Notes under the pieces: model-generated
What the model saw: only the letters and a program-made list of their open reading frames with translations
The model's database searches: none
Told to the model about the DNA's origin: nothing
Program-made: the position numbers and the translations under genes
NCBI GenBank assembly: GCA_964058845.1
Contig: CAXKVR010000233.1
Location: 186,001-250,000, forward strand
DNA: 64,000 bases
Direction: 5' to 3'
Source of the DNA: Carex sylvatica
Taxonomy: Eukaryota; Streptophyta; Magnoliopsida; Poales; Cyperaceae
Shown: positions 1-64,000 of the stretch, piece after piece
How positions within the stretch are numbered: the stretch's first letter is position 1
How the letters are laid out: every line of letters begins with the position of its first letter

Positions 1-660
1 AGAAGAGAGAGAGAGAGAAGGCATATTTTGAAAATTTTATAATCGTATGGTATGTGGGAAAAAAGACAATCGGGAAAGAAATTTAAATACGCAAAATCTG
101 GGAAGATTTTAAATTTCTGTTGGACTGTAGGGACCAAGTCTGTTAAAATCAATTAAATGAGAGTAGATAATGCTCTGTGGACAAATGGTGGACAAAGATC
201 AGTGGACCAAGACCTTTTCTCTATTTAAGAACCCCTTTTTTCTCTTTACTCAACTCCACTATTTTCACTCCTTGTAGTTTTTACTCCAATAAAACACTTT
301 CTTATCTTTTAGTTCTATCTTGTCGAGCAGAAAGAAAAAAAAAAGGAAGAGGGAAGGAACAAAGTTTATCAGTATCGAAAGTGCAGTATTGTCTGAGTTC
401 GGAACGTCTAGCCCCATCTCAATTGGAGCGCGACGATGAGTAGATTCGGTCGTCATCGGAATATGGTGGCGGTCGAAGAAGTAGATTCGGTCTTTAAGAG
501 AGATGGCGATTAAAGTACTAGGGTGGTCAACATCTCAATTGGAGCGTGACAATGAGTAGATCCGGTCGTCGTCAGAGTGTAGCAAAGGTCGAAAAAGTGA
601 ATCCGATCGTGGAGTGAGATGAGGATTAAGGTGTTAGAATGATTAAGATATTATGAGAAT
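1..660. other. LTR-like non-coding fragment with an imperfect direct repeat
   Basis: No gene is supported here. A TATA-like ctatttaaga lies at 221-230 and an aataaa-type signal at about 289, followed by a pyrimidine-rich stretch, which is the usual spacing inside a plant LTR. A segment of about 45 bp beginning atctcaattggagcg at 416 recurs at 532 with a few substitutions. LTR identity is an inference because neither end is visible in the window. Confidence 0.3.
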
Positions 661-1064
661 ATTATAATAATTTAGAGGATTTTATGAGAATAAATTAATA
701 GAATTAGAGTATGTTTGGATGAAATGAGAATAGTTAAAATAGGGGACTATGCAATAATAGAGGCTATTTGAAATAGCAATGTGTATCCAAACAATATTTT
801 TGTTATTCGGAATAGGCAGAACAGATACTATTCTCCAATTCTTGCGCTAAATATTGAAATAACTAATATTCCGGAGTGTAAACAGAGAGAAAAAAAATAT
901 TTACATGTTTTTACAAATACAAATACTTTTATGCAAGCTAAGTTTTCTTGTTTTAATGGATCAATAATGTATTCTGACATTACACGGTTTAAGAGTAAAA
1001 ATAAAACTAAAATAGACAATAGTAACTGTTAATTTTACTTCAGAGTTAGTCTACTTTTAAAGTA

Positions 1065-1096
<32 letters not shown>

Positions 1097-1099
1097 TGT

Positions 1100-1516
1100 G
1101 TGACTAATGTGCATTTGTATGCATATGGGCCGAAATACATACGGTTCAAATTTGAAATTTTAAAATCTAAAAAGTCGATCTGAACCGTTCATATTGTTCT
1201 CCATATTAATATGTGCTTGGAAACCAAATTTTATATTTTTCTGAATTGTTTTACTATTTATTAAGCCACTTTGAAAATTATTGATCCAACGGTGGTTGCT
1301 GATTTTACTGTTTTGTGCAACCACAGTTGGATCAACAATTTTCAAAGTGGCTTAATAAATAGTAAAAAAATTTAAACAAATGTAAAATTTGTTCTCCAAG
1401 CACATATTAATATGGAGAACAAGATGAATGGTTCAGATCGACTTTTTAGATTCTGAAATTTCAAATTTGGACTGTATGTATTTCGGCCTCATATGCATGC
1501 GAATGCACATTAGTCA
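1100..1516. repeat. Fold-back MITE with microsatellite flanks
   Basis: The two halves are near-perfect reverse complements. The left arm reads tgactaatgtgcatttg and the right arm closes with the matching gcacattagtca. The centre is a short hairpin around the sequence tccaacggtgg. The left end abuts (TA)n(GA)n at about 1063-1098 and the right end abuts (CT)n(TA)n at 1515-1560, so the microsatellites are themselves mirror images. The core motif ttctccatattaatatgtgc recurs in four further elements in this window (near 24.3, 24.9, 25.4 and 28.6 kb), and a diverged form in the one at 43.2 kb. No coding capacity. Confidence 0.75.
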
Positions 1517-1560
<44 letters not shown>

Positions 1561-1561
1561 C

Positions 1562-1913
1562 TAGCCTCTTGGTGAACTTAAGTCAAAAATCCATCAAATC
1601 GGCTTCGAATGATAAATCCAAATCATTGAAATCCATCTATCTTACGAGTGATACGTTTACATGTGAAAATTTTAAACATTCGAATTAATTTAGTATAAAG
1701 TCAATCGGTCAAAATTAGAAAGTTAATAGATTAATTTTAATGTATTCTTTTTTTTTAACGTTTTTTGATCGCTTGACTTTTTACTAAATTAATTCAAATG
1801 TTTAAAATTTTCACATGTAGATCCATCACTCGTAAGGTGGCGGATTTTAACAGTTCGGATTCGTCATTTAAAACCGATTTGATGGGGTTTAAACTTGAGT
1901 TCACCAAGGAAGT
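1562..1913. repeat. Fold-back MITE, second family
   Basis: The left arm begins cctcttggtgaactta and the right arm ends with its counterpart ttgagttcaccaaggaag. Internal arms also pair, for example the stretch around cttacgagtgat near 1640 with its complement near 1830. The unpaired centre is AT-rich. It lies directly beside the preceding MITE. No ORF of interest. Confidence 0.65.
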
Positions 1914-2564
1914 TGATGAACTTGAGAACACCCTAGTTCTACTCTCTCTCTCTCTCTATATATAAGACCAACTTCTTCATTTTTAAATAAATTCAGTCAA
2001 AAGTCAAATGCCCAAAAATCAGTACAAGAATTTGAGAATACTATCATATATGAAATCTAGCTAAGGGAATTTTTTATATTTTTTATATTTTATATAGTTT
2101 CAAATTGTTTATTCAAGGCAAGAAAGAACAACATAACAAATACAAATGAAAACACCTAAAAATTATAACAGGAATTTTATTTATAAGATTTCAAACGGGT
2201 GTTCAATTATAATAACTCGATCAACATATATAGGAGGACCTTTTTCCTCTTACAAAATATACTTAATTTTTTTAAGAAGGTTTCTTGTTTAAAGGAGTAC
2301 ATGTCTAACCAAGCACTAATTAATTTACTTTTAACTATAAAATTTTTTATTTGATATTCCAAAGGTCCAGTTTTCGAAAATAATTCAAACAAAATCTTAA
2401 TTACAGGAACCACAACAAGTAATTTGGACATGCATCTAAACGACTGATTTTCTAAAAACCAGATTACTGACACTACACCAATAATTGCAATGCAAAAGAA
2501 AATGAGTCCAACTATTATGATATCAATGTTATTTCAGCTGTAGTGACATTGACTTTAAAATTTA

Positions 2565-2945
2565 TCAAATATAATTCAAACAATAATTCTAAACCATTCA
2601 ATCCAATCTATACCTTACGAGTGATTGATTTACATGTAAAATTATAAATTCTCAAATTTATTTCGTAGCAAGTCAAGTAGTAATTAAAACAATACTGCTA
2701 TTTGAACGCCCTAAAATTAATTTAATTTTTTTTTTATATATACAGTTTGACTTCATACAAAATGAACTAGAAAATTTATAATTTTTGCATGCATGTAATT
2801 AATGATGCTATAGATTGCTTTGAATGGTTTGAATTCAAACAAACTTCATACAAAATGAACTAGAAAATTTATAATTTTTGCATGCATGTAATTAATGATG
2901 CTATAGATTGCTTTGAATGGTTTGAATTTATTGTTTGAAGTCTAT
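2565..2945. repeat. Inverted-repeat element with one arm tandemly duplicated
   Basis: The left arm (about 2570-2665, ttctaaaccattcaatcc onward) is the reverse complement of a right arm that is present twice with a 93 bp period: copies start at about 2751 and 2844 (cttcatacaaaatgaac). The left arm is probably a member of the same MITE group as the element at 1562-1913, because both contain the cttacgagtgat motif. No coding potential. Confidence 0.6.
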
Positions 2946-3617
2946 GTAATAGATTTTGGAGTCATTATCACAACGACTGAAGTAACACCGTTGTCTTAAT
3001 AGTTGAACTTCTGGGCTTGATGTGTGAATTAAAAAAACGTAACTATTTAATGAATCTAGGCATAACCTTGAAAAGGATGCTTTCTTAAGCTTTTTATAAT
3101 GGGGTAATTCAGAGCAAGCATTCGATTGAAGAGCTGAGAAAATTTTATGTCTTTTTATATCAAATTTGCGCTTATACTTTTCCTTACATATCTCTCCAGT
3201 AAATGACAGCTGCTAATAAGAAAAGACAGAGAATTTATACTGCAATAAAATATTTAAACTTTGAATTTATTAGCAGATGCCAAGAGTGAAAAAACGGTTT
3301 CTTTTATGAGAGCCCAATAAACTGCAATAAAATCGGTTTTGAAAAGATTTAATTCTCTGCTTTTGAGAAAGATTATTTAATTTCATAGACTTAACGAAGT
3401 TATTTGAGATATTAACGGTCTAGATTCGAAAATAATCCATACAAAAGTCTTACATGAACCAAAATATGTATTTTGGAAAACTGGCAATTCAAGGCCCATA
3501 ATCCAAAGCCCAATAGTTAAGTTTGGATGTAAACATATCGTGGTTCATACAAAAAAGCGGAAATTGAAAACCCATAATTTCCTTGTAAACAATGTTCTTT
3601 CCTTAATTTGGATGTTT

Positions 3618-4197
3618 ATATTGGTCCGTTGGACAAGAGTGGAACAGAGGAATAGAGTAGAAAATATGTTATATTTCCTCCACATGTAGAAAACACTCAT
3701 TTAGGCCAATTAATCGACCATTTAGTTGTTGGTAGTGATCAAATCATCAATGATTTTTCAGATTAATAATCGAATGGTTATTTCCAAATATTGACGATTA
3801 TTCCCGATTATTCCTAATTAATTGCTTGGCGGTACCTTATCCGTCCGATGATTGCATACCGTTATTTACAATACTGCGCGGAACAAGAGAAGAAGTGAGT
3901 GGAATTGAGAAATTGAGAATAGTGGAATTGACTTCGAACTTCTGTAGTCAAACCCATGCTTTTTGTAGTTTGATCCCTTCCATATTCCTCTTTGTGAATC
4001 AATTTCCTATTCCATGAAAAAGGTGGACTAGAGGAATTGATTTTTTTCAAGAGATTAATTTAGCTCGTTTGCCAATACTCTTCCACTATTCTACCATTAA
4101 CCGAATACGACCGAAACACTAAAAAATTGAAGCCTATTTCAAATTATAGTTTTCCTCACTATTCTTCTATTCCAATAGTTTACCGGCGAACGGGCCC
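3618..4197. repeat. MITE with a nested hAT-type MITE
   Basis: The outer ends are tggtccgttggacaagag on the left and the related inverted cggcgaacgggcc on the right. Nested inside, about 3690-3880, is a copy of the hAT-type MITE that is complete at 47108-47301 (shared catttaggcc-type start, Cgattattcc internal repeats and the end taccgttatttacaatactg). The left end of the nested copy is eroded. A second, partial copy of the same arrangement occurs at 8347-8690. Confidence 0.5.
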
Positions 4198-5317
4198 ATT
4201 GTTTTCTTTTGCTTCCTTTCCTCGTAGTAAAGTTATTGTTTGCTTCTGACATTTTCATGTCATGCACCTGTGGCTATTTCTTTTATAGCGTCCTGTTGTT
4301 GGACCAATTCTTTGTATAACTCTCAGGCCTTGCAAATTGTACGAACTTGCCCAGAATGTACATACTATCCATAGTCCATGTTTAGCCAGGTTCAAACCTA
4401 TTTGCGTTTTCTAAATAGTTTCGGTCCAGCTAGCCTACGTGCACTTCCAATTAAGCCTAGCTTCTGATGAACTTTAATTGTTCATCCCTGTCTTTTTTAC
4501 CAAATTAAAAAATAATTAAGCTTGTAAGTCTTCTGTTAGATCGATACATAGATATTAAATGAAGAACGGTTATCCCAACAAAAAGATGCATATTCACAAA
4601 TACACATGTACACTATTTTGTCATACTGTTATTTTGAGAGTGGAATGCTCAATGTAATTTTTTTTTTATATTTTCATATCAAGCTAATTTATCCTTAATT
4701 AATTTATTCATTGTTTGATAAGTCCTGTGCATTAGCGCATAGTTTATAAAAGGGCGAAGTATGATATCCGGCCTATAAAGTACTTTTTGACATTAGAAAA
4801 AATTTTCTATTTTTTTTTAAGTTTCGGTGGTAATTACTGAAGTTCAACAAAAAAATGTCTCACTAGAGTATAAAAATATAAACTATTAATAATAAGATAT
4901 CAATAAAATTCATTATGTGCGGCTACACTAGTATACAAAACACGACCATAAACGGACCAAAAAACTAATGTCAAATGGTTACACGACCATGTCAGTGAGT
5001 GTCATGTCAGGTCTCCAAAAATAGATGCTGAAAATGATAATTTCTACACATTCCAAGTAACTGTGTACAATAATAAAAGTTATATACAGTTCCTTTAGAC
5101 TAGTGACTTTCAGTACCAAACCCCTTGAATCAAACCGAAAACTCTAATACAATGCCCCAATCGCATTATAAACCTAAATCCAAGCTCAACCGTAAAGAAA
5201 TCATTGAAACCATGAACGAATCAACTTGATTTCGACGGGTACCGATGTTTCCACCGGTACCCTGAACTGCCGTTTTTGACGATCATCGGAAGATGTGGAG
5301 CGGTGCAGTGGACTCCC
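4198..5317. other. Intergenic, no gene seen
   Basis: AT-rich sequence with no coding or structural signal that I can support. Bases 4200-4490 are repeated at about 8740-9166, so this part is a dispersed or segmental duplicate. Confidence 0.5.
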
Positions 5318-5792
5318 TGTAGCATGACGATCACAACCATGCCACTCCCTGGCCTTGCCGTGGCCAGAACCACACCGGAGAAGTCGGGCCCACCTGTCAG
5401 GATGAAGCCCTAGTTCATATCAAGGTGGTGCGACTCTTGAAGCAGTCTGTATCGTTCAGATCTTGGTGTGGTTGAGAATATTTGAAAGATGCACGAATCC
5501 TGAAGAAGAGTTTAAATTGAAGCGTCGGATTGAGGCCCAACAACTCCTGACAATGAGGGTCTCCTGACAATGATTAAGCTAAACCCAATCAATGGAAGTT
5601 GACTTGAACTCCGACTGGAACCCAAGCCTATTTTGCATGCCATACGCTGAAGTTTGAAGAATGCACAAGCAAAGCCCCTGATTGTTTCCAAGCAAGCCCT
5701 TGACACTTTAAAATCTCACAAACTTTGCCGCTGAAGCTCCAATTTTACTTAGATAATCATGTTAAAACTTAAATGCTCAAATTATAGCCCAA

Positions 5793-6031
5793 GGCCATAT
5801 TTGGTTGTGGATTAAGAGGTGGAGTAAACTCCTTACTCCACGTTTAAGGAGCCAAACGAGGAGAAAAATAAAAGGAGTAAGATGGACTAAGAAGTGAGCT
5901 AAACTGGAGTAACTTACTCCACCTAGAGAGATAATTTATCTTACTCCACCAAAGATGATTAACTTAATTCACCTTAGCTTGAAGTAAGCAATTTACTCCG
6001 AATTAAAGTTACTCCACATCCAAACATGACC
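5793..6031. mobile_element. Tourist-like (PIF/Harbinger type) MITE, 239 bp
   Basis: The terminal inverted repeats are ggccatatttgg at the left and ccaaacatgacc at the right. A 3 bp direct repeat caa flanks both sides. The distal duplicate at about 17030-17045 has the uninterrupted site (tagcccaagtctc), which fixes the ends and shows that insertion followed the locus duplication. The interior is a series of ttactcc / ggagtaa repeats with no ORF. Confidence 0.8.
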
Positions 6032-6809
6032 CAAGTCTCTTAGAAATTACACAGAGGCTATTGCCTATTAAAATGCTCACAAAAATGCCAACTTTCTCAT
6101 TCTAAGGCCAAATCAACTCAAGTCAATCCCAAATCAACCCAAATTCAATTCTACATGGCTCGAAGCCAATTCTTATATAATTTAAATTAATTCAAGCTAC
6201 CAAATGACCAAATTGCCCCTGCATTGAGCCTTAACCCAATAATGACTTTGTTATCTAACGTGGTTAACTTTTAAATGACTTGTATACTCTTGACTTGATG
6301 CCAAAGACATGACCAAAGCATGATCAAAATCCCATATGAGCAAAGTATCCCTCCGTTTGAACCTCATGGATTCCAATGTCCCTAAACTAGAAAAGACTAC
6401 AAAGTCTTTAGACCTACACCCTTCATTATAATGAGGAATAAACAAATAATTTAACATACCTTTGCACTGATTGAATAGAATACCATATTTCCCATATCAT
6501 GCATGCATCATGGCATATATAAACACACATAGATACACACACCTATGAAAACCCATGGAACACGATCAATATTTACACATGAACGCCCCCCCCCCCCAGC
6601 TTTACTACTCAGTTCCCTTGACAATAGGCCCAAATCCTGTATTGAAGTGTTCAATAAGACCTAAAAAGTCTATTGATCATATAATTAACTATGGGACTTG
6701 GGCTTGTTAAGAGTTAAACGCCTCCACAATCAATAAACTCTCTTGACAACTAATCATGAACAGTAGGCCATCAAGGGTGAACCCAAAAGAAGCAGAAACA
6801 TTCAACGCT

Positions 6810-7805
6810 CAGGGGCAGACCCACTGTAGCAAAGGGGGGTCAGCTGCCCCCCCCCCCCCTGGATTTTCAAAAATAGTGCTAAAAATTAGATTTTCTGACA
6901 TCTACCCCTCCTGGAATTGAAATTGCCCCTACTTGTCTAACATAGCCCAGTTTATAGCCCAATATGGAGTTCTTTTGAGTTTTGGTGGGGCCCAAGCCCA
7001 ACGCTTCACAGACAGTTTTGGCGGAGCGAAACGCAGAGCCCAAATCAAAGGTGTGAAATCTCTCTCGCTCTCTGAATCGCGATTAGCGGAGCTCAAATCA
7101 CCGTTGGCCTCTCTCTCACGATGGCGCCTCTCTAACTCGCGATGGTGGCGCTTCTCTGAATTGCAATGGCGACTCGCGAGATTGTCAGACGATCAATCTC
7201 TCTCTCTCTCAGATGGTCTCTTTCTCGCTCTCTGACTCTGGCTTGCGATGGGCATGGCCGATGGTCTCTCTCTCGCTCTCTAACTCCCTTTTGGCTGAGT
7301 CGCTAAGGCGCCAAGGTGTGACCTGACCTCTCTCTCTTTGATTCAAAGCTATGAAAAGACGAATTTGACCTGACCTCTCTCTCGCTCGCATCTCATGGTA
7401 AATTGAATTCAACCCTAATTTATTGAACTCTAATTTACATGAATTCGTTGAATAATGATAAATTGAATTCAACCATAATTTATTGAATTGGGATAAATTA
7501 TTTTGAACTCTAATTTATTCATGAAATTAGAATAAATTGACTTGTACCCTAATTTATTTGAATTCATTGAATTATGATAAATTGGCTTGAACTAAAATTT
7601 ACTTGAATTAAGGTTTAGGGTTTAATTGATCATGGTAATTGTAATTAGGATCGGAACCCTAATTTACTTTATTTATTTTCTTCAAATCAGAGCAATATCG
7701 AATCTCACGGTAAATTGTACCCAATAAGTTAATGGGTTTGAATCCAATAAGCTAATTGAATCAGATTTCTGCCCCTCCCTGGCAGAAATCTTGCGTCCGC
7801 CCCTA
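6810..7805. mobile_element. Non-autonomous hAT-like element, 996 bp
   Basis: The element starts caggggcagac and ends gtccgcccta-like (gtccgcccctA), giving imperfect inverted ends of the aggggcRgac type. The 8 bp sequence tcaacgct lies on both sides (6802-6809 and 7806-7813), the length expected for hAT. The distal duplicate near 17815 lacks the insert. The subterminal c-run at 6846-6860 and the ctctctcgctctctga repeats at 7060-7290 are typical of degenerate non-autonomous copies. No transposase is encoded; the reading frames here are low-complexity artefacts. Confidence 0.75.
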
Positions 7806-8346
7806 TCAACGCTCCTATGTCTCCATGAGGCCTTCCCTCTCCCAATTTCAAAGCGGCAGGCATAAAATCAAAAGGGAAACATCTGAGGTCTTGACATATA
7901 ATAATTTTGCACCCCACAATTATACAAATTATCAAGTTATTTATTATTTGTCTGTTATCCATTAAAGTTAACTCAAGATATATAAGTATAGAGTATATAT
8001 TAGACGTAGCTACTGATAAAAACAAAATTCTTTTTAAGGAAGAGAAACAAGAACACAATTTCTTTCTATTAATTCTTAAACATATTTTCTTCTCTTACAT
8101 CCATAACAGAATATAACACTATTAATACTCTTACCATTAAAGTAAAATCTTAAAATTCATACAAGGATAAATGTAAAACATAATTCTAAACAACAACACT
8201 TAAAACCTGACACTTGGTTACTAAAACTGTCTTAACTTTTTATAGAGAACTCCAAACAACTTAATACCAGAACCAACTGAAACTAGACTAGAAAACAAGT
8301 GAAAAGACATAATTAATATGCCCAGGATGACCTACACTTGCCCCTT

Positions 8347-9166
8347 CAACGACCCCATACCGTTATTTACAATACTGTGTCGAACAAGAGAAAAAGTGAG
8401 TGAAATTAGGTTTAAACTTTTGTAGTCAAACTCATGTTTTTTTGTATTTTGGTCCCTCCATTTCTCTATGAATCAATTCTCTATTTCATGAGAAAGGTAG
8501 AATAGAGAAATTAATTTTTTTCAAGAGATAAATTTATCTCGTTTTTCAATACTCTTTTACTATTCTACTTTTCTACCATTAATCTCACATAACCGAAATA
8601 GTGAATAATTGAAGCTTATTTCAAATTTCACTTTTCCTCACTATGTGTCTATTCCAATGATTTGTCCATCGGCAAACAGGCCCATTATTTTCAGAGCAAA
8701 GAATTTGACTGTTCATATGATTTGACGCTGACCTGGACTTGATGTTCTTTTGCTTCCTTTTCTCGTAGTAAAGTTATTGTTTGCTTCTGACATTTTCATG
8801 TCTTGCACCTGTGGCTATTTCTCTTATGGCGTCCAGTTGTTGGACCAATTCTTTGTATAACTCTCAGTCCTTGCAAATTGTATGAACTTGCCCAGAATGT
8901 ACATATTATCCATAGTCGATGTTTAGCCTGGTTCAAACCTATTTGCGTTTTCTAAATAGTTTCGCTCCAGCTAGCCTACGTGCACTTCCATGAACTTGCC
9001 CAGAATGTACATACTATCCATAGTCGATGTTTAGCCTGGTTCAAACCTATTTGCGTTTTCTAAATAGTTTCGCTCCAGCTAGCCTACGTGCACTTCCAAT
9101 TAAGCCTAGCCTACGTACACTTAAAACCTATTTGCGTTTTCTGATGAACTTTAATTTGTTCATCCC
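8347..9166. repeat. Dispersed duplicate of the 3.8-4.5 kb region
   Basis: This stretch matches 3850-4490, including the eroded hAT-MITE end (taccgttatttacaatactg). Within it a 108 bp unit (tgaacttgcccagaatgtac onward) is tandemly repeated at 8883 and 8991. It sits where TPS exons 4-7 should be in the proximal TPS copy, so it was brought in by the same rearrangement that removed those exons, or by a later one. No gene. Confidence 0.6.
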
Positions 9167-11140
9167 TGTTCTGGAATTAGAGTAAAGGAGAATAATGAAA
9201 GGAATACTGTACTTTTTATTATTATTTTACAGTGTTTGTACATGGCTATTTATAGGCTAAAAATTCTACTAGCCATTTGGTTGTTTCCTAATTTACAGAG
9301 ATTGTAATCTATATTCTAATAGTATCTTAATTACAAGATTTGCTAGCTATTGCTAATATCCAGCTAGATACCTAATCAGTGTGACAGCTATTTATATTAT
9401 TTGTTGCCTAAATTGCCAATGATGAGTAATATCTGAGGCAAATATCTTTATTCTTTAATACTTTCCCTCAAGTTGAATTCGAATAAATTAATGGAGCCCA
9501 ACTTGCTAAGTATGTTTAGATGTCTGGCTTTGTCGAGTGCTTTAGTAAAGACATCTGCCAGTTGTTCTTTGCTTCTGATGAATGGGGTTTCTATTTCTCT
9601 CGACTGTACTTTTCCTCTGACAGAGTGACAGTCGACCTCTATGTGTTTTGTTCTTTTATGGAACACTGGATTGGATGCAATATGTCGTGCAGCTTGATTG
9701 TCACAGTACATTTTCATTGCTCCTATGTGCTCCATCTTCATGTCGCTAAGTAGATGCTTGATCCAGATGTGCTCACTCGTAGTGGATGCCATGGCTCGAT
9801 ATTCTGCTTCCGCACTTGACCTTGCCACCACATTCTGCTTCTTGCTCTTCCATGTGACCAAGTTGCCTCCTACAAAGGTACAAAATCCTGTGGTTGATTT
9901 TCTGTCACAGCTACCGACCCAATCTGCATCAGAGAAACCAACTACTTCATTAGAATTATTATTTTTCATCCAAATTCCTTGACCTGGAGTCTTTTTAAGA
10001 TATCTCAGTATTCTATCGATAGCACTTAAGTGACTGGTGCGTGGAGCATGCATAAATTGGCTTATAACACTAACTGCAAAGGTAATGCCAGGTCTAGTAA
10101 CTGTAAGGTAAATTAACTTACCTACCAACCGTTGATATTGTCCTATATCAGGTAATGGTTCACCATCCTCAATTCCAAGTTTAATCTTGGTCTCCATTAG
10201 GATATTAGCTGGTTTAGCTCCCAATTTACCAGTTTTCTTCAACAAGTCAATGACATACTTTCTTTGGCATAGAAATAAGCTTTTACTTGAGTGTGCTATT
10301 TCTATTCCCAGAAAATATGAAAGATTTCCAAGGTCCTTTATGTCAAATTCCTCTTTTAAATATTGTTTAACCTTTTTTAATTTTCTCATTATTATTTTCA
10401 GTGATGATAATATCATCTACATAGACGAGAATAATGGGGGTGCAATTTTGTGAATGTTTGACAAACATAGAGAAATCTGCTGTGCTTTTATTAAAGTTAA
10501 TTTTTAAAAGAAAAAAGCTTAGCTTGGCATACCATGCTTTTGTTGATTACTTTAGGCCGTAAATTGCTTTCTTTAACTTACACACCAATGTTGAATCTGA
10601 TGCGTTCTTATGACCTGGAGGAATGGTCATGTAGACCTCTTCTTCCAATGTTCCTTGGAGAAATGCATTTTTTACGTCCATTTGTAACAAGTCTCATCCT
10701 AAGTTGGTGGCTAATGATAGCAAAATTCTAACAGTATTCATTTTTGCTACTGGTGCAAAAGTTTCTTGTTAGTCAATACCATAAGTCTGGGTGAATCCTT
10801 TAGCCACTAACCTAGCTTTGTATCTTTCAATTGTACCGTCGCTATTATATTTAATTATGTATACCCATTTGCAACCTACGGATTTTTTGTTTTTGGTAAA
10901 TGAATAATATCCCATGTATTGTTATTTTCTAAGACTTGAAGTTCTTCTTTCATAGCCTTAATTCAAATTGGACTTTGGTTGGCTTCATTAAAACTAATTG
11001 GTTCGGTTTGATTGTTGATACTACCCAAATAGGCCCGGTATGTAGGAGATACCTTATCATAAGAAATAAAACCTTGAATTGAATACATCACCTAATGAGA
11101 TACATAATCCCTTAGTTTGATGGGAGGCCGAGAAAGAGTT
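9167..11140 (-). mobile_element. Truncated Ty1/copia retrotransposon fragment
   Basis: On the minus strand this holds the 3' half of a copia element: degenerate reverse transcriptase, RNase H, a polypurine tract (complement of ctttccctcaa, 9461-9471) and a 3' LTR at about 9167-9460. The 5' LTR, gag, protease and integrase are missing. Its upstream edge joins TPS intron 3 at about 11141, where both sequences could share ttacaaggat, so a microhomology join is possible. It replaces the 3' half of the proximal TPS gene. Confidence 0.8.
9448..11130 (-). pseudogene. copia pol pseudogene (RT-RNase H)
   Basis: An open stretch of 322 codons (9448-10416) covers the end of the reverse transcriptase (DIKDLGNLSYFLGIEI) and RNase H (FSDADWVGS, SSAEAEYRAM, MYCDNQAA, HIEVD, LADVFTKAL). 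The catalytic YVDD box lies just upstream in a different frame, about 10405-10420; the two are separated by a run of six A residues on the coding strand, so one inserted base explains the frameshift. Further upstream the RT is broken by several stops to about 11130. It is a decayed copy that encodes no complete enzyme. Confidence 0.85.
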
Positions 11141-11166
11141 TTACAAGGATTATATATTGAACTCAC

Positions 11167-13291
11167 AGAGAAATAGTCTTCATCTCTTCTAAATGAAGAG
11201 TTTGGCATGTATTAAAGTCCAATTTTGCAAGCTCAAGTAATCTTTCATTTCGGTTTTCCTCATCATATTCTTCAATATAAAACCTTTCCTCCACTTTCAC
11301 CAGCATCTTATGCAATGGCATCTTGAGTGCGCGCAATACTTGTTTCTTTAGTGGGGATCTCAAATCATCGAGCATTAATGAGAGATGGCCCGTAGAAAAT
11401 GAAATTGCATCAGCAAGTATTTCCTCACCAGGAATCGCAAGATACCCTGCGTTATACAGGCTCAACAATCCTTTCGGATCCTTGCTTATATTCTCATCAA
11501 AGTTTCCTTGATCATCTTTGAAATATAGAAATACATCTGTAAATGTTTAAACACAGTAAATAGTCAGCTTAAGCGATTAATTTAATGTCTGGAGATAGAG
11601 GCGGAGCCACATGAGTCCAATATGTGACAATTCCCTCCCACTGCTAACTACGTCTCCAGATACAACTTCATAAACAAAAAAACTCATTAAACAAGAGGCA
11701 ACAATGTATGCTTTAAAAACTAAAACATTATTTTAAGAAAATGGATTCAGGAGTTCATCTATTTAAGATAAGTTGTTTTCTCAAAAGGCTGATATGAAAC
11801 TAAAGTTGATACGAAAGATGACTTCGGATGAAATTAATTGTATATTACCTGAAGACACGTTAAACCCGTGTTGCCTGAGTAGCCGGAAGTGAGTTGCCAC
11901 ATGATGAAGATCACAATTAACTAGTTTAGCATCATGAAGATGGCTTAATGCATCATAAATGTCCCTCTTAAAGTGGTAACCTATGCCAAGGTGTTCAATT
12001 GTATCAATTAAGTTCACCATCTCCACACTGTCAATGGTGGACCCAAGTATTGCCCTAACTTCCTCTTTTAGCTCCCTTGTCCTTGCTTCGATCCACTCTT
12101 TGGGCTTCTGCAAAACCAAATGTGCTGTATTAATTACACTCGTCTTGTATTATATAAATATATGGTACAAATAAGAGCTTTGTGAAAAATATTCAAGAAA
12201 TTTTCCTTGGGTAATTTTTATATAGTAATTTTAATGAAAAAGGGTTCAACTAATTAACTGAGGGTTTAAGTATTCTTATGCTTTCAAGGTTAGTACTGTT
12301 CCAATTGTAAACAGGAAATAAAACTAGCGTGGAAAATCTAAAACTGTCTTTCATTGTTGACCAGCTATATATAGATTATGGAGTATTTCCGATGCCCATC
12401 GGACCTACTTTTTGTTCGATGGGCTCCATGACCGTCTTGAAAACGAAGGAATTTTTGTGCACATGGATCTTAAAGTAGATCGTACGGTTTGAAGTGTTGG
12501 AAATTTCTGAAGGATACAACAATAGAGAGAAGAAATTTGCTGCTGAAATTAACTTTTATTGCTTCCTTAATTCGGATACAAAGTACATCTCAATTTATAG
12601 CTAAACATTAGTCTAAATCTAGAACATCTAAATTTAGCACCCACTAACCAAAGCTGCCATATTTAGCCCATGACAGCTATAACCTACCCATGACATGACA
12701 GCTGTAACTATCCCTGCACATGTCTAAAACAGAGCACAGTTTACACCTCATTCTTAACTAAAAATAGATCTATACCTAAAACCGTAACTTCTGGAAAACT
12801 GCAGCACCTATGCGCCTTGCTGACCTGGTTCATGATTTGGATTACATTCAACATGAAGCACATTAGACCCAAAAGTAGGTATTTTGTCCATCAGACCTAC
12901 TCCGTTCTCCTATATATTGTTAGCCATCAATCTAGAATATTTTAAATACAATTTAAGCACTCTTTAATTACTTTTGAAATTTACAGCAGTTATTGATAAT
13001 AATGAACAGTTAGTTATCTTTACTTTTCAGCGAAGTAGAACTACTCTCTGTTTATTATGAAACCACCAGTATATACAAGGCACCCAACAGCAAACAAGAA
13101 CTTAGGAGTTGATTTTCGTGGGAAAATACAGAGATTAACGTATGGTGGTATACCTGAATAGGGGCTGTGTGAATGATGAAAGTGTCAAGACTCCACGCAG
13201 TCGGCTCATAGTTAAAAAACCTGCGAGCAAAACCCTCCTCCTTCTCACTGTTGCAAACGGTGGGGCATGTTTTCTGTCCTTCACTATTCAT
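11167..13291 (-). pseudogene. Terpene synthase, proximal copy, exons 1-3 only
   Basis: Exon 1 is 13154-13291 (46 codons, starts ATG, contains RRFFNYEPTAW, an RRx8W motif at residues 23-33). Exon 2 is 11849-12107 (259 bp) with the conserved NLIDTIEHLGIGYHF and FRLLRQHGFNVS blocks. Exon 3 is 11167-11536 (370 bp) ending LEEMKTISL before a GTGAGT donor. All splice sites follow GT-AG and the phases (0, 1, 2) match the distal copy. These exons have no stop codon, but exons 4-7 with the whole metal-binding active site are absent, replaced by repeat and copia sequence. The missing 3' half makes it a truncated pseudogene. The family makes terpene skeletons from prenyl diphosphates. Confidence 0.9.
12495..12853 (-). 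mobile_element. Solo LTR in TPS intron 1
   Basis: A 359 bp sequence starting tgttggaaatttctgaagg and ending attcaaca is flanked on both sides by the 5 bp tgaag (12490-12494, 12854-12858). The first 150 bp are nearly the same as the LTRs of the element in exon 7 of the other TPS copy, and the rest diverges. The equivalent intron of the distal copy (about 27170) has no insert, so it arrived after duplication and then lost its internal part by LTR recombination. Confidence 0.9.
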
Positions 13292-13402
13292 CTTCCCACC
13301 TAGTTATATCAAGAGAATTTGTTTATTTTCTAAGCTTCACTATTGTAACTATGGATCCTTAACCCTTTTATTTCCTTGGACAAAACACATTGCATGTACT
13401 CC

Positions 13403-13412
13403 TATATATATA
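13403..13412 (-). promoter_or_regulatory. Putative TATA box of proximal TPS
   Basis: The minus strand reads ctatatatatagg about 110 bp upstream of the ATG at 13291. The same motif at the same distance is kept in the distal copy at 27725-27735. The two promoters are alike to about 13480, after which similarity ends. Confidence 0.5.
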
Positions 13413-13499
13413 GCACATGCATCGATCTCCTGCTTTTGTTTGATTATTAATTAATAATTATTTTTGAATAATTATATTCATCCCCACTCTCCTCTATCC

Positions 13500-14290
13500 C
13501 CACAGCTACAATTAATTTAGGAAGATTTTATTATGGTCCCCACTAAATATTTAAACACTTCTAAAATTAGAGAGTCAACGTTAAATAAGAAATGTGATAA
13601 TTATTTAAATGTTGTACTGTAGTTCCCACTAATTATTTAAACACTTCTAAAATTAGAGGTTATACTATGATCCTACTAATTATTTATCCATACAAAACAT
13701 TATTTATCACGATAGACGTATATAAGGTGATTATTCAAGTATTTTTACATAGGTATAAATACTGATAATACTTGTTATTAATACTTTTATATGTCAGTCA
13801 GTGTCATATGTAAAAAATATCTTCAAGCATAAGTATAAATACTTGCATGATGAGGTATAAATACTTGTGTGACGACGAGCCCAAAATTATGTCATCATGG
13901 ATCTCATTTGAAAGATAAAATTACGTAAAAGATATTCGTGGTTTTAGATTCGTAAAATCATCATAGATAAATATTTACAATAAAAAAAGGTATATATTAG
14001 GATCGGTTATTTGAAACAACCAATTCTAATACTTTTTTTTTTTTTTTGCAGAACTAAATTTGAAAATAGTACTATTACGATCGGGTTTTTGAAACAACTG
14101 ATCCTAATGCTAATTTGGCGCTAGGGTTTTCATTTTGCATCTCTGTACTTAGTCAAAAATTATGAGTCTCAATACTATTAGGATAGGTTCAATAAATAAC
14201 CGATCCTAAAAACAATAAGGATCGGTTTTTTTGAAATAACCGATCCTGATAACTCCCTATATAACCTGCTTAGGGTTCTTATTTTATTCG
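13500..14290. repeat. Spacer with short direct repeats and CACTA-like subterminal repeats
   Basis: From 13540 to 13680 the segment atttaaacacttctaaaa is present twice. From about 13980 to 14280 the motif ggatcggtt and its complement aaccgatcc recur five or more times in both orientations, often with gaaacaacc beside them. Clustered, two-way short repeats of this kind are typical of CACTA subterminal regions, but no CACTA terminus is visible here, so the class is an inference. No gene. Confidence 0.5.
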
Positions 14291-14305
14291 AAGGCCATGC
14301 AAATA

Positions 14306-14884
14306 TCATGCAACCCTCAAATCTTTGGTCTCATTGATTTGGTTTCGTGCCTCAAGTTTATAGAACTTAAGAGTGTATTCCTCCACACTTTTTGCACCTT
14401 GAGAGAGAGATTGAAATTGTTGAAAAAGTATTTTTCGGTAGTTAAGAGGGAGAAACTCACGGTTCATTTCACACTTCAAATCAAGCCAATCAGTGAGAGG
14501 TGGAAGGCTGTCGAGATAGCGGCGATACTTGAATGATTGCCACCATGCTGCTGCTCTATCTCGGAACCGTATTGTCACCAACGGCACTTGTTTGTCCAAA
14601 GGGATTTCTTTGAGCTCGAAAACTTCTTCAACTTTGTTCGTCCAGTCAAAATACTCTTCAGGATTTAAATGACCCAAAAAATCTGGAATTTCAACTCGTA
14701 GGCCTACATCCCACTTTGATTCTCGATTTTGCGGGCACTTATCATTGTTATTATGTGGATTTTGTGGATTGTTTGGATTGTTGATTGGAACAAGGCGTTT
14801 CACAAGATTAGTGATGAGTTGCATAGTTTCGACATGATTTTGTTGCATACGATCTACAACAGTAAGAAGTTTAGGGTCGGCCAT
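14306..14884 (-). pseudogene. Ty3/gypsy gag fragment
   Basis: The reading frame from the methionine at 14884 (MADPKLLTVVDRMQQNH) carries a Retrotrans_gag type core: VEIPDFLGHLNPEEYFDWTN, DRAAAWWQSFK, FLPLNYRKILFQQFQSLSQG and VEEYTLKFYKLEARN. It ends after about 190 residues without a zinc knuckle, and no protease or polymerase follows. A chromovirus-like gypsy origin is suggested by the gag pattern. Upstream, the frame reads straight through the primer-binding site, so the longer open frame to 15055 is not protein. Confidence 0.75.
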
Positions 14885-14998
14885 GAGGTTTGTGATGCTT
14901 GTAATAGGGGAAATAGTGTGGGTTTTGTCGATGGAGGTGAATTTGGTGGTTGTCGAAGATACAACTTCATGCAAGTGCGAAGGTGGTTGTTGAACCTG

Positions 14999-15011
14999 GC
15001 TCTGATACCAA
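14999..15011 (-). other. Primer-binding site of the gypsy fragment
   Basis: On the minus strand the sequence tggtatcagagcc is the 3'-end complement of plant initiator tRNA-Met, as in many LTR retrotransposons. It lies about 115 bp upstream of the gag start. The expected LTR end next to it, and the region to 15370, are degenerate. Confidence 0.6.
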
Positions 15012-15620
15012 TTGATGCAAAGCAGTCCTGATACTGTCTTGCCCGATAAGCTCAACTACTCAGTTTTATGGTAAAAGAGAAGAATAAAGAGTTATACCAC
15101 TTGACATAAGGCGGTCCCCATACGATATTACCCGTTAAGCTCACGTACCGGTTTAGTAGTAATAGAAAATAAAAGACAAAACACTCAAGTCAAAAGTTAA
15201 ACACACAATAAACTTTCTATTCAATAATCAATGCCCCCTTCATCCAACAGCGGCCATGAAGTTGGTGATGTTTGTTGAATATATATATCCTTGATTCGCT
15301 TGAATTTGTTGTGGCCATCATCTACATCCAAATCTGAATCGATTATGTCTTCGATACGTACTGCATCATTGTAGCATGATGATCACAGCCATGCCACTCC
15401 CTAGCCTTGCCGTGGCCACAATCGCACTAGGGAAGTCGGGCCCACCTGTCAGGATGAAGCCCTAGTTCATATCAAGGTGGTGCGACCATTGAAGCAGTCC
15501 GTATCGTTCAGATCTTGGTGCGGTTGAGAATATTTGAAAGATGCACGAATCATGAAGAAGAGTTTAAATTGAAGCATCAGATTGAGGCCCAACAACACCT
15601 GACAATACGGGTCCCCTTTG

Positions 15621-16812
15621 TCAGTGTTCAAAACCATGGTTCCGGAAATCGGCCGATTCTGAGTCAACTCGGAATCGGACGGGACCAGGCCGAGTTTTAC
15701 CCGAGTCTTGCGCCTGTGCGAGTTTCTCAGCAAAACTCGGATGAACAGTGCTTGACTCGGTTGAGTCAAGCCGAGTTACACTGAGTTGATCCGATTCCAG
15801 CCGAGTCACTCTAACCTGGACCGAGTCGGCTGTGCTGTTGTAGGTCGAGCAATCAGCGCTATCGGAGGCTCCAGTGTGCTGTCGAGCAATCATAGGTCGA
15901 GCAATCGGTGCTGTCGTTGGTCGAGCAATCGGTGCTGTCGTTGGTCGAGCAATCGGTGCTGTCGTTGGTCGAGCAATCGGCTGTGCTGTGCTATCCATTC
16001 GATTTTAATCGGTGCTGTCCATTCTATTTCAATCGGCGCAGAAATTTTAGTTGGCGCAGGAGTCTGAGTCCCATTCGATTATAATGGGAGAAGGAAATGA
16101 GAAAGGGGTCATTTCGGTGGGGTCAGCTGATCAGTGAAGTAGAAGAGAGAATTTAAGATGGGGGTGGGGCCATCTGTCATAGAATTAGAAGGGAGGAGTA
16201 AATCAAGGAATCGTGTCATCTTTGGTGCCATATATAAGACTCTGAATTAAATATTATGTATCCAATTGTTTCATTGAACCGTTAATTCTATTCATTTTAA
16301 TAAAACGTTAATTAGAAATTTTCATTCTAAGCTAATTTGTTAGCTATTTGTTTCATTAGATTCGAAAGTTCTATTTATAATTACATTTTTGTTTTCTATT
16401 GACATGTTTCGATTTTAATTAATCAAATTTATTTTACACCACTTTTGTATAAAGTTGAAATATTTTTAACAATTGTTTTTAATTAATGATCGATGTTGTA
16501 CGTTGAGTTTAATCCAGGCAGCTCGGTATAGCTTCTGGCAATAAAAGTGTGTTATATTTGTAATGTTTGTAATACATTATATAATTATTAGATTATTTGA
16601 GTATAATATTTTATCTTAATTAACATAGTTTTTTTACAAATTATTTTTTATCAATTGTTTTTCTATTTTTTGGCTACAAAACAGGTTTCTGCAAAAAAAA
16701 TATGAGTTACCGATCCGATTCTTCCGATTCCGGCCGATTCATCCGATTGTGATTCCACGGTCAAAAATCCGATTCCGATTCCGATTCCAGTTCTGAGTTT
16801 CAGAACCATGTT
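15621..16812. mobile_element. Probable non-autonomous DNA transposon, about 1.19 kb
   Basis: This insert is absent from the proximal duplicate (near 5560). It begins cagtgttcaaaaccatgg and ends ccatgttcaaaacctac; both ends hold the same words in partly inverted order, followed by related ccgattccg / cggccgatt blocks. The cagtgtt start recalls hAT ends. I could not find a clean target duplication, so class and exact ends are uncertain. It contains GC-rich gccgagtcactc-like repeats, a 24 bp tandem array and an AT-rich core, and no credible ORF. Confidence 0.5.
15893..15990. repeat. 24 bp tandem repeat, about four units
   Basis: The unit ggtcgagcaatcggtgctgt plus cgtt is repeated in register three times with a fourth partial unit that diverges into ctgtgctgt. 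On the minus strand it gives an ARPTTAPI repeat in an open frame, which is a by-product of the 24 bp period. It is confined to the insert described above. Confidence 0.85.
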
Positions 16813-18426
16813 CAAAACCTACCTGATTAAGCCAAACCCAATCAATCGAAGTTGACTTGAACTCCGACTGGAACCCAAGCCTATTTTGCATGCCATAAGC
16901 TGAAGTTTGAAGAATGCACAAGCAAAGCCCCTGATTGTTTCCAAACAAGCCCTTGGCCACTTTAAAATCTCACAAACTTGCCCATGAAGCTCCAATTTTA
17001 CTTAGATAACCATGTTAAAGGCTCAAATTATAGCCCAAGTCTCTTAGAAATTAAACATAGAGGCCATTGCCTATTAAAATGCTCACAAAAATGCCCTTCC
17101 AATTAAGTCATTAATTTTGCCAATAACTTTCTCATTATAAGTCCAAATCAACTCAAGTCCATCCCAAATCAACCCAAATTCAATTCTACATGACTCAAAG
17201 CCAATTCTTATATAATTTAAATCAAGCTACCAAATGACCAAATTTCCCCTGCATTGAGCCTTTACCCAATAATGACTTTGTCATCCAACGTGGTTAACTT
17301 TTAAATGACTTGTTTACTCTTGACTTAATGCCAAAGACATGACCAAAGCATGATCAAAATCCCAAATGACCAATGTATCCCTCCGTTTGAACCTCATGGA
17401 CTCCAATGTCCCTAAACTAGAAAAGACCGCAAAGTCTTCAAACTAGACATACACCCTTCAATTTAATGAGTAACATACCTATCATGCATTGATTGAATAG
17501 AATACCATATTTCCAATCTCATGCATGCATCATGGCATATTAAACACAAATAGATACACACACCTATGAAAACCAATGGTACACGATCAATATTTACACA
17601 TGAGCCCCCCCTTTAGCTTTACTATTCAGTTCCCTTGACAATAGGCCCAAATCCTATAATGAAGTGTTCAATAAGACCTGAAAAGCTTATTGATATAATT
17701 AATTGTGGGACTTACGCCTGTCAGGAGTTAAACGTCTCCACAATCAATAAACTCTCTTGACAACTAATCATGAATAGTAGCCTATCAAGGGTGAACCCAA
17801 AATAAACAGAAACGTTCAAAGCTCCCATGTATCCATGAGGACTTCCCTCTCCCAATTTCTAAGAGGCAGACAAAATATCAAAAGGGAAACATCCGAGGTC
17901 TGGACATATAACAATTTTGCACCCCACAATTATACAAATTATCAAATTATTTAATAATTATTTAATAATTATTTATTATGTCTGTTATTCATTAAAGTTA
18001 ACGTATATAAGTATAGAGTACATATAAGACGTAGCTATTGATAAAAATAATTTTTTTTTTTTTTTGAGAAAAAAAAAAAATTTAAGGAAGAGAAACAAGA
18101 ACACAATTTCTTTCTATTAATTCTTAAATATATTTTCTTCTCTTACATCCATAACAGAATATAACTCTATTAATAGACTCTTACCATTAAAGTAACTCTT
18201 CAAATTATTACAAGGATAAATGTAAAACATAATTCTAAACAACAACACTTAAACCTAACACTTGGTTACTAAAACTGCCTTAACTTTTTATAGAGAACTC
18301 CAAACACCAGAACCAACTGAAACTAGACTAGAAAACAAGTGAAAAACATAATTAATATGCCCAGGATGACCTACACTTGCCCCTTCAACTTATTTAATAT
18401 TGCCTCAAAATCTGACTGTGTTTGAC

Positions 18427-18465
18427 TTTATTCTTTAACAACTACTAGCAAATAACCTATTTATT
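18427..18465 (-). terminator. Putative poly(A) signals of the distal TPS
   Basis: Two AATAAA hexamers on the minus strand (18460-18465 and 18427-18432) lie about 55 and 90 bp after the TPS stop codon at 18519. They are in the non-duplicated strip 18390-18518, which is lost from the proximal copy. Confidence 0.45.
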
Positions 18466-18685
18466 TCATTCTCTGCATGAGAGCCATCTAGACTGGTAAT
18501 AGCATGCGGTTGACTTATTTAAATAGTGTAGGCTTCCAGCAGAAGCAGAGAACTTATTTTTTTCATATTGCTGGTTTTGTTGAACGCATCATTGAAGTAC
18601 ACATAAAAGGTCTCCATTTGTCTGCACTGATTAACAAGTACCTCATGTACTGTCTTGGGAACATCTGCTGGGTGAAGGCATGCCT

Positions 18686-19032
18686 TGTTGGAAATTTCTG
18701 AAGGATACAACAATAGAGAGAACAAATTTGCTGCTGAAATTTAACTTCTATTGCTTCCTTAATTCGGATACAAAGTACATCTCAATTTATAGCTAAACAT
18801 TAATCTAAATCTAGAACATCTAAATTTAGCACCCCACTATCTATCCTCCTATTACAAGCTGTCCCCAAAATAGAATTATTCCTCACGTATCCTGTTATTA
18901 CAAACAAAACCTACATGACTAATTATAGAACCCACTAACTCAACTACATGCCTAAAAATACATCACAACACGTTGCATCCAGATCTCTAAATCTGAAATA
19001 TTCAGATTCTAATTTTGTATCAATATTCAACA
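18686..19032 (-). repeat. 3' LTR of the exon-7 element
   Basis: 347 bp, starting tgttggaaat and ending attcaaca on the plus strand. It differs from the other LTR by one base near 18955 (aaaaat here, aaaact there). The last 13 bp are read by the element's own ORF, whose stop codon (tga) lies inside the LTR. Confidence 0.93.
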
Positions 19033-21158
19033 CTCCCCCTTGATACAAAATTGCCAACTCCATGCACCGATCGAAATTGTTCAAATTTGCTTCGTGCCAA
19101 TGCCTTCGTAAGCACGTCTGCTACCTGCTTGTCTGAATTGACATATCTGATCTCAACGTCACCATTTGTCACAAGGTCACGAATGAGATGAACACTTATG
19201 TCAATATGCTTGGTCCTTTCATGAACTTCTGGATTTTGCGCCATTGGTATTGCTGATTGGTTGTCACATAATATCACTGTAGGCTGTTGCTGTTCCTGCT
19301 CAAAATCAGCAAGTATACGCCTCAGCGAAACTGCTTGACATGCCGCTGAACTGACTGCTAAATATTCTGCCTCAGAGGTTGACAATGCTACAGTTGCTTG
19401 CTTTGAACTTTCACCAACCTTGACAATTACCTTCTCTTGCTTGATAACAGTATCTTCTGTGATCATCTTTTTCAAAATATCTCCCTTAATACTTTTCATC
19501 TCCAGAAAACCTCTTCCATTTCCAAAGGAATCAGACACTTGACTTGGCATGTCACCTCCTCTTTCCATGATTACCTCTGCTTGGGTTAACAGGTCTGGAG
19601 TCAATCCACTACCATCTAGTGCTGGAATTCTTACTTCTCTCTTCTTATCAATATTCCTTCCTTTTGTAAACTCTTCTTTTTCATCTCCCTCTCCTATCTT
19701 TTCTTCTATGGGCTCTTCTTCTTCTTCGACTACATGATCTTCCTCCTCCGTGATTGTAGGCTCTTGCTCAGGATTGACTTCTACAATATGTAGTCTCATC
19801 AAGGAAAGTCTCTTTTCTTCTTTCTCTGCCTCCATCTGTACAGGCTGGTCGAAACATGATTCTGCCATCCTCAGCACTTGTGTATTAGTAATGGTAACCA
19901 GATCCCCATCAGAATCCTTGTACTTGATCAGCACAGATTTTAATGAAGGAAAAATCTTTGTCACAATATCTCTCAACACCTTGAAACTACATTTTTCTGG
20001 CATTTGAGCCAGCCGTATATCATGGTTATACACCAGCTTCAACGACCTCTGACGATTGAGCCCTAGATTCTCCACCTTGAGGGCTTTTTCATCAAACAAA
20101 ATATTTCTACTCACCATGATTTTGCCACTTCCTGGACTGCTGCCACCATTTTCTTTTGTATGCACTCCTACTGTGCTTTTGCTGCTTGCATCAATCTTGT
20201 CAATTGCGCTGCTGGCCATGAAGAGAGTTGGTTGCGCATCCTCCTCTTCTGTATAATTTGCTTGACTCTCTTCTCTTTGCTTCTTCTTGTAGCAATCAGC
20301 CTGCACATGGCCGATTCTATGACAATAATAGCACTCCACGTCTTGACCTTCTTCTCTCTGTTTCTTGTAGCAATCGGCTTGCATATGCCCTCTCTTGTGA
20401 CAGTAGTAGCATTCTACATCTTTCTTCGGTTGATTAGAGTGCGGTTGACTGTAACTTGGATTGCCTCTGCCTCTATCGCCTTGACTGCTTCGACCTCTGC
20501 TGTTACGTTGGCCTCTACCTCTGCCTGTGTTGCCTCTTGTGAGGAAAGCCTTAGAATCGTCCTTCTCTTCAGATCTGAGAAGTCGTACTTCATGGACTTG
20601 TAGCGAACCCATCAACTCGTCGAAAGAGTATGTGGACAGGTCCTTGGACTCTTCGATTGCTGCCATAACATGGTCGAATTTTGAGGTAAGGCTGCGGAGT
20701 ACCTTCATAACCACGATCTTTTCTGTGATATCTTCGCCACAACTCTTGATTTGGTTGACGGTGGATGTAACTCTTGTGAGAAATGTTTGAACAGATTCGC
20801 CTTGATTCATGTCCAACGTCTCAAACTCTCTTCTCAAGCCTTGTAGCTTTATCTCGCGGACTTTCGAACTTCCCTGGAATGCAGTTTTCAGGGTTGTCCA
20901 GGCCTCCTTTGCCGATGCTGCTGCTGCTATTTTTGTGAACACCGTGTCAACAACGGCTTGTTGAATGAAGAACAACGCCTTCGCATCTCGCTTCGCTGTT
21001 TCTGCTGGTGTGGGATCTATGCCTGGTGCTCCCGTCTCCACCAATTCCCATAGACCTTGCGACTTGAGCAAAGTTCGTATCTTGATGCTCCAGAACTCAT
21101 AATTGTCTCCCTTGAACAACGGAATCGACGGATTCGAAACGCTCATGTTTTCTGCCAT
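19020..21158 (-). CDS. Chimeric gag - PB1 - RNase H polyprotein, 712 aa
   Basis: Residues 1-200 are a copia gag (UBN2 type: FKGDNYEFWSIKI, EAWTTLKTAF, VMKVLRSL). An RG-rich stretch (209-233) precedes two CCHC knuckles, C250-C253-H258-C263 and C276-C279-H284-C289, which are near copies of one another. Residues 371-437 form a PB1 domain (SLKLVYNHDIRLAQ, then the acidic OPCA box YKDSDGDLVTI at 413-423). With the trailing HIVEVNPEQEP and Glu-rich tail it strongly resembles plant TPR-PB1 proteins of the CLMP1/PHOX group. Residues 500-580 are of unknown origin. Residues 581-712 are the C-terminal part of copia RNase H (STSEAEYLAV, LCDNQSA, HERTKHID, ADVLTKAL); the first catalytic Asp region (DADW) is missing, so nuclease activity is unlikely. 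One open frame with no stop or shift. The start Met follows the primer-binding site closely, as expected for gag. Confidence 0.9.
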   Translation of the reverse strand: MAENMSVSNPSIPLFKGDNYEFWSIKIRTLLKSQGLWELVETGAPGIDPTPAETAKRDAKALFFIQQAVVDTVFTKIAAAASAKEAWTTLKTAFQGSSKVREIKLQGLRREFETLDMNQGESVQTFLTRVTSTVNQIKSCGEDITEKIVVMKVLRSLTSKFDHVMAAIEESKDLSTYSFDELMGSLQVHEVRLLRSEEKDDSKAFLTRGNTGRGRGQRNSRGRSSQGDRGRGNPSYSQPHSNQPKKDVECYYCHKRGHMQADCYKKQREEGQDVECYYCHRIGHVQADCYKKKQREESQANYTEEEDAQPTLFMASSAIDKIDASSKSTVGVHTKENGGSSPGSGKIMVSRNILFDEKALKVENLGLNRQRSLKLVYNHDIRLAQMPEKCSFKVLRDIVTKIFPSLKSVLIKYKDSDGDLVTITNTQVLRMAESCFDQPVQMEAEKEEKRLSLMRLHIVEVNPEQEPTITEEEDHVVEEEEEPIEEKIGEGDEKEEFTKGRNIDKKREVRIPALDGSGLTPDLLTQAEVIMERGGDMPSQVSDSFGNGRGFLEMKSIKGDILKKMITEDTVIKQEKVIVKVGESSKQATVALSTSEAEYLAVSSAACQAVSLRRILADFEQEQQQPTVILCDNQSAIPMAQNPEVHERTKHIDISVHLIRDLVTNGDVEIRYVNSDKQVADVLTKALARSKFEQFRSVHGVGNFVSRGSVEY
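19033..19045 (-). other. Polypurine tract of the exon-7 element
   Basis: The minus strand reads caagggggag directly before the 3' LTR start tgttgaat. It also encodes the last residues of the chimeric ORF. Confidence 0.75.
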
Positions 21159-21188
21159 GGTAGGATCTGCCCTGATCTCTAAACCTTA

Positions 21189-21201
21189 GGCTCTGATACC
21201 A
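21189..21201 (-). other. Primer-binding site of the exon-7 element
   Basis: The minus strand reads tggtatcagagcc, complementary to initiator tRNA-Met. In an ordinary element it would start 3 bp from the 5' LTR; here a 171 bp hairpin separates them and the first six bases (tggtat) are present on both sides. Confidence 0.85.
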
Positions 21202-21372
21202 TTTTGTTGGGATAAACTAAGCAATACTGCACTGCTTTGTGCCCGTATGCAAAGGATTGAAGAGAGAAAGGAAATAAAGCATTGTTTCTATTCAGAAAAA
21301 TATTCTTCTCTCTTCAATCCTTTGCATACGGGCACAAAGCAGTGCAGTATTGCTTAGTTTATCCCAACAAAA
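21202..21372. repeat. 171 bp perfect-arm hairpin inserted in the primer-binding site
   Basis: The left arm starts ttttgttgggataaac and the right arm ends gtttatcccaacaaaa. The arms match perfectly over 67 bp, with a 37 bp loop. The 6 bp atacca occurs on both sides (21196-21201 and 21373-21378). Inside the arms the sequence starts tgttggg and ends cccaaca, like copia LTR termini, so it may derive from the ends of a related LTR in inverted orientation or be a fold-back transposon. Confidence 0.85.
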
Positions 21373-21381
21373 ATACCAATT

Positions 21382-21728
21382 TGTTGGAAATTTCTGAAGG
21401 ATACAACAATAGAGAGAACAAATTTGCTGCTGAAATTTAACTTCTATTGCTTCCTTAATTCGGATACAAAGTACATCTCAATTTATAGCTAAACATTAAT
21501 CTAAATCTAGAACATCTAAATTTAGCACCCCACTATCTATCCTCCTATTACAAGCTGTCCCCAAAATAGAATTATTCCTCACGTATCCTGTTATTACAAA
21601 CAAAACCTACATGACTAATTATAGAACCCACTAACTCAACTACATGCCTAAAACTACATCACAACACGTTGCATCCAGATCTCTAAATCTGAAATATTCA
21701 GATTCTAATTTTGTATCAATATTCAACA
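21382..21728 (-). repeat. 5' LTR of the exon-7 element
   Basis: 347 bp partner of the LTR at 18686-19032. It is followed on the minus strand by aat and then the start of the primer-binding site, which is interrupted by a hairpin insert. Confidence 0.93.
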
Positions 21729-24179
21729 TGCCTGGTTTAGTCTCATCCATGCATCCTCGCAAAATGACTGGAACTTCGCAGTTGTTTCTTCATTTGTTAA
21801 TTTATGTTCGATTTTGTAGCACTCAAATGTTGTTGGCCCTTGCCCGGACTTAATCTCACGCTGCAAGCATCAAATGAAAACAAATTGTGAAGCTAGCTAG
21901 AACTATTACTCAGTAAAAACTTTAGTTTTTTTAATCAATGCATTCAATTTTTTTAATCAAAGCATCAAATAGCTTGATTTTTGTTCTTACCATAAATCAT
22001 GAATCCCTTTTCGGGATTCATAAATATTTGATCTGAGGTAGATGATGAGTGCGTTCCCATGAGACTATATATATTTATGTCTAATTTGACTAGAGCAATT
22101 GAGTCTGAAATATTAAAAGCAATACATAACCAAACAACAAAATGGAAATCTATTTCCTACTCTTCCCCAGTTGCTCGTCGTATGCCAAATGACTTTTCAA
22201 TTTATAGCACACCAAATCAATTACTAAATCAACTTTAATACAATTAGGTCATTTTGGTACCTCATGAGTTATTACATCGTCGATGTATCTAACAATTCTC
22301 ATGCAATCCACGGTGACATCTGGGAAAGTATAGAGCCACTGAAAGGCCTCTTTGGTGATGACTTCCCCTGGAATTCCGAAAAAAGGAGTACCAATCACGA
22401 TGAAGCTAACCTGTTCGTCTAATGCGGGTTTTTTGCGCTCATGGAAGGATGGTACATGCCCACTCACACGCCACTCCACTTCTTTCATGTAAGCGTCAAT
22501 AAGTGTCTGAGCCTATTTATATAAATGTAAAATGCATTACAACTTTAAAATCCAGAAAATAAGATATATATTTGAAAAGTCAGGATGAAAATAATTATCA
22601 AACAGAAAGTATACATATTAATGAGGAGGTATTGAGTTTAAAAAATTAACACATCTGTATTCTGCACTCTAAAAATTTTAAACTTGATATGTTACTTATA
22701 ATTATTAGTAATCCACATAAATAAAAAATATAAATATGCAGAGTTCGCCATAATGAGAAAAACATGGTATCATACCGACTTGATAATGTACGGCATACGG
22801 TATTTCTCACTAGGTTCTAATTCATCCTCAAAACTATTAACTGTCTGAATGAATTGGTGACATAAGTTCCTCAAGTACATCGGTAGTAAATCCACTGCCT
22901 TTTCATCCCACCTGCAAGCAAATGATCCCAGTACTGACATTAGTTTCACTAAATATATATAATGTTATTAATAAAAAATTACGCAAGTTAATTATTAATT
23001 TCGTTAGTTAATAATTCCGCAAGTTAATTATGAAGTATTTCCAAAGAAAACTTATGATGACACCTCTCAGACCATTAGTTTCACTAATAACAAAAACTTA
23101 TGATGACAAATGTCCAGCCTTATCTTAAATATATATAATGTTATTTTATATTTATAAAATAAAACATATAAATTTTTTACTTAACGGAAAAACAAACATT
23201 GGATTTTTTTTCTCCATTTTCACAAATTTATATGAAGATTTATCGCCTGTTCATTTTGGGTTATCAAAATTTTCTTCTAGCACATGCTACTTAGCAATAA
23301 ATATATAACAATTGGGGATATTATTCTTAGTCATTTTTCATCATAAAGAAACTGTGCAATTTGAAATATTCCGTTAATCATAAAGGAAGGACTGTAGATT
23401 CTCTTTCTTACATATCCCACTGTCTGTTAGTTCCAATAATAACAACTTTTCATACGGATGATATTATGTTTATCAATTAATTGCAGATGTGATTCTCATC
23501 TTCATCCCGATTTAAATCTGATCCTTTCAAGTTCTAACTTTGGTTTAGGTCTGAGAGATCCTTTAAAAGAAAATTTTGGTTACCATTATAATTTCACCTA
23601 CTACTGATAGAATACATTCCGCTAGAGTCATTTCAACGATATGTTTCTGTTAGAATATCACCACTGGACGACAATATATATAGTACTCAGATTACAGTTC
23701 ATTAATTTTAACTAATAAAGAAAACATATAACAGGTAAAATATCTATATAACTTGCCTCTGTATTGCCTCATTTAGAATCTTGCATTCTTCATATGTGCC
23801 GTACACATCAAAAGTGTCATCCACAACTGCCATCAATGCATACAACTTGGCAATCATTTTTCGTGCACGGCTATACTGATCGACCTCAAAATATTGTCCC
23901 CAACTCCAAATGATATATACCTCTAATAAACGCTCCCGTGCATATTTTAGATTCTCGCCAATATTTAGGTTCTTCCACCATCTGCAACATGTATATAACC
24001 ATATCTGTATTAATAATCTATGTTCACTAATAGGTGTTGAAACTTTTAGTGAAGCTGTTAAGTAATAATGAAATTAAACACTATATATTTAACTAAGAAA
24101 ATATATTTGGTTGTATCGACGCTTATTAAGTACGTAGGTTTACACTGTAAAGACACTATGGACTTATATATATAGGGAT

Positions 24180-24640
24180 TACACAGTCAATTCAAACTGT
24201 TCAACATGATGGATATGTTAAAATGTGTTTGCAGATCAAATTTTTTATTTTTTTACTATTTATTAAGATGGGTACAAAAATGTAATGGTCTGAATATAGC
24301 GATTTTGTTAAATACTTAGGGTGCATTTGGATGAAACAAAGAATACCTCGAAATAGCTGCTAACCTAACATTTCAATGGAATAGCGGAATAGCAGCTAAC
24401 TCGAGCTATTCTTTATGTTGAGAATAGCATTTTTTTCACCCAAACGTGAAATAGTGAGAATAGCTCGCTAGGAATAGTAGCTATTCCTAGGTTAGAGCTA
24501 TTCGTGTGTCACCCAAACGTACCCTTAATAAATAGTAAAGAAATTCGAAAAGATGTAAAATTTGATCTGCAAGCACATTTTAATATATACATTATGTTGA
24601 ACGGTTTGGATTGACTATTTGAACTTTGAAAACTTTGAAA
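24180..24640. repeat. Fold-back MITE in TPS intron 3, split by another MITE
   Basis: The left half (about 24183-24320, ttcaaactgttcaacatg to tactatttattaag) is the reverse complement of the right half (about 24525-24640). It belongs to the same fold-back group as the elements at 24774 and 25234. A Tourist-like MITE has inserted next to its centre. It is followed by a (TG)n(TA)n microsatellite at about 24700-24773. Confidence 0.6.
24319..24525. mobile_element. Tourist-like MITE nested in the fold-back MITE
   Basis: The ends are gggtgcatttggatg on the left and its related inverse cacccaaacgtaccc on the right, with the 3 bp tta on both sides. The interior repeats agaatagc / gctattc words. No ORF. 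It is of the same general type as the element at 5793-6031. Confidence 0.7.
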
Positions 24641-24738
24641 ATTGATAATGTAATTCGGTGTCACCAAAAACGGTGTAATTGGATCCCTCCTCATATATAT
24701 ATATGTGTGTGTGTGTGTGTGTATGTGTATAGATAGAT

Positions 24739-24773
<35 letters not shown>

Positions 24774-24776
<3 letters not shown>

Positions 24777-25198
24777 GTTGGGTACTATGCTTATATAAGC
24801 ATATCCCCACATATGCTTATAACTCATTTTTGTGTTTCCAATGTCCAAATGGTCGATCTGAACCGTTCATCTTGTTCTCCATATTAATATGTGCTTGGAA
24901 ACTAAATTTTACATTTTTCTGAATTTGTTTACTATTTATTAAGCCACTTTGAAAATTATTAATCCAACGGTGGCTGCTGATTTTACTGTTTTGTGCAGCC
25001 ACCGTTGGATCAGCGATTTTCAAAGTGGCTTAATAAATAGTAAAAAAATTCAGAAAAATGTAAAATTTAGTTTCCAAGCACATATTAATATGGAGAACAA
25101 GATGAACGGTTCAGATCGACCATTTGGACATTGGAAACACAAAAATGAGTTATAAGCATATGTGGGGATATGCTTATATAAGCATAGTAGCCAACCTC
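24774..25198. repeat. Fold-back MITE in TPS intron 3
   Basis: A 425 bp near-perfect palindrome. It opens gaggttgggtactatgc and closes gcatagtagccaacctc. The core carries ttctccatattaatatgtgc and the tccaacggtggc hairpin centre shared with the element at 1100-1516. Both ends touch TA/GA microsatellites. Confidence 0.8.
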
Positions 25199-25233
<35 letters not shown>

Positions 25234-25237
<4 letters not shown>

Positions 25238-25650
25238 GTTGGCTAATGTCAGAACGTTTGTTCTGTAGCCGTGGTGCAACCAATTAGTTTTTCATTTTTT
25301 AAAGTCCAAACAGTCGATCCAAACCATTAGATTTGATCTCTATATTAATATGTGCTTGGAGACAAAAGTTTTTTATTTTTTGGAATTTTTTTACTAATTA
25401 TTAAATCAGTTTTAAAATTGTTGATTTTAATAAACAGTGAAATTTTTTGTGAATCATTGAAAACACCGATTTTAAAACTGACTTAATAAATAGTAAAAAA
25501 TAAAAAAAATATAAAAATTGGTCTCCAAGTATATTTTAATATAGATTGAATATTGAACAGTTTAGATCGACTGTTTGGACTTGAAAAATGTAAACACCAA
25601 AGCATTTGTTATATGGTCTAGAAACAAATGTTTTGATATTAGCCAACATC
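25234..25650. repeat. Fold-back MITE in TPS intron 3, third copy
   Basis: Opens gaggttggctaatgtcag and closes gatattagccaacatc; arms pair through attaatatgtgcttggag-type sequence with more mismatches than its neighbour, so it is older. It is separated from the previous copy by (TA)n(GA)n and followed by (CT)n. Confidence 0.75.
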
Positions 25651-27724
25651 TCTCTCTCTCTCTCTTTATATATATACAGACACACACATATTCATATATA
25701 TACGCATGCATTTATTGGTAGGTCTGATTTGTGAAGTTTGATCTAAAGTAATTTTCTGCTTAAATATATGCATCTAGTTTAAAACCGTGGCTAAGGAAAT
25801 GTCTAATTCCGTGGGTAAGTCCACGGATATAGTTATCCCAAATTCCCCGTTGGTAAGCAATTATTTCCATGGTGATAAAACAGATTCTAGTCTACTCCAT
25901 ATTGAATAGTATTACAAGGATCATATATTTAACTCACAGAGAAAGCGTCTTCATCTCTTCTAAATGAAGAGCTTGGCACGTATTAAAGTCCAATTTTGCA
26001 AGCTCAAGTAATCTTTCATTTCGGGTTTCCTCCTCATCATATTCTTCAATATAAAACCTTGCCGCCACTCTCACCAGCATCTTATGCAACGGCACCTTGA
26101 GTGCGCGCAATACTTGTTTCTTTAGTGGGGATATCAAATCATCAAGCATTAATGAGAGATGGCCCCTAGCAAATGAAATTGCATCAACAAGTATTTCCTC
26201 ACCAGGAGTAGCAAGATACCCTGCATTATACAGGCTTAGCAATCCTTCCGGGTCCTTGCTTATATTCTCATCAAAGTTTCCTTGATCATCTTTGAAATTG
26301 AGAAATACATCTGTTAATGTTTAAACACAGTACATAGTCAGCTTAAGCGATTAATTAAATGTCTGGAGATAGAGGCGGAGCCACATGAGTCCAATATGTA
26401 ACAATTCCCTCCCACTCCTAACTACGTCTCCAGATACAACTTCATAAACAAAAAAACTCATTAAACAAGTGGCAACTATATATGCTTTAAAAACTAAAAC
26501 ATTATTGTAAGAAAATGTATTCAGGAGTTCATCTATTTAAGATAAGTTGTTTTCTGAAAAGGCTGTTATGAAACTAAAGTTGATACGAAAGATGACTTCA
26601 GATGAAATTAATTGTATATTACCTGAAGACACGTTAAACCCGTGTTGCCTGAGTAGTCGGAAGCGAGTTGCCACATGATGAAGATCACAATTAACTAGTT
26701 TAGCATCATGAAGATGGCTTAATGCATCATAAATGTCCATCTTAAAGTGGTAACCTATGCCAAGGTGTTCAATTGTATCAATTAAGTTCACCATCTCTAC
26801 ACTGTCAATGGTGGACCCAAGCATTGCTCTAACTTCCCCTTTTAGGTCCCTTACCCTTGCTTCGATCCACTCTTTGGGCTTCTGCAAAACCAAATGTGCT
26901 GTATTAATTACACTCGTCTTGTACAAATAAGAGCTTTGTGAAAACTATTCAAAAAATTTGCCTTGGGTAATTTAGTACTGTTCCAATTGTAAACAGGAAA
27001 TAAAACTGGCGTGGAAAATCTAAAAATGTCTTTCATTGTTGACCAACTATATATAGATTATGGAGTATGTCCAATGCTCATCAGACCTACTTTAGGTTCA
27101 ATGGGCTCCATGACCTTCTTGAAAACCAAGGAATTTTTGTGTGCATGGATCTTAAAGCAGATAAGACCGTTCAGGAGCACATTAGACCCAAAAGTAGGTA
27201 TTTTGTCCATCAGACCTACTCCATTCTCCTATATATTGTTTGCCATTAATCTTGGATATTTTAAATACAATTTAAGCACTCTTTTCATTACTTTTGAAAT
27301 TTACAACAGTTATTGATAATAAAGAAATTTTAAATCAGTTAAATATGTGGAGTATAACTACTCTCTGTTTATTATGAAACAACCAGTATATACAAGGCTG
27401 AAGGCACCCAACAGCAAACTATAACTTAGGAGATGATTTTCATGGGAAAATATAGAGATTAATGTATGGCGTATACCTGAATAGGGGCTGTGTGAGTAAT
27501 GAAAGTGTCAGGACTCCACGCAGTTGGTTCATAGTTAAAAAACCTGCGTGCAAAACCCTCCTGCTTCTCACTGTTGCAAACAGCGGGGCATGTTTTCTGT
27601 GCTTCACTATTCATCTTCCAACCTAGCTATATCAAGAGAATTTGTTTATTTTCTAAGCTTCACTATTGTAACGATGGATCCTTAACCCTTTTCTTTCCTT
27701 GGGCAAAACACATTGCAAGTATTC

Positions 27725-27735
27725 CTATATATATA
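27725..27735 (-). promoter_or_regulatory. Putative TATA box of distal TPS
   Basis: The minus strand reads ctatatatatagg about 110 bp upstream of the ATG at 27614, as in the proximal copy. The 5' flank is conserved between copies to about 27790. Confidence 0.5.
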
Positions 27736-27789
27736 GCACATGCATCGCTCTCCTGCTTTTGTTTGATTATTAATTAATTATTATTTTTT

Positions 27790-28464
27790 TAATAAAGGAG
27801 TGAAAACCATCCATACCATTTATATGTATAGCATTTAAATATTCCTGTTTTATTCACCAGTAAACCTGCCTATTGTGGCCGGATCTAGGTCTTGATAAGG
27901 TTGGACACCACGATTGCTTATAAGAGTTTTTATGTAGTGAATCAAGAATAATTTCCACTTTTTTTTTCCTATAGGCTGGGCATCCTCCTCTCTGCTCTAC
28001 TGGCCTTCTAGTTCTTCGACCTCCTCGCCCTCTCGCCCATGGCTAGTATCGGATTTTATCTAAAATGGATCGTATGGAACTTCAGAAAAAATATATATAT
28101 ATATATCAGAACTACTTATATCATGCATAATATTTTAGGCTCCAAACACTTATTTGTCCAGACAAAATCACAGTCATTTGTTCAAAATATCTCAGCCACT
28201 GATCAAAAGCATATTTCAATCTCAGTCTTTAATAAATAATTTGGATTTTATATATCTATTTCATGTTGTCAAACATGTAAAAATCAAAATTTTGTTAACT
28301 AGACCCCCGTCACACGGAAACAGTATGATCTTGGACACGTCTCCTCTTGTCTTTTGCACATAACCTCGTTTATCTTTCTCCTTCCCAAGGTTTGCGTGAT
28401 CCACCTTTTTCTCTTATGTTCACACTCTTCCTGAGAAGGAACTGACTCTATTCCACATATACCA
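27790..28464. other. Intergenic, no gene seen
   Basis: AT-rich sequence upstream of the distal TPS. I see no gene, clear terminal repeat or conserved motif. Confidence 0.5.
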
Positions 28465-28845
28465 TATAAGAGAGCATATGCTTAATTATAAGTCATTGTT
28501 TTTATTTTTATTGTCCAAATGGTTGATCTGAAGTACTCAACATGTTCTCCATATTAATATGTATTTGAAGACCAAATTTTATATTTTTTAGAATTTTTGT
28601 ACTATTTTTTCAGAATTTTTCAAAACAGGATTTTAAAAATTTTAAAAATATCTTTTATGACTGTTTTGAAAAATTCTAAAAAAGTAGTAAAAAATTTCCA
28701 AAAAAATATAAAATTTGGTCACCAAGCACATTCTAGTATGGAGACATGTTGAGTGCTTCAGATCGACGATTTGGACATTAAAAATAAAAAAATAACTTAT
28801 AAGCATATCCCCACATATGCTTCTGGAAGTAGAGTAGCCAACCTC
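28465..28845. repeat. Fold-back MITE
   Basis: The left arm (agagcatatgcttaattataagt) pairs with the right arm (acttataagcatatccccac), and the right end carries the family terminus agccaacctc. The core keeps ttctccatattaatatgt. It abuts a (CA)n run at about 28850-28868. Confidence 0.65.
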
Positions 28846-30849
28846 ATATACACACACACACACACACTTATATATACGCATATTCTTCATTCACATATCC
28901 AAAACAAAGAGAATTTCTTATCAATAAAAATCTAACTACGACAAAGTTAATCACAACAAACACTACTACAAAAAACACATTTTTGTCATCGCCTTTTTAT
29001 CATCATATGTGCTTCTGCACAGATGGTGTTCGTCACGAGTGGCAGCACTGTAATTACATTGAAATTTTTACCATCGGTTGGCATTTAAAAAATCAATGGC
29101 GCTAATGGCCCCCTCTTTTCCATTGGTTATTTTGTATCCAACCATTGGTTTTGATTGACTCTTTCACATCGGTTGAGCTATCAATCCAATGGCGTAGATG
29201 TGGTGATCTTTACCATCCGTGATATAGATGAGCCGTCAGCATTAGTTTTATCAATACCAACACTGGTATTTTTTTGAATCGATGGATATGTTCTAAAGGG
29301 TAATATGTACTTGCTGTTGGAACCTAAAGTTAATTATTAACTATATATATATAAATATAGCCAGACCAAAAAATAAAAAACTTCATCTCCATGTATTCAA
29401 GTACCGTTGGTTATGTGTATTGTATTATTAAGTTAATTCAGAGATATATAATATATATATATATATATGGTGTAATTATAAATAATGAGATAGTTATTTA
29501 ATAGTATGTACATGATATACAAACTCAATAGAAAATTAACTAAATATTAACTTGCTCATAATTAATATCTTTTGTGTTGTAATCATTAACAGAACAATAA
29601 TAACACGCATTGCATATACAAATGCATGTAATTAATTAAGATTCATCATTCAACATTAAGTGCTATAATTTTAAAAATACTGGAACATATATCTATATAT
29701 ACATGTACCCATTCAAACATTAAGAAAATATTAATTGTACATAACTTTCATGAACATATATAAATATATAGGCTGAAAATATTTAATGTTCGTGCATGCA
29801 ACATATATTCATGCACGCATACACAAAATACACAACATCCATGCACAAATTAAATACATGTACATGCAACATGTGTAATCCATACAAAATATATTACTTA
29901 GATCCTAAACATATTTAGCTACCTATTATAACAGCAAGCTCTTTTTGACATGTACAGTGTCGAGTCCTGCACATTCCAACTGTACAACTCTCCAATGCCA
30001 CGCACTATAACTATCATTTTCTCCGTCATACATCCTATATGGATGATCGTAATTACACGATAGTTCCTAAAATTTTCCAATTCTCCTATACCAAGCATCA
30101 GATGTTGCATCACTCGCGATACCATGGTATCAAATCCCCAATACTTAACCTCAACCATCTCCAGATTTGTTCTTGGAGATGCTTGAACCCTCCCTGGGAT
30201 TGTTGCTAGTAAATGTACAACTCTATCCTCAAGTGGCAGTGTTGTCTCACAGTATTGCAACAAATTAACAATTAATCAATAGATAAGTAGATCTTAATTT
30301 ATTTTTAACTTACAGCAATTAATTAATTGATGCATGAAATTGAGCTATATATTATACAAGTTGGAAAAATATACATGTACTTACACAATTCTCATGTTGT
30401 ACTATTGTGAGCTTTGTCAAGTTTGGACAACTCTTTATTCCCGAAGCAAATATAAATAATTCGTTTCCGGGTCATGTACTCACCAAGTTCAAGGCTCGGT
30501 TTGAACACTAAATCATTACTATATCGAACTATAAGACTTGTCAAATTACTTTGGATCCGGATTTATCATGAAATTATTTACTCAATACCCTAGTTTTTGT
30601 ACTTGAACGGAAATCTCAAGGAAATAGAAACCTTTGCATTCACAACACAATTTTTTATTTTAATCCGAAATGTTCAAAAACAGAAATTTTCAAACATTGT
30701 GACAACGATAGCCATAAAATAAATAAACATCCATTTCGCCTCTCCCTTTATGCCTTGATCCCTTCTTCGACCACACTCATGGAGTTTATGCGTTCCGAAT
30801 GCACCTAAAAATTTCACCGGGCCCTAGATGAAGTCGGGTGGAGGGGAGA

Positions 30850-32357
30850 TCTATCGACCCTATTGACAACCATTCTTGTGTAGGCGCCCGTACTCATTTT
30901 TCTATCTAACCCTTTTTATTCATATTTTTGTGTTTTTCTATTTTCTAAAAAAAAAAAATTGTATTTTTGCATTTTTTTTTTTATTTTTTGTGTGTTTTTC
31001 TAGAATTTTTAAGAAAGTAAATAAATGTATAAAAATGTAAAGTACAAATCATGTTTATTATGAATACACACAATTTCTAAATATACATACTTAGAAACTA
31101 TCTTTAGATTTCGCCAAATTATCTGGATCAAAGTTTAAAGAGAGTGCAATTTGAAAATGTGTTGTTAGCCTTAGTGTTTCTCACTCCTATAGATTTGTTC
31201 AAATGTTTGGAGACTATATATATTAGGGTTTGACTTGACAATTTTCATCTAAATGCTTCTCTTTCATAATTTTTACAAGAATATACTCCCTAAATCTAAA
31301 TGCAATTTACTAAAATTTAAACATGCACGACAAAAACTAGCGAAACATCCTAACAAGTCTAACAAGAGACTCTATTCATGGTTAGGTAAAACCCTAGTGC
31401 TCACAAGTACAAAAAGTAAACATGCAATGCAAGGGTACATGGTTCTTGCACCTTCTCCCCTAAGGTTAAATCTTTACATTGATAGTGATGTTAATCAATT
31501 TGAAAACTTAAATGGAGAAGGGTCAGAATCTTTGAACTTACAGACTTAGAAAGGATGGGGTGCATTGCCGAAGGTGACTCCTTCTCCTGTGCAATATCGT
31601 TGAAATTCCGCATAGGCCTCACTCATGATCTTGTTGTAGGTTTCCAAATGGGTGATCATGCTTTCATCCTAGAAAAAGGGTTGCTTAGCCGCTCATGGTG
31701 GGTTCAACAACAAAAGAGACAAAAGACATGAAGAAAGAGAAAAAAAAGAAAGATGGAAGGTTGACACCTATGCTATCTTCTTCATGCACGCCGTCTTCAG
31801 TTGCTGCCTCTTCCTTTTCTCCTTGTGAAGACCTTGCTATTTTACAAGTCTATCCTTCGTAAATTGCATAGCCTTCCTTTAGAGAAACCCTAGATCTAAT
31901 CTATCCTAATATTCATGAAAAATGGAGTTCTCTGATCTGAAACGGTGGGTTATGCTTCTAGATACCGATTGGTATTTGATTGGGTGCTTATATAGGCCTT
32001 AGACCATGACCTAGAGTTGTAACTGTTGTTCTGTCAGTTATTCTATGTGGATGCCTGAATCATATGTGGTTCACTGCTCGGTCGCACGACATGGCACAAA
32101 TCGCATGCGGCCACTCTCTGGGTCACATACAGATGAGGGCATCCGTATGCCCTGGGCTGGTCTCTGACTTTGTGTCTTGATTTGACGTGTTTTCTTCTCT
32201 TTTTAGCCGAAATAATGCTAATATCCTGCAATTCTCTAAAATCAAGTGAATTTACAAAAGGAATCTGATTTTTAATAAAATTAAAAAAGATAATTTGATA
32301 AATCGTCATTTTTTAGGTTAAGTGATAGGGTAAATAACGACTTATTTCACCCCTATC
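30850..32357 (-). repeat. Probable gypsy (Tat-type) LTR
   Basis: On the minus strand the sequence starts tgataggggtgaaataag, like other Tat/Athila LTRs in this window (tgataagcataaatta at 37211, tgatgagcataaatta at 56276). It has a cgcatgcggcc / gtcgcacgac motif about 250 bp inside, and could end near 30850 (gggtcgatagatc). A sequence such as 31253-31549 is open but shows no recognisable protein. Confidence 0.4.
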
Positions 32358-32576
32358 AGTAATGTGTTTGGATCAATTCCTCCCTTAATCATAATCCTTT
32401 TGTGAGCAGCTTCTCTTCTTACAAACCCATAGGCTTGCTCAATTGAGGGGAACAGACTTAGCAGCACCACATGTCCCCTTACACCATCTAACGTGCCATC
32501 AAGCCCTTCGAAAATAGTGTATACCCTTGTCTTCTAAATAGATGTGTTGAATTTCTCGATATCTACTGCATACTCC

Positions 32577-33347
32577 ATGCTAGTCGATCGTATCCCCGTT
32601 CCTTACGAATTCGAATCTCAGTTCACAACACAATCTCACACGCTTCTCGAAGATCCAAACCTCAACTCGAAACAAGGAGATAAGGAGAGATCTAGATCTA
32701 ACGGATCTAGATCGATCTCAAATCAAGAAGAAGAGAGAGAGCGGATCTCGAAGCTTTCACACGAGGAGAAGTGAGAAGAGAAGGTGATGGCCCGAGCTCG
32801 ACTAGGCTCAGCCTAGAGGTGCGGATTCGATTCGGATCGGGTACAACTCGATTGGATCAAGGATCGACGACGGGAGGCTCAGCCTCGGGTGGCAGAGCCA
32901 TGGCGGAGGCAAGGTAAGGAGTGATGCGGGTGAGCGATGCACGACCATGGCGTGGCTGGCAACGGCTCAGGTGGTGGGTCCGATGGCGCAAGCTCCAAGT
33001 CGATCGGCCTCAAGGCTGATCCGGTGGTGAAAGGGGTGGCTGGCCCTTGTGGCGGTAGCTAGGGAGGAGGAGAGATGGCGGCTCATCTTGTAGTCACGCC
33101 TTTTGTACTTCTTTGCTAGCTCTCTTGATCAATGGAAGATAAAGAGAAGAAGGTAGAAGTTTCTAGATTAATCTTGCCAAATGAATTGATTTATTTGGAA
33201 TGGAGGGGTACTCCTTATTAAATAGAGTTTATCAATTACCATAATGCCCTTCAAAATATCTCATCTCGTGTTGAATCATGAAGGCTCATTTGGTAATTTA
33301 CTTAATTAATGGTCCATTGGACCATTGGTCTATTTAAGAATAAATCC
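32577..33347 (-). repeat. Partial copia LTR, left copy
   Basis: Matches 35502-36232 at high identity over about 750 bp, including atgctagtcgatcgtatcc, the gatctagatc-rich segment and ggtccattggaccattggtc. It lacks both outer parts of the right LTR and runs directly into a gag remnant, so the element was rearranged. Confidence 0.8.
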
Positions 33348-33880
33348 TGAATAACATGCCGGGAGAGAATTCAAGATGAGGTTAACTGATAGATAACTGT
33401 CTATCGGTGCCTCGAGATTCTTTAGGTACTGTAAATACCCTATCATTTTGAGGATATGCATGCTGACAGATTCACCTTCTGCCAGCTTACAACCTACGAG
33501 ACTTCTCACATTTTTGTACTTTTCAACAAGTGCCTGCTTTTGAAACATCTGTTTCAGCTGCAACATGATGTCATATAGAAGCTCATATTCAAATCATTTT
33601 TGAAGTTCGTTTTTCATAGACAAAAGTAAGAGGCCTTGCCCTTTAAGTTCCATAAAACTTTGTGCAGCATAAACATCTCTATCTTCTTGAGTTATTTCAG
33701 ATCCAGTTGGCTCTACAGCTGAGGGGGTAATCAGAACCTTGTCTTTTGACTCTTGCCTCAAGACTATCCGCACATTTTTGTGCCAGTCTATGAAGTTAGA
33801 ACCGTTAGACTTAAGCTTCTCCTTTTTTCTGGAGGGATCGTAAAGTGAACTGGGATTTTTCAGTCATCTACAACATTCAA
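33330..33880 (-). pseudogene. Degenerate copia gag
   Basis: The open part (33330-33566) reads KYKNVRSLVGCKLAEGESVS, HILKMIGYLQYLKNL and LNSLPACYSGF, a UBN2-type copia gag. Upstream, ITQEDRDVYAAQSFMELKGQ-like text is readable across stops to about 33880. It encodes no complete protein. Confidence 0.7.
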
Positions 33881-35219
33881 AAAATGATATAATTTTTGTC
33901 ACATTTGTTCATATTTTGTTTTACACTTAATTATGTAAAACCCTTACTATATATTTACCCCATTATATAGTAAGACCAAGATCCTTATCGTCTCCACTCT
34001 CCAAATGGATATTTTCAGGTAAGCGAAAAACTTCGCTAATCGCAAGAATTGTTGCGACTTTTGGGTCTGACGAACAAACCAGTGTGATCAGACTTTGTAC
34101 CTTGATAGCTGGTCCATTAATTCAAACCTTACTCATTTTGTTCTGGCTAGAACCTGCTAGCCCCACAACTGTCGCACTAGCAATGCACGCCCACATTGTG
34201 GATTATCTTAACCTTACTAGTGTTGCCACAAATGTGGATGAGATAAGGGTAAGGTACTTCTTGAATTAATATTCGCTCTGGGACAATCTTTGTTTATGTT
34301 TGGTAGGCATGTCAACAAGCATCGATACCTAACCTATGACCAATTTAGGCATTCACATAAACAAAAATAAATGAGCGCGGGATTGTATGGCCTCGTCAGG
34401 GATTCGTCCTCGTCATTTTCGTAAGCATCCTTGCAGCTCAAGCCATGGCAATAACTAGAACCCCTAAATTTCCCTTAGCCCAGCTAAAAGAAATAAAAGT
34501 ACATTTTGATTCCCCAAAGTGGCACACAGGCCCAAATGACATGTAAAAATAACTAAATAGGTGTTGCTTGCATAATAATAAAACACTTTAATATCATGGG
34601 GCACTTTAGGCCGCGTTACATTCATTCCATATGCATTGGTAATCTTTGACCACACAATCCGCTTGTACCTGCAGCTTAATTGCTATGTTGGGCCCATATG
34701 CATTTATGCAATATACAACAAGTTATTGCAAGGGTTATTAAATCTTATCATGTGCATGCATGTGCATGATCCAATGTACCGTACAGACAGTGTCAATGTA
34801 CATGATCATCATTGACATATCTAGATTTTAGTTTATTAAATATCAACCATAGATCTAGCAACAGGTCTAGATCCGAACCGCAATCAAGATCTCAAATAAA
34901 CGAATCAAGTTCTCAAATCCATTTGAAAACGAATACATTCGGCAAGATCAAAAACTTCTCGATTCTCATCAAACAAGATTCACAAATCCAGATCTATACT
35001 TTGAACCCTCCATATATCATCAACTGATATAGGACCCGAGTCATGGAAGAAAACAAAAATGAATAAAGAAATAAAAAACTCATTGTTGCACCATTCATGC
35101 AACAGGACCTGTATACAGCCATACAGGCGGCATAAAAATCAAGCTAAGAATTCCATAAGATAGAATCAGCCTAACACAATTGCTAAGCGATGACGAAAGC
35201 AAGTATACAGATTAACCTA

Positions 35220-35233
35220 GCTCTGATACCACT
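35220..35233 (-). other. Primer-binding site of the copia element
   Basis: The minus strand reads gtggtatcagagct, complementary to initiator tRNA-Met. It lies just inside the LTR end at 35235 and about 1.3 kb upstream of the gag remnant. Confidence 0.65.
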
Positions 35234-35234
35234 A

Positions 35235-36611
35235 TTACGTTTCAGGTCTAGGCTGTCAGGTCTAATTTCAAAAATTTCATAGCAATCTAGACTAGATCTT
35301 GTTGTATACAAGCAATCAATCACACGCAGTTTATGGATCATGATACACACATGATCTAGCAAAGTTTTATTGAGTCATACCTCTCTAATCTAGTGGAACG
35401 TGAAACGGTTGCCTGTGCCTTAGTCTCCCTTGATGAAGTTTCCAAAATAGAAAACCTCAAGTTTCGCACACCAAGGTGTTGTCGAGAACAGGAGAAGATC
35501 AATGCTAGTCGATCGTATCCTCGTTCCTTATGAATTCGAATCTCAGTTCACAACATAATTTTGCATGCTTCTCGAAGATCAAAACCTCAACTCAAAACGA
35601 GTAGATAAGGAGAGATCTAGATCAAGATCTAACGGATCTAGATGGATCTCAAATCAAGAAGAAGAGAGAGAGCAGATCTCAAAGCTTCCACACGAGGAGA
35701 AGCGAGAAGAGGAGGTGACGGCCCAAGCTCAACTAGGCTCAACCTGGAAGTGCAGCTCCGATCTAGATCTGGTACAACCCGATTGGATCAAGGAACGGCA
35801 GTGGAAGGCTCAGCCTCGGGTGGCGGAGGTGAGGCGAGGCGCGGGTGAGCGGCGTACGGCCACGGCGGGTCCAGCAGCGCAAGCTCCAAGCCGATCAACC
35901 TCAAGGCCGATCCGACGATGAGAGGAGGTGGTCGACCCTTGTGGCGATGGCTAGGAAGGAGGAGAGGTGGCGACTCGGCTTGTAGTTGCACCTTTCGTAC
36001 TCCTTTGCTAGCTCTCTTGATCAATGAAAGAGAAAGAGAAGAAGGGAGAAGTTTCTAGATTTATCTTGCCAAATGAATTGATTTATTTGGAATGGAGGGA
36101 TACTCCTTCTTAAATAGAGTTTATGAATTACCATAATGCCCTTCAAAATATCTCATCTCCTGTTGAATCATGAAGGCTCATTTGGTAATTTCTTAATTAA
36201 TGGTCCATTGGACCATTGGTCTATTTAAGAATATATTTATTAATTGCTTCCTTTGCAAGCAACCTCATCCTCACATGTGTTTGACCAGTCAAACACATAA
36301 CACCTCATATCTGGTCAAATTTGGGTTTGACCTGACTTTGACTTTGGTCAACTTTCTTACATTTTCACTTAAATGATAATAATTTTTGAACCGTAAGTCC
36401 AAATCGCGCATACTACATATCCACACTCTTGTATGATCGTCCTCTATCTCATGGTATCATTACATCAACAAAAATAGTAGGATAATCAACTCATATAATT
36501 AAAACATCATTTGGACTACTGGTTGCAAACTGTCTTAATTACATCCTCATTTCTCTCATGGTGTTGAACTGTGTATTATAAAATTCGCTGTGCTATGTTA
36601 TTTCCAACATT
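35235..36611 (-). repeat. Copia 5' LTR
   Basis: On the minus strand it starts tgttggaaataacatagc (ending at 36611 on the plus strand) and runs to the primer-binding site. It contains the repeat shared with 32577-33347. The gatctagatc-rich and gcggag-rich zone at 35560-35960 is the likely transcribed leader. Confidence 0.6.
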
Positions 36612-37210
36612 CATGAACTAGTATCATAAACTCTATCAAGGGGCCCCAATGGATATCATAGCTTACTACATACACCAAGATGTTTGTAAGGCATATTTAG
36701 TCCTGTTAACATATGAGTCATACCCAATGTAAGTATTGCACACAGAGAATGTCTCAATGGCCCCCTTTTTACAGAGAGCTTTGAACATAAACCACTAATG
36801 TACATTTCTTAAGAAATCACATCATATTCTCAGACTTAAGACATCAACACCGTGAACCATCAATGAGATAAACACAAAATTCATAGTGATGTTCACGTGT
36901 GATCAAATCCGATGTCATATAAACACTTATATGCATCTTTGACATTGAACCGGAAATAAGTCTAAGTTGATCCATAAGCTTAAATAACAACATTCAATCG
37001 TCATACTAGCCTCAAGTATAATTAGTGTTCCTTGCTTATTACATTGACTAGGGATACTTTAAAGTTCATTACTTTTATAGTGTGGTTGCCACTCAATCTA
37101 AACTCGTAGATAAACCACAAGTAATGCAACTTCTAGGTAACAAATTGACTCCTGTCAATCAATCATATGAATAAGAAAATATAAACAATAGTTTGTTCTA
37201 GGACACCCAA

Positions 37211-38745
37211 TGATAAGCATAAATTATATACACGTTCGATCTAGTTTTTTATTATAAAATAATATCAAATATCTTGTATTTTGAATATAAAGTAAATAGA
37301 ATACAGCTAGAATCAAGTTACTGTGTTTGCTTGGTTTTTATTTACAGGAAATGAAGATAAACAAAGAAAAATATTCAGTGCGGTCACACAGTTTGGGATA
37401 CGACCGCACTAAGTACTTAGATGGTTTCTGGATGCATGCCAATTTTAAAAATGTATAATAAGCTATGCATCAAAATCGGTGTGAATGCACAGATATCGAT
37501 GCAGCCGCACTCTGGTCGTACAGAAAAAGTCCGAGTGTTGTGTGGATGTACTGTGGCAGCCAGTGCGGGTGGCCGGACGCACTGTAGCAGAACGCAGAAC
37601 TAACGCCTGAACTTAAAATAGCCATAGATTTTGACTCGTAACTCTGTTTTGGGCATATAACCACTTTTTGGAAAGTTAGCAATAAGATCTACAACTTGAG
37701 AAGCATAATATGAACACACTTTGAGAGTAGATAGTCTAAAAATGCAATTTGGATGCGTTTTCTATTTTGAAAACTGCTAGCCACGTTTCGAGGGCTAAAA
37801 TTAGATATGATAAATCTGAAAAATATGTAAAGATAGCATCCACTAACTCCACTTCTATGCTCCAAATTGGGTAGAACTTTAGCTTTAAAAGAGGGGGTTT
37901 ATTCTCATTCAAGGAATCATTGTCATATCTCTCTTCACCCCTTGGAGCATGTTCATTCTCATAAAATACAGTGATAAATCTGCAGCAATTCTTGCAGTTT
38001 CAGAGGTTTTTCTAGGAAGGCGAAGAAGGTCCAAGTAAGATTTTGGCAAGATTGATGTTCTTGATTTGAAAAAGGGTGTAATAATTTTTTTATTCTATTT
38101 CTACTTATTTTTTGCCAACTTTTGTAATAGATCTCTTCAATAGAGAGTAGATCTCTCTCTAGGAGTTTAGGTCCACGCATGAACTTGTTTAATTCTATTT
38201 ATTTTGTTTTATTATTTTTATTATGATTGTTTGATTTGATGTTAATTTATGTGATTTATTTTTTATGACTTTCATTAGTACTTGAATTATAGTTCACCTG
38301 GCGAAGGTTTAGTAAATTGAAATATCTTGCAATCATGTTATATCATGTCTTTCCGCTTTAGTTTATTAAATTCTAACATTGGTCAACGTAAGGAGAGTAC
38401 TAAGGACTCATAGACATATACCTTAGGACCAATTTGATATCTAAATCGGATTTCCAGAAATTAAGATTAGGGTTTGGTGAAGTATTAAATTGAAGTCAAA
38501 ACCTAATTAGGGCACCTTAGAACAAAAATTGATATATTATTTGAAGCATGTGACTTAAGTACCCCTATAGGTAGTGACAGCCCTAGAATTTGAGAAACAT
38601 TAATCCATCCATCCAAAGTATTTGTACCAATATTTGTTTCAAAGGCTAACATAAGTTAGAAACCTCATCATAATCAATCATGAATTTAAACACTACCGAA
38701 TAGATAGAATTATCAAGGGATTGTACACCGAATACCCCTAGATCT
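37211..38745 (+). repeat. Gypsy (Tat-type) LTR, 3' end truncated
   Basis: Starts tgataagcataaatta and follows the same order of blocks as the LTR at 56276-58016: gtgcggtc/ccgcac words at about 37380-37590, a pyrimidine stretch, a conserved gtttaggtccacgcatgaac-like block, and ggattgtacaccgaatacc near 38710. The last part is missing where CACTA subterminal repeats begin. Confidence 0.55.
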
Positions 38746-39093
38746 CCTCAACGCCATCAGTTTCCCATCATAATCTCGCCATCAGTTTAATATGGTGAAC
38801 AATACGTTCATGTTGACTTACTCACCAAAGGCTCCATATTATCAATCAACGCCAACGGTTGGTCCATCTAAACCGATGGCGAAGATGCGTTAAAACCAAC
38901 TGTAGGACAAATTTTAATTGCTGGCAAAGCTTGGTGAACCCTTAAATGCCAACGATTAGTTTGAACTGAACAGATGGTGTAAATTCTAAGTAATTACATC
39001 AATATATACCACCGATAACAAACACCATCAATTACTTATCCAATCCGACGATAAAGAGGGGGGGTGGAAAATGTGTTTTTTGTGGAAGTGTTA

Positions 39094-41147
39094 TCCGTTT
39101 TATTTTTCTACAATTTATATTTAGGAATATCTTGCAGTTTTCCAATATACTTTAAATCAGAACTTCAGAAAGTTTATGGTAAAAGTAAAAAAATATTGAA
39201 GTTTTGCAACTCATGAATAGTATTAATATAATGAATCATCCACACTTCTGTAATAACAAAATGTAATTAAGATTTATTGCGCATTTTACCATTTGAAAAA
39301 TAAAATGGAAATGTTCTTTCTTTTGGAAAATAATAAAATTAGCTTTTCAACATAAAATTATAACAAAGGGTGCTCCGGCCAAGTTTTGAACCTGCAATTG
39401 ACATGAAATTATTAGTGAATAACTTTAAAATTGATTGAAATTCTCAAATGGAACTAAAAATTTTCAGTGAAACTCTTTGTTTTAAAATTGAGAATTGTTT
39501 TCACATATTATGGTTATAATTCATCTTATTTTTACTCTGCTGCATGCTTTCGTTTTGACACAATTTTCGAGACTTTTTATATTCATTATGTCTTGCTGCT
39601 TTATCAACTCAGAAGCAATTGTCTTATTTATGTGGCAGATGCCGGTGATTAAAATACTGAAGTTAACGTACGGCCCAATTAATAATTGACCATATGGGAA
39701 TAAAAATAAATGAAAAAACAACTTGACTTAAATGTATACAGAATGCAACAAACCGACCCTTGTATCAATGTCCCTCTTAATTGAAATATGTACATAACTC
39801 GACAGGCTTTTTAACGTAAGACAATCACGGGCCATTGTCAGTAGTAGGTGTGGCGTCGTACGTATTCCTAAGTTGTACCTAGTACTTAACAATAATGGGT
39901 TGAGGACCTCTTGCCTTGCCTTTTCTTTTATTTTTCTTTTTTTATGCAGGGTGGTTTTTGGGGGTCGGGGGGGTTTTGTTTTCTACTAAATGTGTCTGCA
40001 TTGCTATTTTCTATTTCTGGCATCTATCTACCAACTAATTAATTTATTCATCTCCTACCTCTTTGGGTTTTTCTGACCAGTGTTGCTAGTTCATGCATCT
40101 ACCTAGCTAGCTACCAATTAATTTATTTATTCATCTCCTACCTCTTTGGATTTTTCTGACTAGTATTGCTAGTTCAGGCATCTACGTACCAGCTAATTAA
40201 TTTATTCATCTCCTACCTCTTTGAGTTTTTGTGACCACCAGTATTTTGTGCTCTTATTTTGCTCCTATCATTAATTAATTGACTGTTTCAATCAAGAAAA
40301 GAGAAAAGAATCTAATTTCAATCTAGATTCGCCAGTCATTTGTTTTCCCTAGACATTGTTAAAAGCACCAACAAAATCATTATTTAAGTAGAATGACATA
40401 AATACCCTTGCTAATCCCAATCATTTTTTTCTCTAGATGTTGACCAAAAAATGGAAATAATGATCGCCGTATCCTCTGTTTTCTCCACGGAAAGCAAAGT
40501 AAAAGGCTAGCTAGATAACAAAAGATTAACTTTTTGAAAAAAATCCAAAAATTAAAATGATTAGATATCTAAATTCTGACCATCTAAGAAGAGACAAACT
40601 GACTGAACCCTCTCTGACTTGGCCCAATCATCAATTCAAATGTTTCAGTTCTTTTCCTCTATTGTTGTAGTTAGGTAAACAAAAATACATGTTATTACAG
40701 AGGATGAGTTATGTTTGAACTATCTTCTTTTAAATAATAATGCAAAGAGAATAAATAATTGAAGAGGCAAACTGGTAATTTTCTTCTTGTTCGTAGTGGA
40801 AACTTTGATGATTTCGAGTCTCTCTAATTATGTGGTATTACAAGCTTATTTCTCGTTAATAATCATATATAATATTGCTCAAAAATAAATGTCAGCATCG
40901 GCAGCAAAACGAAGTAAGAATTGAAAAATAGAGAAAATAATTGATTCAGAACTCTTCCCAAGTACTTGCTACATGAGAAACAAAGCACATATAATAGTAC
41001 AACCATAAGCTATATATTATTCATAAGAGTTTGATCAAATTACTCCTACAATAGGAAAACCACAATATTTTGTTGGCAAATCAGACTCTGCCAAGCACGC
41101 ACGCCTCTCTCATTACCAGTTCAATGTTATTTGAATGTATTTGAAGT
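39094..41147. other. Intergenic region downstream of the P450 gene
   Basis: No gene seen. The only clear structure is a three-unit tandem repeat at 40027-40240. Confidence 0.6.
40027..40240. repeat. Tandem repeat, three units of about 80 bp
   Basis: Each unit has attaatttattcatctcc, tacctctttg and ttttctgacca-like words, with small substitutions. It is non-coding, about 0.9 kb after the P450 stop codon. Confidence 0.8.
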
Positions 41148-44100
41148 CTAAACATCAGGCACAGGAACACGCAGTATTGGTAGCAAATACAGTGGCTCTT
41201 TTTTGGCAGCTACTACTCCAGAGGTCTCTGCCATGTTCACATCCTCTGGCTTCATCCCATCTGGTAGTTTCCAATCAAAGTGTAGCAACAGCCTTGCCAG
41301 AGCCTCCTCAACCACAGTCATGCCAAACTTAAGTCCCGGACACATCCTCCTTCCAGCACCAAATGGCACAAACTCAAAATGCTGCCCTTTGAAGTCAATA
41401 GGAGGCATTTCAAACCTCTCCGGTTTGAAATTATCTGGATCGTCCCAGTAGTTGGGGTTTCTTCCCAGAGCCCATGCATTAATTACCATGCGGGCCCCAG
41501 AGGGAATTGTGTACCCAAGTACCTCGCAACTCTCCTTGCACAGTCGTGGCAATAAAAGCGGCACTGGTGGGTGCATTCTCAGAGTTTCTTTAATGACTTG
41601 TTGTAGATAACTGAGGGCATTCTCATCAAAATTAATATTGTCACTTGCAGCTTGCCTTATCTCTGTTTGAACCTTAGCCATTACTTCAGGGCACTTAATT
41701 AGTTCTGTCATGGCCCATGTGATTACCGTCGACGATGTGTCAGTACCTCCAAGAAATACATCCTGTACATCGTCAGAGAAAATATTTAATTGCTACTTTC
41801 TACCGTATCCTACATAACCTTAAGTATATATGTAAGGGATTGTTCGGCATAATCAACTATAATGATACGTGGAAAAGAGAGTAAACTTCAATAATCCACT
41901 ATTTCTTTTCTATTTGGAAAAGTTCAGATTAGGAATTCTATGTATTGCATTTCAAAGAGTGAGTATAATTGTTATTTAGTGTTTTGATGGAAAGCTTAAA
42001 ATTTATGTTAGGTCTTTATACATTAAAAAGTAATTTTCTATTTGTAAGTAGGGTGTCAATGAGACAGACCCGAATTACACGTGTCATGAACGTATGTTTC
42101 GAACTAAAAAAATGACTTGTGTTTCTCGTATTAACAAATCGTATGCCAAGTCACACATGATATATAAATTAAGATTTAAGGTTATCTATCTCCACTATGT
42201 ACTTTAGTATCATATGATGATCTAAATTAAATCATAATATAACCCTTGTAATTAATTTAAATATCATAATTTTCATATGATATACTAAAATAAACTTCTC
42301 TAATAATTCATATTTGGTGTGACCCAATAGGAATCATGTCATGTTAGCAATAAAACTATTTTTTTCTTAATTCTATAAATCAGAAGAACTATCTAGCAGT
42401 ATACATTATGATTATTATCCAAATAACACAAATGATATGTATCATGCAATATAATGATCCAAAACAAAATTGTTTGTGTGTATTATTTTTTCACATGATA
42501 AAATGTTAAAGTCATGTGTATAAACCCAGAGACAAGGTGCCTAAAGATACCATCACTCATATTCTAGGTATGAGGGACAACAAAGATAATCTTGATGAAC
42601 ATGTTCCCTCTGCACAAGTCATACATACTGAAATACTCTATTTATAGCATCTAGTTAAACCTAGCGTTAGAGAACATCTATAAGTACACATTTATCATAT
42701 AGGAAAAATGAACGCCTTATACTTTAGAATTCAACACATTTAATTAACAAGAATTTATTGATACACTGCACAATCCATTTAATATTTGATTTAGGTATGT
42801 GTAATGTCATGTTCTCTAACATGCATTTATGAGATTATATTGGTAACTCCTTATCTATATGGTTTGTAGAATCCATCATTTGGTTCTCATACTAACCATT
42901 TAATAGTCAATTAGTTTTCCACATATGCTAATTACCAAGGTTAGGAATCGTTTGAAGTAAACATCATTCACATTATAGAAAGGGCCTGCCATAAGATTTT
43001 GAGGTTCAGAGCGGGAGAAAAAATTGAACCCTTTATACAAATTTTTGATGAGACCGGCTAATACGCTTTCATAAGTATTTCAACACCATATACTTATAAG
43101 TCACATTTGCATTTTCAAAGTTCAAACAATTGATCTAAACTGTTCAATATGATATCCATATTAAAACGTACTTGGAGACCAAATTTTATATTTTTTGTAT
43201 TTTTTTTTACATTATTTTAAGATAGGTAGAAAATCTATTGATTCATAATATTTTGGACCATAAAAACCAATGATTTTCTACCGACCTTAAAAATTAGCAA
43301 AAAAATTAAAAAAAATATAAAATTTGGTCTCTAAGCACTTATTAATATAGATATCATGTTAAACGATTTGGATTGACTATTTGGACTTTTAAAACACAAA
43401 AACGACTTATATATGGTGTTGAAATACTTATGAAAAAGTATTAGCCGGTCTCATTTTTTATTGATATACCAATAAATCATACATATTTATAGAAATATTT
43501 GAGCTAGCCCTTTATATATACAAAATTTGGACCCTAATTATTTATTTATTTTTAATATGTACATATTTATTTTTAATGTATATACAAACTAATTTTATTT
43601 TTTGGGGCCCCTTCGATCTTGGGGCCCGAGGCAGTCGCCCTGGGTGCCCTGCACCAGGGCCGGCTATGATTATAGAGTTTTACAATTGAAATTCTCAACT
43701 GAAATGATCTATAAAACGATAAAAAAAAACAATGAATAAAATGATATAAATCATTCAATTCTTAAAAAAAATATTGAATATAATCATACAATAATTTACT
43801 TCTATGTCACAACACTAATGGTTCTTACACTTTAAGCATATATAGTTAATTCTAGACTCTATGCAATTAATCTAGTGTGGTACTAAGATTTGTGTATTCG
43901 GGTATTCTTTAGTTTCAATTAAAACAGGTGGTTTGTCTACTGTATAAATAAGAAGGTTTCCTATTTCACACATAAATAGTATTATGTAAGTTCTCTTCCA
44001 TTTTAAATGAAGTAAAAGTTAATCAGTCACATACCAAGATAATAGCTTTTATATTGTCCATCGTGATAGGTACCTCCAAGTCACCACGTTCCTTTACATT

Positions 44101-45768
44101 GATAAGGACATCGACGAGATCATATTCAATCTCTTCCTCTCCTCTTTTCTCCTGTTGGTGTCGCTTTTTCAAATGCTCCTGTACAATCTCCTCAAGTACT
44201 AAATCCGCTTTGCTGCATGAATTAGTAATTAATATATGGGTCTCTCCGTCTCAGCCAAACATTATAGAATAAGAACAAAACAAGGAATGCACGATAGCAA
44301 AGTTTATCAAATGTTACCTGTGGACTGTCGCAACTCTTCTTCTCATCTTCATATCAAGCCAACTCAATGATGGGAAGAAATCAGATAGGTGGAATCCAGA
44401 AAAAAGCTCAATTACCTCCCTCATTATTTCCATGAACATTCCTCTCATTTTACACTTACCACCAAATGCGGCACCAATAATGATGTTGTTTGAAAGCTCA
44501 CATGTCCTTGCACTCAAATTGACTGGTGATTTACCAGAAACTAATCTCAAGCTCTTCAACAGGGAATTGATCTCTTCTTGCCGGATTGAGGAGAAAGATT
44601 TGACCCGTTTTGAAGAAAATAGCTCGCTGGCACAAATTCGACGCAGCTGGCGCCAGTAGGGGCCATTTGAGCAGGCAATATCTGTGCTGCCATACATGAG
44701 AACATCTCCGGCACAAAACGGAGGGCGGATTGCAAGGTTTGCATCCTGCGTTTGCATAACCTATGCAAATTTTGTGCATGTTAAAATATTTCGAGGAGCA
44801 CAAATTGTCGTAAATCATAGATAAATATAAATAAATAATTTTTTTGTAACTAATAGCAACAATTGTCTCTATTCATTGATATTCATCTTCATAGTGTCCT
44901 TAAATATACGATGCAGATCTACTTGGGTATACAAAAAATAAGAAAGCACATGGAGGGCATTCAATAAATGCTAGAACAATTTTACCATGTTTGAATTTTG
45001 AAGAAAAATATTATTAGTTGTAATAATAACAAGTTGGAAGACCTTTATGTCATTTACTTTTCTAGTCTATTTCCTGCATATCCAAGCCCCTTCTCAGATC
45101 GTCCTTTTAGAGCCACAAATTTACTAAGAGCAACAGTTAGCGGTGGCCCTTTTTAAGTATTAACTCTGCAGATGGCACATTAAATAAATCACAGGACTCA
45201 CTAAAAATCCACAGAGAGCTTAGATTATGTAGATAGGGGATCCGAGCAATTTGAATGAGATGAGTACGTAATAAACATGAAAGGCTCAGATCCCTTTAGC
45301 TAACGAGAGGTATCTCAGTGGATCTAAACATAAATTTGATTTTGGGAGAGGAAAGTCCAGGAGGACCTTATATATAAATCAACAGCATCATGCACATTTA
45401 TATTAAGATAAATTTAACTAAATTTGTAAGTTTTGGATATTGCGGGTGATCCATTAGCATACAATGATCAGCTACAAAGTTACCTCTTTAGCAGCTTCAG
45501 AAGAACTGAAGGCAACAAGGTCAGTTTCCCCAGCACGAAGGAGCATAACAGGTCCATGCAACAGGGCAAGATCATGCAGAGCATGGTGCGGCAAACTGGC
45601 AGTTGCTAGGTGGTGCAGACTTCCGATGAAAGGCAGGGTCCAGGGACCTGGAGGGACATTAGATTTAGAATGTGCAGCTTTCTTCTGGAGGAATCGAATG
45701 GGGAGCAAGAGTATTAGGAGAGCAACAGTTAGCAAGGACATAAGAGAAGGAAGTGAAAGTAGTTCCAT
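41148..45768 (-). CDS. Cytochrome P450, CYP71 clan (four exons, 506 aa)
   Basis: Exons on the minus strand: 45484-45768, 44318-44760, 44035-44212 and 41148-41762, all with GT-AG junctions, in phases 0, 2 and 0, giving an uninterrupted frame. Residues 4-27 are a hydrophobic ER anchor, followed by the PPGPW hinge. WRQLR (131-135) is the C-helix; GGTDTS (307-312) the oxygen-binding I-helix; ETLR (361-364) the K-helix; PERF (416-419); and FGAGRRMCPG with the haem Cys at 443. Such enzymes take electrons from P450 reductase at the ER surface and hydroxylate small molecules. The sequence is closest in style to CYP71D/CYP71BE terpene oxidases (my recognition, not a search). Intron 3 is 2.27 kb and full of MITE sequence. 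The nearest other host gene is the TPS, 13.5 kb upstream-to-downstream in the same direction, so a shared terpenoid pathway is plausible. Confidence 0.93.
42982..43670. mobile_element. Possible hAT-like element in P450 intron 3
   Basis: The right end (gccctgcaccagggccggct, preceded by ggggcccgaggcag) is typical of a group of plant hAT-like elements. The left end gggcctgcc is a weaker match. Short attatag copies lie outside both ends. A fold-back MITE is nested inside. Ends and class are tentative. Confidence 0.4.
43049..43453. repeat. Fold-back MITE in P450 intron 3
   Basis: Opens gagaccggctaatacgc and closes with the inverse, gtattagccggtctc. The arms carry tccatattaaaacgtacttg, a diverged form of the core shared by the other fold-back MITEs here, and pair through ataaaatttggtctccaag-like sequence. 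Confidence 0.75.
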
Positions 45769-46192
45769 TATTAGTTGTTCTCTTTTGTATTGTAGATGAT
45801 TACAAAAGTTATCATTAATTTGTAGGCGGTTTGAAGAACCCGTTTTTAATCTACTAGTAAGGTTCCGACAGGGAATTCCTTATAAATAATAAGAGTATTG
45901 GATGGCCCCAACCCTTTTTCTCAAATGTGCAGGATTTTCAAATGTCATTAAATTTTTTTTAAATAAAAGATGGTGAACCTCTAATCTTACAGCTAATATG
46001 TTCTTAGGACACAACTCATAGCTTTTAGTTACCAAAAAACTTCATAGTTTCACAAAAGGGATTTCTCGGTGTTCATATAGCTTATTTTTTCCAAAAAAAT
46101 AAAACTCAATTCAATTTCGGTACACATTTGCTAAAACACAATATGCGCCGCTCTAAGCTGCTTTACATACACTTGTACAAAATACCACATCA
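45769..46192 (-). promoter_or_regulatory. P450 upstream region
   Basis: A TATA-like tatttataagg on the minus strand (about 45880-45890) lies about 115 bp before the ATG. The rest is AT-rich without a recognised motif. A CACTA end begins at 46193, so the undisturbed promoter is at most about 420 bp. Confidence 0.35.
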
Positions 46193-46779
46193 CACTACTA
46201 CAAAACGGTTGCCTTATTGGGTAAAAAGGGATCTGCTAACGGATTCCCTATCGATAGAGATCAACAGGATACAGGATACAAGAAACAAGAATATTTCTAG
46301 CAGTTCCATACCGATAGTAGATTAACCTTGTCCTATCAGTACAAAACACATTATCCATAGGAAAATTATAATTCCTCTATCGTAGTACATTATGTTCAGA
46401 TAGAAGGATTGTGGTTCCTCCATCGGTAAGAAAATTAATATGTATCATGTATTCATACAAGCTTAATTGTTTTTTTTTTTTTTGGAATTTCATTTATAAA
46501 ATTAGCCAACCCCCATTTGCGATCCATATTAATCATAAACAAGCATTGATACATAAAACAATATGGACCATCATCAGAAACATTCAACAATTAAATTTTA
46601 CTATTTTACTATCAGAAAACACACACATGCATCTTCATAAACAAAAGAAGAAGATATACATATACACATACCGAGATGTCTCACAGGTATATTGACTTGA
46701 GCAAGAACAAAATAATAACTTGATACTTGCAGCTAGCAATGATCCCCTTTCTCCTTGAGCCACATGACGTAGTGTGATG

Positions 46780-47100
46780 ATAGGGCCTTATCAGATCTAA
46801 TAATATTTATAACACTAATGTTCTACTTTACAATCGATTCACAAGCCCATTAATCTTTCGTGTAGTATAGATCAGGATGTCAATCCACAAAGATAGTATA
46901 TGAAGGTTAAATCGTTCACTAATTTTAGGTGCGTGGTAATATGGGTTTTTAGATGAGTTTGTGGCTTATCAATCGATATTAAAGTAAAGATCACAGATAG
47001 TAAAGGGCTCTAGGGATCAGGCTTACCATCACTCTTAGTTCAACCAATCATATGAACAAGAAATACAAATAAAATATTTGCTCTACGACACCTGACTCTA
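46780..47100 (-). repeat. Gypsy LTR fragment
   Basis: On the minus strand the words ctttgtggattgacatcctg and actacacgaaagattaatgg, with a short block that includes ggctctagggatcagg in the opposite sense, resemble the 3' part of a Tat-type LTR. A hAT MITE interrupts it at 47108. Assigned by general resemblance only. Confidence 0.3.
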
Positions 47101-47107
47101 TCAAAAC

Positions 47108-47301
47108 CAGTGTTGTAAAAAACGTCCATTTAGGCCGATTAATCAGCCAATTAGTCATTGACGGTGACCAAATTGTTATGGATTTTTGCGACTAATCGAC
47201 CGATTATTTCTGATTATGGCCGATTATTCCTGATTATTCTCGATTAATCGTTTGGCAGTACCCTGTCCATCCGACGACGCATACCGTTATTTACAACACT
47301 G
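47108..47301. mobile_element. hAT-type MITE, 194 bp, with intact target duplication
   Basis: The ends are cagtgttgtaaaaaacg and the inverse cgttatttacaacactg. The 8 bp atcaaaac is present on both sides (47100-47107, 47302-47309). Inside are several cgattattc / gattaatcg words. This copy defines the family that is seen decayed at 3690-3880 and 8352-8376. Confidence 0.9.
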
Positions 47302-47819
47302 ATCAAAACTAGGCCAATATTCTTGACTAGAGTAATTTAGTTAGGTTGACACCAAAAATCGTGCTTTATTTGTTAATGGTAGTAAATAGAAGAATCAACA
47401 CATGATTGCCACATTACGGGTTGTATTCCCATATCACGGAACATGAATCATCCAAGGAACCTAAAGGGCAAGGAAGAGCAGCAAATGACACAATTCATGG
47501 ACCGAGAGAAACGTCTCATGGTCCGTAGTCAGTTCCGATCAAGTAACGAAGAGAATCTCGAATGTGGGAATTCCATCGAGATTGTGAACATGAAGATGCC
47601 TTAAGGACCAAGGACATATTACGACCGTGATAGGTTTTCACGGGTTGTAGAGGATCCTAGAGATTTGCTCATCCTCATTGCACAACCGCAACCAGGTCAA
47701 AGACCAAGCATCATTGGCGCTGACAATACGATTCCAGAATCACTGATAACTTGTCAAAACTGCTAGATTCTTGCCTGAATCGTTGATACTGCACTTCCCG
47801 ATCTAACCAGCACCACCCT

Positions 47820-47855
47820 ATAAGGCTATAAATAGGCCTGGAGGTGGAAGGCAAT

Positions 47856-47896
<41 letters not shown>

Positions 47897-48000
47897 ATTG
47901 CTCCTTTTTTTCCTTTCCCTTCCACCTTATACTTTACTCAAAGATTCCAAGGGGATGATTCATAAGACTAAAGGGAAGACTGTGAAGAAGGCAAAAGAGG
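47820..48000 (+). other. Promoter-like segment with a 40-base poly(C) run
   Basis: A TATA box, ctataaatagg, at 47826-47836 is followed 20 bp later by an unbroken run of 40 C (47857-47896) and then a T-rich tract. The spacing would put transcription start near the C run, as in an LTR U3/R boundary. The surrounding 47310-48000 is GC-richer than its neighbours, but neither LTR end is visible. 48000-48600 shows no supported gene. Confidence 0.5.
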
Positions 48001-49372
48001 TAATTAATTGATTGGCGTAACCCTTTCCTTACTCTATATTTTTGTTGCATATACTATCTTTTTATCTGTAGGAGGATCGACTTGTCATTTGAAGACCAAT
48101 CATGGATCAAGAATTGTCATTGGTTTTCAAAAATGCGGAAACTACATGTAACGTTCATGTGGTGTTCGACCCGGTGGGCTAACTGAACTAAGTTGTAGTT
48201 CAATCTCTTTATGTGAAAAAGATTATACATCAACTTTGCCCAAATAAGACTGTTGGATCGAAGACCACACAGACGTTCCATGTAGTCCTGCACATGTTTG
48301 AAGCCAATAACATTTTGATCCAAGGTTGTCTGAAAATGACAAGCTAACCACCTACAGATAAAAATGTTAATTATAGGAACTAAAGCAAGCATATCTCATA
48401 TATGTTGTATATTTTTTTGAATTATGAATATATGTATGTTAAGTTAATGTTGAATATATTAATAGTTTTGTTTGTTGAATGAATATGATTGATTTATGTA
48501 TGTTGTGATGTTGAAAATTTATTGATTTATGGTTGTGTACTCTATTATATTTAATGGCTAGTAAATATTAATGCTAGCCAATTATAAATCAAATAAAAAA
48601 AAATCATACCTGCTATAAATAACAAATCATGTTCGGTGCCCAAAATCATATACGGATGCCTTGTAGAAACTGTGTATATAACCTTGTTATTGTACACGAT
48701 TACTTTGACTGTGTACAAACCACCACTTTTAGAATTTTTTTTTTTTTTAGATTTAGCACAGTTGGATTGTATTAACTGGTTTGTTAGTACTATATAGACA
48801 CAGTTCGAGAACTATGTAAAATGTACCTTCCTATTCATACACGACGCTCGTGGACATGGTTGTAGAACCATGTGTCATTATATTTTTGGATCATGTATAG
48901 TCGTGTTTTTTGTAGTGGTTGTTCCCATAATAGGAAAATGAAAATTTGAAAAAATAATAATTAAATGAAGACAAGCTTCTCCAAGTGTTTCTACAAGAGT
49001 CAAACTTAATTCCAATTTGTACATAATAGTATTTCCTCGGAGTTAATTTTTTTCCGGATCAAAAGACTGTTTATTCGCATGATACATATAGTTGACTTGT
49101 AGCACAAGAGTAATATGTATGATATCTATGAAAAAAGTAAAATTGCAATTTCCATCGCCATAATCATCATATTTAACATTGCCATTGACAACACTTGTCT
49201 GGTTCTACATTAAGATGTGTTTGTCTGATTAAGCATTTTTAACATTATCAATTAAGTTTGATGGTAATCTTAATTTGGCCGATATACACTCTTTTGCAAT
49301 TAGTCTCATTGCAACATCTGCTACTACAAACTAGTGTTTGTTCGAGAGGCAGGAATGAATTGTACACGACTT

Positions 49373-49537
49373 CTACTACAAAACAGTGTATGAAGGGGTA
49401 CAATTGTACACCGTTTCTTACCAAAAAAAAAATGTATAAATGTCGATTTTATTTTTTACTGACCGGATCTAATTTTTTACTGATTTTTTATTTGAGGATT
49501 TCTCGAAACCGTGTATGATTTACACTTTGTAGTAGTG
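49373..49537. repeat. Small CACTA-type MITE
   Basis: The left end ctactacaaaacagtgta and the right end, tacactttgtagtagtg, are inverted copies; gtacaattgtac and the a-rich centre are between them. A separate ctactacaaactagtg word precedes it at 49321. No coding capacity. Confidence 0.6.
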
Positions 49538-49789
49538 TAATTGTACAGTTGACTCTTAATTAGGCTGATTGATTAATTTGTTAAGCTGGAACAATTAATT
49601 TGTTCCAGCGGGATTAGAAGAAATCAAAGTGCGCTTAATTCAAAGTACATAATTAGATGCGTTCAGAATTAATTGTTAATTAAGTAAACTAGCTAGGTTC
49701 GTTCTGAGTAATGTTGTTAATTAATTTAAGTACATTAGATTCGTTCTGAATTGTTATATATATGGATCAAAAGCGATTAATTACTTATA

Positions 49790-50045
49790 GCGGTGATTGT
49801 GTTACACCACATGACTGAACGTGCCTTTAACGTAATAGCCTTGCTAGATCCAAATACTGCAGCGGTCATTGTGTTAGACCACATGACTGAATGTGCACTT
49901 TAACGTACATACCAAATAGCCTAGCTAGATCCGAATACTGACAGCGGTCATTGTTTTAATTACACCACATGACTAAACGTGCCACTCCCAATACTAACAG
50001 CTGTCATTGTGTTACACCACATGACTGAACGTGCGCTTTAACTTG
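49790..50045. repeat. Tandem repeat, four units of about 65-80 bp
   Basis: Each unit contains cattgtgttacaccacatg, actgaacgtgc and, in three, a tagctagatccgaatactg-like block. Unit length varies by small deletions. Non-coding. Confidence 0.8.
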
Positions 50046-51650
50046 TCAAATTCTTGTTTTGTAATAAGACCATGTACTCAAGGCCCTCACAAATCCATCA
50101 TGGGTCAAGAGTGATCCGGGATTCGGACCTCTATCCGGTGCCAATCCGAAGTTGAGCAAAGATTCATGATCCAACAACAGTTTGGCCCAGTGAGGCCCAA
50201 TTACAATCTCAAATAACTAGGTCTAACGGGGCCTCTCTAAACAGAGCCTAACCGGGCCTCATTTGAGGGAACCCAACCCAGATTCGAATTACAGTCAAAC
50301 GCGGGTGCAATTTGGTGACCACTTTCTATGCAGTTGTCACCATCCTTATTCGAACTCCCCTTATTCCTGCCTCCTTCCGTATATAACTCTGCTATATGCT
50401 TAGAATCATAAGGGTAATGAGAGAAATTTTGAAGCGTACAGAATTATCTATTTCCTATTTCGCAATTCGGATGTGTTTTTATAAAGAAAGAAAATATGTG
50501 GTTATTTTGCATATTTAGGTTAAAGAATGTATATAAGAGAAAATTTGAAAAGGGTAATCTCCATTCTTATATTATGTACGTAGTTGTTCTGATTCGTCAA
50601 TGGTTGGGATTGAAAGATAAATTTTCAAATTGAATATCAACCCTTCAATCACATAATATGTATTATTTTGATTAAATACATCTATTTTATTTGTTGAAGT
50701 CTAAATTTAGTTAAAATCATACTCGCCACACAAATTGCTACATAATTTGTCACATTAAAATTGAATAAAGCTCTAACAATTTGTTTCCTTATATCTCTTT
50801 ACAGCTATTTTGGATTCTTGCAATTAAATTATTTCTGAATTTAGCTTGTCTCAAGTCGTTTGGACCATATTCGGAAGATACATTTTTACCGCAAGATCAT
50901 TCCATTTGTAACTAATTAATGTGATTTGCATTAATTGCTCCCTGCCATTAATAATAAAATATTTTCACGTTTGTAAATTGTAAATCCGACCCACAATGTA
51001 TTCTTACAAATCTCCATTATTGTTATAAATGGAAGTCTCCATTATTTTCTCAAATCCTCCATGTCTCACAAACATAAAAAAAATTTGAAAAAAAAAAAAA
51101 CGACATAAAAACAACTTACTTTAATTTAATACTTAAATAAATAAAACTTTCAATTTCATCAATTGTTATTTCTTTTGCTATTTTAAATATTCCTTATCAA
51201 CTAATTACATATAAAATATATAGTTGTCAATTCTAAAGATCACGAACATTATATAGTTGTCAATTCTAAAGAAATATGAGATGCAAATTCTTATAAACTT
51301 TTAAAATATATTTAATGTGAAGGTAGAATTTTTTTGAAAATTAACAATGCAAAATAAATAAAAAGCAAGAGTCATAACTTAAAGAGGTGTTATTATAACC
51401 GCTAAAATTTTTATGCTTCTTTCTCTTAAAAAAAAATAGACATCCAATACTTTTTATTAAAAAAATTCTTTTAATGATTGTATGGAGAGAAAAAAAGATA
51501 CCGGAGACATCCAGTACATTTTTCACTTCTCATAATAAAACAAAATTGATATTATTTCATTTTCAAGTTTCAAACATAGATAAATACATCATTACAATTA
51601 AAATTTAATCGGACTGTCAGGTAACCCTTTGGACGGTGATGCAATCCAAA
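50046..51650. other. Intergenic, no gene seen
   Basis: AT-rich sequence. Bases 50150-50300 have ggcccaattac / gggcctc words in both orientations and could be LTR debris, but no end can be fixed. Nothing codes. Confidence 0.45.
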
Positions 51651-51726
51651 GGACTTTAATTTGGACATACTTCGCTCCTATTATTTTCTTATTTCTCTAT
51701 TTTTTCTATTTCATTTCTCATTTTTC

Positions 51727-52568
51727 TCTATAATTTCAATAATGAAAATCCGGGAGAACAATCCGCGTGAGCAAATCAATGCAGTGGTGGCGCCTGATCA
51801 GCAGGACACACAAGAGGCGCAGGTGGCAGTCACAGATAATTCGAGAGAATATGAGGGATCAACACAAAATGAGGGTGAATCTCCAAAAGAGGAGAATCAA
51901 TTGCAAATCCGAAAGAGGAAGTCGAATCCTCAAAAAAGATAAAAACTGTAAGGTATATCCCTCCCCATAAATCTTATTCTTTTTTCAACACAAATGGTCA
52001 AATTAGGACTAGATGATCAATTTGGTAGTGTAATGTAACAAATCAATCAATTAAATCTTGAAGAAATCTTGCAAATGTCAAATCTGACCAAATTCTTGTT
52101 TAGTCAGACCCGAACCGTTAAAGAAAAGGAAAAATTCAATTTAAGGAAGGTGACCAATTAATTGAGAATCCTCTTGAGATTTTACCCCCAAAATTGAGGG
52201 ATCATGGTCCTTTTTCTATACCCTATTCAATATGAAAGACCAAAATTTCAACTGCCTTGTGTGACCTTGGTGCAAGTGTTAGTCTTATGTCCAAATCTGT
52301 TTATGACCAGCTCGATTCATGCAAGTTGGAACCCACTAATGTTAAGTTATATTTTGCTGATGGTTCGTCTAGGGCTCCACTTGGCATACTTAAAAATATC
52401 ACTTTGGAAATTGGGAAACTTAAGATTCCAGTTGATTTTGTAGTTAGTGAAACTAATAAGAATGTGCCATCAAGCGTGATCTTAGGTCGAGCTATTTTGG
52501 CAACAGCAGGTGCAGACATAAATGTCAATAAGGGAACAATTTTCCTTTCTATTGGAGGAGAAAAATAA
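51727..52568 (+). pseudogene. Gypsy gag end and retroviral-type aspartic protease
   Basis: The clear part is 52257-52568: CDLGASVSLMSKSVYDQL holds the aspartate of the DLGAS form of the D(T/S)G active site, followed by VDFVV and VILGRAILATAGADINVNKG, the flap and second conserved block of plant gypsy proteases. A polar segment at 51727-51942 (QINAVVAPDQQDTQEAQVAV) could be a gag spacer. Stop codons separate the two. In the intact family the protease cleaves Gag-Pol. Confidence 0.75.
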
Positions 52569-52854
52569 TATTTTCATCATCAAAGATTTTTTGATCTCTC
52601 TTTTAATAAGTTTCCAAAACTTGTGCAATAATATTTGCAGGTGCATGCAAAGGCTGAGAAAAGAAAGTCGGTGGCAAGATCTAAGACCAGTCGACTATGG
52701 TAGGTGAACAAGGAAGAGTTGAAAGAGCTGTTGTTTAAGAAACAAATCGGCATGCATGATTCAAGCGCAAGGAGAAGCGAAGGGATGCCGCCCGATCAGC
52801 ACCCCTCTTGATCAAAGAAATAGGGTCGAGCCGTTGACCTAAAACCAAGCGTTT

Positions 52855-52872
52855 CTTGGGAGGCAACCCAAG
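52855..52872 (+). other. Perfect hairpin cttggg-aggcaa-cccaag
   Basis: An 18 bp stem-loop with 6 bp arms. Similar gggaggcaaccc stems are found after pol in many plant Tat/Athila elements, which supports placing this sequence in the post-pol leader. Confidence 0.55.
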
Positions 52873-53893
52873 AATTAAAAACTTTTAATTTCTACACAAT
52901 TTTTATCTCTTGATTTTAGTTTATTACAAAAAAAAAAACAGAAAACTAAAAAAAAGCAACAATACATAGCCCATGTGTGGGCGCCAGTGCGGCCAGCCTG
53001 GGTCGTACAAATCTACTAAACTAATAATTTCTTTCCAATTTTTGCAGAAAACTTGGACTGTGCGACCTATAGTGCGGGTATCCCAACCCGCACCAACACC
53101 GACTCCAGCCTTTCTGTTCAGTCAACAGACCTGATGCGGCTCCCTGTGCGGCCTACCTACCCACACAAATTCAAACGGTTCCTCTGCTACATTTAATTGG
53201 CGTGCGAATCTTGGCACCCTTTCCTTCCTTCCTTCCTTCTTCTTCCTCTTTCCATATATACAAACCTCCATCTTTACAAAACCACCCATCCCTCCTTCAT
53301 TCTACAACACTCATACACTCTCCAAACCAACCAAAACTCGCTTAAACCACAGATTCTTCTTCTCCTTGATCATTCCGAGCACTTCTACTTCTTGATTTTG
53401 CTTCGTTCATTCGCCTTGAGAACAACTCGATCAATTACACGCGATCCTCGTTTCAATTGGGTTTTTCTTCTCTTCTCTTCTTCTTTTATTGTTTTCTTTA
53501 TTCATCTTGTTTAGAATTGTTTAGTTTGGTACCAACAAACTTGTTCTCGATTTTCGACCCTCAATCTCGGCCAAGAACAGACACCAGAAATATTTTTTTT
53601 AATTTTCAAGGTTTAAAAACCATGCTTAGATCCAATCCAATTGAGAAAAACTGTTCAGATTCTATTTGTACGGCATACTTTGCGAGTGCCGATAGCTGCA
53701 CCCTTACCCGCACTGTCTTTCTCTTGTTCCAACTGACCAACTCTATGTGTGGCTTGACCAAACCGCACCTTTACCCGCACCAATCCTCTGTTTTGCCCAT
53801 TTAAACTTCTGTTTGATTTACTTTCTGTACTTTTGGGCACACATTGGTACCGTGTTTCCCTCTTTCTCTTTCTAACCTCTTTCTCAGGCAAAC

Positions 53894-55246
53894 ATGGTGA
53901 AGACTAAGATCATCAAGGAGCACAAGAAAGGTGAGACCAGTCACCGTGTCAAGCACAAGCACCCCCGCCAACAGGCGCAGGAGGAGGAAGAAATCCCCAA
54001 TCTCCTCAACCCTACTCCAACTCCAGTTCTAGGCTTTGCGCATGCCCAGCAGCGCGGCGCCCTCAAGTACAACTGCATGCTTGCCTCCTCCTGATGGATT
54101 GATGTCCATGCTATCAATGACTTGGGTATTGGAAATTCTGTGGAGTTCCTCACCTCTCGTATCGGCCTATGAAACTTTCTCTCCGATATGGTCCTAACCT
54201 AAACCAACATCACCCTCGAATTTCTCTCCACTGTTGAGTTCGACCGTGCCAGTGGCATAATCTCCTTCGACTTGGGTGGCTTCCACTTCCAGCGCACAAC
54301 CACTGAGATCATGCAAGTCCTCAACCTCCCATGTGACAATCCGGCCTCTATGAATAACACATGCACATACGATCCCGCCATATCCAAGCATGCATTGGAA
54401 ACTGGCATCTGTCAAACCAGGGTGCTCTCCCGCCAGATGAACAGGGCCATTCTACACCCTACTCTCCGCTACATACAGCGAGTCCTAGCATACACCCTTT
54501 TTGGGTGAGTTGAGACAATGGCTAAATTTAATGAGGCCGAAACTTTTTATCTGTATTGCATGTTGCACAGAAACAATGATGAGCCACACTTCCTGCCACA
54601 CTTCGGCTACTACCTTTGCCGCCATCTCTACCAAGTCGCCACTGAGCACTGCCCAAATGGCCAAATCATTGTGGGCGGCATCATCACCAAGCTGGCCAAT
54701 GCTCTCCACATCGATAGAGAAGGTGAGTTAGTTGGAGGCCACATCACCCAAAACCTCGAATGCCTTACTCAAATGAGGTTAATCACTCACGATGCCACCA
54801 ACACCTCCTGACTTAGCACTGGCCTTCTCCACCACCACTACCAGCTGCCTCTGGAGGAAGACATTGACCCCCTCCAATAGTCCACATGGAAACTGGAGGG
54901 CGTGCCCACAATTGAGCTTGCACCACCTGATGATGGATTTTATGCAGGCACAATTTCAACAGCTCAATGAAAGATGGGATTCCCGCCTCGCTTCACTTGC
55001 CACCAATGTCACCTCTCAGTTCAACGCTCTCAACCTCCACCTCGACGGCATGTAGACTCAGATTAACAATGCCGAGGACAATGCCTACTATGCCCGCTGG
55101 TATAGCACTCAAGCGTATGAAGCCACTGTCCAAGATGAGGAAGAGCGCGAAGAACCTCCCACACCACCTCGTACAAGAAGAGCTAGGCAAGTAGCGGCGG
55201 CAGTAGCACGCCACAATCCAATAAACCCTCATTCACCCAATAAGTG
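53894..55246 (+). pseudogene. Post-pol ORF of an Athila-type element (broken)
   Basis: Starts MVKTKIIKEHKKGETSHRVK. After a stop, the same region continues as NITLEFLSTVEF, GIISFDLGGFHFQRTTTEI, MNRAILHPTLRYIQRVLAYT, NEAETFYLYCMLHRNN and GQIIVGGIITKLANAL, in shifting frames with about six stops. The LEFL...F...F pattern and the position between pol and LTR fit the ATHILA ORF1/plant transposon protein group, whose function is unknown. The assignment is from pattern recognition. A basic N-terminus suggests nucleic-acid binding. Confidence 0.6.
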
Positions 55247-55404
55247 AGGCGCCCCTGCTTCACTTTCGCTCCATGTCTGGTTAATTTTCATGTTTTCTTC
55301 TATTTACTTTTTCTTGTATGAATTTAAGCATTGAGGTCAATGCTTTATTCAAGCTTGGGGGGTGGAATAGAAGAAAATTGTATCGGCATTTAGATCATGT
55401 TTAT

Positions 55405-55437
55405 TTAAAAATAATAATAATAATAATAATAATAAAA
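55405..55437. repeat. (TAA)n microsatellite
   Basis: A run of about nine ata/taa units in the untranslated region after the Athila-type ORF, next to the first of three polypurine-like tracts. Confidence 0.8.
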
Positions 55438-56254
55438 AATCTATGTTTTTAAGTGAAAAACTTGTGTGATTGCTTGAGTTAAGAACTTGTTTGAAAAAAT
55501 TTTATTTTTATTGGATGACTTTGAAAAATTGTAAATAACCCCATGTTTAATTGAAAAATTGCATAGGATGAGATGTTTTGAGATTTTGAAAAAAAAATGA
55601 AAAATTGAATTTTATTGAAATAGCATTTTGAAACCAAATTATGTCTTTTTACATAAGGAATATGGGATTTTAAAATTATAAAAAGATTAGGATATCCATT
55701 GGTATGAAATAATACCATTGGATGTGTGTATTCATGGTATATGCATATAAATATTAAAAAAATGATGAAATAAATGAAAAGATGGAGAAAATAAGAGTAT
55801 TGGCAATTAATAAGTCCTACGGGGTGCCTTTGAGCTCGTCTCCCAAATTTAAAAGAGTATTGGCACAAGAAAACCACAAAAATAAAATAAATTTTGCATA
55901 TATCAACACACGAAGTCCACGACTTTCTAACGTAAACTTGTTCCAAGCTTGGGGGGGATGAAAATCACCACAAAATGAGGGCATAATTTTGGCAATAGAA
56001 TAAAATATTGATATGTTCAAAAGATTAATTTTTGCAAATATTAAAGCATCTTTGAATATGAAATTTTAGTAATTAAATTGTGGGGTGAATTAAAATTGAT
56101 CAAGGAAAGTCCAAGTCATTATCCAAAATGATTCTCGAGATTTTTAATAATAACAAAATTATATAAGTTTTTCACATTTAGGAATTTATTAGAACTTTGG
56201 TAAGTTTAGATACCGGCCCAATGCCTAGGTTTGAATTTTGCTTGAGAGCAAGCA

Positions 56255-56275
56255 AGGTTTAAGCTTGGGAGAAAT
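56255..56275 (+). other. Polypurine tract of the gypsy element
   Basis: The sequence gtttaagcttgggagaaat directly precedes the LTR start tgatgagcataaatta. Two similar words, aagcttggggggtgg at 55350 and aagcttgggggggatg at 55945, lie upstream and look like duplicated or decoy tracts. Confidence 0.6.
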
Positions 56276-58016
56276 TGATGAGCATAAATTAGGTATACTT
56301 TTACCTAGGATTTTGTATTGATAACTTGACCAATTTCCATGCATTTAGGTTAATTTAGCGTAATTTAGCTTAGAAATACATCAAGAACAAAGTTATTACC
56401 GTTTGCTCATTTTATTTGTAGTTTTGGAGCATTTGCAAGCTTTGGAACGGTCTCTGGGGCACTTGGTGCGACCGTATTCACTTTGGAAGAAACCTCGATT
56501 GAAAAAGAAGCAAAACAACCCAAGTCAGAGAGGTTGTGCAGCCCAAGGTGCGGCCTAGCCGACCCGCACACCTCTTAGAAGCACCAGAAGACATGAACAG
56601 CACATGGTGCGGCCTCCTATGCAGCTATCGTTGCCTGCATCACAACTCGCACACATCTCAGCACAACAAACAACGGAGCACAGCACATTGGTGCGGCCAA
56701 CCGTGCGGCTACCCCTGCCCTCACCATAACCCGCACAGTTCAGCAAAAGACACCCCAATCGAGTTAGAGGGATTCTGTGGGTGAAGGTGTGGCCTCCCTA
56801 ACCTACACGGGCACCATCTCTCCTCTCAGTGCAGCCGGCTGTGCGGCCTGACCAGGCCGCACCAGCCAAATCTTTGGTAGATTTTGTGCATATTTTGTGC
56901 AATCTTCGCCCGATTCACTTCCAGATTTTTCCTGATTATTCTCCAAGTCACGAATTTGGTTATAAAAGGCAGGAGGCAGCCATCTGGAGGATCATCTTTG
57001 GATACCGCAATTCACCTCTCTAAAACCCTAATCACCATCTCCATCCATCTCATCTCTCAAGTGAATCAAAGGAGCCCATTATCGAAGAACTTGGCAAATC
57101 TCGAGGAGCTTGCAAGAAAGAATTGAGGCTTAACTTTGAAATTGGTGTATTCTATTTTCTTTGTTATAATTTAGTTTTTCTTAAATTAGTTTACTTGATG
57201 TTTATCATGGATTGCTTTGCTTTTGTACTTGCACCCATAAGAGGCTAATTTCCTCTCTAAGGGCTTAGGTTGTATCATGAACTTGCGTTGATTTATTTAC
57301 TTGGATGTTCTTTTATAATTATTGTTTGGCTTGATGTTTGGTTCTATTTTATATTTGTGAGTCATGCATGAATGTGTTTTTGCTAACCAGACCTTGTGGG
57401 GGGTAGTGACAGTACCCGTTGTCTCTATGGTGACCTTAGAAGAAATACATTCATTGTACACAAATCATTTTAGGGATAATAGATTGAGATGGACCCAGTC
57501 AAGTCTACCCCGAATTCATAGAATCAAAGGTTCGGTTTGGATAATTGGGAAACCAAAATATCACTCTGTTAATCGAGAATTTACCAAATACAGTACCAAT
57601 TAGTAAAAGTAGATGACTTCAATTAAAGAACCCAAATAAGTAGTGACAGCCTACGCTGGTGGTATATTAATGTGAAGACATGAAATTATGAATTGCAATG
57701 TTAGGAGGTAATAAATCAATCCCTATCAAGACATAACATGAATTGAAAAAACTCCAAAAGTAAATAGATTAACCAAGTGATTGTAGACCAAAAGCCTTTA
57801 GACTTTGTTATCTTGATTCACAAACACCTCTTTATTTATATTTGATTTAATTCCTTGTTAAAAATCAACTACTTTGTGTATTGAACCCAAATTTAGTTAC
57901 TAGCAACAACCCCCACCCTCTTTTTATTACTTGCAATTTATTTAGTTTTAAATAAAATTTACAATTGCCTTAGTCTTTGGATCGATACCTCATTACTACA
58001 AGGATAGATTGTGCTC
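56276..58016 (+). repeat. Gypsy (Tat/Athila-type) 3' LTR
   Basis: Starts tgatgagcataaattagg. It contains a GC-rich zone of gtgcggcc / ggccgcac words (56470-56870), a likely TATA, ggttataaaaggcagg, at about 56958, a coding-like start of transcript, and ends near 58016 around ggatcgatacctcattac. The LTR at 37211-38745 follows the same plan. The 3' boundary is approximate. Confidence 0.6.
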
Positions 58017-58285
58017 TTGCAATTAATCTACTTTGTGTTTTTAAGTTTATAAATTTAAAGCATATGTGTGATAATTAGTCCAAAAATAAATATTTCTAAA
58101 ATATTTTAAAATATTTTATTTATCCAATATACCTTATTATTTATTTAAGATTTTATTTAAAATATTTTAAAAAATTAATTGACAAATATACCATTCTATT
58201 TCAAAGCAACCTCTCTCCTTCGCTGTATTAAAACATGGTGATTTCCTTCATTAAATAAAAAAACTTCTTGACTAATTGAGTAAAT

Positions 58286-60527
58286 TGTTGAGGTTCAGAT
58301 GCGGAAGCGCTTAAGGAGTAATTTTATCGAACACCATGCGAGCATGCACCAATATCTAACAAAATGAACAAATATGAAAGTCAAATAAAAAATCTACACA
58401 AACAAGCAATTAAGCACAAGAAAATAAAAGAGAGATACAAGATTTTACGTGGAAATCTTTTCGGGAGAAAATTACGGGAGCACACGGCGCAAACTCAATA
58501 TATCAAGCAGTCTTTACAAATACAATTAAGGAGTTAATCAAGCTATTAACACTCACTGTAACACTCTCTTACAATTTCATACAATAATCTATGAGATTTT
58601 CGATTTCCATGTATAGATGAATTGTTACATGAGAGCCGGGTTTCCTTCATGCACTAATTAAGCCTCAAAGAAGTACTAGTTCAACACCGGGCTTCATTTT
58701 CAGAGAGGATCGGTGGGAAATTTGAAGAATGACAAAATTAGTGTGTGCTATTAGCAAATAACTCCGAAAAAGCTGCAAATGGGGTTCCGCAATTAAACCT
58801 TCAGCTCTAGACAAGGTTTACTCAATTAGTTTAATCAACTATATATATCATTATGTTAAGACGCACGCTCCGAAGTGCACGTGGTGCATGCTGATAAATT
58901 TTGGATTAAGCTTCTTCTTTTTTGGAATATCAGAATTTGTGAATAAGGTGCAATTGAGACATACATGGGGCACAAAAAACAACACCAATCTTGCTTTTCA
59001 ACAACAGCAAAAGATTAAGAACACAGCCCATTTCACTGAAAATTAATCTCTTCTTCTCTCTAGAATCTCCAAATCCAGAAGACAGAATTCAAGGATTTCT
59101 ATCCAGGTTCTTTCAATAGAGCTTTCTTAAGTACGTTGATTTATATATTGACCCTCCAAGGATACAACACTTGTATTTCTACTATCTTGGGAACTAGCTG
59201 GCACGTCAAATTCAATTTGTAATGGATTACATTTTCCGCAACTACCTGTAAATCGTTCATGCAGCAAGGGATTTCTTACCTTAATAAATTTCTAGAGCTA
59301 GCACTAAGATTCAAGACAAATCAAATTAAAACCTGCTAGTGGTATTAAAAAGACAAATCAAAACTGGTTCAAAGAGGCATGTGTTACGGAATCATAAAGG
59401 CTAAACAATTATGCCTTATCTAGAGATCAAACAAATACATCTCATTTAGGGATCAAACACTTACACCCCGGAGAAGAGAAAACAATCCCCACATTAACCT
59501 AAAACCGTGCTATACCAAAGAGACCGAAAAACATAAACTTAAGTGCGGAATACAATACCTGATTCCATGTTGTTTGCCATGGAATCCCGAATTCGTTGTA
59601 GGAGCGGCAACTGTCTCCGTGAGCGCGAGACAAGACTTTAGGTAGCTTTTTCTTTCACGCCATTTTAGTTGGATTATAGATTAGGTCTTCCAAAGCAACA
59701 AGATCGCCCTTGAGAAATCATCTCCAATTTCCTTATGGATCTCTCCTCTCAATTCTTTAATGGTAGAAGAGAAAGAGAAGGCTCTCAAAATTCTATATAG
59801 AATAACCTCTGTAAGAATTCTGAGATGAGTTGGTTATCTTGTGCCTTGGGGACCCATCTATTTATAACATTACACATCAGACAGCACGAGTGTGGGTGGC
59901 TCACTCGCACTGCGTCTCAGTGCGTCCGCACTGGGTCGAGATGTGTCTAAACAACCGCCTTAAATTACATTCCATAAATAGCTTATATCCTGAGTACGTC
60001 TGCACTCAGATTCAGTGCGGGTCATCCACCCGCACTGCGCTAAAACTGGAATCTGAAAATTGTCCAAGTACTCAGTGCGGGTCAGTCCACCCGCACAGAG
60101 TCCCAGTGCGTCCGCACTGGGCTCAGACTTTTGCTCTGTCTGAACTTTCATAAAATCGTCCAACTCCTAAGTGCTTCTGCACTGGATTCCAGTGCGTCCG
60201 CATTAGGCTCGGACTTTTTTCTGTGTTACCCTGAAGTTCAAAGAAATTGGCTAAGTACTGAGTGCATCCGCACTCAGATCTAGTGCGGGTGAGCCACCCG
60301 CACTGGGCCCCAAAAAGCAGTTTTCTGTATTTGCAAATCTCATAATCAGACCATTAATGATTCGATTTTTGCCTAAATTATTCTACACACTTATGGACCA
60401 CATCCTATTGAATACATAGATTGCCTAATGTCTTAATTTGATCATTTTAATTGTGACAATCATATTTGATAGTATACAATTCATAATTATATTACATATA
60501 TGCTGAACGTTGGATTAAGATCCAACA
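58286..60527 (-). repeat. Copia 3' LTR, about 2.24 kb
   Basis: On the minus strand it starts tgttggatcttaatcc next to a polypurine tract (caagtgggag, 60528-60541). A good TATA box, tataaata, lies at 59859-59866. It carries five or more gtgcggg / cccgcac words between 59880 and 60310. The far end is placed at 58286 (tgttgaggttcag) by the TG...CA rule only. The last 210 bp recur at 63793-64000. Confidence 0.6.
59859..59866 (-). promoter_or_regulatory. TATA box inside the copia LTR
   Basis: The minus strand reads gttataaatagatggg. Transcription from here would run toward lower coordinates; the same LTR upstream of the pol genes would drive the element. Confidence 0.5.
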
Positions 60528-61052
60528 ATCTCCCACTTGAGCAATATGTTATACTCTTTTTAATTATGTATTGTCAACCTTATGTGCGCACATACTTTTC
60601 TATCATCATAATGTATTCCCTAACCAATTCCGTCCATCAATTTCATTAGCAAAGGACTAAAGCAGCTTTCGTCACATTTATTTTAGTCATGACTAAACCA
60701 TCAATAATCTCATTACTAACATAACCAAATGACATGAATCATAATGTGGATGTGTAGCATAGAAATTACACGCAATTGTGATCTTACGTGCCAATTTCTA
60801 ACTAGGTCTCCCACTAAAAACTTGAAACTTAATTTCATAAACTTGTTGTAAAATGTAAAAATTCAAATAAATAATTCACAAATCACATACTCAAATATCA
60901 GGTCAAAACAAAATAAGAGATAGAATGCATAACTTAATCTTTTTGCAACACCGTGCATATAACATAAATAACTTGTTTTCTGTCACAAGTTTCATATCCA
61001 AAATTACAATAAGTAAATAGAACATCAAAATTAACCATCTAATGGACTCCCA

Positions 61053-63780
61053 CTAAAACTGAATTTCTCTAACAGAAATTACCCCCATATGAGCAACATG
61101 CTCTTCAAATTTATTGGGTGGTAATCCTTTAGTAAATGGATCTGCTAACATGGAGTCTGTCCCTATATGTTCTATGGATAACTGACCATTTTGCACTCTT
61201 TTTTTTACAACCAAGAATTTGATGTCAATGTACTTGGACTTTGACGAACTTCGGTTGTTGTTTGCGTATAGCACAGCTGAATTATTGTCACAATATAATT
61301 TTAGTGGTCTCTCAATAGACTCCACTATACGCAGCCTAGTGACAAAATTGCGTACCCATACACCATGATTCGATGCCTCATGACATGGTACAAATTCTGC
61401 GGCGGTTGTGAAAGATGCTATAAGTGACTGTTTAGCACAATTCCATGAAACAGCCCCACCAGCTAACATATAAATATAGCCGGATGTAGATTTCATGCTA
61501 TCTTGACATTCTCCAAAATCTGAGTCAGTATACCCAATGACCTCTAGCTTGTCCGATCTTCGATATGTGAGTATGTGTTCTTTTCTTCGCTTCAGGTACC
61601 TCAAGACACGTTTGGTTGCTTTCCAATGATCTATACCTAGATTTGATAAGTATCGGCCCAACGTGCCAGTGATGAACGCAATATTCGGACGCGTACACAC
61701 TTGTGCATACATAATGCTCGCAACGACTGAGGCATATGGATACTTTTGCATTACTTTCTTTTCTAAATTATTCTTTGGGCATTGGCTGAGACTGAATTTG
61801 TCTCCTTTTGTCACGGGGGTGTGTCCTGATTTACTGTCTTGCATGCCATACCTTTTAAGGACCTTTTCGATATAATTTCTTTGGGACAAACCAAACATAA
61901 CTTGGGTTCTATTCCTCAGTATTTCAATTCCTATGACAAATGATGCATCACCAAGATCTTTCATCTCAAAATTTTCATCAGAAAGTTCTTAGTCTCATGC
62001 AACATATTTATATCATTGCTGGCAAGCAATATGTCATCGACATACAAACCAGAAATACAAACTTACTCCCACAGAATTTGAGATATATACACTCATCCAC
62101 AAGATTTGACTCAAAACCAAATGAGACAATCACTTTGTGGAATTTATAGTACCACTGACGAGACACTTGCTTTAGTTCATAGATGGATTTCTTAAGTTTG
62201 CACACCATAGACTTTGCGTCTCCTGACACATAGTTTTTTGGTTGCACTATATAAATTGTTTTCTCAATGTCACCATTGAGAAAAACAGTTTTAACATCCA
62301 TCTGATGAAGCTCTAAATTGAAATGCACAACTAATGTCAATATAATCCTTAAAGAGTTTTTCAATGAAACTGGAGAGAAAGTCTCTTTATAATTGATGCC
62401 TTCCTTTTGTGTAAAACCCTTAGCGACAAGATGAGCCTTATATTTTTCCACATTACCTTTCGAATCCCTCTTGGTTTTTAATATCCACTTAGAACCAATG
62501 GGTCTCGATCCATTAGGTAATGAGACAATTTCTCAAACGTCATTGTCAGCCATAGATTTTATTTCCTCATTCATGACATCGATTCATTTGTGAGAGTTGG
62601 AGTCTTGCATGGCTTGTTGAAAATTTATAGGGTCATTTTCTAACATGCCAACATCAAACTCATGTTCTTGAAGGTAAACTATATAATCCGAATATATTGC
62701 AGACTTTTTCTCTCTAGTGGACCTTCTTATTAGCAATTCTGAATTTTCTTGAGGATTTTCAGCATTGTTATCTATAATCTGGCCAACAACAGCATTATTC
62801 AGAATTTCTGAAATTTCTCTATGTATTGTTTGATTTTGTTGAGTTTGGTCTTCAATAATGGTTTCGTTTTCGACAATTGCATTTTGAGTTAAAATGGGTT
62901 CAATCCCCATAAAACTCTCAATACCTGTGGAAATATTTACATACTCCTCTTCGAATTCAAAATCCATTATTGTATCTCTCCACACAAACTCAACATCCTC
63001 AAAAAATTTTGCATTTTCCGTCTCAAAGATTGTAAATTATGTGGAATTATAAAACTTATAACCCCTTGATCTCTCGGGATACCCAATAAAATAACAACTA
63101 ACAGTTCTTTCATCCAGTTTCTTTTCATGTGGCCTATAAGGCTTTGCTTCAGCTAGACATCCCCATACACGTAAATGCTTTATATTAGACTTTCGCCCAT
63201 TCCAAATTTCGTATGGAGTTTTGTTAGTTGCTTTAGTGGGTACTCTATTTAGGATATGTGCTACAATCTTTAAGGCTTCACCCCATAGATTATTTGGTAG
63301 AGAAGTACGACTTATCATACTTCCTACTATGTCCTTAAGCGTTCGATTGCGCCGCTCAGAAACACCATTCATTGCCGGCGAACCGGGCAATGTATACTGA
63401 GGCACAATGCCGCATTCTTCTATAAAATGTGCAAAAGGCCATTTTCATTGTTCTCCTGATCCATCATATCTACCGTAATATTCACCACCACGATCAGATT
63501 TAATGGCCTTAATGCGTTTGTTAAGTTGTAACTCAACTTCCGCTTTGAAATTTTTGAACATGTCAAGGACTTGAGCCTTTTTCTTAATTAAATATATGAA
63601 GTCATATCTTGAGTAGTCATCTATGAAACTAATAAAATACCAGTGACCATTTCTTGTAGCCATTGAAAACGGACCACAGATATCAGTATGAATTAGTTCC
63701 AAGACTTCTGAACAACTTTTGGCTTCATATTTTCAGAAATTGGTTTGTTTTCCTTCTATGCAATTTATACAATCACTAAG
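61053..63780 (-). pseudogene. Copia pol: integrase, reverse transcriptase and RNase H, frameshifted
   Basis: From high to low coordinates: the end of a zinc-binding domain (CINCIEGKQTN, followed by a stop), integrase core (HTDICGPF, FIDDYSRYDF, KSDRGGEY) at 63445-63702, integrase C-terminal half ([31 protein letters not shown]) at 63037-63405, an Asn/Glu-rich linker (62584-62985), RT ([14 protein letters not shown] [28 protein letters not shown]) at 62008-62451, and RT end plus RNase H (YTDSDFGECQ, LYCDNNSA, LADPFTKGLPP) at 61053-61964. YVDD is present at about 62035 but in a shifted frame. At least four frameshifts or stops make it non-functional. Gag and protease are missing. Confidence 0.88.
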
Positions 63781-63792
63781 ATCTGAAAAATG

Positions 63793-64000
63793 TAAGCAGT
63801 TTTCTGTATTTGCAAATCTCAGAATCAGACAATTAATGATTTGATCTTTGCCTAAATTGTTCTACACACTTATGGACCACATCCTATTGAATACATAGAT
63901 TGCCTAATGTATTAATTTGATCACTTTAATTGTGACAACCATTTTGATAGTATACAATTCATAATTATATTACATATATTCTCAACGTTGGATTAAGATC
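63793..64000 (-). repeat. Second copy of the copia LTR end, truncated by the window
   Basis: Repeats 60313-60520 almost exactly (gcagttttctgtatttgc to ggattaagatc), with a few changes. It begins abruptly after the pre-integrase region, so either a second element of the same family is inserted in the first or the two were joined by recombination. Confidence 0.85.

What the first reader, a model, noticed from the sequence alone, without database searches (positions are those of the whole stretch)
19020..21158. Retrotransposon ORF that fuses gag, a captured plant PB1 domain and RNase H
A single 712-codon frame passes from copia gag through two zinc knuckles into a PB1 domain (residues 371-437, with the OPCA acidic box at 413-423) and on into the C-terminal part of RNase H. 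The PB1 and its Glu-rich tail look like those of the TPR-PB1 proteins CLMP1/PHOX. Protease, integrase and RT are replaced. PB1 domains assemble into heteromers and filaments, so it could change particle assembly or bind host partners. Open frame and near-identical LTRs mean that the fusion was the form that moved.
Basis: partly seen in the sequence, partly recalled or inferred. Interest (0 to 1): 0.9.

Follow-up and report, generated by a model that had tools for sequence, protein, structure and literature searches.

The report
Sedge retrotransposon carrying two host-gene fragments
In a sedge genome a small jumping element joined its coat protein to pieces of two plant genes, one of them an assembly (PB1) domain, and this hybrid multiplied, although nothing yet shows that the plant piece helps it to move.

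Summary
In detail: a 712-codon frame on the MINUS strand (19020-21158) runs from copia gag through a PB1 domain into the C-terminal part of RNase H, between 347-bp LTRs that differ at one base. The PB1 came from a host TPR-PB1 (CLMP1-type) gene: it groups with sedge CLMP1 proteins, 82% identical to the Carex one. The held 64-Mb genome has at least 18 PB1-bearing copies; 12 of the 13 whose LTR ends were mapped have exact 5-bp target duplications, all different, so the hybrid itself moved. Gag and U3 differ between copies while the captured block stays alike. That PB1 changes assembly is not supported: shared variants show constraint on gag (ratio 0.30) but none on the captured block (0.92); PB1 alone is inconclusive (0.62). 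Best reading: a non-autonomous gag-bearing copia family (TR-GAG-like) carrying host fragments, as maize Bs1 does, probably moved by full copia elements. The window copy probably cannot move now: a 171-bp inverted repeat separates its LTR from the primer-binding site.

The parts
18681..18685 (.). target-site duplication TGCCT, left copy
   Evidence: read; same pattern
18686..19032 (-). 3' LTR (element orientation)
   Evidence: 347 bp, one mismatch to the other LTR
19033..19046 (-). polypurine tract GTATCAAGGGGGAG
   Evidence: identical in 9 of 9 copies with window-type LTR pairs
19020..21158 (-). 712-codon fused ORF, gag to RNase H C-terminal part
   Evidence: Pfam
20181..21158 (-). gag with two CCHC zinc knuckles (residues 1-326)
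   Evidence: against copia relatives
20088..20180 (-). linker (327-357) with scraps like the protease region and the integrase C-terminus
19749..20087 (-). captured CLMP1-type segment (358-470) with the PB1 domain (371-458)
   Evidence: 82% to Carex littledalei P0003 281-393; Pfam
19623..19748 (-). Glu-rich tail and linker (471-512); the Glu-rich part resembles CLMP1 by eye, the rest is unassigned
   Evidence: side-by-side print
19410..19622 (-). second captured segment (513-583), like the tail of a sedge plant-mobile-domain protein
   Evidence: 71% to P0122 567-645, 69% to P0123 568-632
19020..19409 (-). C-terminal part of RNase H (584-712), without the upstream part
   Evidence: 67% to L059, whose frame also has the upstream SDSDWAG stretch
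21189..21201 (-). displaced primer-binding site TGGTATCAGAGCC
   Evidence: next to the LTR in 8 of 9 copies, not here
21202..21372 (.). 171-bp inverted-repeat insertion (MITE-like, 67-bp arms), flanked by ATACCA on both sides
   Evidence: not in the leader of the 16 other copies whose leader matched; L017's leader did not match
21382..21728 (-). 5' LTR (element orientation)
21729..21733 (.). target-site duplication TGCCT, right copy
   Evidence: read

Best explanation
This is one copy of a non-autonomous copia LTR retrotransposon family of a sedge. Its ancestor lost most of protease, integrase and reverse transcriptase and gained, in frame behind gag, a piece of the host CLMP1 gene (PB1 plus acidic tail) and a piece of a plant-mobile-domain gene, ending in the C-terminal part of RNase H. 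Shown: the anatomy, one common origin of the PB1 in the copies placed in a tree, many separate insertions, and different gag and U3 types joined to one captured block. Inferred: the capture and exchanges arose by template switching when different RNAs were packaged together; the family moves on RT, integrase and protease supplied by full copia elements; and the host segments are mainly passengers, with PB1 not yet shown to do anything.
For: Anatomy. At least 18 PB1-bearing copies in 64 Mb: 18 of 21 PB1 matches; the other 3 were not listed by the ORF search (counts are lower bounds). Exact 5-bp TSDs, all different, in 12 of 13 copies with mapped LTR ends, the 13th with one mismatch. 6 of 18 copies keep one frame from gag start to RNase H end. 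One PB1 clade (support 0.997; six copies and P0001) that groups with sedge CLMP1 (0.805; sedges plus Juncus 0.998). A full copia relative with identical 314-nt LTRs and RT-RNase H in the same genome (domains by eye). L029 has a gag 91-92% like four gag loci without PB1 (L034, L036, L037, L038) and mostly 79-82% like other PB1 copies, yet its PB1 segment is 94-97% like theirs. At least three U3 types share one R-U5. Shared variants: gag 20 N to 32 S against 33.5 to 16.0 expected (0 of 1000 shuffles); captured block 35 N to 17 S against 34.8 to 15.6.
Against: PB1 key residues are kept: K374, D415 and D417 in 18 of 18, D419 in 17 of 18, and the PB1 core ratio (0.62, P 0.116) is distinguishable neither from neutrality nor from gag (Fisher P 0.21). 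Singletons, expected to be near neutral, are also constrained in gag (0.48) and low in the second captured segment (0.37, P 0.01; one of many tests), so the test is not clean; constraint on gag may partly be inherited from full elements by recombination. LTRs of the one full element examined (C100) are only about 72% like this family over 102 nt, so the helper is not identified. Capture through RNA is not shown; no host gene DNA was available.
Confidence: 0.7

Rival explanations
1. The PB1 is functional in the element: Gag-PB1 joins gag particles and uses head-to-tail PB1 contacts to strengthen assembly, or binds host PB1 proteins (for example to escape selective autophagy).
For: Basic and acidic PB1 residues kept in nearly all copies; the fused block is present in at least 12 separate insertions; 6 of 18 copies are open throughout; the block is kept on different gag and U3 backgrounds.
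Against: Shared variants in the captured block look neutral (0.92), unlike gag (Fisher P 0.006, or 0.007 with the same 13 copies); three of 42 nearly invariant CLMP1 sites changed in the element; C194 carries a truncated PB1, and C510 matches over the same stretch.
Confidence: 0.15
2. The fusion was taken over as a host gene, as C. rostrata LOC144546091 (P0001) is annotated.
For: An annotated 663-aa gag-PB1 protein in Carex rostrata.
Against: The own-genome copies are dispersed LTR insertions with TSDs and many decaying frames; no selection signal in the captured block. P0001 itself was seen only as a protein.
Confidence: 0.05
3. The copies arose by segmental duplication, not transposition.
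For: High identity of the captured parts between copies (PB1 segment 94-100%, second segment 93-100%).
Against: Distinct exact TSDs in 12 of 13 copies with mapped LTR ends.
Confidence: 0.01
4. The PB1-like segment belongs to retrotransposons in general and not to a host gene.
For: None found; P0001 is the only one of the 120 listed hits (of 318) with gag domains.
Against: The other 119 listed hits show no gag domain, and the named ones are mostly CLMP1 or PB1-TPR proteins; the element clade groups with sedge CLMP1.
Confidence: 0.01

Closest known systems
Maize Bs1 LTR retroelement (as described in passages of PMC8616336, PMC13317346, PMC7264820)
   Same: LTR element whose gag is fused to fragments of several host genes; lacks a complete pol (the last point is recalled)
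   Different: Other genes (ATPase, xylan endohydrolase, glucanase); here a PB1 domain, at least 18 copies in 64 Mb, and different gag and U3 types among copies
TR-GAG elements (Arabidopsis AT5TE33540, passages of PMC8704663)
   Same: Two LTRs and one gag ORF, related to full copia elements; transposition seen in ddm1
   Different: The passages read speak of a single ORF coding for GAG; here host fragments and an RNase H part are fused behind gag
MUSTANG-B genes MUG7/MUG8 (passage of PMC8616336)
   Same: PB1 domain acquired by a transposon lineage
   Different: A Mutator-derived gene family with PB1 in an extra 5' exon; not an LTR element and not gag
BARE-2/Wis-2 and Veju chimeras (passage of PMC13317346)
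   Same: Chimeric LTR elements attributed to template switching
   Different: No host protein domain fused to gag in the passages read
CLMP1 (TPR-PB1 host protein)
   Same: 82% identity over 113 residues to the Carex littledalei protein, which its source calls Protein unc-45
   Different: TPR parts absent; gag in front

Membership tests
LTR retrotransposon | two LTRs with TG..CA ends, TSD, PPT | tested here: met
LTR retrotransposon | primer-binding site next to the 5' LTR (family level) | tested here: met
   8 of 9 copies with window-type LTR pairs; in the window copy it is displaced by the 171-bp insertion
Copia superfamily | copia-type gag and copia RNase H | tested here: met
   PF14223 E 4.6e-32; RNase H part 67% to a full copia relative
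Copia superfamily | integrase before reverse transcriptase in pol | tested here: inconclusive
   pol is almost wholly missing here; in relatives L034, L037 and L059 the order fits by eye, no profile search was run on them
TR-GAG-like non-autonomous element | gag ORF between LTRs, no complete pol, full relatives in the genome | tested here: met
TR-GAG-like non-autonomous element | moved by proteins of another element | not testable with these tools
   inferred from the absence of RT and integrase
PB1 domain | profile match over the curated cut-off | tested here: met
   47.2 bits against 23.6
PB1 domain | basic Lys in strand 1 and OPCA acidic motif | tested here: met
   K374, D415, D417, D419; assignment of these residues to the two faces is from recall
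PB1 domain | similarity to solved PB1 chains | tested here: inconclusive
   by sequence the ten matches with E up to 1 are PB1-bearing proteins (names; recalled that they carry PB1), best E 0.018, none at 0.001
PB1 domain | ubiquitin-like PB1 fold | tested here: inconclusive
CLMP1 origin of the PB1 | groups with CLMP1 proteins of the host's own lineage | tested here: met
   element clade 0.997; with sedge proteins 0.805; with sedges and Juncus 0.998; place within the sedges poorly supported (0.000-0.764)
CLMP1 origin of the PB1 | capture limits match exon borders | not testable with these tools
   host gene not found in the held 64 Mb
Bs1-type host-gene transduction | gag fused in frame to fragments of more than one host gene | tested here: met
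   whether the plant-mobile-domain donor is an ordinary host gene or itself transposon-borne is open

The most novel reading that the evidence does not exclude
A retroelement that took a host polymerising domain and put it behind its coat protein, so that PB1-PB1 contacts or binding to host PB1 proteins help the fused Gag enter particles made by full elements; the PB1 block was then handed between gag and promoter backgrounds as a module.
Probability: 0.13. Interest if true: 0.82.

Novelty: new variant of a known kind. Interest (0 to 1): 0.52.

Why it matters
[quoted passage not shown] Here a doubly captured, in-frame hybrid went on to multiply, with gag, U3 and the captured block behaving as separate modules. 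The copies allow a direct test of whether a captured host domain is a passenger or a working part; the present answer leans to passenger.

Tried and rejected
Fold comparison: two AlphaFold models of the PB1 segment were of low confidence and the searches gave no clear match. Sequence search of solved structures gave only weak matches, best E 0.018. Not used for or against.

Donor genes in the own genome: a search with P0003 found only element copies. A search with P0122 found the element copies plus weak matches (E 1.7e-7 or weaker) at its residues 100-191. So no exon borders and no host nucleotide divergence.

Species: not settled. A host PB1 gene (L002) is closest among named hits to Rhynchospora tenuis at 89%, and 95-98% to unnamed or metagenome proteins over 81-88% of it; a sedge is inferred.

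Literature: searches (PB1 domain with retrotransposon and gag terms) listed 1, 2 and 4 papers. Of these only PMC8616336 was opened (passages; PB1 in MUSTANG genes); the others were seen as listings only. A search for Carex copia non-autonomous elements gave one paper on Eleocharis, listing only. No paper held joins CLMP1, PB1 and chloroplast. The Bs1 paper PMC2899935 is not held, so Bs1 is described from reviews.

Rejected: segmental duplication (distinct TSDs), and a general retroelement origin of the PB1 (grouping with sedge CLMP1).

Full report
The frame. The 712-codon frame lies on the minus strand. Pfam finds copia gag (28-197) and PB1 (371-458) over their cut-offs; zf-CCHC stays just under its own, but two CCHC patterns can be read. 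LTRs of 347 bp differ at one base and are flanked by TGCCT. At the commonly used rice rate of 1.3e-8 per site and year (recalled), one difference means roughly 0.1 million years.

Origin of the parts. A full copia relative stands in the same genome (C100, loci L034 and L059; identical 314-nt LTRs; gag through RT and RNase H, domains named by eye). Against it and its kin L037, residues 1-326 are gag, about 331-338 a scrap of the protease region, 340-358 a scrap of the integrase C-terminus, and 584-712 the C-terminal part of RNase H without the upstream part. Between these lie two foreign pieces. Residues 357-469 are 82% identical to a Carex littledalei TPR-PB1 protein (P0003, named unc-45 by its source; other hits of the family are named CLMP1), 81% to Rhynchospora tenuis, 80% to a metagenome protein and 70% to Juncus. 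By E-value a cotton protein with two PB1 copies (P0002) ranks above P0003, but its identity is 64-65%. Residues 514-590 are 71% identical to the tail of a Carex rostrata plant-mobile-domain protein, and 515-577 69% to a second such protein. A FastTree tree of about 110 residues puts six own-genome copies and C. rostrata P0001 in one clade (0.997), with the sedge proteins (0.805) and with sedges plus Juncus (0.998); the place within the sedges is poorly supported (0.000-0.764). One capture from a sedge CLMP1 explains the copies placed there.

Copies. PF00564 gave 21 matches in the 64-Mb genome; 18 are this element, and 3 were not listed by the ORF search; one of the 3, L002, matches other plant PB1 proteins. 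The tool scores only the best candidates, so counts are lower bounds. One copy cut by a contig end (L033) and two with a truncated PB1 (C194 and C510, which match over the same stretch) were left out of the counts below, as were duplicate loci of one copy (L026, L028 and others). Nine copies have complete LTR pairs of the window type: TSD exact in 8, one mismatch in the ninth, PBS next to the LTR in 8 of 9, PPT the same in 9 of 9, and 0-9 LTR differences in 331-346 compared sites. Four more with other U3 types have exact TSDs (read). So 12 of the 13 copies with mapped LTR ends, of 18, have exact TSDs, all different. Six of 18 keep one frame from the gag start to the RNase H end.

Mosaic structure. 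Among the 18 copies PB1 segments are 94-100% alike and second segments 93-100%, but gag falls into several types. L029 carries a gag 91-92% like L034, L036, L037 and L038, which showed no PB1, and mostly 79-82% like the other PB1 copies (68% over the partial L025; L017 not comparable); its PB1 segment is 94-97% like theirs. The zinc-knuckle part (216-326) of L009, L010, L011, L017 and L018 is 96-98% alike, 91-92% like two gag loci without PB1 (L030, L031), and 76-87% like the other PB1 copies. LTRs share the last 131-154 bp (R-U5) but have at least three U3 types. This fits exchange during reverse transcription of co-packaged RNAs, as reviewed for other plant elements (passages of PMC13317346), but the mechanism is inferred.

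Selection. The idea that amino-acid variants become rarer among shared variants when a gene matters is from the abstract of PMC9073684 (abstract and one section seen); my version places each variant at random on sites of the same context. Gag (first 215 residues, 13 copies of the main type): 20 N and 32 S shared variants, 33.5 and 16.0 expected, ratio 0.30, 0 of 1000 shuffles as low. Captured block (327-582, 18 copies): 35 N and 17 S, 34.8 and 15.6 expected, ratio 0.92, P 0.38. Difference: Fisher P 0.006 (0.007 with the same 13 copies). PB1 core: 13 N and 10 S, ratio 0.62, P 0.116, not different from gag (P 0.21). Among shared variants the second captured segment gave 1.43 and RNase H 0.60 (P 0.09). 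Against a clean reading: singletons are constrained too in gag (0.48) and low in the second segment (0.37, P 0.01, one of many tests), and part of the gag signal may come from full elements by exchange. So the block as a whole looks unconstrained and PB1 alone is undecided. Between host and element, the commonest element residue differs from all five sedge CLMP1 proteins at 10 of 102 compared sites: 3 of 42 nearly invariant, 2 of 26 fairly conserved and 5 of 34 variable ones, no clear bias.

This copy. A 171-bp inverted repeat (67-bp arms) lies between the 5' LTR and the primer-binding site, flanked by ATACCA on both sides. It is not in the leader of the 16 other copies whose leader matched (L017's did not match), and similar sequence lies beside L023. 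It probably landed after the element did and is expected to stop this copy from priming normally.

Comparison with the known. Maize Bs1 (gag with three host fragments), TR-GAG elements (one seen to move in Arabidopsis ddm1) and the PB1 of MUSTANG-B genes are the precedents, all seen only as passages. None of the passages describes gag-PB1, and searches listed no paper that appears to.

Verdict. A real, multiplied hybrid element of a known general kind with an unusual cargo. The capture and the movement of the hybrid are well supported; a function of PB1 is not.

Noticed in passing
21202-21372: MITE-like 171-bp inverted repeat between 5' LTR and primer-binding site; 115 nt of similar sequence (97%) lies beside L023 at 3528-3642.
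   Followed up: partly
L034 and L059 (G000:C100): Full-length copia relative with identical LTRs (314 nt) and an open 1372-aa frame.
   Followed up: partly
L037 and L061 (G000:C233:276080-279457): Copia element with gag and integrase but most of RT missing (by eye); its last 160 nt of LTR are 99% those of the window element.
   Followed up: partly
L060 (G000:C194): Derivative in which a protease-like piece (by eye) precedes the zinc knuckles and the PB1 is cut short and joined to the RNase H end.
   Followed up: partly
P0121 (Carex rostrata): Annotated receptor-like kinase model that begins with the same plant-mobile-domain tail as P0001; possibly an element sequence taken into a gene model.
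   Followed up: no
20270-20422: The zinc-knuckle unit is duplicated in tandem (75 nt, 73%); L034 and L037 align with only one knuckle there.
   Followed up: no
24185-25676: Dense nest of inverted repeats (arms up to 220 nt, 97% complementary).
   Followed up: no
15890-15980: Short tandem repeat with 24-bp period.
   Followed up: no
14306-15055: Minus-strand ORF of 249 aa that looks like a gypsy-type gag (by eye, recalled motif, no profile search).
   Followed up: no
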